From Variovorax sp. Root411 (GTDB lineage Bacteria; Pseudomonadota; Gammaproteobacteria; Burkholderiales; Burkholderiaceae_C), in NCBI RefSeq assembly GCF_001425205.1, contig NZ_LMDW01000005.1:1-64000 (forward strand): a DNA stretch of 64,000 nt, in the 5' to 3' direction. How positions within the stretch are numbered: the first letter of the stretch is position 1; each line of letters opens with the position of its first letter. The notes beneath the pieces were generated by a model. The model saw only the letters and a list, made by a program, of their open reading frames with translations. It was not told the DNA's origin and did not search any database. Both the position numbers and the translations under genes were made by a program. Shown piece after piece: positions 1 to 64,000 of this stretch.

Positions 1-1
1 G

Positions 2-184
2 ACGGACGTGACCGGCGCGATCGAGCTGCCCGCGGACAAGGAAATGGTCATGCCCGGCGACAACGTCAGCATCACCGTGAAGCTGATCAACCCGATCGCG
101 ATGGAAGAAGGCCTGCGCTTCGCCATCCGTGAAGGCGGCCGTACCGTGGGTTCGGGCGTCGTGGCAAAGATCCTCGACATCTAA
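2..184 (+). CDS. tuf: Elongation factor Tu, C-terminal end (partial)
   Basis: This is the last 60 residues of EF-Tu, the GTPase that delivers aminoacyl-tRNA to the ribosome; the gene begins before the window. The reading frame starts at base 2 and ends in TAA at 182-184. The segment belongs to beta-barrel domain 3, with the family signatures [19 protein letters not shown] and the terminal GVVAKI. rpsJ follows 21 bases downstream, the usual str-to-S10 junction in betaproteobacteria, so read-through from tuf into rpsJ is likely. Confidence 0.97.
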
Positions 185-205
185 GCCGGACGTAAAGGAA
201 ACACC

Positions 206-520
206 ATGGCTACCAAGCAAAAAATCCGCATCCGCCTGAAGGCATTCGACTACAAGCTGATCGACCAGTCGGCCGCTGAAATCGTGGACACCGCCAAGCG
301 CACCGGCGCGATCGTCAAGGGCCCCGTGCCCCTGCCGACCCGCATGAAGCGCTTCGACATCCTGCGTTCGCCGCACGTCAACAAGACCTCGCGCGACCAG
401 CTGGAAATCCGCACGCACCAGCGCCTGATGGACATCGTCGACCCGACCGACAAGACCGTGGACGCGCTGATGAAGCTCGACCTGCCGGCCGGCGTGGACG
501 TCGAGATCAAGCTGCAGTAA
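206..520 (+). CDS. rpsJ: 30S ribosomal protein S10
   Basis: S10 (104 aa, normal length) is a head protein of the small subunit and is also the NusE antitermination factor. It begins [15 protein letters not shown] and contains the conserved loop around PLPTR and the segment [12 protein letters not shown]. An AAAGGA ribosome-binding site lies shortly before the ATG. In most bacteria rpsJ heads an operon that continues straight into rplC. Here a strong terminator follows at 552-589 and rplC is 2.5 kb away, so rpsJ is transcriptionally grouped with tuf. Confidence 0.98.
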
Positions 521-551
521 TCCATTCGGCTTCGCGCCGCGGTTACTGACG

Positions 552-589
552 AAGCCCGCCTGCAGAAATGCAGGCGGGCTTTGTTTTTT
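552..589 (+). terminator. Strong rho-independent terminator after rpsJ
   Basis: A perfect 13-bp GC-rich stem (552-564 paired with 569-581) closes on a GAAA tetraloop and is followed by TG and six T residues. It is placed to end tuf-rpsJ transcription before the metallopeptidase gene. Confidence 0.93.
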
Positions 590-671
590 GTCTCACGAAT
601 GTGGCATCCTCGCCGGTCTGCGGTCCCCATGGGGCGGGGCGCCATGCAGTTGAAACGAGGGCAGCACAGCT

Positions 672-2252
672 ATGAGACAAGGCATCTCTTTTGCGTCCGG
701 TTTGATGGCGTGCATCGCGGCGGTGTTGTTGACCGCCTGCGGCGGCGGTGGAGGAGGTGGCGGCGGTCTTCCCTTTCTGCCTGTACTTCCTGTGCCAACG
801 ACGCCGGTCGCCCTGAGCGGTACGGCCACCTACGAGTCCGTGCCCAATCCCGGCGGGCGACTCGTGTACGCCGACACCTCGGTCAAGCCGGTGCGTGGCG
901 CTTTTGTCGAAGTGCTCGAAGCCACCAGCGGCAGCCAATTGGCCACGACCTCCACAGACGACGGCGGCGCCTATGCCGTGAACGTTCCGGCGAATACGGC
1001 CGTCATCGTCCGGGTGCGGGCCCAATTGACCCGCACCGGTTCGGCGCCGAGCTGGGATGTCACCGTGCGCGACAACACCCAGTCGAACGCGATCTATTCC
1101 ATGCAGTCTTCGGCGTTCTCCACCGGAGGCGCGGCACTCACCCGCGACCTGCGTGCCGGCAGCGGCTGGGGTGGATCGAGCTACACCAGCCAGCGCGTGT
1201 CCGGGCCGTTCGCCGTGATGGACACGATCTATGCCGCGATGCAGAAGGTGCTGTCGGTGGCGCCGGCGACGACGTTTCCGTCGCTGAAGGTGTTCTGGAG
1301 CGTCAACAACACCAACGCCAGCGGAAGCATCGCGCTGGGGCAGATCGGCACCACGTTCTTCATCGGCAGGAGTTCGGGTGCAGAGATCTATGTGCTCGGC
1401 AAAGAGGATGTGGACACCGACGAATTCGATGCGCCGGTGATCGCGCACGAGTGGGGCCACTACTACCAGGCCTCCTTCAGTCGGGACGATTCGACGGGCG
1501 GCGCGCATTCCACGAGCGAACTCATCGATCGCCGGCTTGCCTTCTCCGAAGGATGGGGCAACGGCTGGTCGGGCATTGCGCTGGGACGCAGTAACTATGT
1601 CGATTCGGGTGGCCCTGGCCAGGCCCAGGGAGGCAGTCTCGATCTCACGCAGGGGCCGGCGACCAACCGAGGCTGGTTCCGCGAATCCTCGATCCAGTCG
1701 ATCTTCTGGAATCTCAACCAGCAGGTCGGGTTCAAGCCGATCCACGACACGATGACGGGGTTCCAGTTCCGCAGTGGTGCGCCGGTCACGTCGATCCATC
1801 CGTTCACGGCGGCATTCAATGCGACGGCGCCGGGCAGTGCGCAGGCGTTGGCCGCGCTGCTGGCGGGGCAGAACATTGTGGCCGGCAGCGATGCCTATGG
1901 CTCATCGGAAGGCAATGATGGCGGCTTGCCGATCGTGCTGCCGATGTACAAGCCGGCGGCGATCGGCGGTTCGATTACCCAGGCTTGCGTGACGAATGCC
2001 GCAGATCCGCAGCGCGATGGGAACAAGCTCGGCAGTTTTGCGTACTTGAGGTTTACGGCTCCAGCCAGCCGCAGTTACCAGTTCGTGGTCTCCCCGCCGG
2101 TGGGTGCCAGCGCCAATTTCGCGATCTACAAAGGTGGTGTGGTGAGCCGCAACACCAGCTCGGTCAACCTGTCGGCCGGCGACTATGTCCTGGTTGTCAA
2201 CGATCTCAACAATTCCGCCGCAAGCACGTGCTTCAACGTAACCATTCAATAG
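672..2252 (+). CDS. Secreted zinc metallopeptidase-like lipoprotein
   Basis: This is a 526-aa predicted lipoprotein. The signal peptide ends in LLTAC, with Cys23 as the lipidated residue, followed by eight glycines. Residues from about 50 to 125 resemble a carboxypeptidase-regulatory type beta-sandwich. The central domain has a zinc site, HEWGH at residues 259-263, with EGWG at 293-296 supplying a likely third ligand (E293) as in gluzincins. The C-terminal 90 residues look like a bacterial pre-peptidase C-terminal beta domain. The ATG at 672 starts the signal peptide. The exact peptidase family was not identified. The gene sits between rpsJ and rplC and is followed after 17 bases by another exported protein. 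Confidence 0.85.
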   Translation: MRQGISFASGLMACIAAVLLTACGGGGGGGGGLPFLPVLPVPTTPVALSGTATYESVPNPGGRLVYADTSVKPVRGAFVEVLEATSGSQLATTSTDDGGAYAVNVPANTAVIVRVRAQLTRTGSAPSWDVTVRDNTQSNAIYSMQSSAFSTGGAALTRDLRAGSGWGGSSYTSQRVSGPFAVMDTIYAAMQKVLSVAPATTFPSLKVFWSVNNTNASGSIALGQIGTTFFIGRSSGAEIYVLGKEDVDTDEFDAPVIAHEWGHYYQASFSRDDSTGGAHSTSELIDRRLAFSEGWGNGWSGIALGRSNYVDSGGPGQAQGGSLDLTQGPATNRGWFRESSIQSIFWNLNQQVGFKPIHDTMTGFQFRSGAPVTSIHPFTAAFNATAPGSAQALAALLAGQNIVAGSDAYGSSEGNDGGLPIVLPMYKPAAIGGSITQACVTNAADPQRDGNKLGSFAYLRFTAPASRSYQFVVSPPVGASANFAIYKGGVVSRNTSSVNLSAGDYVLVVNDLNNSAASTCFNVTIQ

Positions 2253-2269
2253 CAGTGAGGAAGCCCGCC

Positions 2270-2824
2270 ATGAATCCCCGTTCCAGCTCGATGATTGCCG
2301 TTGCGGCATGGCTGACGCTCGCTGCCACGTCGGCGCCGGTTTTTGCGGACGGCGTGCCCGCGCCCCGAGCGGCCAAGCACGCCGCTTCTTCGCGCCATGC
2401 GCCCATGACGGTCGCGGCGCGCAAGCCCAATGATTCCGGTGTCGTGATCCAGTACAGGATCGACCGCGCGGCTCAGGTCGGCCGGCCGGTTTCTGTCGTT
2501 CTGCAGTTCGACGGCGTGAGCGATCCGGCCGGTGCCACCGCACGCCTGACGGCCGATGCAGGGCTGACCCTGACGACGAGCAGCAGCCTGGACCTCCCGG
2601 CCGGCCAGCGTACGACCGCCACCGCCACGGTGACGAGCGACCGCGAGGGCCTCGCCTACCTGAACGTCTTTGTTACGCAGAACGGCGCCATGAGCATCGT
2701 CGCGATCCCTGTGCAGACCGGATCGGCGGCGCCGGCCATGAAGGGTGCCGGCGAGGTGAAATCGTCCGCCGAGGGCGAAAAGATCATCTCCTTGCCCGCC
2801 AAAGAGCCAAAAGAGCCTAAATAG
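2270..2824 (+). CDS. Small secreted protein, function unknown
   Basis: This is a 184-aa protein with a Sec signal peptide (hydrophobic core around residues 8-22, cleavage near VFADG). The mature part has a short Ala/His/Arg-rich linker, then a domain of about 100 residues rich in Val, Thr and Ala that reads like a beta-sandwich. The Lys/Glu-rich tail ends in repeated KEPKEPK. I do not recognise a named family. The open frame extends upstream, but the ATG at 2270 is preferred because it begins the signal peptide and follows an AGTGAGGA stretch. The 17-base gap suggests co-transcription with the metallopeptidase, so it may be a partner or substrate; that is inference. Confidence 0.75.
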
Positions 2825-2850
2825 GCCCTCAAGCAGGCGCAACAGCCGCC

Positions 2851-2880
2851 TTGCAATGTACTCGCACCGCGGTCTATAAT
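2851..2880 (+). promoter_or_regulatory. Sigma-70 promoter for the rplC-rpsQ operon
   Basis: TTGCAA at 2851-2856 and a perfect TATAAT at 2875-2880 are separated by 18 bases. Transcription would begin near 2887, giving a leader of about 150 bases before rplC. An own promoter is expected, because rplC is cut off from rpsJ by a terminator and two foreign genes. Confidence 0.75.
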
Positions 2881-2886
2881 CGCTGG

Positions 2887-2928
2887 CTCTGCCCTTGGTG
2901 CGTCCATGCGGGTGTAGTTCGGGCAGAG
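2887..2928 (+). promoter_or_regulatory. Leader hairpin at the predicted rplC transcript start
   Basis: CTCTGCCC at 2887-2894 is exactly complementary to GGGCAGAG at 2921-2928, with a 26-base loop. It begins almost at the predicted first base of the transcript. It may stabilise the 5' end or take part in ribosomal-protein autoregulation, as the S10 leader does with L4 in E. coli. That role is inferred only. Confidence 0.5.
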
Positions 2929-3036
2929 ATTTATCAACCTTCTTTCGCAGGCCGGGAACCTTGGGGAATCGGCCAAACGCTGTCGCCAATTGAAGTGGCA
3001 GCGGCGAAGGAAGTCTTCCATTTTTGGAGAAAACAA

Positions 3037-3717
3037 ATGAGTCTGAGCAACTCCCTCGGGTTGCTGGGCCGCAAGGTGGGGATGATGCGTCTCTTCACCG
3101 ATGACGGGGACGCAGTTCCTGTCACGGTGGTGGATGTGTCCAACAACCGTGTGACCCAGATCAAGTCTGAAGAGACCGATGGCTACGTCGCCCTGCAGGT
3201 GACGTTCGGTTCGCGCAAAGCATCGCGCGTGACCAAGCCTGAAGCCGGCCACCTCGCCAAGGCGGGTGTCGAAGCTGGTGAAATCATCCAGGAATTCCGC
3301 GTTACCGCAGATACCGCAGGTCAGCACAAGGCTGGCGGCGTGATCGCGGCCGGCAGCGTGTTTTCCGTGGGCCAGAAGGTGGACGTGCAAGGCACTTCCA
3401 TCGGCAAGGGCTTCGCTGGCACGATCAAGCGCCACAACATGAGCTCGCAGCGCGCGTCGCACGGTAACAGCCGTTCGCACAACGTGCCCGGCTCGATCGG
3501 CATGGCACAAGACCCCGGTCGCGTGTTCCCCGGCAAGCGCATGACGGGCCACCTCGGCGACGTCACCCGCACGACGCAAAACCTCGACGTGTTCCGCATC
3601 GACGAAGCACGTCAGCTGCTGCTCATCAAGGGCGCGATCCCGGGTTCGAAGGGTGGCTTCGTCACCGTGCGTCCCGCCATCAAGGCCAAGCCGCAAGCGG
3701 CTGAAGGAGCGAAGTAA
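3037..3717 (+). CDS. rplC: 50S ribosomal protein L3
   Basis: L3 (226 aa) is a primary binder of 23S rRNA near the peptidyl transferase centre. It starts with [14 protein letters not shown] and contains [12 protein letters not shown]-like and [16 protein letters not shown]-type conserved blocks around residues 125-160. The frame is open further upstream, but the ATG at 3037 follows a TTGGAGA ribosome-binding site and gives the normal family length. The stop codon overlaps the rplD start by one base (TAATG), indicating translational coupling. Confidence 0.97.
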
Positions 3718-4337
3718 TGCAACTCGAACTCCTGAACGAGCAAGGCCAGGCCGCGTCGAAGTACGACGCCCCCGAGACCGTGTTCGGCCGTGACTACAAC
3801 GAAGACCTGGTCCACCAGATCGTCGTTGCATTCCAGGCCAACGCCCGCCAAGGCACGCGCGCCCAGAAGGACCGCGAACAGGTCAAGCACTCGACCAAGA
3901 AGCCTTTCAAGCAAAAGGGAACGGGCCGCGCCCGTGCCGGTATGACGTCCTCGCCCCTGTGGCGCGGAGGCGGCCGCATTTTCCCGAACATGCCTGACGA
4001 AAACTTCTCGCAGAAGATCAACAAGAAGATGTACCGCGCCGGCATGGCCGCCATCTTCTCGCAGCTCGCTCGCGAAGGCCGTCTGGCCGTGGTGGATTCG
4101 CTGACCGTGGATTCGCCCAAGACGAAGCCGCTGGCAGCCCGTTTCAAGGCGATGAATCTCGAGTCCGTGCTCGTGATCGCCGAAGAAGTCGACGAAAACC
4201 TGTACCTTGCCTCGCGCAATCTGGTGAACGTTCTCGTGGTCGAACCCCGCTACGCCGATCCGGTGTCGCTGGTTCACTACAAGAAGGTGCTGGTCACCAA
4301 GGGTGCCGTCGACAAGCTCAAGGAGATGTTCGCATGA
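3717..4337 (+). CDS. rplD: 50S ribosomal protein L4
   Basis: L4 (206 aa) binds 23S rRNA, lines the exit tunnel and in E. coli represses its own operon. The extended loop [14 protein letters not shown] and SPLWRGGG near residues 60-90 is the tunnel-constriction segment. It overlaps rplC by one base and rplW by four (ATGA), so the three are translated as a coupled set. Confidence 0.97.
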
Positions 4338-4669
4338 GCCGCGTGAACCCTACCGCCGCTGAACGTACGTTCGAAGAAGGCCGCCTGATGGCGGTGCTGG
4401 TCGCGCCGATCGTGTCCGAAAAGGCAACGATGGTCGGTGAGAAGTCGAACGCTGTCACTTTCAAGGTGCTGCAAGACGCCACCAAGCCCGAGATCAAGGC
4501 CGCTGTCGAACTGATGTTCAAGGTCGAAGTCCAGGGCGTGTCGGTGCTCAACACCAAGGGCAAGACCAAGCGCTTTGGCAAGTCCATCGGCCGCCGCGAC
4601 AACGTTCGCAAGGCCTATGTGACCCTGAAGCCCGGTCAAGAGCTCAACCTCGTCGGGGAAGGCGCTTAA
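4334..4669 (+). CDS. rplW: 50S ribosomal protein L23
   Basis: L23 (111 aa) sits at the polypeptide exit and is the docking site for trigger factor and SRP. Family blocks include [11 protein letters not shown] near residue 22 and [12 protein letters not shown] near residue 76. The N-terminus has about 15 residues ahead of the conserved start; the ATG chosen overlaps the rplD stop (ATGA). Confidence 0.95.
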
Positions 4670-4671
4670 TC

Positions 4672-5496
4672 ATGGCCGTCATCAAGATGAAACCCACTTC
4701 GCCGGGCCAACGCGGCGCGGTGAAGATCTCGCGTGACCACCTGTTCAAGGGTGCTCCTCACGCTCCCCTGCTGGAACCCCAGTTCCAGAAGGCCGGCCGC
4801 AACAACAACGGCCACATCACGATCCGTCATCGTGGCGGCGGTGCCAAGCACCACTACCGCGTTGTCGACTTCGTGCGCAACAAGGACGGCATCCCGGCCA
4901 AGGTCGAACGCATCGAGTACGACCCGAACCGCACCGCCCACATCGCTCTGGTCTGCTATGCCGACGGCGAGCGCCGCTACATCATCGCCCCGCGCGGTCT
5001 GGAAGCTGGTGCAACGCTGCTGTCGGGCGCCGAAGCCCCGATCCGCGCCGGCAACACCCTGCCGATCCGCAACATCCCGGTCGGCTCGACGATCCACTGC
5101 ATCGAACTGCAGCCCGGCAAGGGCGCGCAGATCGCGCGTTCGGCCGGTACGTCGGCCACGCTGCTGGCTCGCGAAGGCGTCTACGCCCAGGTCCGCATGC
5201 GTTCGGGTGAGGTGCGCCGCATCCACATCGAATGCCGTGCAACCATCGGCGAAGTGGCCAACGAAGAGCACAGCCTGCGCCAACTCGGCAAGGCCGGTGC
5301 GAAGCGTCACATGGGTATCCGCCCGACCGTTCGCGGCGTGGTGATGAACCCGGTCGACCACCCGCACGGTGGCGGCGAAGGCAAGACTGGCGAAGGCCGC
5401 CATCCTGTCGACCCATGGGGCAATCTGACCAAGGGCTATCGCACCCGTAACAACAAGCGCACGCAGGTCTTCATCGTGTCGCGTCGCAAGAAGTAA
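4672..5496 (+). CDS. rplB: 50S ribosomal protein L2
   Basis: L2 (274 aa, usual length) binds domain IV of 23S rRNA and is needed for subunit association and peptidyl transfer. The conserved [16 protein letters not shown] stretch lies near residue 43, and the C-terminal block [16 protein letters not shown] near residue 223 includes the universally conserved histidine. It starts two bases after the rplW stop. Confidence 0.98.
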
Positions 5497-5506
5497 GGGA
5501 TAGCCA

Positions 5507-5785
5507 ATGACTCGCTCTCTCAAAAAGGGTCCTTTCGTCGACCACCACCTCGTGGCCAAGGCCGACAAGGCCGTGACGACCAAGGACAAGAAGCCGATCA
5601 AGACTTGGTCGCGCCGCTCGATGGTTCTGCCCGAGTTCATCGGTCTGACCATCGCTGTGCACAACGGCAAGCAACACGTGCCCGTGTACATCACCGACCA
5701 GATGGTCGGCCACAAGCTCGGCGAATTTGCGCTCACGCGCACGTTCAAGGGGCACCCCGCGGACAAAAAAGTCCAGAAGAAGTAA
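5507..5785 (+). CDS. rpsS: 30S ribosomal protein S19
   Basis: S19 (92 aa) is a head protein near the A-site finger and pairs with S13. It begins [12 protein letters not shown] and contains [17 protein letters not shown]-type sequence and the block [28 protein letters not shown] lies before the ATG. Normal length and operon position. Confidence 0.97.
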
Positions 5786-5794
5786 GGAACGACC

Positions 5795-6127
5795 ATGTCT
5801 GAAACACGTGCAGTCCTCCGCGGTGTCCGCCTGTCGGTCGACAAGGGCCGTCTGGTCGCGGACCTCATCCGCGGCAAGAAGGTCGATCAAGCGCTCAACG
5901 TTCTGCAGTTCACGCAGAAAAAAGCCGCTGTGATCATCAAGAAGGTGCTCGAGTCGGCCATCGCCAACGCCGAGCACAACGACGGTGCCGACATCGACGA
6001 GCTGAAGGTCAAGACCATCTACGTCGAGCAAGGTGCAACGCTCAAGCGTTTCACCGCTCGGGCCAAGGGTCGCGGCAATCGCATCAGCAAGCCCACGTGC
6101 CATGTGTACGTGACGGTCGGCAACTAA
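5795..6127 (+). CDS. rplV: 50S ribosomal protein L22
   Basis: L22 (110 aa) extends a beta-hairpin along the exit tunnel and is a site of macrolide-resistance mutations. The core includes [17 protein letters not shown], and the hairpin tip lies near [27 protein letters not shown] precedes the ATG. Typical length and context. Confidence 0.97.
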
Positions 6128-6144
6128 GAAGGCCTGGAAGAAAT

Positions 6145-7056
6145 ATGGGACAGAAAATCCACCCAACCGGGTTCCGCCTTGCGGTCACCCGTAACTGGTC
6201 CAGCCGTTGGTACGCAAGCGACCGCGATTTCGCGGGCATGCTGGCCGAAGACATCAAGGTTCGCGAATACCTGAAGAAGAAGCTGAAGAACGCTTCGGTC
6301 TCGCGCGTCATGATCGAGCGTCCCGCCAAGAACGCACGCATCACGATCTACTCGGCACGTCCGGGCGTCGTGATCGGCAAGAAGGGCGAAGACATCGAGA
6401 ACCTCAAGCGCGAACTGGGCAAGCAGCTCGGCGTGCCGGTGGCAGTCAACATCGAAGAAGTGCGCAAGCCCGAAATCGATGCGCAGCTGATCGCCGACAG
6501 CATCACGCAGCAGCTCGAAAAGCGGATCATGTTCCGCCGCGCCATGAAGCGCGCCATGCAAAACGCCATGCGTCTGGGTGCCCTGGGCATCAAGATCATG
6601 TCGGCTGGCCGCCTGAACGGCATCGAAATCGCACGTACCGAGTGGTACCGCGAAGGCCGCGTGCCGCTTCACACCCTGCGCGCCGACATCGACTACGGCA
6701 CCTCGGAAGCCAAGACAACCTACGGCGTCATCGGCGTCAAGGTCTGGGTCTACAAGGGCGACACGCTGGGTCGCAACGACCTGCCGGCCGTCGAAACGCC
6801 GCGTCCTGAAGAAGAACGTCGTCCGCGCGGACCGCGCCGCGATGGCCGCCCGGGTGGCGACCGTCCGGGTTCGGACCGGCGTGGTCCCGGCCCGCGCGCC
6901 GGTGCTCGCGGCCCGATCGGTGGCAACACCGCCCCGGCCGATGGCAGCGACAAGCCTGCAGAAGCAACCGGCGGTGCCGGTGACTCGAAACCCGCCGTTA
7001 AGCGCGTCCGCAAAGCCGCGCCAGCTGCAGCAGCTGACGGTGCCAAGACCGAGTGA
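6145..7056 (+). CDS. rpsC: 30S ribosomal protein S3 with long basic C-terminal tail
   Basis: S3 (303 aa) is a head protein at the mRNA entry and has helicase activity on structured mRNA. Residues 1 to about 210 are standard: start [14 protein letters not shown] domain with [13 protein letters not shown], and later [13 protein letters not shown]. The remaining 90 or so residues are an Arg/Gly/Pro tail followed by a Lys/Ala segment, making it about 70 residues longer than E. coli S3 (233 aa). The ATG at 6145 fits the conserved N-terminus; a longer in-frame start would overlap rplV. Confidence 0.96.
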
Positions 7057-7085
7057 TCGGTCTTAGAACTACGGAGTAACAAAAC

Positions 7086-7502
7086 ATGCTGCAACCTGCA
7101 CGCAGAAAGTTCCGCAAGGAACAAAAGGGCCGCAACACCGGCATCGCAACCACGGGTAACTCGGTTGCGTTCGGTGACTTCGGTCTCAAATGCACCGATC
7201 GCGGCCGCCTCACGGCACGCCAGATCGAAGCCGCTCGCCGCGCGATTTCGCGTCACGTGAAGCGCGGTGGCCGTATCTGGATCCGCGTGTTCCCGGACAA
7301 GCCGATCTCTACCAAGCCCGCTGAAGTGCGGATGGGTAACGGTAAGGGCAACCCCGAGTACTACGTCGCCGAAATCCAGCCCGGCAAGATCGTGTTCGAG
7401 ATCGTCGGCGTGCCCGAAGAACTCGCTCGCGAAGCGTTCCGCCTGGCGGCCGCCAAGCTTCCGCTGCGTACGACGTTCGTCGCTCGCCAGCTCGGCGCCT
7501 GA
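7086..7502 (+). CDS. rplP: 50S ribosomal protein L16
   Basis: L16 (138 aa) contacts tRNA in the A and P sites and helps organise the central protuberance. It begins [17 protein letters not shown] and contains [21 protein letters not shown]-type sequence and [18 protein letters not shown]. Normal length. The 29-base gap after rpsC holds the ribosome-binding site ACGGAGTAAC. Confidence 0.97.
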
Positions 7503-7515
7503 GAGGAGAACACTG

Positions 7516-7767
7516 ATGGCAACCCGTAAGAAAAAAGAAACCGCGGCTCCGGCCAAGGTGACCAAGGCTGCAACCCTGCGCACGAAGGACGTCGCGGCGC
7601 TGCAAACCGAAGTCAAGGAACTGCAGAAGGCCCATTTCGGTCTGCGCATGCAGAAGGCCACGCAACAGCTGTCGAACACCTCGACGCTGCGCGTGACGCG
7701 TCGCGACATCGCTCGCGCAAAGACCATTCTTGCTCAGAAGCAGCAAGAAACCCCCGCCGCCAAGTAA
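7516..7767 (+). CDS. rpmC: 50S ribosomal protein L29
   Basis: L29 (83 aa) lies at the tunnel exit beside L23. The core from about residue 21 ([18 protein letters not shown]) to the C-terminus matches the family. The first 20 residues are a Lys/Ala-rich extension, so it is longer than the 63-aa E. coli protein. The ATG at 7516 follows GAGAGGAGAACACTG, which gives a convincing ribosome-binding site. Confidence 0.93.
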
Positions 7768-7776
7768 GGAGTGAAC

Positions 7777-8046
7777 ATGACGGAACCTAAAAAATCCCTC
7801 AAGCGCACCTTGATCGGCAAGGTGGTCAGCGACAAGCGTGCCAAGACCGTGACCGTGCTGGTCGAGCGCCGTGTGAAGCACGAGCTCTACGGCAAGATCG
7901 TGGCCAAGACGAGCAAGTACCACGCCCATGACGAAAAGGGCGAGTACAAGCTGGGCGACACCATCGAGATCACGGAGAGCCGTCCGATCTCGAAGACCAA
8001 GAACTGGGTCGTGACCCGTCTGGTCGAGAAGGCCGTTCTGGTCTGA
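7777..8046 (+). CDS. rpsQ: 30S ribosomal protein S17
   Basis: S17 (89 aa) is a primary 16S rRNA binder. Conserved blocks are [20 protein letters not shown] near the start and [22 protein letters not shown] at 7771 is also in frame, but the ATG at 7777 is preferred because AAGGAG at 7766-7771 is spaced correctly for it. This is the last gene of the S10 cluster; a terminator follows at 8086 and the spc operon is not adjacent. Confidence 0.96.
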
Positions 8047-8085
8047 TCAATCATTGGAGCCCCCCTCGGGGCAGCCAATCCGGAA

Positions 8086-8116
8086 ACGGCCCACAATGTG
8101 GGCCGTTTTTCTTTTT
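8086..8116 (+). terminator. Rho-independent terminator ending the S10 operon
   Basis: A perfect 9-bp stem (8086-8094 with 8098-8106) around an AAT loop is followed by a T-rich run to 8116. It lies between rpsQ and the peroxiredoxin gene. Confidence 0.88.
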
Positions 8117-8130
8117 CAGGAGCACTTTCA

Positions 8131-8637
8131 ATGATCAAAGTCGGCGACACCGTTCCCTCGGCCACCCTGCAGGAATATTCCGAAGTCGAGGGCGAAGGCT
8201 GCAGCATCGGCCCGAACGCCGTGGACGTGGCCAAGGCTTCGGCGGGCAAGACCATCGCACTGTTCGCGCTGCCCGGCGCCTTCACGCCCACCTGCTCGGC
8301 CAAGCACGTGCCGGGCTACGTGCAGCACTTCGACGACTTCAAGGCCGCCGGGGTGGACGAGATCTGGTGCGTGAGCGTGAACGATGCCTTCGTGATGGGC
8401 GCCTGGGCGCGCGACCAGAAGACCGGCGCCAAGGTGCGCATGCTGGCCGACGGCAGCGCCGACTTCGCGAAGGCCACCGGCCTCACGCTCGACCTGACCG
8501 GCCGCGGCATGGGCCTGCGCAGCAACCGCTACTCGATGCTCGTGAAGGACGGCAAGGTCGCCTCGCTGAACGTCGAGGCACCGGGCAAGTTCGAGGTCAG
8601 CAACGCCGAAACGCTGCTGGCCCAGGCCCGCGGCTGA
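8131..8637 (+). CDS. Peroxiredoxin (Prx5-type)
   Basis: A 168-aa thiol peroxidase of the Prx5 subfamily, which reduces hydrogen peroxide and alkyl hydroperoxides in the cytoplasm. The active site is in PGAFTPTCSAKHVPGY, with the peroxidatic Cys in PTCS near residue 54; the Prx5 block VNDAFVMGAW follows. I see no fused glutaredoxin domain. The ATG at 8131 follows TCAGGAGCAC. The gene lies just after the S10 terminator and probably has its own promoter. Confidence 0.93.
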   Translation: MIKVGDTVPSATLQEYSEVEGEGCSIGPNAVDVAKASAGKTIALFALPGAFTPTCSAKHVPGYVQHFDDFKAAGVDEIWCVSVNDAFVMGAWARDQKTGAKVRMLADGSADFAKATGLTLDLTGRGMGLRSNRYSMLVKDGKVASLNVEAPGKFEVSNAETLLAQARG

Positions 8638-8639
8638 GC

Positions 8640-9227
8640 CTAGAGCTCCACTTTCAGGTAATGGGCCCCGGCAACGGGGTTGTGATAGTAGGGCGGCACC
8701 TCCGCGAAGCCCAGGTCTTCGTAGAGGGCGCGCGCCGATTCCATGTCGTCGAGGGTGTCGAGCAGCACGCAACCATACCCCGCGCTGCGCGCGGCATCGA
8801 GGATCGCCTCGGCAAGTTGCCGGCCCAGGCCCAGGCCTCGAAAGCCGGGGCGCACGTACAGGCGCTTCATCTCGGCGGCGTTCGCGTAGTCCGCGCTGTC
8901 GAGCGGGCGCAGCGCGCAGCACCCCGCCACATGTGCCAACGTGCCGTCGGCGCGCCGCAGGGTCGGCGCCTCGCGCCCGGCCTCCTCCTTCACGTTGGCT
9001 GGATCGACCAGCGCCAGCAGCAGCATGCCGCGCGGTTCGGCGTATTCGCCCGGCAGTTGCGCCAGTTCGCCGTCGAAATCCTGAAAGCCCAGGTCGATGT
9101 CCAGCGAACCCGCGTAATCGCGGAAGATCGCGCGTGTGGCCTCGATCTCGTGCGCTTCTTCGGGCGTGAGCAGCACGACCGCCGGCATGGCCGACAGCGG
9201 CAGGGGGCGTGAAACAGAGAAGCTCAT
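8640..9227 (-). CDS. GNAT family N-acetyltransferase
   Basis: A 195-aa GCN5-related acetyltransferase. The acetyl-CoA binding motif is in RLYVRPGFRGLGLGRQL (residues about 120-136), followed by the strand-helix pair YGCVLLDTLDDM and SARALYEDLGF. The substrate is not predictable. The ATG at 9227 overlaps the stop of the upstream cytochrome gene (ATGA), which suggests translational coupling. Its stop lies two bases beyond the convergent peroxiredoxin stop. Confidence 0.9.
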   Translation of the reverse strand: MSFSVSRPLPLSAMPAVVLLTPEEAHEIEATRAIFRDYAGSLDIDLGFQDFDGELAQLPGEYAEPRGMLLLALVDPANVKEEAGREAPTLRRADGTLAHVAGCCALRPLDSADYANAAEMKRLYVRPGFRGLGLGRQLAEAILDAARSAGYGCVLLDTLDDMESARALYEDLGFAEVPPYYHNPVAGAHYLKVEL

Positions 9228-9934
9228 ACGCGCAAAGAGGAAACCCAGTAGGCCAGGCCCGCGCACAGTGCGAACAGCGCCAGCGCCAGCCAGCGCGACG
9301 CCGCGTCGTCGCGGCTCGGCGCCACCTGGCAGTTCTCGGCGGAAACCAGCTTGTCGCCCGTCACCATCGGTCGCACCATGCGGTGCCGCTTGACCAGCAC
9401 ATAGAACAGCACCGCCAACACGTGCAGGCTCACGAGGGCGATCACGATCCACTTGCCCTGCGCCTTGTGCCAACCGGTGGCCAGGCTCACGAACTCGCCC
9501 GAGACGAAACGCGTGAGCGGCCCCGATGCCGAGATTTCGTCATCCGCCATCAGCCCGGTTGCCACCTGCAACGCCAGGATCGCCAGCACCGCGAACACCG
9601 ACAGTGCGCCCAGAGGCGTGTGCCCGACCAGATGGTCCGGGTGCGCTCGTCCGCGCAGATAGGCCGCCATCGACCCCGGGCCGTAGACGAAGGCCGCAAA
9701 GCGCGACCAGCGCCCGCCCACGAAGCCCCAGAGCAGCCGGAACAGCAGCAGCGCGAGCACCGCGTACCCCAGGCGGAAGTGCCATTCCATGGCATCGTTC
9801 AACCCGGTGCCGATCATGCCGATGACGGCTGCGGCCAGCGCCCAGTGGAAAAGGCGCGTCGGCAGGTCCCAGATCCGCGTGCGGGCGCTGGAGCCTGAGG
9901 CCGCCGGGAAGGCGGCCACGGAAGAATCGGTCAT
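9224..9934 (-). CDS. Cytochrome b561 family membrane protein
   Basis: A 236-aa inner-membrane di-haem b-type cytochrome of the b561/Ni-Fe hydrogenase b-subunit type. It has four to five membrane spans. Likely haem-ligating histidines fall in PTRLFHWAL (near residue 31), MEWHFRLGYA, GHTPLGAL and VSLHVLAVLFYVLVKRHR. An alternative TTG start lies seven codons upstream; the ATG at 9934 is preferred. It is divergent from a cytochrome c' gene across 158 bases, a pairing that fits electron transfer between them. Confidence 0.9.
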   Translation of the reverse strand: MTDSSVAAFPAASGSSARTRIWDLPTRLFHWALAAAVIGMIGTGLNDAMEWHFRLGYAVLALLLFRLLWGFVGGRWSRFAAFVYGPGSMAAYLRGRAHPDHLVGHTPLGALSVFAVLAILALQVATGLMADDEISASGPLTRFVSGEFVSLATGWHKAQGKWIVIALVSLHVLAVLFYVLVKRHRMVRPMVTGDKLVSAENCQVAPSRDDAASRWLALALFALCAGLAYWVSSLRV

Positions 9935-10092
9935 CGAGGAAGGCGCGGGGCGCAATGCTGCGGAAGGCGCAGATTAGCAAAGTCCAGGCCCCGGCCTGCT
10001 TCGGGTTGTTGCTATGCGCCGGATGCGGCCCGCCCCTACACTCGCCCGCAGCGCCGCGCCCGACGGCGTTTTCCCCACAACGAGGACCCCCG

Positions 10093-10539
10093 ATGACCCG
10101 ACTTGCTCCGTTCGCCCTTGCAGCCGCCTTCGCTGCCCTGTCCCTGCCCGCGGCAGCGCAGTTCGCCAAGCCCGAGGACGCCATCAAGTACCGCCAGAGC
10201 GCGCTGTTCGTGATGAGCCAGCATTTCGCCCGCCTCGGCGCCATGGCCAACGGACGTGCGCCCTACGACGCCTCGGCAGCTGCAGCCAACGCCGAAATGG
10301 TCGCCGACATGGCAAAGCTGCCATGGACGGCCTTCGGCGCTAGCACCGAGGGCGGCAAGGCCAAGCCCGAAATCTGGAAGGAAGACGCCAAGTTCAAGGA
10401 GCGCCAGGAGAAGCTGATCGCCGAGACTGGCAAGCTGATGATCGCCGCCAAGGCCGGCAATCTCGACGCGCTCAAGGCCCAGTTCGGCCCCACCGCCGCG
10501 AGCTGCAAGGCTTGCCACGACAGCTTCCGCAACCAGTAA
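10093..10539 (+). CDS. Cytochrome c' family protein
   Basis: A 148-aa periplasmic c-type cytochrome. It has a Sec signal peptide ending near PAAAQF and a four-helix-bundle pattern. One C-terminal haem site, CKACHDSFR near residue 138, sits where cytochrome c' and c556 carry it. The family binds NO or serves as a small electron carrier. The ATG at 10093 follows ACGAGGACCC. It is divergent from the b561-type gene and convergent with the TlpA-like gene. Confidence 0.92.
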   Translation: MTRLAPFALAAAFAALSLPAAAQFAKPEDAIKYRQSALFVMSQHFARLGAMANGRAPYDASAAAANAEMVADMAKLPWTAFGASTEGGKAKPEIWKEDAKFKERQEKLIAETGKLMIAAKAGNLDALKAQFGPTAASCKACHDSFRNQ

Positions 10540-10553
10540 ACCGTCGCCTCGCG

Positions 10554-10584
10554 AAAAACAAAGGTGCTCTTTCGGGAGCGCCTT
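10554..10584 (-). terminator. Terminator for the TlpA-like gene
   Basis: On the minus strand a 9-bp stem with one G-U pair (10584-10576 with 10569-10561) is followed by a TTTG-TTTTT tract. It lies between the convergent cytochrome c' and TlpA-like genes. Confidence 0.7.
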
Positions 10585-10604
10585 CTTGCGGGAGGAGCGG
10601 AAGA

Positions 10605-11102
10605 TCAGGCCTCGGCCAGCAGCTTCTCGATCAGCTTGTGGAGTTCGGCAAAATCGGGCTCGCCCACATAGCGCTTCACGATTTCGCCGCGCTTGTTGAC
10701 CAGGTAGGTGGTCGGCGTGAGCTTCACGTCGCCCCAGGCCTGTGCCACGCTGCCGGTGTTGTCGATCGCCACCTTGAACGGCAGCTTGCGCGTTTGCGCG
10801 AAGTTGACGACATAGCTCGGCGGGTCGTAGCTCATGGCCACCGCCAGCGTGTCGTAGCCCTGCGCCTTGTACTTGTCGTAGGTCGCGATGACCTTGGGCA
10901 TTTCGCCGACGCAGGTCACGCAGCTCGTGGCCCAGAAATTCACCAGGGTGACCTTGCCCTTCAGGTCTGCCGTGCTCTTTTGCGTGCCGTCGAGCAGCAC
11001 GAAGGTCGAGGCCGGCGCGGCCGTGGTGCCGGAGCCGAGGTACACGCCCACGCCGGCGGCCAATGCGAGGACGACGGCGGCAGCGGCGATGTATTTCTTC
11101 AT
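10605..11102 (-). CDS. TlpA/ResA-family thiol-disulfide oxidoreductase
   Basis: A 165-aa thioredoxin-fold protein with an uncleaved or cleavable N-terminal membrane segment (residues 4-22), facing the periplasm. The redox site is CVTC near residues 61-64 in NFWATSCVTCVGEMP, and the cis-Pro loop is around LTPTTYLV. Proteins of this type reduce periplasmic cysteines, for example in apocytochrome c maturation, which suits the neighbouring cytochrome genes. The ATG at 11102 begins the signal segment. Confidence 0.92.
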   Translation of the reverse strand: MKKYIAAAAVVLALAAGVGVYLGSGTTAAPASTFVLLDGTQKSTADLKGKVTLVNFWATSCVTCVGEMPKVIATYDKYKAQGYDTLAVAMSYDPPSYVVNFAQTRKLPFKVAIDNTGSVAQAWGDVKLTPTTYLVNKRGEIVKRYVGEPDFAELHKLIEKLLAEA

Positions 11103-11193
11103 GGCAACACGGAAGACAAGGGCGGCGCGATTTTAGTTCCGCCCGCCGGATCGTGCTCGCGGGGCCCGGGCGCGGCTCGATAATCGTCCCCCG

Positions 11194-11736
11194 ATGCCGT
11201 TTCCCGTTCCCCAATCCCGGTTCGTACTGGCAGCGGCAGCCCTGCTCGCCGCCTGCAGCCCGACCTTCAACTGGCGCGAAGTGCCAGTCGCCGAATCCGG
11301 CCTGATCGTGCTGCTGCCCTGCAAGGCCGACCGTGCGACCCGCGCCCTGCCGCTGGGTGCCGAATCGGTGCAGGTCGACATGACGGGCTGCGATGCCGGC
11401 GGCGCGACCTTCGCCATCGCGCACGCCTCCGCCAGCGGCCCCGAGCAAGCCGAGGCCTGGCTCCGCGTCTGGCATGCCGCTACGCGCGGCCAGTTGGGCG
11501 AGGCGCAGGTGGCGCAAACTCCCGCCAGTGTCCAGCGCGCGACCGCCGCGCCCGCGCCGCTGCGGCTCGATGCCCAGCCGCTGCAGCAGCAGGGCGCATC
11601 AGTGCCGGTGCAGGTACTCTGGTTTGCCCAGTCGCAGAAAGACGGCACCGTGGCGCTCTATCAGGCCACCGTGCTGGGCAAGCCTTCTTCGCCCGAAGCC
11701 TCGAAGACCTTCTTCGAGGGCCTGCGGCTTCCATGA
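11194..11736 (+). CDS. Predicted lipoprotein, function unknown
   Basis: A 180-aa exported protein with a lipobox LLAACS (Cys about 20) after a short hydrophobic stretch. The mature part has a conserved-looking NWREVPVAESGL block, two further cysteines (residues about 49 and 68), and alternating beta strands to the end. No named domain recognised. It is divergent from the TlpA-like gene across 91 bases. The next gene (PTS EIIA) is 132 bases downstream. Confidence 0.78.
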   Translation: MPFPVPQSRFVLAAAALLAACSPTFNWREVPVAESGLIVLLPCKADRATRALPLGAESVQVDMTGCDAGGATFAIAHASASGPEQAEAWLRVWHAATRGQLGEAQVAQTPASVQRATAAPAPLRLDAQPLQQQGASVPVQVLWFAQSQKDGTVALYQATVLGKPSSPEASKTFFEGLRLP

Positions 11737-11746
11737 GCGCCAGCTT

Positions 11747-11763
11747 GCTATGGTTCTGATAGC
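11747..11763. repeat. Small inverted repeat after the lipoprotein gene
   Basis: GCTAT and ATAGC arms frame a 7-base spacer. The sequence resembles short intergenic palindromes that I recall as common in Comamonadaceae. No function can be assigned. Confidence 0.3.
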
Positions 11764-11868
11764 TGTCCCGGTTGGCAGACTGTCCGTTTTTCGGGGCTGC
11801 TGCGTTGTGTCGTATATCTACTTCCCCTGGGCGCCCCCGCATAATCGATGCGTCGCCCTCCGCCCCGC

Positions 11869-12324
11869 ATGAACAGCATCCTCATCATCGCCCACTCACC
11901 GTTCGCGCACGCGCTGCGGCAGTGCGCGTTGCATGTGTTTCCCGATTGCGAGCAGGCCATCGTCGCGCTCGACGTCCTGCCCAACGTGTCGCCCGAAGAA
12001 ACGCTGGCCGCCGCGCGCATCACGCTCGCGCAGCAGTTGCACACGCCGCGCTCGCAGGTGCTGGTGCTGGCCGACGTGTTCGGCGCCACGCCCTGCAACG
12101 TGGCGCAGAAGCTGGTGGACGGCGTCCGGTCGCGGCTGGTGGCGGGGGCCAATCTTCCGATGCTGCTGCGCGCCGTCACCTATCGGCACGAGCCCCTGGA
12201 TACGCTGGTGCAGCGCGCCCTCGCGGGCGGCACTGCGGGCGTGATGCAAGTGGCGGTGGCGGCTCCCCAGAACCAGGCAAAAAGAAAGCACAGTGATCAA
12301 GAAATCCGTGACCATCAGCAATAA
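11869..12324 (+). CDS. PTS EIIA(Man)-family protein
   Basis: A 151-aa mannose/fructose-type EIIA phosphocarrier. The phospho-acceptor is His9 in IIAHSPFAHAL, and the family block VLADVFGATPCNVAQ follows near residue 65. It would receive phosphate from HPr. No EIIB or EIIC genes are nearby, so a regulatory role is more likely than sugar uptake; this set is widespread in betaproteobacteria without a sugar permease. The start at 11869 places the first strand correctly. It overlaps ptsH by 32 bases. Confidence 0.9.
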   Translation: MNSILIIAHSPFAHALRQCALHVFPDCEQAIVALDVLPNVSPEETLAAARITLAQQLHTPRSQVLVLADVFGATPCNVAQKLVDGVRSRLVAGANLPMLLRAVTYRHEPLDTLVQRALAGGTAGVMQVAVAAPQNQAKRKHSDQEIRDHQQ

Positions 12325-12562
12325 GCTGGGCCTGCATGCACGCGCATCGGCCAAGCTGACCAAGCTCGCAGGCAGCTTTCCCTGCGAGGTGTGGCTCTCC
12401 CGCGGCGACCGCCGCATCAATGCCAAGAGCATCATGGGCGTCATGATGCTGGCCGCCGGACTGGGCAGCACCGTCGAGCTCGAAACCAACGGCGAGCAGG
12501 AAGATGAAGCGATCAACGCCATCGTCCTTCTGATGGACGACAAGTTCGGCGAAGGCGAATGA
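12293..12562 (+). CDS. ptsH: HPr phosphocarrier protein
   Basis: HPr (89 aa) passes phosphate from enzyme I to EIIA. His15 in KLGLHARASAKL is the phosphorylated histidine, and Ser46 in INAKSIMGVMML is the regulatory serine position. It starts with GTG inside the end of the EIIA gene. enzyme I follows 145 bases later, separated by a dispersed repeat. Confidence 0.96.
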   Translation: MIKKSVTISNKLGLHARASAKLTKLAGSFPCEVWLSRGDRRINAKSIMGVMMLAAGLGSTVELETNGEQEDEAINAIVLLMDDKFGEGE

Positions 12563-12564
12563 AA

Positions 12565-12660
12565 TGGTCCACCCCCAGGCTCTTTCACTTCGTGTAAACG
12601 CCAACCCCCTTGCAGGGGGCGATGCCAGTCGCCCGGCGAAGCCGGTTCGACGGCATCCCG
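12565..12660. repeat. Dispersed repeat family A, copy 1
   Basis: About 96 bases between ptsH and ptsI match a second copy at 15551-15655 in order and in most positions. It contains two small hairpins, CCCCC-TTGCA-GGGGG at 12603-12617 and CCGG-CGAAG-CCGG at 12633-12645. It resembles intergenic repeats I recall from Variovorax and relatives. Function is unknown, but it lies inside a transcribed operon. Confidence 0.75.
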
Positions 12661-12707
12661 CGAATTCGCGTGCGCTGCGCGCTCGCGCCGGCCACGAGGC
12701 CTAGGTC

Positions 12708-14510
12708 ATGACTTTTGCAGTCCACGGCCTTCCCGTCGCCCGTGGCATTGCCATCGGGCGCGCGGTGCTGGTGGTGTCGAGCCGCATCGACGTCGCCCAC
12801 TACTTCATCAAGCCTGAAGAAATCGAGACCGAGATCGACCGCGTGCGCACCGCGCGCAACGCGGTGGCCGACGAGCTCATCAAGCTGCAGGCCAACGTCG
12901 CGCAGATGGGCCCGAACGACACGCCGCACGAACTCTCGGCGCTGCTCGAGGTGCACCAGATGCTGCTGCAGGACGAGGTCCTCACCGGCGGCGTCAAGCA
13001 CTGGATCACCGAGCGGCTCTACAACGCCGAATGGGCGCTGACCACGCAACTCGAGATCATCGCGCGCCAGTTCGACGAGATGGAAGACGAGTACCTGCGC
13101 GAGCGCAAGGCCGACCTCGAGCAGGTGGTCGAGCGCCTGCTGCACCGCATGAAGGGCACGGCCGCCGTGCTCGCGCCGAGCCCACCTCGCCGCAAGCGCG
13201 CCACCTCCCAGGACGACGAGAACGACGACCCCACCGCGGGCGACGGCATCGACGTGCCGCTGGTGCTCATCGCGCACGATCTCTCGCCGGCCGACATGCT
13301 GCAGTTCAAGAAGAGCGTGTTCGCCGGCTTCGTCACCGACGTGGGCGGTCGCACCTCGCACACCGCCATCGTGGCGCGCAGCATGGACATCCCGGCCGTG
13401 GTCGGCGCGCGCACCGCGAGCCAGCTGGTGCGCCAGGACGACTGGGTCATCATCGACGGCGACGCTGGCGTGGTGATCGTCGATCCGTCGCCGATCATCC
13501 TGGCCGAGTACGGCTTCAAGCAGCGCCAGGGCGACCTCGAACGCGGCCGGCTCGCGCGGCTGCGCCACAAGCCCGCCGTCACGCTCGACGGCCAGCGGGT
13601 GGAACTTCTCGCCAACATCGAGATGCCCGAGGACACCCTGGGCGCCGTCAAGGCCGGCGCGGTGGGCGTGGGGCTGTTCCGCAGCGAATTCCTCTTCATG
13701 GGCCGCGAGTCGACCACGGGCCAGACCCGCCTGCCCGACGAAGAGGAGCAGTACCAGGCCTACAAGCGCGCGGTCGAGGGCATGCAGGGCATGCCCGTCA
13801 CCATCCGCACCATCGACGTGGGCGCCGACAAGCCGCTGGACGGCAAGTCGGTCAACAAGCAGGAGCACCTGAACCCCGCGCTCGGCCTGCGCGCCATCCG
13901 CTGGAGCCTGGCCGACCCGGCGATGTTCCTCACGCAGCTGCGCGCCATCCTGCGCGCCGCCGCGCACGGCGAAATCCACCTGCTGATTCCCATGCTCGCG
14001 CACGCGAGCGAGATCCGCCAGACGCTGTCGCTGATCGACTTCGCGCGCACCGAACTCGACAACCGCGGTGCCGTGCACGGGCAGGTGAAGCTCGGCGCAA
14101 TGATCGAGATTCCCGCGGCGGCGCTCACGCTGCACATCTTCCTGAAGCACTTCGATTTCCTGTCAATCGGCACCAACGACCTGATCCAGTACACGCTGGC
14201 CATCGACCGTGCCGACGAGTCGGTGGCGCACCTCTACGACCCCGCGCACCCGGCGGTGCTGCGCCTCGTGGCCGACACCATCGCCGAGTGCCGGCGGCAG
14301 GGCAAGGGCGTGGCCGTGTGCGGCGAGATGGCGGGCGACGTAGCCTTCACGCGCCTGCTGCTGGGGCTGGGCCTGCGCAGCTTCTCGATGCACCCCTCGC
14401 GCATCCTCGCGGTCAAGCAGGAGGTGCTGCGCGCCGACACCGGCAAGCTCGAAGCGTGGGCGAAGAGCGTGCTCGAATCGGACGATCCCGCCGCCGCCAT
14501 GGCGGGTTGA
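12708..14510 (+). CDS. ptsI: Phosphoenolpyruvate-protein phosphotransferase (enzyme I)
   Basis: Enzyme I (600 aa) autophosphorylates from phosphoenolpyruvate and phosphorylates HPr. The active-site histidine is His218 in GGRTSHTAIVARSMDIPAVVG-type sequence. The PEP-binding barrel carries LFRSEFLFMGR, TIRTIDVGADKPL, GAMIEIPAAAL and the C-terminal VCGEMAGD. A Pro/Arg/Asp-rich loop of about 25 residues (around 155-180) is inserted before the phosphohistidine domain, compared with the E. coli protein (575 aa). It completes the EIIA-HPr-EI set. Confidence 0.96.
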   Translation: MTFAVHGLPVARGIAIGRAVLVVSSRIDVAHYFIKPEEIETEIDRVRTARNAVADELIKLQANVAQMGPNDTPHELSALLEVHQMLLQDEVLTGGVKHWITERLYNAEWALTTQLEIIARQFDEMEDEYLRERKADLEQVVERLLHRMKGTAAVLAPSPPRRKRATSQDDENDDPTAGDGIDVPLVLIAHDLSPADMLQFKKSVFAGFVTDVGGRTSHTAIVARSMDIPAVVGARTASQLVRQDDWVIIDGDAGVVIVDPSPIILAEYGFKQRQGDLERGRLARLRHKPAVTLDGQRVELLANIEMPEDTLGAVKAGAVGVGLFRSEFLFMGRESTTGQTRLPDEEEQYQAYKRAVEGMQGMPVTIRTIDVGADKPLDGKSVNKQEHLNPALGLRAIRWSLADPAMFLTQLRAILRAAAHGEIHLLIPMLAHASEIRQTLSLIDFARTELDNRGAVHGQVKLGAMIEIPAAALTLHIFLKHFDFLSIGTNDLIQYTLAIDRADESVAHLYDPAHPAVLRLVADTIAECRRQGKGVAVCGEMAGDVAFTRLLLGLGLRSFSMHPSRILAVKQEVLRADTGKLEAWAKSVLESDDPAAAMAG

Positions 14511-14515
14511 GCGTA

Positions 14516-14547
14516 CTTTTCACTCACCCTTGCGGGTGAGTGAAAAG
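14516..14547 (+). terminator. Long inverted repeat after ptsI, probable terminator
   Basis: A perfect 14-bp stem (14516-14529 with 14534-14547) surrounds a TTGC loop. The outer arms are CTTTT and AAAAG. There is no T tract after it, so termination may use the symmetric A/T-rich base of the stem. It marks the end of the pts unit. Confidence 0.6.
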
Positions 14548-14643
14548 AAACGATACATGCCGCAACCGCGGTGAAAGGACTTGCGGAAGCGCCGCAAGCA
14601 CGATCAGGCCTTCTCTTCCAACCCTGAAAGAAAGGCCTGCATC

Positions 14644-15030
14644 ATGAAGTTCGTATCCACCTCCGTCTCGTTCTCCCGGGTCATCGCGATCAGCTCCTTC
14701 GCCATGCTCGCCGCCGCCGGCGCCAAGGCCGAGAGCTACGACGGCGTGCAAGCCGCCGTGTCGGCCAAGAGCCGCGCCGACGTCAACGCCGAAGCCGTGC
14801 GCACCGCATCGGCACCCGACCAGAACGTGGTGCGCGGCTCGCGCGGCGCAGAGGGCATGGCTGTGTCGACCGAGCGTGCGCGCATCGTCGCCGAAGCCGT
14901 GCGCACCGCATCGGCCCCCGACCAGAACGTGTCGTCCGGCTCGCGCGTGAACAGCAAGGTCGTCTCGACGATGCAGAACCCTGTCGACGCGCGCGCCGCG
15001 GCCGCCAACGCCAAGAGCAGCCGGCTGTAA
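14644..15030 (+). CDS. Small exported protein with internal repeat
   Basis: A 128-aa protein with a signal peptide ending near GAKAES. The mature part is Ala/Ser-rich and contains the 14-residue unit AEAVRTASAPDQNV twice, at residues about 49-62 and 83-96. The corresponding DNA is nearly identical, so the duplication is recent or maintained. It resembles small periplasmic proteins of Burkholderiales with no known role. The ATG at 14644 starts the signal peptide. Confidence 0.72.
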   Translation: MKFVSTSVSFSRVIAISSFAMLAAAGAKAESYDGVQAAVSAKSRADVNAEAVRTASAPDQNVVRGSRGAEGMAVSTERARIVAEAVRTASAPDQNVSSGSRVNSKVVSTMQNPVDARAAAANAKSSRL

Positions 15031-15084
15031 GGCATCCCCCGCAACGATGCCCTCGGGCCACTCGAGGGCGAGCAAGGAATCATC

Positions 15085-15549
15085 ATGAAGCACTGGATCA
15101 AACGCACTCTCTTCGGATTCGCGGGCGCCGCGATGGTCGCCGGCAGCCTTGCCGGCTGTGCCGGTCAGCGACACGGCTGGGGCGGCGACAGCGCCGACTT
15201 CCGCGCCAGGATGGTCGAGCGCGTGGGCAGCAAGCTCGAACTCGACGCCAACCAGAAGCAGAAGCTCACCGTGCTGGCCGAGAAGCTGCAGGCGCAGCGC
15301 GAAGCCATGCGCGGCGCCGGCGGATCGGGCGACCCGCGCTCGCAGTTCAAGGCGCTGTTCGCGGGCAACAAGCTCGACCAGGCCGGCGCCGCGCGCCTGG
15401 TCGACGAGAAGACCACCGCCGTGCGCAACGGCAGCCCCGAGATCATCGCCGCCGCCGCCGACTTCTACGACAACCTGAATGCCGCGCAGCAGCAGAAGGT
15501 GCGCGACTTCATGGACCGCGGCGGCCGCCGCTGGAGCCGTCATGGCTGA
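15085..15549 (+). CDS. Spy/CpxP-like periplasmic lipoprotein
   Basis: A 154-aa predicted lipoprotein (lipobox SLAGC, Cys near 27) with a helical, charged mature region resembling the Spy/CpxP LTXXQ group: LELDANQKQKLTVLAEKLQAQ and NAAQQQKVRDFMDR. Members are ATP-independent chaperones or modulators of envelope-stress kinases. A two-component system lies about 600 bases downstream on the same strand, which fits that role. The last 8 bases overlap the next open frame. Confidence 0.8.
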   Translation: MKHWIKRTLFGFAGAAMVAGSLAGCAGQRHGWGGDSADFRARMVERVGSKLELDANQKQKLTVLAEKLQAQREAMRGAGGSGDPRSQFKALFAGNKLDQAGAARLVDEKTTAVRNGSPEIIAAAADFYDNLNAAQQQKVRDFMDRGGRRWSRHG

Positions 15550-16039
15550 AGTTGGCCCACCCCCAGGCTTCGCGCACTTCGTGTCGCTTCGCCTTCCCCC
15601 TGCAAGGGGGCGATACCTGCGGCCCGGCAAAGCCGGTTCCGCGGTATCCCACGAACAGGCTGCAGTGGTGGGCGGCGTGCGCGCGTTGTTGCGTGCCGAA
15701 GGCGCCGTGGTGCTGGGCGTGGCGCTCACCGCCTACGCCCAGTTCGGCGCGGGGTGGGGCGTGTTCGCGCTCTGGCTGCTTGCGCCCGATCTCTCGCTGC
15801 TGGGCTATGTTGCGGGGCCGCGCGTGGGCGCCGCGCTCTACAACGCGGCGCATTCGTACGCCGGGCCGGTGCTGCTGCTGGCCCTTGGCGTGTTCGCGGC
15901 CATGCCGTGGGCCGTGGCGGGTGGGTTGATCTGGCTGGCCCACATCGGCCTCGACCGCGCGCTCGGCTACGGGCTCAAGTACGCGACGGGTTTCGCCGCC
16001 ACGCACCTGGGCCGCATCGGCAGGGCCGATCCATGGTGA
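15542..16039 (+). CDS. DUF4260 family membrane protein
   Basis: A small integral membrane protein with three to four helices; the conserved part from VRALLRAEGAVVLG (base 15677) to the end matches DUF4260, whose members are about 115-120 aa. Function unknown. The start is uncertain. The ATG at 15542 overlaps the previous gene by 8 bases, has GGAG five bases ahead and gives 165 aa, but its first 37 residues are translated from repeat A. GTG codons at 15665, 15668 or 15677 would give the family length without a clear ribosome-binding site. Confidence 0.75.
   Translation: MAEVGPPPGFAHFVSLRLPPARGRYLRPGKAGSAVSHEQAAVVGGVRALLRAEGAVVLGVALTAYAQFGAGWGVFALWLLAPDLSLLGYVAGPRVGAALYNAAHSYAGPVLLLALGVFAAMPWAVAGGLIWLAHIGLDRALGYGLKYATGFAATHLGRIGRADPW
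15551..15655. repeat. Dispersed repeat family A, copy 2
   Basis: A second copy of the element at 12565-12660. It shares CACCCCCAGGCT, CACTTCGTGT, the CCCCCTGCAAGGGGGCGAT hairpin region and the CCGGCAAAGCCGGTTC block. Here it lies at the start of an open frame and is read in frame if the ATG at 15542 is used. Confidence 0.75.
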
Positions 16040-16127
16040 CGGGCCTGACCTGGACACTGCGATGCCGGCGGGTCTGATGGTCAGCGAGGTCATTCGCCAC
16101 TTTCTTGTCCGGAGGCACAATCCCGCC

Positions 16128-16826
16128 ATGCCGCGCATCCTGCTGATCGACGACGACGAACATCTCGCCGCGCCGCTGACCACCTACTTCGCACGCTTCG
16201 GCTGCACGCTCGAAAGCGCCGTGCGCCCGAGCGAAGGCCTCGCCAAGCTGCGCGCCGGCACCTACGACGCGGCCATCCTCGACGTGATGCTGCCCGAGAT
16301 GGACGGCTTCGCGCTGTGCCGCGAGATCCGCAAGGAGAGCGACATTCCCATCGTGATGCTCACCGCGCGCGGCGAGGTCATGGACCGCGTGGTTGGCCTC
16401 GAGCTTGGCGCCGACGACTACGTGCCCAAGCCCTTCGAGCCGCGCGAACTGGTGGCGCGCGTGCAGACCATCCTGCGCCGCCAGCGCAGCGCAGCGCCGC
16501 AGGCAGTGGCCAACGCTACGCAGCATCGCGTGTTCGACGGCCTGTCGATCGACCTCGACCGGCGCCAGGTGCTGCGCCATGGCGAGCGCGTGGAGCTCAC
16601 GGGCACCGAGTTCGAACTGCTGGCGCTGCTGGCGGCCGAGCCCGGCAAGGTGTTCAGCCGCGACGACATCCTCAACCGCCTGCGCGGCCACGAGGCCGAG
16701 CTCTACACGCGCGCGGTCGACATCGTGGTGAGCCGGCTGCGCAAGAAGCTCGAGCCGCTGGACTGCATCAAGACACTGCGTAACGCCGGCTACGCGCTGG
16801 CCGTTGCGCGCAGCGAGCCCGCATGA
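16128..16826 (+). CDS. OmpR-family response regulator
   Basis: A 232-aa response regulator. The receiver domain covers residues 1-115, with acidic pocket DDD at 8-10, phospho-acceptor Asp52 in AILDVMLPEMDG and the Lys in YVPKPFEP. The OmpR-type winged helix covers about 135-228 (ELTGTEFELLALLA, TRAVDIVVSRLRKKLE). It resembles CpxR/RstA-type regulators. The ATG at 16128 follows GGAGGC. Its stop overlaps the kinase start by four bases. Confidence 0.95.
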   Translation: MPRILLIDDDEHLAAPLTTYFARFGCTLESAVRPSEGLAKLRAGTYDAAILDVMLPEMDGFALCREIRKESDIPIVMLTARGEVMDRVVGLELGADDYVPKPFEPRELVARVQTILRRQRSAAPQAVANATQHRVFDGLSIDLDRRQVLRHGERVELTGTEFELLALLAAEPGKVFSRDDILNRLRGHEAELYTRAVDIVVSRLRKKLEPLDCIKTLRNAGYALAVARSEPA

Positions 16827-18220
16827 GATCTCGCCGGGGAGGTTTGCGCAAGGCGTGGCGCGAGATGGCCTGCCGCCGCGACGAACTGCACAGGCAATGG
16901 CATGCGCAGTGGCACGAGAAGGTGCAAGGCAAGCGCCGCTGGCGCCGCTCGCTGCGCATACGGCTGGTGATGATGTTCGTGATGCTCGCGCTGGTGATGG
17001 CGGCGGTCTTCATGGTCGGCATGAAGAAGTCTTTTTCCACCGGCTGGGCCGAGGCTGCCAAGCCGATGCTCACCGACTACACCGACCGCCTGGTCGCGGA
17101 GATCGGTACGCCGCCCGACGTGGCGCGGGCGCAGGCGCTGGTGGCGCGGCTGCCGATCACCATCCGCATCGTCGGGCCCAAGGTCAACTGGGACTCCAAC
17201 CCCGGCGGCGCGAGCAGCCCCGGCGGCTGGATGCACGACCGCGAAGAGGCGTTCGGAGGCGACAAGTGGTTCATCCGGCCTACCGCCGACGGACACCGCG
17301 TGATCTTCGGCTGGGCGCCCAAGCTCTGGCGGCTCGCGCCGCGGATCATCGGATGGGCCACGCTGGGCGTGCTGCTGTCCTGCGTGCTGCTGGCATATGC
17401 CTACGTGAGCCGGCTGCTGCGGCCGCTGATCGACATCCGCGAAGGCGCGCAGCGCTTCGGCCGCGGCGAGTTCACGCAGCCCATTCCGGTGCGCCGCAAC
17501 GACGACCTGGGCGACCTCGCGCAGCACATCAACACCATGGCCGACGACATCCAGGCGATGCTCGATGCCAAGCGCGGCCTGCTGCTCGCGCTGAGCCACG
17601 AGCTGCGCTCGCCGCTCACGCGCGCCCGCCTCAATGCCGAGTTGCTGCCGGCCACGCCCGAAGGGCAGGCCGAGCGCGAAGCACTGCTGCGCGACTTGAA
17701 CGAGATGCGCGACCTCATCAGCGACCTGCTCGAAAGTGAACGCCTCGCGAGCCCGCACGTGGCGCTGCTGCGCGAGCCGGTCGACCTGGCGGCGCTGATC
17801 CGCGAGATCGTGGCCGAGATGCCCGGTGCGCAGTACGTGCACCTCGACCTGGCCGATGGCCTGCCGCCGCATGCCGTCGACCGCATGCGCATCCGCCTGC
17901 TGGTGCGCAACCTGCTGGACAACGCACTGCGCTACAGCGCCGACGCACCGCGGCCGCCCTGCGTGTCGCTGCGCGCGGTGCTCGACGGCAAGAAGCAAGG
18001 CATCGAGATCGAGGTGCGCGACCATGGCCCCGGCGTGGACGGCGAACAGCTCGGGCGCCTGACCGAGCCCTTCTATCGCACCGACGGCGCACGGGCGCGC
18101 GCCACGGGCGGCGTCGGCCTCGGCATGTACCTGTGCCGACTGATCGCCGAAGCGCACGGCGGCGAGCTGACGGTGCGCAACGCCGAGCCCGGGCTGCAGA
18201 TCGTCGTCCGGCTGGCCTGA
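16823..18220 (+). CDS. Sensor histidine kinase
   Basis: A 465-aa membrane histidine kinase paired with the upstream regulator (ATGA overlap). A positively charged N-terminus precedes a membrane span near residues 48-66, a short periplasmic domain, and a second span near 173-192. HAMP follows. The phosphorylated His259 is in LALSHELRSPLTRAR; the N box NLLDNALRYS has N363 and N367; ATP-lid motifs are DHGPGVDG and GGVGLGMYLC. The stimulus is unknown; the nearby Spy/CpxP-like lipoprotein suggests envelope stress. Confidence 0.95.
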   Translation: MRSRRGGLRKAWREMACRRDELHRQWHAQWHEKVQGKRRWRRSLRIRLVMMFVMLALVMAAVFMVGMKKSFSTGWAEAAKPMLTDYTDRLVAEIGTPPDVARAQALVARLPITIRIVGPKVNWDSNPGGASSPGGWMHDREEAFGGDKWFIRPTADGHRVIFGWAPKLWRLAPRIIGWATLGVLLSCVLLAYAYVSRLLRPLIDIREGAQRFGRGEFTQPIPVRRNDDLGDLAQHINTMADDIQAMLDAKRGLLLALSHELRSPLTRARLNAELLPATPEGQAEREALLRDLNEMRDLISDLLESERLASPHVALLREPVDLAALIREIVAEMPGAQYVHLDLADGLPPHAVDRMRIRLLVRNLLDNALRYSADAPRPPCVSLRAVLDGKKQGIEIEVRDHGPGVDGEQLGRLTEPFYRTDGARARATGGVGLGMYLCRLIAEAHGGELTVRNAEPGLQIVVRLA

Positions 18221-18340
18221 GCCCGGCGGAGCTGGCGGGGGCCGGCAGGGTGCTGTCGCCTGCGCTACCAGCCCGCCCGTAGCCCGCGGCTACGATGCGC
18301 CTCCGTGCCAGCGTCCGGCATTCAAGGTCAAGGAGACACC

Positions 18341-19384
18341 ATGAGCAGCCCCCTCACCAACCATCAGGTCCGCCTCGCCAAACGCCCCGAAGGCACGGCC
18401 ACGCGCGAGAACTGGAAATTCACCACCGAACCCGTCGGCGAGCCGGCCGAGGGCGGCGTGCTGGTCAAGACGCTGTCGCTGTCGCTCGACCCCGCCATGC
18501 GCGGCTGGCTCAACGACGCCAAGAGCTACATCCCGCCCGTGGGCATCGACGAAGTGATGCGCGCCGGCGGCGTCGGCCGCGTCGTCGCCTCGAAGAACCC
18601 GCAGTTCGCGGTGGGCGACACCGTCTACGGCACGCTGGGCGTACAGGAATACATCCTGATCCCGCAGGAAGAGCTCAAGCGCAACGGCCTGGTGAAGGTC
18701 GACCTGCGCGTGGGCAGCATCACCCAGTGGCTCAACGTGCTGGGCATGCCCGGCATGACCGGCTACTTCGGCCTGATGGACGTGGGCATGCCCAAGGCCG
18801 GCGAGACCGTGGTGGTTTCCGGCGCGGCCGGCGCGGTGGGCCAGACCGTGGGCCAGCTGGCCAAGATCAAGGGCTGCCGCGTGGTCGGCATCGCCGGCGG
18901 CGCCGCCAAGTGCGACTGGGTGGTGAAAGAGCTGGGCTTCGACGCCTGCATCGACTACAAGGCCGGCGCCGGTGCGGTGCGCGATGGCCTCAAGACCCAT
19001 TGCCCGAAAGGCGTGGACATCTACTTCGACAACGTCGGCGGCGAAATCCTCGACGCGGTGCTGGCGCGGCTCGCGCGCAAGGCCCGCATCATCATCTGCG
19101 GCGCCATCAGCCAGTACAACAACGCCAACAGCATGCCGGCGGCCGGCCCGAAGAACTACCTGAGCCTGCTGGTGAACCGCGCGCGCATGGAAGGCATCGT
19201 GGTGTTCGACTATGCCGACCGCTATCACATCGCCATCGCCGAAATGGCCGGCTACCTGAAGGACGGGCGCATGAAGAGCAAGGAAGACGTGGTGAAGGGC
19301 CTGGACACTTTCCCCGAATCGCTCAACAAGCTGTTTGCGGGAGAGAACTTCGGCAAGCTGGTGCTGCAGGTTTCCGACGAATAG
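18341..19384 (+). CDS. NADP-dependent MDR-family oxidoreductase
   Basis: A 347-aa zinc-free medium-chain reductase of the leukotriene B4 dehydrogenase/curcumin reductase type, which reduces the double bond of alpha,beta-unsaturated ketones with NADPH. The substrate domain begins with NHQVRLAKRPEG. The nucleotide motif VSGAAGAVGQTVGQLAK is near residue 160, and YFDNVGGEILDAVL near 240. Length matches E. coli CurA. The ATG at 18341 follows AAGGAGACACC. It stands alone between the kinase and fimbrial genes. Confidence 0.92.
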   Translation: MSSPLTNHQVRLAKRPEGTATRENWKFTTEPVGEPAEGGVLVKTLSLSLDPAMRGWLNDAKSYIPPVGIDEVMRAGGVGRVVASKNPQFAVGDTVYGTLGVQEYILIPQEELKRNGLVKVDLRVGSITQWLNVLGMPGMTGYFGLMDVGMPKAGETVVVSGAAGAVGQTVGQLAKIKGCRVVGIAGGAAKCDWVVKELGFDACIDYKAGAGAVRDGLKTHCPKGVDIYFDNVGGEILDAVLARLARKARIIICGAISQYNNANSMPAAGPKNYLSLLVNRARMEGIVVFDYADRYHIAIAEMAGYLKDGRMKSKEDVVKGLDTFPESLNKLFAGENFGKLVLQVSDE

Positions 19385-19437
19385 TTTCCCGATGCCCGGT
19401 AGCGGTGCTTTATTTCACGGGTATTCGAAAGAGACTA

Positions 19438-19451
19438 TTAACTATAGTTAA
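19438..19451. promoter_or_regulatory. AT-rich 14-bp palindrome upstream of the fimbrial operon
   Basis: TTAACTA-TAGTTAA is a perfect palindrome in an otherwise GC-rich region, about 105 bases before the fimbrial subunit start. It may be an operator for a dimeric regulator of the fimbrial operon. The regulator is not identified. Confidence 0.4.
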
Positions 19452-19555
19452 TTGCCGCTGAAGGCGCTCATTTTGCGTCCTTGAGTTACTAGACTGCGCC
19501 TGCCTTGCCGAAAGCAGGTAGTCACATAGTCATATCAACACTCAGGGAACGCAAA

Positions 19556-20125
19556 ATGCAAAAGACCGTATTCGTGAAACTCGCAACGCTGGCCGTGGCC
19601 GGCATGCTGTCGCAAGGCGCCTTCGCCGCCGACGGCACCGTCAACTTCACCGGTGAAATCGTCGACGCGCCGTGCTCGATTTCTCCCAACAGCCAGAACC
19701 TGACCGTGCCGCTGGGCAAGGTTTCGCGCACCGTGTTCGGCACCGTCACCGGCACGCCGCCCGTGAGCACCGCGACGATCGGCAAGAAGTCCACGCCGGC
19801 CAACTTCACGATCGACCTGCTGGGTTGCGGCGCAACCGCCAAGGGCGCGACCGTGACCTTCTCGGGCACCGCCGATCTCGACGACCCCAGCTATCTGCGC
19901 TTGGCCAATGCCGGCCAGGTGGGCGTGGGCGCTGCTTCGGGCGTTGCGATCGAACTCGGCGATTCCGCCGGCACCAAGATCGCGCTGGGCTCGCCGTCCG
20001 GCGAATACGTCCTGGGCCTGGGTGACAACTCGCTGAAGTTCCAGGCTGCGTACGTCGCGACCAAGACGGCCGTGACGGTCGGCCCGGCCAACTCGGTCGC
20101 GCAGTTCACGGTTGCCTACAAGTAA
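19556..20125 (+). CDS. Type 1 fimbrial major subunit
   Basis: A 189-aa chaperone-usher pilin. The signal peptide ends near GAFAADG. The mature pilin starts TVNFTGEIVDAPCSIS and has the conserved cysteine pair (CSI near 39 and LLGCGA near 87) of an incomplete immunoglobulin fold. The C-terminal strand ends QFTVAYK, with the penultimate aromatic residue used in donor-strand exchange. It is the first gene of a subunit-chaperone-usher-adhesin operon. A hairpin after it may raise its output relative to later genes. Confidence 0.94.
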   Translation: MQKTVFVKLATLAVAGMLSQGAFAADGTVNFTGEIVDAPCSISPNSQNLTVPLGKVSRTVFGTVTGTPPVSTATIGKKSTPANFTIDLLGCGATAKGATVTFSGTADLDDPSYLRLANAGQVGVGAASGVAIELGDSAGTKIALGSPSGEYVLGLGDNSLKFQAAYVATKTAVTVGPANSVAQFTVAYK

Positions 20126-20137
20126 GTAGCGCCCTTC

Positions 20138-20200
20138 GCCGGCGCCGAGCCCGGACCCCGCGTCCCCGGCCGGCGCCGGCATTTCCCTCCTTCCAGTTTT
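20138..20200 (+). terminator. Possible attenuating hairpin after the major pilin gene
   Basis: A 10-bp stem (20138-20147 with 20171-20180) with a 23-base loop is followed 15 bases later by a run of six T. It lies between the major subunit and chaperone genes. Partial termination or RNA stabilisation here is common in fimbrial operons; whether this one acts so is inferred. Confidence 0.45.
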
Positions 20201-20276
20201 TTCCGGCGGAGCCGCGTTGCGCCGCCGTGCTGGGGTGCGCGTGTCGCGCGCCTCACCACGCCAAGGATTTTTTCTC

Positions 20277-21053
20277 ATGTGCAGCAACAATCGCTTCCGG
20301 TGGGCTCTTGCCGTTCTGCTGATGCTGGGTCTCCAGTGGCCGGCCGGCGCGGGCGTGATGCTCGGCGGCACCCGCGTGATCCTCGGTGAAAAGGACCGCG
20401 AAGCTTCCATTCCGGTGAAGAACACCGGCACCACGCCCTATGTGGTTCAGACCTGGATCGATGCCGGCGAAGGCAAGAACAAGACGCCCCTGCTCGTCAC
20501 GCCGCCGCTGTCGCGGCTCGACCCCGGCATGGAAAACATCCTGCGCATCATGCGCGTGAGCGGCGAACTGCCGGCCGATCGCGAGACGGTGTTCTGGCTC
20601 AATGTCAAGGAGATTCCCGAGAAGTCGAAGGAAGAAAACGTGCTGCAGATTGCGGTGCGCAGCCGCATCAAGCTGTTCTACCGGCCTTCGAAGCTCGCGG
20701 GCAAGCCCGAGGAATCGCGCGCCCAGCTCAAGTGGGCGGTCGGCGCCGGTGCGCAGGGTCAGGGCGCCGTGCTCAAGGTCGGCAATCCCACGGCCTACCA
20801 CGTGACCTTCACCGCGCTGAACGTCAACGACGGCCAGCAGCTGATCAACGCCGACATGGTGCCGCCGTTCGGCGAGATGGCGTATCCGCTGAACGCAGTG
20901 AAAACGCCGCAGGCGGTCCAGGTCAACTTCACCACGCTCAACGACTACGGCGGCGAGTCGCCCGAAGAATTCGTCAAGGTGCCCGCAGGTACCGAGCCGG
21001 TGGTCGTGAAGGCCGAGCCGGTCTCGCCGCCCGCACGCAGTGCGACGCCTTGA
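20277..21053 (+). CDS. Periplasmic fimbrial chaperone
   Basis: A 258-aa PapD/FimC-type chaperone that supplies a beta strand to pilin subunits in the periplasm. It has a signal peptide ending near PAGAGVM. Domain 1 has GTRVILGEKDREASIPVKN and the conserved LPADRETVFWLNVKEIP, with QIAVRSRIKLFYRP leading into domain 2. The C-terminal tail is slightly long and Pro/Ala/Val-rich. The ATG at 20277 follows AAGGA and begins the signal peptide; the frame is open further upstream without a better start. Confidence 0.94.
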   Translation: MCSNNRFRWALAVLLMLGLQWPAGAGVMLGGTRVILGEKDREASIPVKNTGTTPYVVQTWIDAGEGKNKTPLLVTPPLSRLDPGMENILRIMRVSGELPADRETVFWLNVKEIPEKSKEENVLQIAVRSRIKLFYRPSKLAGKPEESRAQLKWAVGAGAQGQGAVLKVGNPTAYHVTFTALNVNDGQQLINADMVPPFGEMAYPLNAVKTPQAVQVNFTTLNDYGGESPEEFVKVPAGTEPVVVKAEPVSPPARSATP

Positions 21054-21073
21054 GACGCGAGGGACGAACCGCC

Positions 21074-23734
21074 ATGCGTTGCTCACCCGCTTTCGCGCCG
21101 TTCCGGCTGACGATATGCGCCGCCTTGCTGGGCGCCGTGGGCCTGCCCGGGCATGCGCAACAACAGGTGGCCGGCTCCAGTTTCAATGAAGAGTTCCTAG
21201 GCATCGGCGGCGACCAGCCGCACGCGGACCTGTCGCTTTTCTCTTTCGGCAACCGCGTGCTGGCCGGCAAGTACATGGTCGACGTGTCGCTCAACGAACG
21301 CGGCGCCGGACAAACCAAAATCAGCTTCGTCGAGAAGGACGGCAAGAACGACGCCGTGCCCTGCATCACGCGCCCCATGCTCGACGACTGGGGCGTCAAC
21401 GTGGCGGTGTTCCCCGCGCTGGCGAGCGCCGCGGACGATGCCTGCGTCGACCTGGCTGCGACCATTCCCGATGCGGCGTTCACCTACGACGGCGGCAAGC
21501 AGCGCCTGTTCGTCAGCATTCCGCAGGCGGCGCTGAAGCGCTCGGCGCGCGGGGCGGTCGGTCCCGAGAAATGGGACAAGGGCATCACCGCCGGCATGTT
21601 CGACTACCAGCTGAATTTCGCGCGCTACAGCGGCAACCGCTACCGCAGCGATGCCAACCCCTTTGCGATGCCGCAGAACGTGTTCGACGGCAATCCCTTT
21701 GCCGATCGCAACAGGAACACCCTCCAGCGCAACACCCTGTTCGCGGGCCTGCGCGCTGGCTTCAACCACGGCGACTGGCGCTTGCGCCACTTCTCGACCT
21801 ACAACCGCGGCATCGATGGCCGCAGCCGCTGGCAGGGCATCAGCACCTACGCGCAACGCGATCTCGCATCGATCAACGGCCGGCTGCTGATCGGCGACGG
21901 CAACACGCCGGGCAACCTCTTCGACAGCCTGCCGTTTCGCGGCGTGCAGCTGTCGTCCGACGACGCGATGCTGCCCGACAGCCAGCAAGGCTACGCGCCC
22001 ACCATCCGTGGCGTGGCGCAGACCAACGCACGCGTCACGGTGCGCCAGAACGGCTACGTCGTCTACAGCACCTTCGTGGCGCCGGGCCCGTTCATCATCG
22101 ACGACCTCTACCCCACCGCGTCGAGCGGCGACCTCGAGGTGACCATTGCCGAGGCCGATGGCCGGCAGACCCGGTACACCCAGGCCTTCTCGGCCGTGCC
22201 CACGCTGCTGCGCGAAGGTACCTGGCGCTATTCGGCCACCGCCGGCAAATACCGCAACGGCTATCACGGCGGCACACCGGGCATGCGGCGTTCCCTCTCG
22301 CAGCCGGCTTTCATCCAGGCAACGCTGGCGCGAGGCCTGGGCAACGAGTTCTCGCTCTACGGCGGCGCGCTGATGGCGAACATGTACCAGTCGATGCTCG
22401 TGGGCGTGGGCAAGAACCTGCGCGATTTCGGGGCCGTGTCGGTCGACCTGTCGAGCGCGCGCACCACCGACCGCACACCCGCCCACGGCGTGACGACGTA
22501 CGGCGGACAGTCGCTGCGCTTCCTCTACTCGAAGGCCTTTCTCGATTCGGGCACCAATTTTCGCGTGGCCGGCTACCGCTATTCGACCAGCGGCTACCGC
22601 ACCTTCCAGGAAGCGGTACAGATGCAGGACCTGCGACCCTTCGAGTCGTTCAACAGCCGCCGCAACGAGGTCCGCTTCGAGCTCTCGCAGCAGATCGGCG
22701 AACTGGGCACGGTGTTCGCGTCCGCGCGCCAGCAGAGCTACTGGGGCACCAGCGCGAAAGACCGGCTGGTTCAACTGGGCTACTCGGGCAACTACAAGCA
22801 GTTCGGCTACAGCGTCTTCTACAACCACACCACCAGCCTGAACCGCACGCCGGTACGCCAGGTGATGTTCACGCTGAGCGTTCCGCTGGGCGACACCCGC
22901 GCCAGCGCGCAGTACGCCGTCACCCGCGACAGCACCGGCCGCATCAACCAGCAGGCCAGCGTCTACGGCTCGGCTTTCGACGACAGCCGCCTGAGCTACA
23001 ACGTGACGGCCGGCAACACGAACCACGGCGGCGGCAGCAGCAGCGCGAGTGCGAGTTACCTCTCGCAGGCCGGTCGCTTCGACGTCGGTCACTCCCAAGG
23101 CCGCGGCTACGGCCAGAGCACCTTCGGCATGGCCGGCGGTGTGCTGGTGCACGGCGGCGGGGTCACGCTGTCGCAGCCACTCGGTGAGACCGTGGGGCTG
23201 GTCCAGGCGCCCAAGGCGCAGGGCGTGGGCATCGAGTCCCAGCCTGGCGTGGCGACCGATTGGGCCGGCCACGCAGTCGTTCCCAACCTGACCCCGTACC
23301 GGCTGAACCGGGTCGCCTTGCGCACCGGTGACCTCGGCGACACGGTGGAGGTGAAGAACGCAGCGACCGAGGTGGTGCCCACGCGCGGCGCCGTGGTGCT
23401 CGCGAAGTTCGAGACCTCGGTGGGCTTCCGCCTGCTGATGACGCTGGCCGACCCGAACGGCCGCATGCTGCCCCTGGGCTCGAAGGTCGAGAACGAGGCG
23501 GGCCAGGAGGTCGGCATCGTCGGTCCAGAGGGGCAGGCTTTCGTCACCGGCGCGGGCAGCACCGGCCGCCTGACCGTGCGATGGGGGACGGGCAAGACCG
23601 ACCAGTGTGTCGTGCCCTACAGCCTTCCCGAAGAAAAGAACCCACCGCCGATCCGCGAGCTGAGCGGCCAATGCGACCCCGCCCCCACAGCCGCCCCCAC
23701 GCCAAACGACAAACATCCAAAGGGAACGGAATGA
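21074..23734 (+). CDS. Outer-membrane fimbrial usher
   Basis: An 886-aa PapC/FimD-type usher that assembles and secretes the pilus through the outer membrane. The signal peptide ends near GHAQQQ. The N-terminal chaperone-binding domain has FNEEFLG and DLSLFSFGNRVLAGKY. The beta-barrel region and plug carry ISTYAQRDL, GVQLSSDDAMLPDSQQGYAP and APGPFIIDDLYP. The C-terminal domain holds GRMLPLGSKVENEAG. The length is typical. The start at 21074 gives the signal peptide, and its stop overlaps the next gene by four bases. Confidence 0.95.
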   Translation: MRCSPAFAPFRLTICAALLGAVGLPGHAQQQVAGSSFNEEFLGIGGDQPHADLSLFSFGNRVLAGKYMVDVSLNERGAGQTKISFVEKDGKNDAVPCITRPMLDDWGVNVAVFPALASAADDACVDLAATIPDAAFTYDGGKQRLFVSIPQAALKRSARGAVGPEKWDKGITAGMFDYQLNFARYSGNRYRSDANPFAMPQNVFDGNPFADRNRNTLQRNTLFAGLRAGFNHGDWRLRHFSTYNRGIDGRSRWQGISTYAQRDLASINGRLLIGDGNTPGNLFDSLPFRGVQLSSDDAMLPDSQQGYAPTIRGVAQTNARVTVRQNGYVVYSTFVAPGPFIIDDLYPTASSGDLEVTIAEADGRQTRYTQAFSAVPTLLREGTWRYSATAGKYRNGYHGGTPGMRRSLSQPAFIQATLARGLGNEFSLYGGALMANMYQSMLVGVGKNLRDFGAVSVDLSSARTTDRTPAHGVTTYGGQSLRFLYSKAFLDSGTNFRVAGYRYSTSGYRTFQEAVQMQDLRPFESFNSRRNEVRFELSQQIGELGTVFASARQQSYWGTSAKDRLVQLGYSGNYKQFGYSVFYNHTTSLNRTPVRQVMFTLSVPLGDTRASAQYAVTRDSTGRINQQASVYGSAFDDSRLSYNVTAGNTNHGGGSSSASASYLSQAGRFDVGHSQGRGYGQSTFGMAGGVLVHGGGVTLSQPLGETVGLVQAPKAQGVGIESQPGVATDWAGHAVVPNLTPYRLNRVALRTGDLGDTVEVKNAATEVVPTRGAVVLAKFETSVGFRLLMTLADPNGRMLPLGSKVENEAGQEVGIVGPEGQAFVTGAGSTGRLTVRWGTGKTDQCVVPYSLPEEKNPPPIRELSGQCDPAPTAAPTPNDKHPKGTE

Positions 23735-24735
23735 GCCGCAGCATTTCTTCTGGCCTCATGCGTATTGCCGTTGTGGCAGCGGGGGCGCTGCTCGGCGCGC
23801 AAGGCGCCTGGGCGGTGTGCACGCACTACCCAGGTACAGCGGAGAAGCTCATCATCATGGACATGGGCAAAGTGGTCATTTCCAATGATCTGCCTGTTGG
23901 GGCCGTGATCGCGAGGAAGGTGTTTCCTATTCCAACCAAAGGCATATCGGAGTACGTGTTCGACTGCTTCCAGGGCGGCGGCGGCACGCTCATCGGGGAG
24001 ATGCTGCAGGGGGCACCCATGCCGAGCGATCCGACGATCTACTCGACGGCGGTGCCAGGTGTCGGCATACGCTTGTCGCGGGTGATCGACGCAACGCTGA
24101 CCGTGAACTACCCGCATCGGCTTTGGCGCGGAGCCAACTACGTCTACTTCGGGGTGGGAACACAGTTCCAGGTGGAGCTGATCAAGACAGCGGCCGCTAC
24201 CGGCAACGGACCGCTGGCTTCGGGAACCTATACCAGGTACTACGGCGACGGCGACGGTGTGTCGATGCTGACCACCGTGCTCTCCGGCAATGGCATCACC
24301 ATCGTCACGCCGTCATGCTCGGTGGACCTGGGCTCCCGGAACATTTCGGTGCAGTTCGGAAGGGTCCCCCAGAGCAACTTCAAGGGCAGGGGTTCCACCA
24401 CCGGCGACCGCAACTTCAACATCAAGCTCAACTGCCAGGCCGGGCAAAACATGCAGAACAGCGTCTACCTGCGCATGGATGCCACGCCGGACCCGTCGAA
24501 CGAACGAGGCGTGCTGAAGATCACGCAGGACGGCACGGGGACTGCCACCGGCGTCGGCATCCAGGTGATGGACAACCAGAGCCTGCCGGTCAAGTTCGGC
24601 GAAGACGCGCCGATCGGCCCGTCGAAGGATGGCGACTATGTGCTGCCGTACACCGCGCGCTACTACCAGACGGGCGACAAGGTGACGCCGGGGCGCGCGG
24701 ACGGCACGGCCACCTTCACCCTCGATTACAAATAG
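23731..24735 (+). CDS. Fimbrial tip adhesin-like protein
   Basis: A 334-aa two-domain fimbrial protein, translationally coupled to the usher (ATGA). The signal peptide ends near GAWAVC. Residues about 28-190 form a unique domain, presumably the receptor-binding domain. Residues about 195-334 form a pilin domain with CSVDLGSRNISVQFG, a second Cys in IKLNCQAG and a terminal FTLDYK strand. This arrangement matches FimH-like adhesins. Bases 23850-24250 read less GC-rich than the rest of the operon. Ligand unknown. Confidence 0.88.
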   Translation: MSRSISSGLMRIAVVAAGALLGAQGAWAVCTHYPGTAEKLIIMDMGKVVISNDLPVGAVIARKVFPIPTKGISEYVFDCFQGGGGTLIGEMLQGAPMPSDPTIYSTAVPGVGIRLSRVIDATLTVNYPHRLWRGANYVYFGVGTQFQVELIKTAAATGNGPLASGTYTRYYGDGDGVSMLTTVLSGNGITIVTPSCSVDLGSRNISVQFGRVPQSNFKGRGSTTGDRNFNIKLNCQAGQNMQNSVYLRMDATPDPSNERGVLKITQDGTGTATGVGIQVMDNQSLPVKFGEDAPIGPSKDGDYVLPYTARYYQTGDKVTPGRADGTATFTLDYK

Positions 24736-24742
24736 CCGGCGT

Positions 24743-25066
24743 TCAGTTCTCGTCGGGGCGCATGGGAATGTCGCCCATCGCTTCGTCCTCACGCAGGCCG
24801 CGCGCGGCCTTCAGCAGCTCGATCGACAGCCCGTCGCCGTGGCCCGCAAAACCCTTGGCGATGCCTTCGAGCACCGTCGACAGGCCGGATTCGCCGTCGC
24901 TGCGCGCGTCCATGCTGATGTTCAGCACCCGGGCCGCCATCTGGCGGTAGGTGACGGCGCCCGCGCCCTCCAGCGCGGCCACGAGGTCGAGGTACAGCGC
25001 CAGGTTCAGGTCGAACACCAGCTTGGGCGTGATCTCGAGATCCTCGCTCTTGTTCTTGCTGTCCAT
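24743..25066 (-). CDS. Conserved hypothetical acidic protein
   Basis: A 107-aa soluble acidic protein of unknown function. A predicted helical core runs LVFDLNLALYLDLVAALEGAG, followed by VTYRQMAARVLNISMDARSD, and the tail is rich in Asp and Glu. No domain recognised. The ATG at 25066 has AGGAG correctly spaced upstream, while a longer in-frame start does not. It is convergent with the adhesin gene, seven bases away. Confidence 0.75.
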   Translation of the reverse strand: MDSKNKSEDLEITPKLVFDLNLALYLDLVAALEGAGAVTYRQMAARVLNISMDARSDGESGLSTVLEGIAKGFAGHGDGLSIELLKAARGLREDEAMGDIPMRPDEN

Positions 25067-25142
25067 GGGAATTGGCTCCTTTTTTTCCTTGGCCCCCACT
25101 CTAGCCAGAAAAAAGCGGGCAATCCGTCGGATACAGCCTGAT

Positions 25143-25982
25143 TCAGCGTGCGCGCGTGCCCATGATTGCGGCCGAGATGATGAGCCAGGCCGCGAGCACG
25201 ATGGTCCAGGTCAGCGGCCTGCCGGTGACGAGCAGCAGCAGCGAGGTCGAGCCCAGCGGCGTGATGTAGCTCAGGATGCCGATCCGGCGTGCATCGCCGC
25301 GCTTGAGCGCCATGTCCCACACGAAGAAGGCCGCACCCAGCGGGCCGAGGCCGCACAGCACGAGCAGCAGCCAGTCGCGGCCCGACAGCGCCACGGAGGG
25401 TTCGAGGACCGCATGGCAGGCCAGCGAAAGCAGGCCCGAGACCAGCCCGAACAGGCCGATGGCGGAGGTCGGGAAGGCCGCGACGCGCTTCGTCCACAGC
25501 GAGTAGCTGGCCCAGACGAAGGCCGAGGCCAGCGCCGGCAGGAAGCCCCAGTAGCCGGTGACGGCCGTGGCGCCACCCCTTGCGCCGAGGATCGCGGCGG
25601 CCGCGCCCGCGAAGCCCAGCAAGCCCGCCACCAGGTGCAGCGGCCGCAGCGACACGCCCGGCAGCAGCACCGGCGCCAGCACCACCATGAGCAGCGGCCA
25701 CAGGTAGTTGACCAGGTTGGCCTCGACCGGCGGGGCGTAGCGCAGCGCGATGAACAGCAGGAAGTGGTAGCCGAACAAGCCGTAGATGCCCAGCGCCAGC
25801 GTGCGCGGCGGCACCTTCCATGCGCGGCGGTCGCGCAGCACGAGCGGCCAGCTCGGCACGCTGCCGATGATGAGCGCGAGGCCGGTGAGCAGGAACGGGG
25901 GCAGGTGGGACAAGGCCGTGCCGAGCGAGGCGAGCGTGGTCCAGAGGGCGATGGCGAGAAGGGCGTAGACGGTCGACGACAT
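25143..25982 (-). CDS. DMT-superfamily (EamA) transporter, YddG-like
   Basis: A 279-aa inner-membrane protein with ten predicted spans in two EamA repeats. Motifs such as GYHFLLFIALRYAPPVEANLVNYLWPL-type sequence near residue 70 and the second-half GDARRIGILSYITPL are typical of the YddG branch, which exports aromatic amino acids. The substrate here is not proven. An AraC-family regulator is encoded just upstream on the same strand, separated by a palindromic repeat, and may control it. Confidence 0.88.
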   Translation of the reverse strand: MSSTVYALLAIALWTTLASLGTALSHLPPFLLTGLALIIGSVPSWPLVLRDRRAWKVPPRTLALGIYGLFGYHFLLFIALRYAPPVEANLVNYLWPLLMVVLAPVLLPGVSLRPLHLVAGLLGFAGAAAAILGARGGATAVTGYWGFLPALASAFVWASYSLWTKRVAAFPTSAIGLFGLVSGLLSLACHAVLEPSVALSGRDWLLLVLCGLGPLGAAFFVWDMALKRGDARRIGILSYITPLGSTSLLLLVTGRPLTWTIVLAAWLIISAAIMGTRAR

Positions 25983-26053
25983 GGACGTCGAGGCTACGCG
26001 ATGCGGTCGTCTTGCAATGACGGTTCGTCGTCGCGCAACGACGGTATGGGGTC

Positions 26054-26173
26054 TTGCTCCTTCCCCTCCCGGGGGAAGGCCGGGATGGGGGCAAGCCTTC
26101 GATCAGAAGCCGCGCATTTTCAGAGGCCGTCGTGCCCCCACCCCGGCCCTCCCCCGGAAGGGGAGGGAGAAAT
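26054..26173. repeat. Palindromic repeat family B, copy 1
   Basis: Two arms of about 40 bases (26054-26096 and 26132-26173) are imperfect inverted repeats of each other around a 35-base centre. The arms contain CCCGGGGGAAGG and its complement-like CCTCCCCCGGAAGG. It lies between the AraC and DMT genes. Related copies are at 51859, 55613 and 57394. Confidence 0.8.
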
Positions 26174-26180
26174 GCGGGGA

Positions 26181-26846
26181 TCAGCGACGCAATGCAGCGG
26201 TCAGCGCCGATGGCGAGCGGTAGCCCGTGCGGCGCGCCGTTTCGGCCACGCTCATTCCGCCGAGCCGCAGCTCGCGTGCATGCGCCAGCCGCAGCGAGCG
26301 CAGCCAGTGCATCGCGCCCATGCCCTGTTCGTCGCGGCAGCGCTGCGCGAACTGGCTCGGGCTGAGGCAGGCCGCACCGGCCAGGTCGGCCACGCCCAGC
26401 GGTTCGTGCCAGCGGGCGCGGGCCCAGTCGGCGAGCACGGCCCAATCGATGCGGCGGCGGCGTGAATCCGAATGAGAGGGCGGCGCGGGGTTCCAGGCCT
26501 CCAGCAGCAGCGCCGGGCCGTTCTGCAGGGCCAGGGCCGAGGCCTGCGGTTGCCGCAGGCATTGCGCCAGGTAGCGCGCCAGCGCGTGCAACTGCGGCGC
26601 GTCGGGCGGTGCGCGCTCGGCGCAGCGGGCCCATGCCGCGTGTGTGGTGTCGAGCACCAGGCACACGCTGCCTTGCTTGCGCGCGCTGAAGTCGTGCCGG
26701 TCGCCGGGTGCGACCACCTGCGCCTCGCCCACGCCGATGCCGGCACCGCGGCCTCCCACTTCGATCTCCAGCACGCCGTCGAGGCCGATCAGCACCTGGA
26801 AATGGTCGTGTGCGTGGCTGCCGTGCGAGTCGCCGTAGTTGCGCAT
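26181..26846 (-). CDS. AraC-family transcriptional regulator
   Basis: A 221-aa regulator. Residues 1 to about 90 form a cupin-like sensor (GSHAHDHFQVLIGLDGVLEIEV, APGDRHDF). Two helix-turn-helix motifs occupy about 135-221: LGVADLAGAACLSPSQFAQRCRD-type sequence, then SVAETARRTGYRSPSALTAALRR at the C-terminus. The next gene downstream is a DMT exporter, a common target for such regulators. The ligand is unknown. Confidence 0.9.
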   Translation of the reverse strand: MRNYGDSHGSHAHDHFQVLIGLDGVLEIEVGGRGAGIGVGEAQVVAPGDRHDFSARKQGSVCLVLDTTHAAWARCAERAPPDAPQLHALARYLAQCLRQPQASALALQNGPALLLEAWNPAPPSHSDSRRRRIDWAVLADWARARWHEPLGVADLAGAACLSPSQFAQRCRDEQGMGAMHWLRSLRLAHARELRLGGMSVAETARRTGYRSPSALTAALRR

Positions 26847-26924
26847 GTCCTGTGCGTGGCCGGCGTGTGCATGGGAAGAAGGGGGAGGCGAAGGCGCCGA
26901 TTCTCCGGCCGCCGGCTGCTGCCG

Positions 26925-28055
26925 TCACCCCAACCGCAGCAGCACCGCCGACGCCGCGCACACGATCAGAAACGGAACGCTGATGCGGTGGAACTCGCGC
27001 AGCCCGTGCGGCACCTTGGCCAGCCGCAGCGCGATCAGGTTGGCCAGCGAGCCCAGCACGCAGCCGAAGCCGCCCACGCTCACGCCCGCGGCCAGCGCAG
27101 GCAGGTCGTGCACGTAGCCGCCGAGCAGAATCGCCGCCGGCACGTTGCTGATGAACTGCGAGACGACGATGGCCGCGAGGTACGCACGCCATCCCTCGGC
27201 AATCGGCCAGTGGCCCAGCAGCGCGGCAATGGTGGGCAGCTCGGCCAACTGCCGCAGGTCCACGAACATCAGCGCGATGATCGCGAGCAGCGCCCAGTCG
27301 ATGCCGCGCAGCACGCGCGGGTACGTCGCCAGGAACACGCCGAACACCACGCCCAGGCCCGCCAGCAGCCAATGCCGGTCGAGCGCGACCACGAAGCCGA
27401 CGAACAGCGCACCAGCCAGCCACAGCAAGCGCGGCTGCACCGGCGCGGCTCCGGTTTCGGGTTTGAGCGCAATGGGCGTGCGCGGCACCAGCAGCCAGGT
27501 GGCGACGAACAGCCAGAAAAGGATCACCGCCACCGTCGGCCCCATCATCCCCATGAACGCGAAGAAGCTCTCGCCCGAGCGGTGCCACAGATAGAGGTTC
27601 TGCGGATTGCCGATGGGCGTGAGCGCCGAGCCCGCATTCACCGCCAGCGCTTCCAGTACCACCAGCCGCGCCAGCGGCAGATGCGCCTGCGTGGCGAGCA
27701 CGCGCGTCAGCGGAACCAGCAGGAACAGGCTCACGTCGTTGGTGACGAGCGCGGAGAGAAACGCCGCGCTGGCAACCAGCAGCAGCGCCAGGCTGCGCTG
27801 GTTGTGCGTGCGCGCCAGCAGGCGCTGGGCGGCGGCCTGCAGCATGCCGCTCTTCTCGACGCCCTGCGTGATGGCGAGCAGCCCCGCGAGCGCGCCCACG
27901 GTCTGCCAGTCGACCAGCCGCAGCCAGTCCATCGGTGCACGCGGGCGCAGGAACGCGAAGACGACGGCGACCGCGACCAGCACCCACAGCAGGCCGTTGC
28001 CGCCGCCACCGTGCTCGGGCGGCGCCGCCGCGATGTCAGCGGGCGACGAGTTCAC
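26925..28055 (-). CDS. SLC13/ArsB-like anion transporter
   Basis: A 376-aa membrane protein with about ten spans, of the ion-transporter (citrate/ArsB/SLC13) superfamily. Typical sequence includes VTNDVSLFLLVPLT near residue 105 and NAGSALTPIGNPQNLYLW near 140, the family's NxxD and SxTPxGNPQN-type features. The substrate may be a carboxylate or oxyanion. The GTG start overlaps the end of the upstream acyl-CoA ligase by 20 bases, so the two are probably co-translated. Confidence 0.85.
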   Translation of the reverse strand: MNSSPADIAAAPPEHGGGGNGLLWVLVAVAVVFAFLRPRAPMDWLRLVDWQTVGALAGLLAITQGVEKSGMLQAAAQRLLARTHNQRSLALLLVASAAFLSALVTNDVSLFLLVPLTRVLATQAHLPLARLVVLEALAVNAGSALTPIGNPQNLYLWHRSGESFFAFMGMMGPTVAVILFWLFVATWLLVPRTPIALKPETGAAPVQPRLLWLAGALFVGFVVALDRHWLLAGLGVVFGVFLATYPRVLRGIDWALLAIIALMFVDLRQLAELPTIAALLGHWPIAEGWRAYLAAIVVSQFISNVPAAILLGGYVHDLPALAAGVSVGGFGCVLGSLANLIALRLAKVPHGLREFHRISVPFLIVCAASAVLLRLG

Positions 28056-29604
28056 GCAGTTCGCGCTTGAGCACCTTGCCGATGGCGCTACGCGGCAGCT
28101 CTTCGATGAAGGAGAGGCGTGCCAGGCGCTGCGTCTTGCCGAGCTGGGCGTTGGTCCATTGCAGCAGCACGTCTTCGGTGGTGCTGTCGCCCTCGCGGCG
28201 CACCACGAAGGCCACGGGCGTCTCGCCCCATTGCTCCGACGGAACGCCGATCACCGCCACGTCGGCCACCGCCGCATGGCCGCGCAGCACGGCTTCGAGG
28301 TCGCTCGGGTAGATGTTGAAGCCGCCGCTGATGATCATGTCCTTCTTGCGGTCGAACAGCGTAAGGAAGCCCTCGGCGTCGAAGCGCCCCACGTCGCCGG
28401 TGCGGATGAAGCGCTTGCCGGTGGCGTCGAACCATTCGGCCTCGCGCGTCTTCTCGGGCTGGCGGTGGTAGCCGGTCATCATGCCGCCCGAGTGGCCCAC
28501 CACCTCGCCGGCCACCTCGGTGTTGCCGCGCGGCAGTTCGTTGCCTTCCTCGTCGATCAGGCGGATGTCGCTGCCCTCGGCGGGCTGGCCTACCGTGTGC
28601 AGCTTGGTCGGGTTCAGGTGTGCTTCCAGGATGCAGGTGCCGCCGCCCTCGGTCATGCCGTAGAACTCGATCAGCCCGCCGGGCCAGCGCTTGAGCACGT
28701 CGGCCTTGAGCGCGGCGTTGAAGGGCGCGCTGGTGCTGAACTTGAAGCGGAACGACGACAGGTCGTGTGCGTCGAAGCGCGGGTGCGCCATCAGCCGCTG
28801 GTACTGCACCGGCACGAGCATGGTGTGCGTCACGCGGCGTTGCTCGGCCAGCTGCAGGTAGCCGAGCGCGTCGAACTTGGGCATCAGCACCACGCAGCCG
28901 CCGAAGGCGATGGTGGGGAAGAACACCACCAGCGTGGTGTTGGAGTACAGCGGTGTCGACAGCAGCGTGACGGTGTCGGGACTGTATTCGTATTTGGCGC
29001 CGCGCTGCACGTGGGCCCAGCGCATGCCGTGGCCCTGCACGATGCCCTTGGGCTCGCCCGTGGTGCCTGACGAATAGATGATGTTGAAGGGCCACGAAGG
29101 CTGCGTCTCCACGGCCTTGGGTTGCGCACCGGCCGGCGCGAGCCAGCTTTCGATGTCGCGGCCCACGTTCGAGCCGTCGAGCGCAATGCGTGCAATGCTG
29201 CCTTGCTTCGCGGGGCCGATCACCTCGGCGGCCGAGGCGTCGCTGAACAGGATGCGCGCATCGGCGTCCTCGATCATGCGGGCCAGGCTGGCGGGCGTGG
29301 AGCCGGGCGCCAGCGGGGCCACCGCGACGCCCGCGCGCAGCGCGCCCAGGAACACCGCCGCGTAGTTCACCGACGACGAGGCGCAGATGGCGATGGCGTC
29401 GCCGGGCTGGAGCCCGTCGCGCTGCAGGCCGGCCGCGACGCGGTCCATCAGCGCGTCGAGCGCGCGGTAGTCCAGCGTGCGCCCGGCATCGGCCAGCGCG
29501 GCGTGGTCGGGGGTGTGTTGCGCATGGAGGCGGACCAGATCGGCAATGGCGCCGAAATCGCGTTCCATCGCGGCTTGAACGGCAGGGTGCGTGTGCAAGG
29601 TCAT
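28036..29604 (-). CDS. AMP-dependent acyl-CoA synthetase/ligase
   Basis: A 522-aa adenylate-forming enzyme that activates a carboxylic acid to acyl-AMP and then acyl-CoA. Motifs in order: P-loop-like IYSSGTTGEPKGIV (near residue 175), A5-type FYGMTEGGG, TGDVGRFDAEGF, DRKKDMIISGGFNIYP and the catalytic Lys in PRSAIGKVLKREL near the C-terminus. The ATG at 29604 follows AAGGAAGGA; the frame is open upstream. The acid substrate is not predictable. The downstream anion carrier could import it. Confidence 0.92.
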   Translation of the reverse strand: MTLHTHPAVQAAMERDFGAIADLVRLHAQHTPDHAALADAGRTLDYRALDALMDRVAAGLQRDGLQPGDAIAICASSSVNYAAVFLGALRAGVAVAPLAPGSTPASLARMIEDADARILFSDASAAEVIGPAKQGSIARIALDGSNVGRDIESWLAPAGAQPKAVETQPSWPFNIIYSSGTTGEPKGIVQGHGMRWAHVQRGAKYEYSPDTVTLLSTPLYSNTTLVVFFPTIAFGGCVVLMPKFDALGYLQLAEQRRVTHTMLVPVQYQRLMAHPRFDAHDLSSFRFKFSTSAPFNAALKADVLKRWPGGLIEFYGMTEGGGTCILEAHLNPTKLHTVGQPAEGSDIRLIDEEGNELPRGNTEVAGEVVGHSGGMMTGYHRQPEKTREAEWFDATGKRFIRTGDVGRFDAEGFLTLFDRKKDMIISGGFNIYPSDLEAVLRGHAAVADVAVIGVPSEQWGETPVAFVVRREGDSTTEDVLLQWTNAQLGKTQRLARLSFIEELPRSAIGKVLKRELRELVAR

Positions 29605-29747
29605 TCCTTCCTTCTTCTTGGCCAGCCGGCAGGATAGCGGACCTGCCTTTCCTTGCCAGCGCATAGGCGACGCCGTCAGTTGCCGCTCAGGCTGGCGGGG
29701 CCACGATGCCGGCAACCGAAGCATCCCGATTCGGGCAAGGAGCACCC

Positions 29748-30239
29748 ATGGGTTTACTCGACATCCTCCAGCAGGCCATCGGCCCCCACAACGCCGAGGC
29801 CCACATCGACGAGGTCACGCAGCACGCCTCCACCGACGAGCTCGGCGCGGGGCTCGCCGCGGCCATGCGCTCCGACCAGACGCCGCCTTTCGGCGACATG
29901 GTGGGCAAGCTGTTCGGCCAGTCGTCGCCGCAGCAGCAGGCCGGCTTGCTCAACCAGATCCTGGCGACGCTGGGCCCGGCCGCCGCTTCGGCACTGGCGG
30001 GCGGTGTGCTCGGCCGCATGCTGCAGCCGGGGCAGACGCAGGTCACGCCCGACCAGGCCTCGCAGCTGTCGCCCGCGCAGGTGACCGAAATCGCCGCGCA
30101 TGCCGAGCAGCAGCACGCGGGCGTGATCGACGAGGTGAGCCAGTTCTATGCACAGCATTCGGGGCTGATCAAGACGCTGGGCGGCGCGGCGATTGCCATC
30201 GCGCTGGCGAAGATGAAGGAAAACGCCACGCGCGGTTGA
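29748..30239 (+). CDS. DUF937/YidB-like protein
   Basis: A 163-aa protein of the YidB/DUF937 group. It begins MGLLDILQQAIGP and has the Gly/Ala-rich helical stretches GGVLGRMLQPG and LIKTLGGAAIAIALAKM. Function unknown; the family is predicted helical and occurs widely in proteobacteria. The ATG at 29748 follows AAGGAGCACCC. It is divergent from the acyl-CoA ligase and convergent with a glycosyltransferase. Confidence 0.82.
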   Translation: MGLLDILQQAIGPHNAEAHIDEVTQHASTDELGAGLAAAMRSDQTPPFGDMVGKLFGQSSPQQQAGLLNQILATLGPAAASALAGGVLGRMLQPGQTQVTPDQASQLSPAQVTEIAAHAEQQHAGVIDEVSQFYAQHSGLIKTLGGAAIAIALAKMKENATRG

Positions 30240-30254
30240 GGCCGCGCGGCCCGG

Positions 30255-31682
30255 TCAGCAAAACGACGCGGTGGTCTCGGGCTGCGCCGTGTCGCCGCCG
30301 CGCTCGTGCGCATCGCGCGCCAGGCTGCGCCGGTTCCAGAAGTGCATGGATGCCGCGCGCTGCGGCGTGAGCTGCGTGGGGAAATGCACGAAGTGGCTGT
30401 CGGTGGTCGCGTAGATCGCGGGCGCGTCCAGCGACAGCGTGTCCACCACCTGGGCCTCGGTGACGAGGCTGTGGGCATTGAAGACATTCGCGAAGTAGGT
30501 CTGGTCGCCGCCGTTGGCGTGCACCGACGAGCGGTCGGGCGCGGCCTCGATCTGCCGGCAGACGTCTTCCACCAGCGCGTGCATCGCGGGCGTGTTGCGC
30601 ACGCCGACCACGCTGGAGTTCATGTTCCAGGCCGTGTGGTCGTTGCCCACCAGCGCCTGCCGGCCGTCGACCAGCGGCTCCATGCGCAGCGACTGGTTCA
30701 TCGCCAGGATGTCCGCATCGATCCACAGCAGGAACTCGTGCTCCGCGAGGTGGCGCCGCATGACGTGCGGCTTGGCCCACGAGCCTGTCAGCCCGTTGGC
30801 GAAGTCGGGCACCTTGCGGTAGAGGTGGTAGCCGTAGCCATGGCGCAGGCAGTAGCGAGTGAGGCTTTCTTCGTGGATGCGGCCGTAGCTGGCGATGTGT
30901 TGCGTGTAGATGCTGACGAAGGCGATGCGCGCGCCGGGGTTCAGGTGCAGGTCGTCCTCGGGCGGTGGCGTGGTCCCGGCGAGCACGAGGAAGGGCGGGC
31001 GTTCGCCGGCGGCCAGGGCCGCGGCGTCCTCGACGAGGTTCTGCACGCCGCGGAAGTCGTAGTCCAGCGTCGGCGTCCACTGATTTCCGGCGCCTGTGCG
31101 GCGCCAGGTGGGCGCGTCGCTGGCCACCAGCGGGCGCACGCCCGCGATCGATTCGTAGTCGCTGCCCGCGGGCCAGTTGGCCTGCACGTTGGCGTGGATG
31201 CCGTTGGGCAGCGGAAGGGCGCAGGGGCGGGGCGGGAAGACATGGGCGACCAGCGCGTTCTCGGGCTGCTCGTTGTCCTCCAGGATGCGCACCGCCCAGT
31301 GGGAGACATGGTCGACCAACTGGCGCACCTGCTCGCGCACCCCCGCCGTGTTGCGCAGCAGCAGCATGCTGGTGTTGCAGAGCGCGTCGTCGTCGGGTTG
31401 CGCGCAGACCAGCGCGTCAATGCCGTCGAACGCCTCTTCCAGCGGTCGGGGCCAGTAGACGACCGCGAACTGGTCGAGCACCAGCAGCAGGCTGCCCTCA
31501 TCGGCTTGCGCCAAGTGTTGGTAGATCGCGTGGTAGCGGAAGAAGACCGGCTGGCGGGGACCCCACACGTGGGTGCTGCCGGCGATGCGGTGCGCGTAGC
31601 CGTACCGGCGCGCGTAGGCCGCGTGGTTCTCGACCAGGCCCTCGACGGGGCGCGTGGCCAGCGTGGTCAGGATGGTGGCCAT
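30255..31682 (-). CDS. Two-domain glycosyltransferase-like protein
   Basis: A 475-aa protein resembling nucleotide-sugar transferases of the GMA12/MNN10 type. The C-terminal half (about 250-475) has IAFVSIYTQHIASYG, a helical block and the metal-binding DxD in LLWIDADILAMN near residue 322, then GNDHTAWNMNSSVVG and NGGDQTYF. The N-terminal half starts with a similar pattern (TILTTLATRP, YARRYGYAH) but has LVLDQFAVVY where the DxD should be. It therefore looks like a duplication with one degenerate half. It is the last gene of a five-gene cassette. Donor and acceptor unknown. Confidence 0.75.
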   Translation of the reverse strand: MATILTTLATRPVEGLVENHAAYARRYGYAHRIAGSTHVWGPRQPVFFRYHAIYQHLAQADEGSLLLVLDQFAVVYWPRPLEEAFDGIDALVCAQPDDDALCNTSMLLLRNTAGVREQVRQLVDHVSHWAVRILEDNEQPENALVAHVFPPRPCALPLPNGIHANVQANWPAGSDYESIAGVRPLVASDAPTWRRTGAGNQWTPTLDYDFRGVQNLVEDAAALAAGERPPFLVLAGTTPPPEDDLHLNPGARIAFVSIYTQHIASYGRIHEESLTRYCLRHGYGYHLYRKVPDFANGLTGSWAKPHVMRRHLAEHEFLLWIDADILAMNQSLRMEPLVDGRQALVGNDHTAWNMNSSVVGVRNTPAMHALVEDVCRQIEAAPDRSSVHANGGDQTYFANVFNAHSLVTEAQVVDTLSLDAPAIYATTDSHFVHFPTQLTPQRAASMHFWNRRSLARDAHERGGDTAQPETTASFC

Positions 31683-31728
31683 CTGATCCGTTCTCCCTTT
31701 CGATGTGGTCCCGCGGCGTTGGCCGCCG

Positions 31729-32835
31729 CTATGTGCCGCAGGCTTGCCGCACGACGCCGATGATGTACTCGATTTCCTCGTCGCCGAGCATCGGATAGAG
31801 CGGCAATGCGAGCGAACAGCCGGCCAGTTTCTCGCTGTGCGGCAGGGCGCCGGTGCCATGCCAGGGCCGCAGCGCCTCGTGCTGGTGCAGCGGTTGCTCG
31901 TAGTAGACGCGGGTGGCGATCCCGGATGCGGCCAGCCGCGCCGCGAAGGCCGCGCGTTCGCGGGGGCCGGGCAGGGTGATGACGAAATAGTTCCACGCGT
32001 GGCTCGCCGAGTCTCGCGGCAAACCGATCGGACAGTCCGCCCATGCCGTCATGTAGCGCGCCGCGATGGCGCGCCGTCGCGCGATGTTGTCCGGGAAATC
32101 GTCCAGCGCGGCATGGAGCAGGCAGGCCTGCAATTCGTCCATGCGGCTGTTGTGCCCGAGGCAGTGGTGCCGGCCGTCGGCGTAGCCGTGGTTGCGCAGC
32201 AGCCGGGCCTTGCGGGCGTGCTGCGGGTCCCTGAAGGCCAGCGCACCGGCGTCGCCGGCGGCGCCGAGGGTCTTGGTCGGATAGAAGCTCATCGCCGCGG
32301 CGTCGCCCCAGGTGCCGGCGGCATGGGCGCCCAGGCATTGCGCCACGTCCTCGACCAGCCACAGCTTCTCGTCGCGGCAGTAGGCGGCCAGTTCGGGCAG
32401 GCCGCTCGGGTCGCCGAAGAGGCCGACCGCGAGGATCGCGCGGGTGCGCGGCGTGCGGGCGTCGCGGAAATGCGCGAGCGTCGGCAGGAAGTCGTCCGGC
32501 GCACTGTCGACGAAGACCGGCCGCGCGCCCGCAGCGAGCACCGCTTCCGCGCAGGCGACGAAGGTGTAGCTCGGCAGCAGGACCTCGTCCAGCGCGTCTC
32601 CTCCGCCCGCGTTGCCGATGCCGAGGCTCTTGAAGGCCAGCAGAAGCGCTTCGGAGCCCGAACCCACGGCCACGGTCTCGCGGCCTTGCAGCAGGCCGGA
32701 CAGCCGTGCCTCGAAAGCCTCGGCCTGCGGACCGAGGATGTACACGCCGCTGCGCAGCACTGCGGCGAGGGACTGGGCCAGGTGCGCGGCTCTCGGCTCG
32801 GCGGATGCGGCCGACCGGAACAGCGGGATCTTCAT
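31729..32835 (-). CDS. DegT/DnrJ/EryC1/StrS aminotransferase
   Basis: A 368-aa PLP-dependent sugar aminotransferase, which converts a keto-sugar nucleotide to an amino sugar. The PLP lysine is Lys188 in SFYPTKTLGAAGDAG; other family blocks are VAVGSGSEALLLA, VEDVAQCLGA and GHNSRMDELQACLL. The C-terminal GIATRVYYEQPLHQHEAL is typical. The ATG at 32835 overlaps the stop of the dehydrogenase gene. The pair would oxidise and then aminate a sugar nucleotide, presumably for a surface glycan. Confidence 0.93.
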   Translation of the reverse strand: MKIPLFRSAASAEPRAAHLAQSLAAVLRSGVYILGPQAEAFEARLSGLLQGRETVAVGSGSEALLLAFKSLGIGNAGGGDALDEVLLPSYTFVACAEAVLAAGARPVFVDSAPDDFLPTLAHFRDARTPRTRAILAVGLFGDPSGLPELAAYCRDEKLWLVEDVAQCLGAHAAGTWGDAAAMSFYPTKTLGAAGDAGALAFRDPQHARKARLLRNHGYADGRHHCLGHNSRMDELQACLLHAALDDFPDNIARRRAIAARYMTAWADCPIGLPRDSASHAWNYFVITLPGPRERAAFAARLAASGIATRVYYEQPLHQHEALRPWHGTGALPHSEKLAGCSLALPLYPMLGDEEIEYIIGVVRQACGT

Positions 32836-33785
32836 GCGTGCAGTACCTGGCAAGCCCGGGTCACGGCCGCCAGGCCATCGGCACCCGACGCGACGCGGCT
32901 GGCCTGGCCGAGGATCGCGCGCCTGAAGCCGTGGTACTGCCGTGCCAGGGCGTCGTCGCCGGTCGTCGTCGTCGAACGCGCGCTGCTGCGCAGGTCCAGC
33001 AACTGCTCCTGGTGGCCGTCGCACACCTGCAACCGGGCGATCGCCGGCGTGCTGGCGTAGCCGCTCTCGAATTCGGCGACCAGCGTGCCCAGCCGCACGC
33101 GCGCACGCACGCTGTGCGCGTCGACGTGCCGTGCGAGCACTTCCATTGGCGCTTCCGCGGGAATCGCGCACACCCAGGCGAACAGGTCGAGGTCGTGCAC
33201 CATCAGGTCCAGCACGCTCTCCCTGGCCATGGCAATGCGCGTCGAATAGCGGCGAAACCGCATGAACGGACGCTGGTCCTGGCGGTGGCTTGCCGCGGCA
33301 TTGCGCAGCCGGGCGAGGACCACGGTGTCGAACACCGGGTTGAAGCGCTCGATATGCCCGGTGCTCAGCGTCACGCCGCATTGCCGCGCCGTGCGGATCA
33401 TCAGGGCACCGTCGTGCCGGTCAATGCAGAGCGGCTTTTCGACCAGCACGTGGCAGCCGCGCCGCATCAACGACAGGGCAACCTCGGCGTGCGCGTCGTC
33501 GCTGGTGGCAACGGTGGCCGACGCGATGCCCGGCGGCAGGTCGTCAAGGCTGGACAGCAATGGCAGCGCCGCGAGTTCTGCGCCGGCGCGGGCCGACGAC
33601 GAGCAATCCACGAGGGCATTCAGCTGGAAGCCGCGCAGGGCGAGGAGCTTGCGGGCATGGACGCCGCCGAAGCGGCCAAGGCCCACGATCGCATGCGCCA
33701 GTGCGGCGTCGACCGGGCTCGCGGCTGCCGTATCGGCGGCGATGGCGGTCGGGCTGTCGTCGCTGGCAGGCGTCGTGAAGGTCAT
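32832..33785 (-). CDS. Gfo/Idh/MocA-family dehydrogenase
   Basis: A 317-aa NAD(P)-dependent oxidoreductase. The Rossmann domain has AIVGLGRFGGVHARKL near residue 32, and the catalytic EKPL lies near residue 115 in HVLVEKPLCIDR; the C-terminal domain has LMVHDLDLFAWV. The first 28 residues are an Ala/Asp/Ser-rich extension. It overlaps the aminotransferase by four bases, an arrangement seen in pathways for 3-amino or 3-acetamido sugars. The exact substrate is not known. Confidence 0.9.
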   Translation of the reverse strand: MTFTTPASDDSPTAIAADTAAASPVDAALAHAIVGLGRFGGVHARKLLALRGFQLNALVDCSSSARAGAELAALPLLSSLDDLPPGIASATVATSDDAHAEVALSLMRRGCHVLVEKPLCIDRHDGALMIRTARQCGVTLSTGHIERFNPVFDTVVLARLRNAAASHRQDQRPFMRFRRYSTRIAMARESVLDLMVHDLDLFAWVCAIPAEAPMEVLARHVDAHSVRARVRLGTLVAEFESGYASTPAIARLQVCDGHQEQLLDLRSSARSTTTTGDDALARQYHGFRRAILGQASRVASGADGLAAVTRACQVLHA

Positions 33786-33804
33786 CGAGGCATCGACGGA
33801 TGTG

Positions 33805-34581
33805 TCATCGCACCGCGTCGCGCAGCCGGTTCGCCACGGCCTGCAGATGCGCGCCGCGGATCACGTGCTTGTAGACGCCGGCCGCGACGCGTTCCTCTCC
33901 GAAGATTTCGAAGGCGGGTTTGGTGGCGGGCGCCTCCGCCAGTTCATAGCGCGTGGGCTGCGCAGCGAAGAGGCATTCCCGGCCGTAAGCCTGGGCGCCG
34001 AACTCGGCGATGAAGCCCGCCAGCTCGCGCTCCAGTTGGCCGCCGAAGCTGTGCGCATAACCGTGCATGTCGTCGAGCTTGGCCTGCAACTCGGGGCCGT
34101 CGAGCTCGACCATGACATGGCGCTCGGAAGCCAGCCGTGCCGGTGGACTCGGATGCCCCACGGTGGGATAGCCGAGCGAGACGACCGTGCGGCCGCGCGC
34201 CGCGGCGTGCGCGGCGACCTGGTTGGCCAGCAGGCGGCACAGGTCGTGCGAAGGGTTGTAGTCCTCGGCTTCATCGGCAACGATGCAGTCGATGCCTTGC
34301 TCCACGACATGCGTCGTCAAGGCGTGGACCCACTGCGTGAACAGGCGCGTGTCGCCTTCGAGCAGCGCCCGGTAGATGTCGGCATCGGCAACCGGCTGCA
34401 CCACCTCCGCAATCCAGCGGGCACCCGCGCGCGCGAGGTTGTCGACCGTCGGTTCGAGCCGCGGCACGCCGCTCGAACCGGCGCCGTTGGTCAGCACCAC
34501 GAAGTCCGGCCGCTCGTTGCGCAGCCACTTCCACAGCAGCAGTTCGTGGCCCGAATGGGCGGCGATCACCAGTGCCTTCAT
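33805..34581 (-). CDS. Unassigned enzyme, possibly PIG-L/LmbE-like
   Basis: A 258-aa soluble protein. The N-terminus MKALVIAAHSGHELLLWKWL followed by FVVLTNGAGSSGVPRL resembles the start of LmbE/PIG-L deacetylases, which normally carry AHPDDE; here the metal motif reads AHSGHE. A later DEAEDYNPSHDLC could play the part of the second metal motif. If so, it may remove an N-acetyl group from a sugar, but the match is remote and by eye. It lies in the glycan cassette, overlapping the GT4 gene by four bases. Confidence 0.6.
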   Translation of the reverse strand: MKALVIAAHSGHELLLWKWLRNERPDFVVLTNGAGSSGVPRLEPTVDNLARAGARWIAEVVQPVADADIYRALLEGDTRLFTQWVHALTTHVVEQGIDCIVADEAEDYNPSHDLCRLLANQVAAHAAARGRTVVSLGYPTVGHPSPPARLASERHVMVELDGPELQAKLDDMHGYAHSFGGQLERELAGFIAEFGAQAYGRECLFAAQPTRYELAEAPATKPAFEIFGEERVAAGVYKHVIRGAHLQAVANRLRDAVR

Positions 34582-35966
34582 GCGCGTGGACCTCCGGGCC
34601 GGACGAGGGTTGACACTCGCCGCAGCGGCCCGGTTACGCGCCACGAACGGCTGGCGTAGACCTCGCGCAGCTGCGCCTGGAGCAAGGCGAGTTCGGTGCG
34701 CGCCTGCCGAGTCTGCTGCTCGGCTTCGGCCAGCCGTGCGTTGCCGTCGGCGTTCGATTGCGCCGCCTGTGCAGCCTGCGCGGCGGTCTGCGCGGCGGCG
34801 AGGTCCGCCTGCTGCCGCGCTTCCTCGGCTTGCTGTCGTGCCTCGGCCTGCAGTGCATCGAGCCGGGCCTGGTGCATGTGCTGATGGTGGTTGAAGGACT
34901 GCTGGAGCCCCTCGACGTGCTGCCGCAGCGAAGCGATGCCCAGATGCGCCGCCGACGGGTTGCCGCGCCGGATCCAGTCCTCCATGTAGCGGGCCATCTC
35001 ATTCGCCCGCTGGCTCGCGGGCACCTCGATCACGGGATACTGCAGGGCCATGCGCTGCGCGCAGCGCTCGAGCGCGCCGAGCGATGCATCGAGGCTGCCA
35101 TGCGCGCGCATCCATTCGCCGGCCTTGCCTGCATCCGCGGCGTCGTAGCGGTCGAGTTCGGCGCCCACGTTCTCCCGCGTGATCGGCCGGATCAGCAGCG
35201 CCCGGCCGAAATTCCAGCGCCTTGCGTGGGCCACGGTCGCGGCCGTCACCATCTCGCCCATGCCCGAACTCGGATCGAGCACCACCACCGCATTGCCGGT
35301 GCACAGCGCCTCGGTGGCGCAGCGCCCCTTGCCGAAGACGATGTCGTAGCGGCCGAGCGCCTCGGCCGGGTCGGGCAGGTGGTTGCCGGTGCCGCTGCCG
35401 ATCACGTCAAGCGACAGCCCGCGCTGCACGCAGGCGGCGCGGACTTCCTCGAATTGCGCGTCGTGCGAGGCGTAGTTGCTGAAGACAAGTGCCGTCCGGG
35501 GCCGGACCGGCAACTCGCCGCGCCGGAGAAAGCGTGACAGGTCGATCCCGTTCTGGATCAGCTCGATGCGTTCGCGCGCGATGCCGAACTCGTGCACCAG
35601 GCGCTCAGCGCAGTTCTCGTCGACGGCCACATGGCAGACGACCTGCGTGAACTGCGCCGGGCGTCCATGCTCGGCGCTTCGGTCGTGGCATATCGTGAGG
35701 ACCGGCACGTCATGGAAATGCAGCAGCGCGCGAACCGTCTCGTGGTGGGTGTTGCCGATGATCACGTCCGGCCGCGTCGCGATGTTGCCCAGTTCGGTGA
35801 CGCAGGCTATGGAGGCAAAGCGCAGTTCGTCGGCCATGTCCCCGAAGGCCGTTGCAAAGATCGTGACGGCGTGCCCGCGGCGGCGCAGCCACAGCGCCAG
35901 GTCGCGGGTGAACATTTCCGCACCCGTTCGATGCACCAGGTAGCACATGGCCAGCAGGAAGTGCAT
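34578..35966 (-). CDS. GT4-like glycosyltransferase with C-terminal coiled coil
   Basis: A 462-aa protein. Residues 1 to about 330 resemble GT-B fold transferases: HFLLAMCYLVHRTGAEMF at the start, LIQNGIDLSRFL near 140, and a donor-site-like region around GKGRCATEALCTGNAVVVLD. Residues about 365-440 form a Gln/Ala/Glu-rich coiled coil, ending with SRSWRVTGPLRRV, a tail common in polysaccharide glycosyltransferases. An in-frame TTG at 36020 overlapping the lipA stop is an alternative start. The ATG at 35966 places the first beta strand normally. It is the first gene of the cassette. Confidence 0.82.
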   Translation of the reverse strand: MHFLLAMCYLVHRTGAEMFTRDLALWLRRRGHAVTIFATAFGDMADELRFASIACVTELGNIATRPDVIIGNTHHETVRALLHFHDVPVLTICHDRSAEHGRPAQFTQVVCHVAVDENCAERLVHEFGIARERIELIQNGIDLSRFLRRGELPVRPRTALVFSNYASHDAQFEEVRAACVQRGLSLDVIGSGTGNHLPDPAEALGRYDIVFGKGRCATEALCTGNAVVVLDPSSGMGEMVTAATVAHARRWNFGRALLIRPITRENVGAELDRYDAADAGKAGEWMRAHGSLDASLGALERCAQRMALQYPVIEVPASQRANEMARYMEDWIRRGNPSAAHLGIASLRQHVEGLQQSFNHHQHMHQARLDALQAEARQQAEEARQQADLAAAQTAAQAAQAAQSNADGNARLAEAEQQTRQARTELALLQAQLREVYASRSWRVTGPLRRVSTLVRPGGPRA

Positions 35967-36016
35967 CGGCCTGCCGGAGTGCGGCGCGTCCGCCGCTGGG
36001 ACGGTCGCCGCGGCGT

Positions 36017-37018
36017 TCAATCGAGCGAGGGCGCGCCGGCCAGAACGTGTCCTGCCTGCTGGTCGGCGTGGTAGCTCGACCGCACCATCGCGCCCACGGC
36101 CGCGTGGCTGAAGCCCATCTTGTAGGCCTCTTCCTCGAACATCTTGAAGGTGTCGGGGTGCACGTAGCGGCGCACCGGCAGGTGCGAGCCCGACGGCGAC
36201 AGGTACTGGCCGATGGTGAGCATGTCGATGCCGTGTGCGCGCATGTCGCGCATGACCTGCAGGATCTCCTCGTCGGTCTCGCCGAGGCCCACCATGATGC
36301 CGCTCTTGGTCGGCACGCCGGGGTGCAGCGCCTTGAACTTCTTCAGCAGGTTCAGGCTGAACTGGTAGTCGCTGCCGGGGCGCGCTTCCTTGTAGAGGCG
36401 CGGCGCGGTCTCGAGGTTGTGGTTCATCACGTCCGGCGGCGCGGCCTTGAGGATTTCAAGGGCGCGGTCATCGCGGCCGCGGAAGTCGGGCACGAGAATC
36501 TCGATCTGCGTCGTCGGCGAGAGTTCGCGGATGTTGCGGATGCAGTCGACGAAGTGCTGGCTGCCGCCGTCGCGCAGGTCGTCGCGGTCGACGCTGGTGA
36601 TCACCACGTACTTCAGGCGCAGCTTGGCGATGGTCTTGGCCAGATTGAGCGGTTCGTCCTTGTCGAGCGGGTCGGGGCGGCCGTGGCCCACGTCGCAGAA
36701 CGGGCAGCGGCGTGTGCACTTGTCGCCCATGATCATGAAGGTGGCCGTGCCGTTGCCGAAGCACTCGCCGATGTTCGGGCACGAGGCCTCTTCGCAGACC
36801 GTGTGCAGGTTGCTTTCGCGCAGGATCTGCTTGATCTCGTAGAAGCGCGTGGTGGGGCTGCCGGCCTTGACGCGGATCCACTCGGGCTTCTTGAGCACCT
36901 CGCCCTGCTGCACCACCTTGACGGGGATGCGCGAGAGCTTGGCCGCGGCCTTCTGCTTGGCCAGCGGGTTGTAGTTTTCGGCGCTTTGGGCGTCGCGGAC
37001 GACTTCTGTGGTGCTCAT
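36017..37018 (-). CDS. lipA: Lipoyl synthase
   Basis: LipA (333 aa) is a radical-SAM enzyme that inserts two sulfurs into protein-bound octanoyl groups. The auxiliary cluster cysteines are in [12 protein letters not shown] (near residue 80) and the radical-SAM cluster in CTRRCPFC (near 106). Other blocks are [11 protein letters not shown] and [14 protein letters not shown]. The ATG at 37018 gives the usual length; an in-frame codon six residues upstream is less likely. It lies eight bases after lipB, so the two are co-transcribed. Confidence 0.97.
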
Positions 37019-37025
37019 TGGTGTG

Positions 37026-37754
37026 TCAAGGCGCAAGGAAGGCGCCGAGCTTCTGGCTCAGCACCGTGGCGGCTTCTTCCCATGTGGTTTGGATGCCGAT
37101 TGTAGAAAGGTCGACCGTCTGCAGCCCCGCATACCCGCATGGGTTGATGCGGGAGAAGGGTTCGAGGTCCATCTCGACATTGAGCGCCACGCCGTGGTAG
37201 GTGGCGTGGCGGCTCACCTTGATACCCAGCGCGGCGATCTTGCCGAGACCGCGAAACGGGTCGCCCGCAGGCAGCGGGCCAGCGAGTGCCGAACCGGTTG
37301 AAGGCGATGCTTTCAGCATCGCGTGCGAGAACGGGTCGTCCAGCCGCACGTAGATGCCCGGCGCGCTCGCCACGCGGTGGCCGGTGACGCCGAAGTGAGC
37401 CAGCGTGCGCAGCACCGATTCCTCGATGCGATAGACGTATTCCTTGACGAAGTAGCCCGCGCGGCGCAGGTCGATCAGCGGGTAGGCCACCACCTGGCCG
37501 GGGCCGTGGAAAGTGACCTGACCGCCGCGGTCGGTCTGCACGACGGGAATGGCGCCGGGGTTCAGGATGTGGTCCTGCTTGCCCGCGATGCCTTGCGTGA
37601 AGACCGGGGCGTGTTCGCAGATCCATAGCGCATCGGGTGTGTCCGGTGTGCGCTCCTGCGTGAACTGCTTCATCGCCGCGAAGGTGTCGGCGTAATCGAC
37701 ACGGCCCAGCGGGCGCAGTTCGATGGCGGGGACGGTCGCGGCGGCGTCTGTCAT
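37026..37754 (-). CDS. lipB: Octanoyltransferase LipB, with internal insertion
   Basis: LipB (242 aa) transfers octanoyl groups from acyl carrier protein to lipoyl domains. Conserved blocks are [14 protein letters not shown] near residue 75, [12 protein letters not shown] and the [13 protein letters not shown] active-site region, whose Lys is in ALGIKVSRH. The catalytic Cys is in INPCGY near residue 208. About 30 extra residues rich in Pro, Ser and Gly lie between GIYVRLDD and [11 protein letters not shown] (bases about 37250-37340), where E. coli LipB has a short turn. The gene for DUF493 is upstream. Confidence 0.95.
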
Positions 37755-37785
37755 GGCATGGCCCGCCGTGCGGGCAACTCGCGGC

Positions 37786-38094
37786 TCAAAGCACGACCTT
37801 GACCATCGGGTGCGCCGACAGCGCGCGGTAGATGTCGTCGAGCTGCTCGCGGCTGGTAGCCGTGACGATGATGGTCACGCCGAGGTAATTGCCGGCCTTG
37901 CTGTCGCGCAGCTCGACGGTGCTGGCGTCGAAGGCGGGGTCGAAGCGCTCGGCGATCTGGGTGATGGCGTGCACGAAGCCGTCGACCTTGGCGCCCATCA
38001 CCTTGATCGGAAACTGCGAGGGGTACTCGATCAGCGATTCCTTGCGCGGATCGGGGATCGCGGTGGTGTCGGTGGTGGTCGTGTTGTCGGTCAT
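37786..38094 (-). CDS. DUF493 (YbeD) family protein
   Basis: A 102-aa small regulatory-type protein with an ACT-like fold. Core: [16 protein letters not shown], then [14 protein letters not shown] and [26 protein letters not shown]-type sequence. In many proteobacteria it is encoded next to lipB, as here; its function is not established. The first 18 residues are Thr/Asp-rich. It overlaps the upstream aminotransferase by four bases. Confidence 0.92.
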
Positions 38095-38984
38095 GCCGGG
38101 GCTCCGTGTTTCTGTGCGTTGTGTTGCTTGGCCTGCTGGTAGGCCGCATACAAGCTCTGGTAGATGGGGCCGGGGCGGCCATTGCCAATAGCCTGCCCGT
38201 CGAGGGTGACGACGGGCAGCAGCTCCTTGCTGGCCGAGGAGATCAGCAGCTCGTCGGCGGCGAACACCTCGTCGCGCGAGATGGGGCGCAGCGCGAACGC
38301 AATGCCCTGCGCCTTGCACAGGCGCTCGAGCAGCCCGTAGCGGATGCCGGTCAGCACGAGGTTGTTCTTCGGCGGGCCCGCCAGCGTGCCGTCCTTCACG
38401 ATCCACACGTTGCTCGACGAGGCCTCGCTGAGCCATTCGCCGCGGAACATGATGGTCTCGGCCGCGCCGGCTTCCACGCTGATCTGGCGCGCAAGCACGG
38501 CGCCCAGCAGGCTGGTGCTCTTGATGTGGGCCTTCTGCCAGCGGAAGTCGGCCGCCGTGACGCAGGCCACGCCCTTGGCGCGGATGGCATCGGAGATGGG
38601 CGGCAGCGGGTTCACCATCACGAACACCGTCGGGCGGAGCCCGCGCACCATCGCGTGGTCGCGCGGGGCCACGCCGCGCGTCACCTGAAAGTACACGGAC
38701 TGGGGTGCGTCGCCGCCGGGCGCGACCAGGCGCATCACGATCTCGCGCCACTGTGCGAGCGACAGCGGGTTCTCGATCTGCAGCTCGGCCAGCGAGCGGT
38801 CGAGGCGCGCCATGTGCTCCTCGAAGCAGAAGGGCTGGCCGAAGTACACGGGGACGTACTCGTAGATGCCGTCGCCGAAAATGAAGCCACGGTCGAGGAC
38901 GCTGATCTTTGCGTCGCGCAGGGCGGTGTATTCGCCATCGAGGTAACAAAGCGTGGCTGGCAGGGCATCGGTGATAGGGTGCAT
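38091..38984 (-). CDS. Class IV aminotransferase, D-amino-acid transaminase-like
   Basis: A 297-aa PLP enzyme of fold type IV. Features: VLDRGFIFGDGIYEYVPVY-type substrate loop near residue 30, the PLP Lys in QKAHIKSTSLLGAVLAR near 153, and SEASSSNVWIVKDG near 190. The family transaminates D-alanine and D-glutamate or branched-chain amino acids; the first block favours D-amino-acid transaminase. It is the first gene of a tight minus-strand set with DUF493, lipB and lipA. Confidence 0.92.
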   Translation of the reverse strand: MHPITDALPATLCYLDGEYTALRDAKISVLDRGFIFGDGIYEYVPVYFGQPFCFEEHMARLDRSLAELQIENPLSLAQWREIVMRLVAPGGDAPQSVYFQVTRGVAPRDHAMVRGLRPTVFVMVNPLPPISDAIRAKGVACVTAADFRWQKAHIKSTSLLGAVLARQISVEAGAAETIMFRGEWLSEASSSNVWIVKDGTLAGPPKNNLVLTGIRYGLLERLCKAQGIAFALRPISRDEVFAADELLISSASKELLPVVTLDGQAIGNGRPGPIYQSLYAAYQQAKQHNAQKHGAPA

Positions 38985-39088
38985 GGCGGAATTATGGTTG
39001 TGTGTGCCGCGTCGGGTTCGCGTCAGGGAATGCGGCGTCGATTTGCATGCGCGGCAACTCGGGTGGCGGGATAGGCTGGGTTTTTACT

Positions 39089-39094
39089 TATAAT
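39089..39094 (+). promoter_or_regulatory. Candidate -10 box for the atp operon
   Basis: A perfect TATAAT lies about 48 bases ahead of atpI in a GC-rich region. No good -35 box sits 16-18 bases upstream, so the promoter is tentative. The 157-base space between the divergent aminotransferase and atpI holds nothing else I recognise. Confidence 0.5.
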
Positions 39095-39141
39095 CAATGG
39101 CTTTGTAGAAATTCTGGGTCGTCATCCGGGCTTCATTCGAA

Positions 39142-39627
39142 ATGAAAAAAATCGCCCGTCAAGACTCGGAGGTCGCTGAAGACCTCGACGCAGAATTCAA
39201 GCCGTTGACCGCCGATGAGGCGCGTGAACTGCGGGCAAAGAACCCTTCGGTCTCCCCATGGCGGGTGGTCGCGGGGCAGTTGGTTGTCGGTCTGGTGGTG
39301 GCTCTGGCCGCCTGGGGACTGACGGGGAGGCAAAATCTGGGTTGGTCCGCCGCTTACGGCGCGATCGCGGTGGTCATTCCGGCGGCGGTGTTCGCACGCG
39401 GGTTGACCGGCAGGTTCTCTTCCCTGAATCCAGGCACTGCGGTGTTCGGATTCTTCCTCTGGGAAATGGTCAAGATGGCCTTGTCCGTGGCGATGCTGAT
39501 CGCCGCGCCAAGGCTGATTACGGCGCTGAGCTGGCCAGCAATGCTGATCGGCCTGGTGGTGACAATGAAGGCGGCCTGGTTGGCGGTGATGTTCTCGCCC
39601 CGGCGCCGGCAACAACGAGACGAGTAA
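39142..39627 (+). CDS. atpI: ATP synthase protein I
   Basis: A 161-aa membrane protein with four predicted helices (from residue about 48), corresponding to AtpI, which helps c-ring assembly. The first 45 residues are charged and cytoplasmic. Sequence such as [20 protein letters not shown] and [17 protein letters not shown] is typical of the betaproteobacterial form. It stands four bases before atpB and heads the operon. Confidence 0.9.
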
Positions 39628-39631
39628 CGGA

Positions 39632-40826
<1,195 letters not shown>

Positions 40827-40907
40827 GTCTTTCTCGTCGGACCTGCGTCGTCGTTCCCTAGTCCCCTAGCGAATGGCTTCGATTCAATCCCAAAGAGAGG
40901 GTGAAAA

Positions 40908-41378
40908 GTGAGCATTACCGGTACCCTGATCGTTCAGATGATCGTGTTCCTGATCCTGGTCGGGTTCACGATGAAGTTCGTGTGGCCGCCGATCGCGAAA
41001 GCGCTGGACGACCGCGCTGCGAAGATCGCCGAAGGCCTCGCTGCCGCCGACAAGGCCAAGTCCGAGCTGTCCGCCGCCAACAAGCGCGTGGAAGCCGAAC
41101 TCGGTCAGGCACGCAACGAGTCCGCACAGCGTCTTGCCGACGCCGAACGTCGCGCCCAGGCCATCGTTGAAGAGGCCAAGGCCCGCGCGACCGAGGAAGG
41201 CAACAAGATCGTTGCAGCCGCACGCGTCGAAGCCGACCAGCAGGCATTGAAGGCCCGTGAAGCCCTGCGCGAGCAGGTTGCCGCACTGGCCGTCAAGGGC
41301 GCAGAGCAGATTCTGCGCAAGGAAGTGAATGCGGGCGTTCACGCCGATTTGCTCGCCCGTCTGCAGACCGAACTCTGA
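40908..41378 (+). CDS. atpF: ATP synthase subunit b
   Basis: Subunit b (156 aa) is the peripheral stalk. One N-terminal membrane helix ([23 protein letters not shown]) is followed by a long Ala/Glu/Lys-rich dimerising helix. It starts with GTG at 40908 after AGAGGGTGAAAA. Length equals E. coli subunit b. Confidence 0.96.
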
Positions 41379-41386
41379 TAGAAGCC

Positions 41387-41917
41387 ATGGCTGAACTCGC
41401 CACCATTGCACGCCCCTACGCCGAGGCGCTCTTCAAGGCGTCGTCGTCCGACGTCGCCGGAACCAGCGTCTGGCTCGAAAAGGTTGCCGCCATCGCGGCC
41501 AACTCGGAGCTCCAGCAGCTTGCCGACAACCCCAAGGTTACGGCCGAGCAGGTTCTCGGCGTGGTCGCCGGTGCATTCGCTGCACCGTTGCCCGCCGCGG
41601 CCCAGAACTTCCTGGCTGCGCTCCTTGAGAACGGGCGTTTCTCGGTGCTGCCGGAAATTGCGAAGCAGTTCCGGACACTGGCCAACGCGAAGAGCGGCTC
41701 GTCCGACGCCGTGGTCTACAGCGCCTTCCCGATCGAAGTCTCGGCTCTGGCCAGCGTGGCGGCCGCGCTCGAAAAGCGCTTCGGTCGCAAGCTCCAGGTC
41801 ACGGTCCAGCAAGAGCCGGAACTGATCGGTGGCATTCGTGTGGTGGTCGGCGACGAGGTGCTCGACACCTCCGTCAAAGCGCGCCTTGAACAAATGAAAG
41901 TTGCGCTGGCGGCCTGA
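41387..41917 (+). CDS. atpH: ATP synthase subunit delta
   Basis: Subunit delta (176 aa) links the peripheral stalk to F1. It starts [17 protein letters not shown], contains [18 protein letters not shown] near residue 68, and ends with [25 protein letters not shown]-type sequence. Eight bases follow atpF. Confidence 0.96.
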
Positions 41918-41956
41918 CCGGTCTCCATCGCCTTACAAAGAAAGAAGGAAAGAGTC

Positions 41957-43570
<1,614 letters not shown>

Positions 43571-43603
43571 TCGAAGCCTTGATCGACGCAAGAAGGAGCT
43601 CTC

Positions 43604-44479
43604 ATGGCAGCTGGTAAGGAAATCCGCGGCAAGATCAAATCGGTGGAAAACACCAAGAAGATCACCAAGGCCATGGAAATGGTCTCGGTTTCCAAGATGC
43701 GCAAGGCGCAGGAACGCATGCGCGCCGCTCGCCCCTACAGCGAAAAGATCCGCAACATCGCGGCCAATCTTGGCAAGGCGAATCCGGAGTACACCCACGC
43801 GTTCATGAAAACGACCGAGGCCAAGGGCGTCGGTTTCATCATCGTGACCAGCGACAAGGGCCTGTGCGGCGGCTTGAACACCAATCTGCTGCGTGCCGTT
43901 ACGGCCAAGCTGCGCGAAGCGCAGGCAGCTGGCAATGTGGTCGAGTCGGTCGCCATCGGCAACAAGGGCCTGGGCTTCCTGAATCGCATCGGCGCCCGCG
44001 TGGTGGCCCATGTGACGCAGTTGGGCGACACGCCGCATCTCGACAAGCTCATCGGGCCGGTCAAGACGCTGCTCGACGCCTATGCCGAAGGCAAGCTCTC
44101 GGCCGTGTACCTGTGCTACACGAAGTTCATCAACACCATCAAGCAAGAGCCGATGGTGGAGCAGCTGCTGCCGCTGAAGGCCGAGACGCTGCAGGTCGAA
44201 TCGGGCCATCATTCGTGGGACTACATCTACGAACCCGACGCGCAAAGCGTGATCGACGAGCTGCTGGTGCGCTATGTGGAATCGCTGGTGTACCAGGCCG
44301 TGGCCGAAAACATGGCGTCCGAGCATTCGGCGCGCATGGTGGCCATGAAGGCTGCGACCGACAATGCGGGCAACGTGATCAGCGAACTGAAGCTGGTCTA
44401 CAACAAGACCCGACAGGCCGGCATCACCAAAGAGCTGTCGGAAATCGTGTCCGGCGCGGCTGCGGCCGCAGGCGTTTGA
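43604..44479 (+). CDS. atpG: ATP synthase subunit gamma
   Basis: Subunit gamma (291 aa) is the central rotor shaft. It begins [23 protein letters not shown]-type sequence, has [12 protein letters not shown] near residue 87, and ends with [21 protein letters not shown]. Normal length. In standard atp operons atpD follows directly; here a lipoprotein gene is inserted. Confidence 0.97.
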
Positions 44480-44568
44480 TCGAGGCAATGCAACAGGCCG
44501 CGTTGCTGATCGGATGCGATCTGCGCGTCCGCTAACCCAAGGCCTATTTTTAGGGGACTCTGCGCAAA

Positions 44569-44943
44569 ATGAAGAAGATTCTTGCTCTGGTGGCGGTTGC
44601 CGCCGCCCTGACTGCCTGCTCCAAGAAGGAAGAGGCGCCCGCGCCTGCACCGGCTCCCGCCGCTGCGCCCGCTCCGGCCCCCGCTCCCGCAGCAGTGCCG
44701 GCCGCTCCCGCCGCAGCCCCGACGGCATCGGCCGACCTGCCGCAGGAGTGCAACGATTACCTTGCCAAGGTGCAGGCGTGCGTTTCTTCGCAAAGCGGTG
44801 CCGCCGCCGACGCGATGAAGTCCAACCTCGACCAGACGAAGGCCACCTGGGCTTCGATGGGCGCAGACAAGGCTGCGCTGGGCCAGGCCTGCAAGGCTGC
44901 TTCGGACGCCTTCGCTGCGCAAGCAACGGCCATGAAGTGCTAA
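44569..44943 (+). CDS. Pro/Ala-rich lipoprotein inserted in the atp operon
   Basis: A 124-aa predicted lipoprotein: signal with lipobox ALTAC (Cys17), then KKEE, then an Ala/Pro linker of about 35 residues, then a small domain with cysteines at PQECNDYLAKVQACV, GQACKAA and the C-terminal MKC, which could form two disulfides. It may belong to a small domain family such as DUF5339, but this is from memory. It lies between atpG and atpD on the same strand. A direct role in ATP synthase is not indicated. Confidence 0.78.
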   Translation: MKKILALVAVAAALTACSKKEEAPAPAPAPAAAPAPAPAPAAVPAAPAAAPTASADLPQECNDYLAKVQACVSSQSGAAADAMKSNLDQTKATWASMGADKAALGQACKAASDAFAAQATAMKC

Positions 44944-44951
44944 TGAGCTGA

Positions 44952-46478
<1,527 letters not shown>

Positions 46479-46490
46479 GAAGGAATCACC

Positions 46491-46910
46491 ATGGCAGGCA
46501 CCATTCATGTGGACGTGGTCAGCGCGGAAGAGTCGATCTTCTCGGGCGAAGCCAGGTTCGTCGCGCTGCCCGGTGAAGCCGGTGAGCTCGGCATCTACCC
46601 GCGCCACACCCCGCTGATCACGCGCATCCGCCCCGGCGCCGTGCGCATCGAAACGGCCGACGGCGGCGAAGAGTTCGTCTTCGTGGCCGGCGGCATTCTC
46701 GAAGTGCAGCCCAACGCCGTCACCGTGCTGTCCGACACCGCGATCCGCGGCAAGGACCTCGACGACGAAAAGGCCAACGTGGCCAAGGCCGCGGCAGAGG
46801 AAGCGCTGAAGAACGCGAGGAGCGACATCGACATCGCGATGGCGCAATCGGAGCTGGCCGTGATGGCCGCGCAGATCGCAGCGCTGCGCAAGTACCGCCA
46901 GAAAAAGTAA
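46491..46910 (+). CDS. atpC: ATP synthase subunit epsilon
   Basis: Subunit epsilon (139 aa) couples rotor and catalytic head and can inhibit ATP hydrolysis. The N-terminal beta domain contains [22 protein letters not shown]; the C-terminal part is two helices. Last gene of the operon, followed by a terminator. Confidence 0.96.
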
Positions 46911-46936
46911 TCGGTCTTCCCGGTTGCTCAGTCAAG

Positions 46937-46962
46937 AAGCCGCCCTCGGGGCGGCTTTTTTG
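46937..46962 (+). terminator. Terminator after atpC
   Basis: A 9-bp stem (46937-46945 with 46949-46957) with a TCG loop runs into a T tract. The rest of the 194 bases to the next gene holds an imperfect CTGAA/TTCAG inverted repeat at 46998-47018, possibly an operator for the following ROK regulator. Confidence 0.88.
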
Positions 46963-47104
46963 CTTTTGAAGCTCGCACCGTCTCGTCTTGCTTTGATCTG
47001 AATTTGGTCGAAGTTCAGCCTTGTCCGGCTAAAGGCCTCCGCCTAGTATTCGCCTTCGCCCCAACCAGGGCGCGGCGAAGACAAGAACACCGGAGACAAG
47101 ACGC

Positions 47105-48307
47105 GTGGCACGTTGGAGTGGCATCACTGCGGACGAGATGCGGCTGCTGGAAACGACCTTCTGGTCGGCCGGCGGTTCGCGCCACGCCATGGCCGAGCAA
47201 CTCGGCTTTTCGAAGAGCAAGGCCAACGGGCTGATCGCCGGCCTCGTCGATCAGGGCCTGCTTGCCGAAGCCGGCCTGCAGCGCTCCTCGGGCGGGCGCC
47301 GCGCCGAGAACCTCCAGCTGAATGCCGGGCTCGGCGTGCTCGTCGGCATCGACATCGGCGCCACCAGCCTCGACGTGGCCGTGCTGCGGCCCGACCTCAC
47401 CGTGCTCGCGCAGCATGACGAGCCCGCCGACGTGCGCGAAGGCCCGGCCGTGGTGCTGGCGCGCGTGCGCACGCTCATGCGCGAACTGCTGGCCCGCTGC
47501 AATGTGGGCGCCAGGGACGTGCTCGGCATCGGCATTGGCGTGCCCGGCCCCGTGAACTTCGAGATCGGCCAGCTCGTGAATCCGCCACTGATGCCGGCTT
47601 GGGACAGCTTCTCGATCCGCGACTACCTGCGCGAGGACTACGCGGCGCCTGTCTTCGTCGACAACGACGTGAACCTGATGGCGCTCGGCGAACTCTGGCG
47701 CCTGAAGCGTTCGCTGAGCAACTTCCTCGTCATCAAGATCGGCACCGGCATCGGCTGCGGCATCGTCTGCCACGGCGAGGTGTATCGCGGCGCGGCCGGT
47801 TCGGCCGGGGACGTGGGGCACATCTGCGTCGACCAGGAGGGCCCGCGCTGCCACTGCGGCAATCTCGGCTGTGTCGAGGCCATGGCCGCCGGCCCCGCGA
47901 TCACGCGCATGGCGATGCAGGCGGCCGAAGCCGGCGAAAGCGCGGCGCTCGCCGAATGCCTGCGCGTGCACGGGCGCATCGACGCGATCGATGTGGGCCA
48001 GGCCAGCCGCGGCGGCGATACGGCGGCCAACGCCATCATCCAGCGCGCGGGCAGCCTGATCGGGCAGATGCTCGCGTCGGTGGTCAACTTCTTCAATCCG
48101 TCGCACGTGTTCATCGGCGGCGGCATCACGCGCATCGGGCCGTTGTTCCTGGCGGCCGTGCGGCAGAGCGTCTATCAGCGCTCGCTTGCGCTCTCGACGC
48201 GGCACCTCGAAATCCAATACACGCCGCTGGGCGTGCAGGGCGGCCTGGTGGGTGCCGGCGTGCTCGCGATGCACGAGACACTGAAGGTCCGCGGGGTGGC
48301 GCCATGA
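47105..48307 (+). CDS. ROK-family transcriptional regulator
   Basis: A 400-aa repressor-type ROK protein of the Mlc/NagC/XylR kind. An N-terminal winged helix (about 8-68) is followed by a sugar-kinase-like fold with GIDIGATSLDVAVL near 80 and the Zn motif CHCGNLGCVE near 255. The GTG start has an upstream purine-rich stretch. The gene overlaps the ABC transporter ATPase gene by four bases and probably controls the same sugar. Confidence 0.93.
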   Translation: MARWSGITADEMRLLETTFWSAGGSRHAMAEQLGFSKSKANGLIAGLVDQGLLAEAGLQRSSGGRRAENLQLNAGLGVLVGIDIGATSLDVAVLRPDLTVLAQHDEPADVREGPAVVLARVRTLMRELLARCNVGARDVLGIGIGVPGPVNFEIGQLVNPPLMPAWDSFSIRDYLREDYAAPVFVDNDVNLMALGELWRLKRSLSNFLVIKIGTGIGCGIVCHGEVYRGAAGSAGDVGHICVDQEGPRCHCGNLGCVEAMAAGPAITRMAMQAAEAGESAALAECLRVHGRIDAIDVGQASRGGDTAANAIIQRAGSLIGQMLASVVNFFNPSHVFIGGGITRIGPLFLAAVRQSVYQRSLALSTRHLEIQYTPLGVQGGLVGAGVLAMHETLKVRGVAP

Positions 48308-49842
48308 CGGCAGCAGCGGAAAGCAAGGGAAGCGTCGCGGTCGAATTCGACGGCGTGGTGAAGGCCTTCGGCCCGGTGCAGGTGCTGCACGGCGTGAGCT
48401 TCTCGCTGGCGCCAGGCCACGTGTACGGGCTGCTCGGCGAGAACGGCGCGGGCAAGTCGACGCTGATGAAGATCCTCGCGGGCTATGAATCGCTGAGCGG
48501 TGGCACGCTGCGCGTCAACGGCCAGCTGCAGCAGTTCGGGAGTTCGCGCGACGCCGAGGCGCTGGGCATCGTGCTCATCCACCAGGAGTTCAACCTCGCG
48601 GAAGACTTGAGTGTGGCGCAGAACATCTTCCTGGGCCATGAAAAGAAGAAGGGCTGGCTGCTCGATGACGCATCGATGGAGCGCGACGCCGCCGCCGCAC
48701 TCGCCGCGGTCGGCCTGAACATCGACCCGCGCACCAAGGTCCGTCGCCTCATCGTCGCCGAGAAGCAGCTCGTCGAGATCGCCAAGGCCATCGCCCGCCG
48801 CGCGCGCCTGCTCGTCATGGACGAGCCCACCGCGACGCTGACCCCTGGCGAAACCGAGCGCCTGTTCAAGCTCATCGCGCAGCTGCGCGCCGACGGCGTG
48901 ACCATCGTCTACATCTCGCACAAACTCGACGAAGTGGAGCAGGTGACCGATGAGGTGATCGTGATGCGCGATGGCCGCTTCGTCGCGCGTGCGCCCACGC
49001 CCGAGGTCACGCGCCAGCAGATGGCCAACCTCATGGTGGGCCGCGAGCTGGCGGACCTCTACCCGCCGCGCGACGTGGTCGTGGCGGCCGATGCCCCCGC
49101 CATGCGCGTGCGCAACTTCAGCGTGCCCGGCTGGGCGCAGGAGGCGAATTTCGAGGTGCGCCCCGGCGAGATCCTCGGCTTTGCGGGCCTCGTCGGCGCG
49201 GGCCGCACCGAACTCTTCGAAGGGCTGCTCGGCCTGCGCCCCGCGAGCGGCGGCGTCGAGATGCTCGGCAAGCCCGTGCCCGGCGGCAAAGGCTGGCGCA
49301 ACCCGCGCGACGCCGCGAGGCACGGCCTCACGTACCTCAGCGAAGACCGCAAGGGCAAGGGCCTGCACGTCAACTTCGGCCTGCGTCAGAACCTCACGCT
49401 GATGGCACTCGAGCGCTATGCACAGCCATGGCTCAAGCCCGAGGCCGAACGCGGCGCGCTCGCCGAGGCGGTGAAGGACTACGGCATCCGCACCGGTTCG
49501 CTGGACGTCAAGGCCTCGTCGCTGTCGGGTGGAAACCAGCAGAAGCTCGCGCTCGCCAAGGTGCTGCAACCTCGCCCCAAGGTGGTGGTGCTCGACGAGC
49601 CCACGCGCGGCGTCGACGTGGGCGCCAAGCGCGACATCTATTTCCTGATCCAGCGACTCGCCCGCGAAGGGCTCGCGGTGATCGTCGTCTCGTCGGAGCT
49701 GATGGAGCTGATCGGCCTGTGCCACCGCGTCGCGGTGATGCGCGCGGGCCGGCTCGTCGCCACGCTCGATGCGAACCATCTGACAGAAGAGGAGCTCATC
49801 GCTCATGCCACCGGAACCGCAAACTCCCCCGCAGTCGCTTGA
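48304..49842 (+). CDS. Sugar ABC transporter, ATP-binding protein
   Basis: A 512-aa RbsA/XylG-type protein with two ABC cassettes. The first has Walker [15 protein letters not shown] near residue 43 and [12 protein letters not shown]; the second has a degenerate Walker [14 protein letters not shown], the signature [13 protein letters not shown] near residue 403 and [15 protein letters not shown]. It energises uptake of a pentose or similar sugar. It overlaps the permease gene by 38 bases. Confidence 0.95.
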
Positions 49843-50836
49843 GGCCGCGCGGCAGCAGCACCGCAGCGAGGCGAAGCCGCGCTGGACGCAGCGCCTGCAC
49901 GGGCTCGGCCCGGTCATCGGACTCGCGCTGCTGTGCATTGCCGGCACGCTGCTGAACGGCGACTTCGCGACGCTCGACAACGCGATGAACGTGCTCACGC
50001 GCACGGCCTTCATCGGCATCATCGCGGTGGGCATGTGCTTCGTGATCATCTCGGGCGGCATCGACCTGTCGGTGGGCTCGATGGCCGCGCTCATCGCCGG
50101 CAGTGTGATCATGTTCATCAACTGGGCCGGGCCGGCCTCGGGCTCGCCGCTCCTCGCGGTGGTGATGGGCGCCGTGCTGGCGGTGGTGCTCGGCGCGGTG
50201 TTCGGCCTTGCCCATGGCCTCTTGATCACCAAGGGGCGCATCGAACCGTTCATCGTGACGCTGGGCACGCTCGGCATCTTCCGCGCGTACCTCACCTACT
50301 TCGCCGACGGCGGCGCGCTCACGCTCGACAACGAGCTGTCGGACCTCTATGCACCTGTGTACTACGCGAGCCTCGCGGGCATTCCGGTGCCGGTGTGGGT
50401 GTTCGTGATCGTCGCGATCATCGGCGGTGTGATCCTGAACCGCACGGCCTACGGGCGCTACGTGCAGGCCATCGGCTCGAACGAGCAGGTCGCGCGCTAC
50501 GCGGCCGTGGACGTCGACCGCGTGAAGATCCTCACCTACGTGCTGCTCGGCGTGTGCGTGGGCATTGCCACGCTGCTGTACGTGCCGCGCCTGGGTTCGG
50601 CTTCACCAACGACCGGCCTGCTGTGGGAACTCGAGGCCATCGCGGCGGTGATCGTCGGCGGCACCGCGCTCAAGGGCGGCGCGGGCAGCATCACCGGCAC
50701 CGTGGTGGGCGCGATCCTGCTCTCGGTCATCAGCAACATCCTGAACCTCACCAGCATCATCAGCGTGTACCTGAATGCGGCGGTGCAGGGCTTCGTGATC
50801 ATCATCGTCGCGTTCCTGCAGCGTGGACGCCGCTAG
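49805..50836 (+). CDS. Sugar ABC transporter permease
   Basis: A 343-aa RbsC-family permease with about nine or ten spans. Typical blocks are [17 protein letters not shown] near residue 82 and [21 protein letters not shown] near residue 280. The first 30 residues are cytoplasmic and charged. It pairs with the upstream ATPase and downstream binding protein. Confidence 0.94.
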
Positions 50837-50880
50837 TTCTTTCTCGTTCCCGTTCCATCAACCACAAGGAGACACCCAGC

Positions 50881-51843
50881 ATGACGACTTTCACCCGACG
50901 CCTCGCACTCACGGCAGTTGCCGCTGCTGCATTCGCCAGCCTGCCCGCGCTCGCCGCGGAGAAGGTCAACCTCGGCGTTTCGATTCCCGCGGCCACGCAC
51001 AGCTTCATGGGCGGCATCAACTACTGGGCCAACCAGGCGAAGAAGGACCTCGAGAAGGAACACAAGGACCTGAAGATCACGATCAAGACCGCGGCGAACG
51101 CGCCCGAGCAGGCCAACCAGCTGCAGGATCTGTCGACGGTCACCAAGATCAACGCGCTGGTCGTGTTCCCGTTTGAATCGGCTGCACTGACGAAGCCGGT
51201 CGCGCAGGTCAAGGCGAAGGGCGCGTACGTCACCGTGGTCGACCGCGGCCTGACCGACACCAGCGCGCAGGATGCGTACGTGGCCGGCGACAACACGGCC
51301 TTCGGCAAGATCCCGGCCGAGTACATCGTGAAGCAGCTCGGCGGCAAGGGCAACGTGGTCGCACTGCGCGGCATCGCCACCACGCTCGACAACGAACGCA
51401 TGGACGCCTTCAACGCCGTGCTCAAGGGCAGCCCCGACATCAAGCTGCTCGACGCCAAGTACGCCAACTGGAACCGCGACGACGCGTTCAAGGTCACGCA
51501 GGACTACCTGACGCGCTTCAAGAACATCGACGCCATCTGGGCCGCCGACGACGACATGGCCGTGGGTGTGCTCAAGGCCATCGAGCAGGCCAAGCGCGAC
51601 GACATCAAGATCATCTTCGGCGGCGCGGGCGCCAAGGGCATGGTCAAGACCATCATGGACGGCAAGGACAAGCGCATCGGCGCCGACGTGAGCTACTCGC
51701 CGAAGTTCATCTACGACGCGATCAAGCTCACGGCGGAGGCGCGGCTGAAGGGCGAGAAGCTACCGGCGACCACGATCATTCCTTCGGTGCTGATCACCAA
51801 GGAAAACGCCAAGGACTTCTACCACCCCAACTCGCCTTTCTGA
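50881..51843 (+). CDS. Sugar ABC transporter substrate-binding protein
   Basis: A 320-aa periplasmic binding protein of the RbsB type. The signal peptide ends near PALAAEK. The two-lobed fold begins [22 protein letters not shown] and has [20 protein letters not shown] and [20 protein letters not shown]-type sequence. The last component of the transporter; AAGGAG precedes the ATG. Ligand not predicted from sequence. Confidence 0.94.
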
Positions 51844-51858
51844 GCGCGGCTTGCCTTG

Positions 51859-51972
51859 CCCCCTCTCCCCTCGGGGAGAGGGTTGGGGTGAGGGCCGACG
51901 GCGATTGCAAAGGCGGTGCGTATGCAAGCGCTGATGCCCTCACCCTAACCCTCTCCCAAAAGGAGGGGGGAC
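51859..51972. repeat. Palindromic repeat family B, copy 2
   Basis: Arms at 51859-51895 and 51935-51972 are near-perfect inverted repeats (GAGAGGGTTGGGGTGAGGGC against its complement). It lies in the 160 bases between the binding-protein gene and the dehydrogenase gene; nothing else is seen there. It is related to the copies at 26054, 55613 and 57394, though it differs in details. Confidence 0.8.
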
Positions 51973-52003
51973 AGTTACCAAGTCAGGAACATCGAGGAGA
52001 TTG

Positions 52004-53167
52004 ATGACCGATACACCTCTTCGCAAACTCCGCTACGCCATGGTCGGCGGCGGCCGCGACGCCTTCATCGGCGGCGTGCACCGCAAGGCCATGGCGCTCG
52101 ACGGACAGATCGAGCTCGTCGCGGGCGCGCTCTCGTCGAGCTCCGACAAGGCGCGCGCCTCGGGCCGCGACCTCGGCCTGGCCGACGGCCGCAACCACGG
52201 CGACTGGCAGTCGCTGCTGGCCGACGAGTTGAAGCGCCCGCTGGAAGAGCGCATCGACTTCGTGTCGATCGTCACGCCCAATCACATGCACTTTCCGGTG
52301 GCGCAGGCCTTTGCCGAAGCCGGCTTCCACGTGGTGTGCGACAAGCCGCTGGTGCACACGCGCGTGCAGGCCGAGGCGCTGGTCGCCGCCGTGGCGAAGC
52401 AGGGCACGGTGTTCGGCGTCACCTACAACTACACCGGCTATCCGATGGTGCGGCAGGCGCGCGAGATGGTGCGCTCGGGCCAGATCGGCGAGGTTCGCAA
52501 GGTCGTCGTCGAATACAACCAGGGCTGGCTCGCCAGCCACGTCGAAGGTGGCACCAACAAGCAGGCCGACTGGCGCACCGACCCCGCGCGCAGCGGCGCG
52601 GCCGGTGCCATCGGCGACATCGGCTCGCATGCCGAGAACCTCGCGGCCACCGTCACCGGCCTGCAAATCGAAAGCCTGTGCGCGGACCTGAGCGCGCTGG
52701 TGCCGGGCCGCATGCTCGACGACGACGGCAGTCTGCTGTTGCGCTTCAAGGGCGGTGCGCGCGGCGTGCTGGTGGCCTCGCAGATCAACACCGGCCTGGA
52801 GAACGACCTGCGCCTGCGCGTCTCCGGCACGCTGGGCACGCTCGAATGGCGCCAGGAGCAGCCGAGCCAGCTGATGCATCTGCCGCACGATGGACCGAAG
52901 CGCGTGCTGACGCGCGGTGCGCCTTGGCTGTGCGAAGCCGCGAAGCGCGCCAGCCGGCTGCCGGCGGGGCACCCCGAAGGTTTCATCGAAGCCTTCGCGA
53001 ATGTCTACGCAGGCGTTGCGGCGGACATCCGCGCGCGGCTGGCGGGCCAGCCGGTCGACCCGCTGGACGCCGACTACCCGCGCGTGGAAGACGGCGCGCG
53101 CGGCGTGCGGTTCATCGAGCGCACGGTGGCCTCGGCGAAAAGCGAATTAAAGTGGACGCCCTGGTAG
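52004..53167 (+). CDS. Gfo/Idh/MocA-family dehydrogenase
   Basis: A 387-aa NAD(P)-dependent sugar or cyclitol dehydrogenase. The Rossmann fold starts [20 protein letters not shown]; the active-site Lys is in [11 protein letters not shown] near residue 115; [10 protein letters not shown] near 210 carries the catalytic His. It follows the sugar transporter on the same strand and likely acts on the imported sugar. The ATG at 52004 is preferred to a TTG one codon earlier; AGGAGA precedes it. Confidence 0.92.
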
Positions 53168-53192
53168 CGCGCTGCGCGCTGCACAGGCCTCC

Positions 53193-53897
53193 ATGACACC
53201 TTTTGCCTCCGACGCATCTTCTTCATCGACGGCACAGCAGCCCTGGGTGGCTGCCCTGTGGCGGCGCTGCATCACGTTGTTCCCGTTGAAGCTGGTCGGC
53301 AACACGGTCGCCACCCTCGGCTTCTTCCCGCTCTACTTCTGGATCATGAAGCACGCCGGCCAAGCCTGGGTGCTGCCGCTCACGGCCGTCGACCATCTCA
53401 TCGCCTTCTGGCCAGCGTTGCTGCCGGTGTACCTCTCGCTCTGGGGCTACATCGCGCTGCCGGTGCTGCTGGCCAAGGACAAGCGCGAGTTATTGAGCTT
53501 CTCCTTCGGCTGCGCGGCGATGACGGTCTTCGCACTGCTCGTGTTCTGGTTCATGCCCACGGCGATTCCGAACTTCGCGGTCGATACCGCGCCGGGCACC
53601 TCGCTGCAATTCCTCAAGATGGTCGATTCGGCCGGCAACGCCTTTCCCTCGCTGCACGTCTCGTTCTCGGTGTTCACCTGCGTCGCGCTGGCGCGGCAGC
53701 TGCGCGAAGTGAGGGCGCCGAGCTGGCTGCGCATCGTCAACGTGGCCTGGGCCGTGGGCATCGTCTATTCGACGATGGCGGTGCGCCAGCATGTGTTGGT
53801 CGACGTGCTGGGCGGCCTGGCGCTGGGCGTGGCGCTTGGTGTTGCCACACGGCAGCGCGGCCCGGCGCTCGCACCGGTGCACGCGCGCCCGGCGTAG
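53193..53897 (+). CDS. PAP2-family membrane phosphatase-like protein
   Basis: A 234-aa membrane protein with six predicted spans. The PAP2 core has FPSLHVSFSVFTCV near residue 152 and STMAVRQHVLVDVLGG near residue 195, with the conserved histidines of the active site. The first motif is weak, so it fits the PAP2_3/inositolphosphotransferase branch better than classical PgpB. A lipid-phosphate substrate is possible. Confidence 0.85.
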   Translation: MTPFASDASSSSTAQQPWVAALWRRCITLFPLKLVGNTVATLGFFPLYFWIMKHAGQAWVLPLTAVDHLIAFWPALLPVYLSLWGYIALPVLLAKDKRELLSFSFGCAAMTVFALLVFWFMPTAIPNFAVDTAPGTSLQFLKMVDSAGNAFPSLHVSFSVFTCVALARQLREVRAPSWLRIVNVAWAVGIVYSTMAVRQHVLVDVLGGLALGVALGVATRQRGPALAPVHARPA

Positions 53898-53974
53898 GCC
53901 GATTGCGGTATTCCGCCGCGGCGGAGTGCGCGGTACAACCCGGGCATCGTCGTTCACCGGTGTGGGAGCTCGCC

Positions 53975-54502
53975 ATGAAGATTCGTTTGTCCGCCGTCGC
54001 AGCCTGCATCGCGGCCATCGCATGTCCTGCGTTCGCCCTCGACTTCCCTTCGCGCAAACCCGGCCTGTGGGAAATCCAGACCGGGGACGGCACGGGCACG
54101 GGCAAGGGCCCCGGCGCCGGCCACACCATGCAGCAGTGCATCGACGCGGCCAGCGACAAGGCGCTGCGCGACATGGGCCAGGGCATGAGCAAGGACATGT
54201 GTTCGAAGCAGGAGCTGCGTTCCGACGGCGGCAAGCTGGTGATGGACTCGGTCTGCAAGATCGGCAACACGGTCGCCACCTCGCATGCGGTGTTGAGCGG
54301 CGACTTCGGCACGGCCTACCGCATGGAAAGCAAGTCGACCTACAACCCGCCGCTGATGGGCCGTGCAGAGGGCGCGAGCGTCATGGAGGCCAGGTGGATC
54401 GGCCCCTGCAAGGCCGACCAGAAGCCGGGCGACATGGTCATGTCCAACGGCATGAAGATGAACGCGCTCGACATGATGAAAAACCGGCCGAAGAAGCCGT
54501 AG
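53975..54502 (+). CDS. DUF3617-type periplasmic protein
   Basis: A 175-aa exported protein with a signal peptide ending near PAFALDF. The mature protein starts FPSRKPGLWEIQ and has four cysteines, including MQQCID, DMCSKQ, DSVCKIG and GPCKADQ, matching DUF3617. Function unknown. The ATG at 53975 follows GGGAGCTCGCC. Confidence 0.85.
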   Translation: MKIRLSAVAACIAAIACPAFALDFPSRKPGLWEIQTGDGTGTGKGPGAGHTMQQCIDAASDKALRDMGQGMSKDMCSKQELRSDGGKLVMDSVCKIGNTVATSHAVLSGDFGTAYRMESKSTYNPPLMGRAEGASVMEARWIGPCKADQKPGDMVMSNGMKMNALDMMKNRPKKP

Positions 54503-54593
54503 CCCGCCGCACACCGGGTAGGCGCCGGCCCACAGCGCTTTGCGCCTGCCGTGGTGCGGCGGGAAACCGCCGCTGCGCCTACGATGGCGTGCC

Positions 54594-55721
54594 ATGCCCG
54601 CACAGCAGGAAGAAGACCTCCTCGTCGTCGCCCGGCCCGAGGGCCTTTATTGCCCACCCGGCGATTTCTACATCGACCCGTGGCGGCCGGTGGCGCGCGC
54701 CGTCATCACGCATGCGCATTCGGACCATGCGCGCGCCGGGCACGCGCACTACCTGGCCCACACCGACAGCGCCGGCACGCTGCGCGCGCGCCTCGGCAGC
54801 GACATCGATCTGCAGACGCTGGCCTACGGCGAGGCCATTGAGCACCGTGGCGTGCGCGTCTCGCTGCATCCGGCTGGCCATGTGCTGGGCTCGGCGCAGG
54901 TGCGGCTCGAACGTCGCGCTCGCGTGTGGGTGGCCTCGGGCGACTACAAGACCGAACCCGACGGCACCTGCCCGCCCTTCGAGCCCGTGCCTTGTGACAC
55001 CTTCATCACCGAGTCGACCTTTGGCCTGCCGATCTATCGCTGGCCCACGCAGGCCGTGCTGTTCGCGGAGATCGACGCGTGGTGGCGCGCCAATGCGCAG
55101 GCCGGGCGCGCGTCGGTGCTGTTCTGCTATGCCTTCGGCAAGGCGCAGCGCATCCTGCATGGCGTGGATGCGAGCATCGGGCCGATCGTCGTGCACGGGG
55201 CGGTGGAGCCGCTCAATGCGGTGTACCGGGCGGCGGGCGTCTCTTTGCCGCCCACCTTGCGTGCGGATGATGAGGGCGTCGACGCCGCATTGCTGAAGCG
55301 TTCGCTGGTGCTCGCACCGCCATCGGCGCAGGGCTCGCCGTGGATGCGCCGCTTCGGCAACTACGCCGATGCGTTCGCCAGCGGGTGGATGCAGCTGCGC
55401 GGCACGCGCCGCCGAAGAGGCGTGGACCGCGGCTTCGTGATGTCCGACCATGCCGACTGGCCCGGCCTGCAGCAGGCGATTGCAGGCACCGGTGCAGAGC
55501 GCGTGTTCGTCACGCACGGCAGCGTGCAGGTGATGGTGCGGTGGCTTACGGAGAACGGCCTCGATGCGCAGGGCTTCAAGACCGAGTACGGCGATGAAGA
55601 CGATCAGGAAACTTCCTCCTCCTCTGGGGGCGGGGTGGGGAGGGGGCAGGCGGCGCTCGATGGGGACGCTGAAAGCCCCCATCCCAGCCTTCCCCCGGAG
55701 GGGGAAGGAGAAATACCGTGA
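54594..55721 (+). CDS. Ligase-associated MBL-fold exonuclease
   Basis: A 375-aa metallo-beta-lactamase fold nuclease of the ligase-associated group. The metal site HAHSDHARAGH is near residue 40; HPAGHVLGSAQV, GDYKTEPDG and the later VMSDHAD follow. Homologues act with the DNA ligase and helicase encoded next to them in DNA repair. The last 40 or so residues (from about 336) are Gly/Ser/Pro-rich and are translated from repeat B copy 3; they are not part of the fold. The stop overlaps the ligase GTG start by three bases. Confidence 0.93.
   Translation: MPAQQEEDLLVVARPEGLYCPPGDFYIDPWRPVARAVITHAHSDHARAGHAHYLAHTDSAGTLRARLGSDIDLQTLAYGEAIEHRGVRVSLHPAGHVLGSAQVRLERRARVWVASGDYKTEPDGTCPPFEPVPCDTFITESTFGLPIYRWPTQAVLFAEIDAWWRANAQAGRASVLFCYAFGKAQRILHGVDASIGPIVVHGAVEPLNAVYRAAGVSLPPTLRADDEGVDAALLKRSLVLAPPSAQGSPWMRRFGNYADAFASGWMQLRGTRRRRGVDRGFVMSDHADWPGLQQAIAGTGAERVFVTHGSVQVMVRWLTENGLDAQGFKTEYGDEDDQETSSSSGGGVGRGQAALDGDAESPHPSLPPEGEGEIP
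55613..55713. repeat. Palindromic repeat family B, copy 3, in coding sequence
   Basis: Arms at 55613-55650 and 55674-55713 form an imperfect inverted repeat. The whole element is inside the 3' end of the exonuclease frame. Its right end supplies GAAGGAG seven bases before the ligase start. Confidence 0.8.
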
Positions 55722-57373
55722 AAGCGTTTGCCGCGCTTTACCGCGAGCTCGATGCGAGCACGTCTAGCCTCGCCAAGCAGGCGGCGCTGCAGCGCTACCT
55801 GCGCGAAGCCGATGCCGCCGACGCCGCATGGGCCGTCTACTTCCTCGCCGGTGGCAAGCCGCGCCAACTGGTGCCCACCAAGCTCCTGCGCCTGCTCGCG
55901 CAGGAGGCGGCCGGCCTGCCCGAGTGGCTGTTCGACGAAAGCTACGACGCCGTGGGCGACCTCGCCGAGACCATCGCGCTGCTGTTGCCGCCGCCGAGCG
56001 AGGTGCACGATCTCGGGCTCGCGGGTTGGGTCGAGCAGCATCTGCTGCCATTGCGCGACGCCGCGAAGACGGCACCCGAGCAGCTCGCGGACCGGCTGCG
56101 CGCGCAGTGGCGCCAGCTTGCGGCCGAAGAGCGGCTGGTGTACTTCAAGCTCATCACCGGTGCATTCCGCGTGGGCGTGTCGAAGCTGCAGGTGACGCAG
56201 GCGCTCGCCGCGGTCGGCGGCATCGACGCCAAGCGCGTCGCGCAGCGGCTCATGGGCTACACGCACATCGGCGCGCGACCCCGGTCCGATGACTACCGCA
56301 CGCTCATCGCACCCGAGTCGAGCGCCGAACAGGAGCAGAAGACCAGCGGTCAACCGTACCCCTTCTTCCTCGCGCATCCGTTCAACATTCCGCTCGAGCA
56401 GTTCGATGCCGTGCTGGGATCACCGTCCGGCTGGATCGTCGAGTGGAAGTGGGACGGCATCCGCGCGCAGCTCGTGAAGCGCGCGGGCGTGGTGTGGGTC
56501 TGGTCGCGCGGCGAAGAGCTGGTGACGGAGCGCTTCCCCGAGCTTGCCGTGCTCGGTGAGGCGTTGCCCGACGGCACGGTGCTCGACGGCGAAATCGCCG
56601 TGTGGCGCGAAGACCGGGTACAGCCCTTCGCCGAGCTGCAGAAGCGCATCGGCCGCAAGACGCTCGGTGCCAAGTTGCTGCGCGTCATTCCCGTGGTGCT
56701 GCTGGTCTACGACCTCCTCGAATGGGAAGGCCGTGACCTGCGTGCAGTGCCGCAGTCGGAGCGGCGCGTGTTGCTCGATGAACTGGTCACGCGCATGCAG
56801 CATCCTTCGCTGCTGCCGAGCCCGATGCTCACCGGGCTCGACTGGCCCGATCTCGCAAGGCAGCGCGAAGCCGCACGCACCATGGGCGTCGAAGGGATGA
56901 TGCTCAAGCGGCGCGATGCGCAGTACGGCGTGGGCCGCACCAAGGACGTCGGCGTGTGGTGGAAGTGGAAGATCGACCCGCTCAGCATCGACGCGGTGCT
57001 GATCTACGCACAGCGCGGCCACGGCCGGCGCGCGAGCCTCTTCAGCGACTACACCTTCGCGGTGTGGGACGGCCCGCCCGGGCAAGCCGACCGCAAGCTC
57101 GTGCCTTTCGCCAAGGCCTACTCGGGCCTCACCGACGCCGAGATGGCGCGCGTGGACGCGATCATCCGCAAGACCACGGTGGAAAGCTTCGGACCGGTGA
57201 AGAGCGTGAAGCCGACGCTGGTGTTCGAGCTGGGCTTCGAGGGCATCGCGCGCAGCGCGCGGCACAAGAGCGGCATCGCGGTGCGCTTTCCGCGCATGCT
57301 GCGGTGGCGGGAGGACAAGCCGGTGGCGGAGGCGGATACGTTGCAGACGCTCGCTGCGTTGCTTCCCTCATGA
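55718..57373 (+). CDS. ATP-dependent DNA ligase
   Basis: A 551-aa ATP-dependent ligase of the bacterial ligase-associated repair set. The N-terminal DNA-binding domain covers residues 1 to about 205. The adenylated Lys244 is in [11 protein letters not shown], followed by VLDGEIAVW, the [22 protein letters not shown] region and the OB fold. It starts with GTG at 55718 in overlap with the exonuclease stop; its ribosome-binding site lies in repeat B. The chromosome should also have an NAD-dependent LigA elsewhere. The gene is flanked by two repeats of the same family. Confidence 0.95.
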
Positions 57374-60120
57374 CCGACCCACTGCATCCCGAATTTCTTC
57401 CTCCTCTTCCGGGGGAGGGCAGGGGTGGGGGCAAGCGGCGTATCCAAAGTCAGCTGCCTGTCGCAGGCCGCTTGCCCCCATCCCAGCCTTCCCCCGGGAG
57501 GGGAAGGAGCAAATCCAAGGCCGTGAAGGCTGCGCTCGATGCATGGTTTGCCGCGCGCGGGTGGAAGCCTTTCAAGTTCCAGCGCGAGGTGTGGAAAGCT
57601 GTCGCCGAAGGCAGGTCCGGCCTGCTTCACGCGACCACCGGCGCGGGCAAGACCTACGCCGTGTGGCTCGCCGCACTGCAGGCTTTCTCTCAGGCGCGCA
57701 AGGAAGCGGCACGCCCCGCCGCCCAGCCGCTCACCGTGCTGTGGCTCACCCCGATGCGCGCGCTTGCGTCCGATACGCTGCGCGCACTGCAGCAGCCGCT
57801 CGACGCCCTCGGCGCCGAAGTGCATCCATGGAGCGCGGGCGCACGCAGCGGCGACACCTCTTCGTCCGAACGCAGCGCGCAGAACCAGCGCCTGCCCACC
57901 GTGCTCGTCACCACGCCTGAAAGCCTGTCGCTGCTGCTCTCGCGCGCCGATGCCCGCGAAGTGCTCGGCCATGTGCGGATGACCGTCGTCGACGAATGGC
58001 ACGAGCTGCTCGGCAACAAGCGCGGCGTGCAGGTGCAGCTCGCGCTGGCACGGCTCAAGCGCTGGAACCCCGGCCTCGCGATCTGGGGCATGTCGGCCAC
58101 GCTGGGCAACCTGCACGAGGCGATGCATGCGCTGCTGGGCCGTGCGGACGGCGTGCTCGTGCAGGGCCAGGTGCCGAAGAAGCTCGTCATCGATTCGCTG
58201 CTGCCCGGCACCGCCGAGCGCTTTCCCTGGGGCGGTCACCTCGGCCTCACGATGCTGCCGCAGGTGATCGCGGAGATCGCTGCGAGCAAGACCGCATTGG
58301 TCTTCACCAACACGCGCTCGCAGGCCGAGATCTGGTACCAGGCGATGCTCGAGGCCAGGCCCGAGTGGGCGGGCCTCATCGCGCTGCACCACGGCTCGCT
58401 CGACCGCGAGGTGCGCGAGTGGGTCGAGCTGGGCCTCAAGAGCGGCGAGCTGAAGGCGGTGGTCTGCACCTCGAGCCTGGACCTGGGCGTGGACTTCCTG
58501 CCGGTCGAGCGCGTGCTGCAGATCGGCTCGCCCAAGGGCGTGGCGCGGCTGCTGCAGCGCGCGGGTCGTTCGGGTCACGCACCGGGGCGGCCGTCGCGCA
58601 TCACGCTCGTGCCCACGCACAGCGTCGAGATGGTCGAAGGCTCGGCCGCGCGCGCGGCCATTGCGGCGGGGCACATCGAGGCGCGCCATTCGCCGCGCCA
58701 GCCGCTCGACGTGCTGGTGCAGCACCTGGTGACGGTGGCGCTCGGCGGCGGCTTCGTGCCCGAGGACCTGTACGGCGAGGTGCGCGGCACGGCCGCCTAC
58801 GAAGGCCTCTCGCGCGAGAGCTGGCAGTGGTGTCTCGACTTCGTCTCGCAGGGCGGTCCCTCGCTCGCGGCCTACCCGGACTACAAGCGCGCCGTGCCCG
58901 ACACCGAGGGCGTCTGGCGCGTGCCCGATGCGCGGCTCGCGCGGCGGCATCGCACGAACATCGGCACGATCGTGAGCGACGCGAGCATGTCGGTGCAGTA
59001 CCTCGGCGGCTCGAAGATCGGCAGCGTGGAGGAGGGCTTCGTCGCGCGCATGAAGCCCGGCGACTGCTTCCTGTTCGGCGGCCGGCTGCTGGAGCTGGTG
59101 CGCATCCACGAGATGACCGCGTGGGTGCGGCGCGCCAGCGGCAAGCGGGCCGTGGTGCCGCGCTGGAACGGCGGGCGCATGCCGCTGTCGAACACGCTGG
59201 CCGATGCGGTGGTGCAGCAGCTGGCGCTGGCCGGAGAGGGGCGCTACGACTCGCCCGAACTGCAATGCGTGCGGCCGCTGCTCGAGATACAGCAGCAGTG
59301 GTCGGCGCTGCCGACGCCGCAGACGCTGCTGGCAGAAACGCTGGGCACGCGCGAGGGTTCGCACCTGTTCCTCTATCCGTTCGCGGGCCGGCACGTGCAC
59401 CTCGGGCTGGCGAGCCTGCTGGCCTGGCGCGTCGCGCAGCACGAGGCGCGCACCTTTTCCATCGCGGTCAACGACTACGGCTTCGAGTTGCTGAGCGCGA
59501 CCGAGGTCGATTGGGCCGTGCTGCTGCCGCAGGTGCTGAAGCCGCCGGAAGGCGACGCGCCCGAGGCGCTGCTGCACGAGGTGCTGGCCTCGCTCAACGC
59601 GGGCGAACTTGCGCAGCGGCGCTTCCGCGAGATCGCGCGCGTGTCGGGGCTGATCTTCCAGGGCTACCCTGGCGAGAAGCGCAGCAGCAAGCAGCTGCAG
59701 GCCTCGTCCTCGCTGTTCTGGGAGGTGTTCCGCAAGTACGACCCCGGCAACAGGCTGCTGCAGCAGGCCGAGCAGGAGCTGCTCGCGCAGGAACTCGAGA
59801 TCGGCCGTCTGCGCGCCAGCCTCGCGCGCATGGCCACGCAGCAACTCGTGCTGAAGCCGCTCGCGCGGCCGACGCCGTTTTCGTTTCCGCTGATGGTCGA
59901 GCTGTTCCGCGAGAAGCTGTCGAACGAGAACGTGGCCGACCGCATTGCCCGCATGGTCGAGCAACTCGAGAAGGCCGCGGGTGGCGTGCTCACGGCCGGC
60001 GGCGTCGAGCGCGTGAAGGGCACGCTGGCCTTCGGACAGGAAGGCTCGGGCAAACCGGCGAAGCCGCCGGCCCCACGGCGCGAGCGCAGGCAGCCGTCAA
60101 GGCCTTTGCCGCCGCTGTGA
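57370..60120 (+). CDS. Ligase-associated Lhr-like DEXH helicase
   Basis: An SF2 DNA helicase related to Lhr-Core. Walker [12 protein letters not shown] has Lys94; DEWH is at residues 208-211; [21 protein letters not shown] and a winged-helix/Lhr C-terminal domain follow. With ATG 57370 (overlapping the ligase stop, ATGA) the protein has 916 aa, and residues about 9-49 are translated from repeat B copy 4. A GTG at 57523 would give 865 aa, starting just before the helicase domain ([14 protein letters not shown]), and is a fair alternative. It acts with the exonuclease and ligase. Confidence 0.93.
57394..57514. repeat. Palindromic repeat family B, copy 4
   Basis: Arms at 57394-57439 and 57467-57514 are long inverted repeats (GGGGGCAAGCGGC against GCCGCTTGCCCCC at the inner ends) with a 27-base centre. 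It starts 24 bases after the ATG that overlaps the ligase stop and is open in the helicase frame. Confidence 0.82.
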
Positions 60121-60125
60121 GCCGG

Positions 60126-60575
60126 TCAGCCGGCGCCGTGCGCCTTCACCCACCGCACGATGTCCGCTGCGCCCATCGCGCCGGCCTGCCGCGCCACCTC
60201 GCGGCCGCCGCGGAACAGCGCCAGCGTCGGGATGCTGCGGATGTTGAAGCGCGCACCCAGGGCGGGCACGGCCTCGGTGTCGACCTTGGCGAGCCGCACC
60301 CGCGGTTCGAGCTGGGCCGCGGCCTGCTCGTAGCCCGGCGCCATCTGGCGGCAGGGGCCGCACCAGGGCGCCCAGAAATCGACCAGCACCGGGATCTCGT
60401 TGCGCGCAATGTGGCGGTCGAAAGTGGCTTCGTCCGGCAGCGCGGTGGAATGGCCGGCGAACAGCGGGCGGTGGCAGCTGCCGCAGTCGGGCGCACTGTC
60501 CAGCTGCGCCGCGCGCACGCGGTTGGTCGTGTGGCAGTGCGGACAGACGATGTGCAGCGGGGGCGATTCGGTCAT
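60126..60575 (-). CDS. trxC: Thioredoxin 2-like protein with N-terminal zinc motif
   Basis: A 149-aa thioredoxin of the TrxC type, a cytoplasmic disulfide reductase. The N-terminal zinc site is formed by CPHCHTTNRVR and CGSCHRPLF; the redox site is WAPWCGPCRQMAP near residues 72-76; the cis-Pro is in IRSIPTLALF. The ATG at 60575 is preferred to a TTG two codons upstream. It lies opposite to the repair genes, between the helicase and PdeM. Confidence 0.95.
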   Translation of the reverse strand: MTESPPLHIVCPHCHTTNRVRAAQLDSAPDCGSCHRPLFAGHSTALPDEATFDRHIARNEIPVLVDFWAPWCGPCRQMAPGYEQAAAQLEPRVRLAKVDTEAVPALGARFNIRSIPTLALFRGGREVARQAGAMGAADIVRWVKAHGAG

Positions 60576-60652
60576 GTGCAAGAACTGGGGGTGGGCGGGG
60601 GCTATTGCAAGGCGGCCGCCGGCCCGGTCGTCTTTTGCGACACTTCCAGCCC

Positions 60653-61330
60653 GTGACGCATCCAGACTCTTCCGCCTCGTCGTTCCCGGTCCACTGGGCA
60701 GGCGAACTGCTGCAGCTGCTGCCGGAGCGGGCGCTGTGGTGGCCCGATGCGCGCGTGCTGTTCGTGGCCGACCTGCACCTGGGCAAGGCCGCGACCTACC
60801 GCGCGCTCGGCCAGCCGGTGCCGGGCGGCACGACGCAGGAAAACCTTGCGCGGCTCGATGCGTTGATGACCCGGCTGGCCCCGCATCGCATCGTGTTCCT
60901 CGGCGACTTCCTGCATGCGGCGCAGGCGCGCACGGTGCTCGCCACGGTGGAGGCCTGGAGGGCGCGCCATGCGGGCATCGCGATGACCCTGGTGCGCGGC
61001 AACCACGACAGCCGTGCGGGCGATCCGCCGGACGCGCTCGGCATCGACGTGGTCGACGAGCCTTTTCTGCTCGGGCCGTTCGCCTGCTGCCACCATCCGC
61101 AGACGCACGCCACGCACTTCGTGCTCGCGGGGCACCTGCATCCAGTTTGCAGGCTCCACGGCCCGGGGCGCGACAGCGTGCGGCTGCCCTGCTTCGTGAG
61201 CGATGCGCAGCAGGCCGTGCTGCCGGCTTTCGGCGAGTTCACGGGCGGGTGGTTGATGGAGCAGGCGCCGGGGCGGCGCTTCCATGCGGTGGGTGGTTCA
61301 GCCGTGTGGGCGCTGCCCGCATCGGATTGA
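60653..61330 (+). CDS. pdeM: Ligase-associated metallophosphoesterase (PdeM)
   Basis: A 225-aa calcineurin-type metallophosphoesterase. Metal motifs in order: VADLHLGKAA near residue 36, FLGDFLHA near 84, VRGNHDSR near 115 and AGHLHPV near 160. The set exonuclease-ligase-helicase-PdeM is a known ligase-associated DNA repair locus, although PdeM's cellular substrate is uncertain. The GTG at 60653 fits the family start; a TTG at 60605 is less likely. It is divergent from trxC. Confidence 0.92.
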   Translation: MTHPDSSASSFPVHWAGELLQLLPERALWWPDARVLFVADLHLGKAATYRALGQPVPGGTTQENLARLDALMTRLAPHRIVFLGDFLHAAQARTVLATVEAWRARHAGIAMTLVRGNHDSRAGDPPDALGIDVVDEPFLLGPFACCHHPQTHATHFVLAGHLHPVCRLHGPGRDSVRLPCFVSDAQQAVLPAFGEFTGGWLMEQAPGRRFHAVGGSAVWALPASD

Positions 61331-61333
61331 ATC

Positions 61334-61864
61334 TCAGAGCACGACGGGCTCGTCCGGCAGTTCGTTCACGTCGATTTCGTTCTCGCCCAGCGGAAAGTAC
61401 CGCACCAGCAGGGCCGAGATTTCTTCCAGCGCCTGCGTGAGCCCGTCCTCGAAGCGCCCTTCGCGAAAGGCCGCGCCCATGCGCTGCGCCATCGCGGCCC
61501 ATTCGGCATCGTCGACGCGCGCGTTGATGCCGCGGTCCGCCACGATCTCGATCGCGTGCTCGGCCAGCAGCAGGTAGATCAGCACGCCGTTGTTGTGCGC
61601 GGTGTCCCACACGCGCAGCTTGCCGAACAGCGTGACGGCGCGCTCGCGCGGCGGGGCATGGCGCCACAGATACGACATCGGCAGGCCGGCCTCGACGCAG
61701 ATGCGGATCTCGCCGCTATGGCGCCGCTCGCTCGCGGCGACGCGGCCCGCGAGGCGCTCCAGCGCGGCCGCGGGCAGCGCGCGGCGAACCTCGGACTCGT
61801 CGATCCAGCGATGGCGCCAGATGCGGCCGAGCTTCGAGTAGAAGGTTGTGCCGGTTGCCGTCAT
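61334..61864 (-). CDS. TPM-domain protein
   Basis: A 176-aa TPM-domain (TPM_phosphatase-like) protein lacking a signal peptide. Core sequence: SGEIRICVEAGLP, FGKLRVWDTAHNNGVLIYLLLAEHAIEIVADRG-type region and EEISALLVRYFPLG at the end. It follows a second TPM protein and LemA on the same strand, with five bases between the genes. Function unknown; the cluster is linked to membrane processes. Confidence 0.9.
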   Translation of the reverse strand: MTATGTTFYSKLGRIWRHRWIDESEVRRALPAAALERLAGRVAASERRHSGEIRICVEAGLPMSYLWRHAPPRERAVTLFGKLRVWDTAHNNGVLIYLLLAEHAIEIVADRGINARVDDAEWAAMAQRMGAAFREGRFEDGLTQALEEISALLVRYFPLGENEIDVNELPDEPVVL

Positions 61865-61869
61865 CGTGG

Positions 61870-62769
61870 TCACCAGTCTCCCGACGCGCCGCCGCCGCCA
61901 AAGTTGCCGCCGCCACCGGAGCTGAAACCTCCTCCGCCGCCACCACCACCACCGCTGCTCCAGCCTCCGCCGCCGCCGGAGCTCCAACCGCCCCCACCGC
62001 CGCCGCCCATCCGCCCGGCACCTGCGACCAGCGAGACGACGAGCGCGACGAGTGCCGCGATCACCGCGATGGCGATGCTGGTGGTAATGAAGAACACGAC
62101 CACGCCGACACCGCCGCCCACGACCACCGTGCCCAGCTTCTTGCCGAGGATGGCGCGCGCGATGGGCGCGCCGATGAAGACGCCGACGAACAGGAAGATC
62201 GCGAGGTTCTCCCAGTCGAAGCCGCCGCCGCCGCCTCCGCTGCCCGTGTCGCGCGAGGGCTCGGGCAGCGGCTCGCCGTCGACCAGCCCGATGAGGCGGT
62301 CCACCGCCGCGTTCAGCCCGCCCGCGAAGTCGTTGCCGCGAAAGCGCGGCTTCATCTCCTCGTCGATGATGCGCACGGCCGCAAGGTCGGGCACCGCGCC
62401 TTCGAGCGCCTTGGCGGTGGCGATGCGCATCTTGCGGTCGTCCTTGGCCACGACCACCAGCAGGCCGTCGCCGATGTCCTTGCGGCCGATCTTCCAGGCG
62501 TCGCCCACGCGCTGCGTGTAGCTGGCGATGTCCTCGGGCGCGGTGGTCGGCACCATCAGCACCACGATCTGCGAGCCCTTGCGCTGCTCGAAGGCGGCGA
62601 GCTTGGTGTCGAGGCCGTTGCGCTGTGCGGCATCGAGCGTGCCGGTCTGGTCGATCACCCGTGCCGTGAGCGCAGGCACCGGCAGCAGGCCTTGCGCCAG
62701 CGCGACGCCGGCCAGGACCGCGAGAACAACCGCAGCCAGCGCGCGACGGAGCAGTGCGGCGACGGCCAT
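61870..62769 (-). CDS. TPM-domain membrane protein with Gly-rich tail (YgcG-like)
   Basis: A 299-aa protein. The signal peptide ends near GVALAQG. The TPM domain (about 30-165) has VIDQTGTLDAAQRNGLD, SQIVVLMVPTTAPEDI and IGDGLLVVVAKDDRKMRIAT. Two membrane helices lie near 185-240. The last 50 residues are nearly all Gly and Ser with regular Trp or Phe, as in YgcG. Such a tail is typical of the LemA-associated group, whose precise role is unclear. Confidence 0.92.
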   Translation of the reverse strand: MAVAALLRRALAAVVLAVLAGVALAQGLLPVPALTARVIDQTGTLDAAQRNGLDTKLAAFEQRKGSQIVVLMVPTTAPEDIASYTQRVGDAWKIGRKDIGDGLLVVVAKDDRKMRIATAKALEGAVPDLAAVRIIDEEMKPRFRGNDFAGGLNAAVDRLIGLVDGEPLPEPSRDTGSGGGGGGFDWENLAIFLFVGVFIGAPIARAILGKKLGTVVVGGGVGVVVFFITTSIAIAVIAALVALVVSLVAGAGRMGGGGGGGWSSGGGGGWSSGGGGGGGGGFSSGGGGNFGGGGASGDW

Positions 62770-62781
62770 CGGGTTGTCGGC

Positions 62782-63381
62782 TTATTTCTTCGGAGCGCTG
62801 AAGTCGACTGTGGGAGGTGTCGAAATCTGCGCCTCGTTCTGGACCGAGAAGTTCGGCTTCGGCGCGTAGCTGAAGATCTTGGCCGTGATGTTCGTCGGGA
62901 AGCTGCGTGCAAGCACGTTGTACTCCTGCACGCTCTCGATGTAGCGGTTGCGCGCCACGGTGATGCGGTTCTCGGTGCCTTCGAGCGTCACGCGCAGGTC
63001 GCGAAAGGCCTGGTTGGCCTTGAGCTCCGGGTAGCGCTCCGCAACCACCATCAGCCGCGACAGCGCCGACGAGAGCTCGCCCTGCGCCTGCTGGAACTTG
63101 TTGAAGGCCTCGGGGTTGTTGAGCGTCTCGGGCGACACCTGGATCGAGGTGGCCTTGGCGCGCGCCTCGATCACCTTGGTGAGCGTGTCCTGCTCGAAGC
63201 TGGCCTCGCCCTTCACGGTGGCCACGATGTTGGGCACGAGGTCGGCGCGCCGCTGGTACTGGTTGAGGACCTCGCTCCAGGCCGACTTGCTGGCCTCGTC
63301 GAGGGACTGGAACTGGTTGTAGCCGCAGCCGCTCAGGGACACGACAGCCGCAAGGATCAATAGCCAGCGCTTCATCATCAT
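62782..63381 (-). CDS. lemA: LemA family protein
   Basis: LemA (199 aa) has an N-terminal membrane segment or lipobox-like LSGCGYNQFQ, then the family block SAWSEVLNQYQRRADLVPNIV near residue 35 and helical segments up to ELKANQAFRDLRVTLEGTENRI. The ATG at 63381 lies 7 bases after GGAGGT; an ATG at 63387 is too close to that site and is rejected. It is the first gene of the LemA-TPM-TPM operon. Confidence 0.95.
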   Translation of the reverse strand: MMMKRWLLILAAVVSLSGCGYNQFQSLDEASKSAWSEVLNQYQRRADLVPNIVATVKGEASFEQDTLTKVIEARAKATSIQVSPETLNNPEAFNKFQQAQGELSSALSRLMVVAERYPELKANQAFRDLRVTLEGTENRITVARNRYIESVQEYNVLARSFPTNITAKIFSYAPKPNFSVQNEAQISTPPTVDFSAPKK

Positions 63382-63427
63382 TTGCATTACCTCCGCAGAA
63401 GATGCGGAAGGTAGCATAGGTGGCCCG

Positions 63428-64000
63428 ATGTCCCTCGATCCCCTCCATGCCCTGCAGGCCGCCAACCGCGCGGTAATGCCCGTTGCTTCCGACGCCTTCG
63501 GCACGCTGTTGGTCGCCGGTGCGACTGGGGCGTTGGGGGCGGAACTGCTGCGGCGGCTCGCGGGCAGCCACCGCCATGCCCACACGCGCGTGCTGGCGCG
63601 CGAGCCGATCCGCGACGGGCTGCGCGGCGTCGAGACCTGCCTGAGCCCAGCCGAGCCGATCGCGCAATGGCCGCTCACCTCCGCCCACACGGCCATCGTC
63701 GCCTTCGACCCGCCGCGGCTGTACCACGACCGCGAACGCGCGCTGTGGGTGCCCGAACCCGCAGACCTGCCCGCGCTCGCGCGCTGGCTGCGCGCGAGCG
63801 GCGTGCAGACGCTGGCCATCGTGCAGCCGCACGACCAGGGCCGACTGCCCGAGGCGCTCAAACATGGGCTCGCAAGCCTCGACGAGCAGGCGGTGGTGGC
63901 CTGCGGCTTCGAGCGCGTGATCCTCGTGCGCTCGGCGCGCAAGCCGGTGAACGCGAAGTTCGCCAATCCCCTCGAGCGGCTGGCCGCGTGGATGCTGTCG
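63428..64000 (+). CDS. Rossmann-fold NAD(P)-binding protein (partial)
   Basis: An open frame of 191 codons from ATG 63428 to the window edge without a stop. Residues 25-40 contain VAGATGALGAELLRRL, a nucleotide-binding signature of short-chain/epimerase-type proteins. Downstream there is TAIVAFDPPRLYHDRERALW. The family is not identified. It is divergent from lemA, with 46 bases between starts. Confidence 0.75.
   Translation, partial: MSLDPLHALQAANRAVMPVASDAFGTLLVAGATGALGAELLRRLAGSHRHAHTRVLAREPIRDGLRGVETCLSPAEPIAQWPLTSAHTAIVAFDPPRLYHDRERALWVPEPADLPALARWLRASGVQTLAIVQPHDQGRLPEALKHGLASLDEQAVVACGFERVILVRSARKPVNAKFANPLERLAAWMLS

Follow-up and report, generated by a model that had tools for sequence, protein, structure and literature searches.

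Palindromic repeats that are read as part of protein genes have been described before. In PMC3733652, intragenic REPs tagged with GTAG or CGTC, often arranged as dimers, are reported in frame within genes, some of them at the ends of open reading frames. Many of these REPs are found in genes of DNA replication and repair, among them uvrA and genes for a DNA ligase and helicases, and the authors ask whether such genes were struck merely by chance. Rickettsia palindromic elements (RPE) are palindromes of about 150 bp, which are inserted in frame in unrelated protein genes (PMC10969869). The literature thus already contains palindromic repeats that are read in frame, often within repair genes.

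Here we describe a palindromic repeat of Variovorax sp. Root411, two copies of which lie at gene boundaries of a DNA repair operon. The window analysed is a 64,000-nucleotide stretch of contig NZ_LMDW01000005.1. Like the REPs of PMC3733652, the Variovorax element is palindromic, multi-copy and in frame in genes; unlike theirs, its consensus shows neither of the two tags. With RPE it shares the in-frame placement of a palindrome in unrelated protein genes, a likeness of description, but it belongs to another, high-GC genus, is also found at gene boundaries and forms in-frame tandems of up to seven copies. The operon resembles the overlapping-gene coupling treated in PMC6728339 in its stop/start overlaps and in a Shine–Dalgarno (SD) sequence located inside the upstream gene; in the present case, however, the SD is part of a repeat that is scattered through the genome. 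Two aspects go beyond the main text of PMC3733652: the reading frame was compared across relatives, and the repeat brings a ribosome-binding-site motif to an overlapping junction. That main text makes no mention of Variovorax, and among the papers listed by a literature search, with subscription papers mostly outside its scope, none dealt with the Variovorax repeat family. New in this work are the repeat family itself, its double role at a gene overlap, its tandem amplification and the presence of unrelated repeats at the same sites.

Results and discussion

The operon lies on the forward strand and consists of genes for a ligase-associated exonuclease (54594..55721, 375 residues; TIGR04122, 497.6 bits), an ATP-dependent DNA ligase with a GTG start (55718..57373; TIGR04120, 711.8 bits) and a ligase-associated DEXH helicase with an ATG start (57370..60120; TIGR04121, 1104.9 bits). 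All three products pass the curated cut-offs of their models. Both gene junctions show a stop/start overlap of the type known from translationally coupled pairs, namely GTGA (55718..55721) between exonuclease and ligase and ATGA (57370..57373) between ligase and helicase. The repeat-encoded ends of the proteins fall outside the models: TIGR04122 aligns to residues 11–335 of the exonuclease, and the match of TIGR04121 begins at residue 56 of the helicase.

A covariance model, R1, was built from 17 copies located elsewhere in the genome, with both operon copies excluded. R1 places a palindromic doublet family at no fewer than 61 genomic places (121 matches over the two strands, counted by hand), and a half-element search of the genome gave 51 matches compared with none for the reversed control. 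The doublet consists of two inverted imperfect hairpins and occurs in many dispersed copies, mostly about 102–125 nt long, with one of 67 nt; in these features it resembles a REPIN, a REP doublet mobilised by a RAYT. The consensus of the 17 copies has the ends TT[GT]CTCC...GGAGCAA, and neither GTAG nor CGTC stands as a tag at the hairpin foot; GGAGCAA closes all 17 aligned copies, its final A having been added from separate inspection. The repeat DNA is GC-rich, contains few stops in every sense frame and has GGAG facing outward at its outer ends. Predicted starts are located within 7 nt of the element at 10 of 122 element ends, and nine of these ten have GGAG (raw count). Besides the operon copies, the window contains a third R1 match on the reverse strand (26054..26172), which the coding scan found to have no gene running through both of its sides, and a further reverse-strand copy (51856..51973), which by its model scores is nearer to a related second repeat type with CCCTCTCCC arms. 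A search of positions 54500–58000 against Rfam with an E-value limit of 1 gave 17 matches; each was to a microRNA model and fell below its gathering score. The presence of two copies in one operon need not be a sign of targeting; rough arithmetic predicts about one such close pair among 61 randomly placed copies.

The transposase behind the element was sought among Y1_Tnp genes. The genome contains a single one (L111), a candidate RAYT. The neighbourhoods of nine loci, L111 and the best eight of the others from 59 matches, were examined over about 1.5 kb, and the best half-element score was 12, not above the maximum of 30 shuffles of the L111 region. A Y1_Tnp match was found in 17/17 element-free genomes and is missing from 3 of the 44 element-bearing ones. 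A RAYT as the mobiliser was rejected on both grounds: no element near the nine loci, and Y1_Tnp presence that does not track the element.

The copy at the exonuclease–ligase junction (55609..55713, forward strand) is an R1 match of 77.5 bits with two imperfect hairpins. As originally predicted, it encodes the C-terminal residues of the exonuclease (339–374) and carries in its 3′ arm the SD-like GAAGGAG (55704..55710), separated by 7 nt from the GTG of the ligase. The element, as judged by its right half, is present at this junction in 28 of 81 orthologous loci; the assignment in one of them (L036) sits at the threshold. The exonuclease frame is open through the element to the 4-nt overlap in all 28, and the overlap itself occurs in 73/81 loci overall and in every locus with the element. 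The 28 junctions have 13 distinct lengths, all equal modulo 3. Counted from the distinct lengths and not placed on a tree, this amounts to at least 12 length changes (p ~2e-6 at 1/3 and ~2e-4 at 1/2), a figure that expresses the same fact as the 28 in-frame junctions. Five of 24 close loci lack the element here. Their exonuclease tails are different and shorter, so that the comparison with repeat-free orthologues revealed no similar C-termini arising independently of the repeat.

The two halves of the junction copy have not survived equally well. A right half without a recognisable left half occurs in 13 of the 28 loci, and a left half without the right one in none. In four of the 13, the junction is still 107–131 nt long, so the left half has diverged there and was not deleted. 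In 18/28 junctions, a distance of 7 nt separates the end of the aligned right half from the ligase start. These observations suggest that the right half with GGAAGGAG has been retained by selection at this junction, where ribosomes would use the motif. A simple search detected an SD-like motif at 17 of 45 element-free junctions; given this count, the SD may be dispensable where the element is absent.

The helicase copy (57394..57512, forward strand; R1, 116 bits) encodes residues 9–48 without a stop, and the ATGA overlap is kept, which agrees with the original prediction. Among the 24 close loci, 19 carry the element in the helicase, all in frame, and it is cleanly absent from five. The helicase ATG overlaps the ligase stop in 18 of these 19; in the exception (L018), the ligase end is altered and the helicase with its element is still in frame. 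The claim that the overlaps were preserved is therefore supported at both junctions. The element region of the helicase has lengths equal modulo 3 in 18/18 measured loci, with at least seven changes counted in the same way (p ~5e-4 at 1/3, ~8e-3 at 1/2). Three loci contain tandem copies (three each in L009 and L014, seven in L033), whose unit sizes of 156 and 159 nt are multiples of 3. Unrelated repeats were also observed to occupy the same sites.

An open reading frame through such a repeat is weak evidence of coding, because, of the 56 copies that lie elsewhere than at the five coding sites, 42, 44 and 39 are free of stops in the three sense frames; the open frame as proof of coding was dropped on this ground. 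The preservation of frame among relatives gives stronger evidence. At control sites with an untranslated element, frame-changing lengths were found in 2/9 and 1/14 cases, both small samples, and at one control site 13/14 lengths are equal modulo 3 although the element is untranslated. The five coding hosts of the element here are unrelated: in addition to the exonuclease and the helicase, it lies in frame in a uvrA-like gene, a gene of the ClpB family of AAA proteins, which we take to be clpV, and a dehydrogenase gene, presumably of the nicotinate type. Frame-breaking copies among relatives were seen at 3/27 loci for the dehydrogenase site and at 1/16 for the AAA site.

The helicase repeat might instead be an untranslated 5′ leader, with the protein starting at the in-frame GTG at 57523..57525. 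This codon lies 13 nt after GGAG, five repeat-free close loci begin M-NK-[AS]-VK at the equivalent place, and PMC3733652 cautions that in some species the majority of REPs annotated as N-terminal may in fact be extragenic. A start after the element is, however, present only in the window and in L001; in the remaining 17 of the 19 loci with the element, neither ATG nor GTG nor TTG occurs between the element and the helicase domain. A start only at 57523, which the original prediction had named as evidence against coding, is thus possible in two loci and has no counterpart in 17. Together with the 18 measured lengths, all in frame with the ATGA start, this makes the leader improbable. Nine of the other 17 loci have a GTG inside the right half of the element, so only part of the element need be read there. 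Since the element is in frame and 17/19 loci offer no later start before the domain, the helicase copy is very probably coding, at least in part.

The differences between relatives at codon positions 1/2/3 are 0.06/0.05/0.27 in the ligase, 0.15/0.19/0.28 in the exonuclease tail and 0.18/0.22/0.21 in the helicase extension. Change is about equal over the three positions of the latter, and by this measure the helicase repeat-encoded peptide is unconstrained. The frame would be kept equally if only the proteins and the overlap mattered, so the tail need do nothing. Co-option of the repeat-encoded peptides for a protein function, such as binding of DNA or of a partner, appears very unlikely to us: the helicase extension has no codon-position bias, and its element is absent from 5/24 close loci, although the segments are basic and rich in Arg, Gly and Ser-Pro, the helicase repeat has been amplified in three loci and the exonuclease tail shows a weak third-position excess. 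An AlphaFold prediction for helicase residues 1–350 from four sequences reached a pLDDT of 37.8, too poor for use.

It was further considered that the junction hairpin hides the ligase ribosome-binding site and is opened by translation of the exonuclease tail, so that the elements would set the ratios of the enzymes. The fold predicted for 55600–55735 (-83.5 kcal/mol, z -5.0) places the SD within the stem, the predicted unpaired probability of the SD has a median of 0.20 in the 15 full-element loci, and initiation dependent on upstream translation is a general mechanism in PMC6728339. Against this, the left arm is unrecognisable in 13/28 junctions and the element is missing from the junction in five of the 24 close loci. 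The median rises to 0.38 in the right-half loci (11/13 with the motif) and is 0.32 in the element-free loci with the motif, a small contrast from a single folding model. We regard such a device as doubtful. The comparison likewise gives no support to the original suggestion that the elements may have come to govern the proportions of the three enzymes: each copy is absent from five of the 24 close loci, and the helicase peptide drifts freely.

We consider it highly likely, from the comparison of relatives, that a multi-copy palindromic doublet was inserted at two gene boundaries of the operon and now forms the in-frame exonuclease tail and helicase extension, with selection acting on the frame and on the motif-bearing half but not on the helicase peptide. 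The doublet, probably non-autonomous, would have entered the two boundaries of a repair operon whose genes overlap translationally. Provided that its length fits, such an insertion would be tolerated, since the repeat is GC-rich, poor in stops in the sense frames and flanked by outward GGAG, and it would be translated in vivo as a Pro/Gly-rich linker; the end of the element may give the next gene a ribosome-binding site. Afterwards, selection would hold the reading frame and, at the exonuclease–ligase junction, the GGAAGGAG half, while the helicase repeat peptide would be neutral. The repeat within these genes looks like a tolerated insertion and not like a new protein function. A more speculative extension, to which we give little weight, is that the element acts as a portable gene-boundary cassette, stop-poor in all frames and with ribosome-binding sites that face outward at both ends, which can settle where genes overlap or lie close together, extends proteins and takes over the initiation of the next gene while operon coupling is kept; the full-length hairpin would then make ligase synthesis strictly dependent on exonuclease translation.

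Conclusion

The filled and empty alleles in close relatives allow the coding use of a palindromic repeat to be judged by comparison and not by annotation. The case separates the keeping of a frame from the keeping of a peptide, and it suggests that a ribosome-binding site can be the reason why half of a repeat is kept. To the question of chance raised in PMC3733652, the Variovorax element adds further repair genes, namely an exonuclease–ligase–helicase operon and a uvrA-like gene.

Results and Discussion

The exonuclease–ligase–helicase operon lies in contig 5 of the 6.06 Mb genome and encodes a ligase-associated exonuclease (54594-55721), an ATP-dependent ligase (GTG start, 55718-57373) and a DEXH helicase (ATG start, 57370-60120), all three scoring above their own NCBIfam cut-offs. 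The named best matches of the ligase are Variovorax strains, the nearest of which (L001) shares 96% identity. Stop and start codons overlap at both gene boundaries of the operon: exonuclease stop with ligase GTG, ligase stop with helicase ATG. The palindromic repeat occurs in the exonuclease tail (55609-55713) and the helicase N-terminus (57394-57512), both copies oriented as the genes. A model made from 17 copies, with the operon pair left out, gave 121 matches on the two strands of the genome, counted as at least 61 places (weaker copies may escape). These comprise 46 places scoring nearer the operon type and 15 nearer a related type with CCCTCTCCC arms. The matches are 102-125 nt long, with a single exception of 67 nt. 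GGAGCAA closes all 17 aligned copies, and its near inverse, TT[GT]CTCC, opens most of them. An Rfam search of 54500-58000 assigned the repeat to no family at gathering score.

Both junctions were measured in the best 80 of 466 orthologous loci found and in the window. Half-elements were called at a score of at least 16, the maximum over 1620 shuffles being 14. The right half is present at the exonuclease–ligase junction in 28 of the 81 loci (L036 exactly at the threshold), accompanied by the left half in 15; the left half never occurs alone. Four of the 13 junctions without a recognisable left half still measure 107-131 nt, so in these four that half has diverged, and nine are shorter (56-104 nt). 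The exonuclease frame reaches the 4-nt ligase overlap, found in 73/81 loci overall, in all 28 element-bearing loci; the 13 distinct junction lengths among these are therefore all equal modulo three. The original prediction held that the elements entered without breaking translational coupling; the stop/start overlap itself is kept at this junction.

The motif GGAAGGAG is located in the right half, the half that remains recognisable, and the aligned right half stops 7 nt short of the ligase start in 18/28 loci. A site upstream of another gene (G000 C16:581846, own genome) behaves alike in retaining the motif-bearing part. A pattern search detected the element there in 13 of 28 chosen relatives, with a GGAG-to-ATG spacing of 10 nt in all 13; in three of them it is reduced to a 25-nt hairpin with GGAG and spacing preserved. 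By a simple search, a Shine–Dalgarno-like motif also precedes the ligase in 17 of 45 element-free loci. The predicted fold of full elements pairs the ligase motif (median unpaired probability 0.20, against 0.38 in right-half and 0.32 in element-free loci, counting only loci with the motif). Since this contrast is small, hairpin-gated coupling of ligase to exonuclease translation is only a possibility. The proposal in the original prediction that the repeats set the ratio of the enzymes is hypothetical. In L154, L156, L158 and L170, CACC or GACC and then ATG follow the element end, placing the predicted start 4 nt beyond the element.

The reading frame is kept in every measured element-bearing locus (28 exonuclease, 18 helicase, plus L018). 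Frame-changing lengths occur in 2/9 and 1/14 cases at two control sites with an untranslated element, both small samples. An open frame through the repeat, taken alone, would prove little about coding. The original prediction had set a helicase start only at GTG 57523, beyond the repeat, against coding by the repeat. Such a start is possible in the window, but in 17 of 19 element-bearing loci the stretch from the end of the element to the conserved helicase domain is free of ATG, GTG and TTG. Hence at least part of the helicase element must be translated there, unless a rarer start codon serves. Nine of the 17 have a GTG within the right half of the element, and eight have none there. In L018 (6560-6800) the ligase C-terminus is missing and the ligase frame enters the helicase repeat, the helicase still being in frame. 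Its ligase also carries the insert KAETSPEGEGKVQ at the position of EDRVQ in the window, possibly a further repeat remnant; the ligases of L012, L016 and L074 likewise exceed that of the window, by 24 nt.

For the helicase extension, compared in 15 loci, the differences at codon positions 1, 2 and 3 are 0.18, 0.22 and 0.21. Over the first 300 codons of the ligase (24 loci) they are 0.06, 0.05 and 0.27, and the exonuclease tail (18 loci) lies in between, with 0.15, 0.19 and 0.28. In the helicase, the reading frame is thus conserved but the peptide sequence is not. A tolerated linker would show this pattern.

A ligase identity of at least 90% defines 24 close loci, the window among them. The exonuclease copy is present in 19 of these and the helicase copy likewise in 19; both occur together in 17, and L007, L008 and L012 lack both. 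A quick tree built from 36 loci requires at least six changes for each presence pattern, which implies that the elements were often gained and lost, or exchanged. In the helicase, L009 and L014 each have three in-frame copies in tandem and L033 has seven, with unit lengths of 156 and 159 nt.

The same family lies in frame within three further genes of this genome, which were compared with the 28 chosen relatives. The UvrA-like gene carries the repeat in 6/28 testable genomes, own included, always in frame. In the molybdopterin/cytochrome dehydrogenase gene, judged from the encoded peptide, it is in frame in 24/27 and broken in three (L316, L318, L320), where the frame of the molybdopterin part differs from that of the cytochrome part. 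In the ClpB-family AAA gene, which we take to be ClpV, the same threshold finds a half-element in 16/26, mostly shortened, 15 being in frame and one not. The exonuclease tail of a Hydrogenophaga MAG (L080, before 5001) is made up of three copies of another, unrelated inverted repeat (SVRAEPVEA...STSSGRT), for which its genome gave 73 matches and the control 0; the tail likewise closes in ATGA. In L335 and L336, the AAA-gene linker, the palindrome site elsewhere, instead encodes an in-frame repeat-like peptide, VRTEPVEV...STSSARTD, which looks similar. At an intergenic site (G000 C16:760603; L210-L237), relatives have one of the two related repeat types, the other, or none.

In-frame palindromic repeats are established as RPEs in Rickettsia (PMC10969869), and in-frame REPs are known in several species, many of them in genes for replication and repair, uvrA among them (PMC3733652). 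Unlike REPIN/REP sequences, the Variovorax consensus lacks the GTAG and CGTC tags, and an element search around 9 Y1_Tnp loci found no transposase linkage; it is therefore not classed as a REPIN. The Variovorax repeat behaves like an intragenic REP or RPE. As far as our literature searches go, the family itself, frame keeping demonstrated by comparison, the double role of a repeat at a gene overlap, tandem amplification and the reuse of the same sites by unrelated repeats are new.
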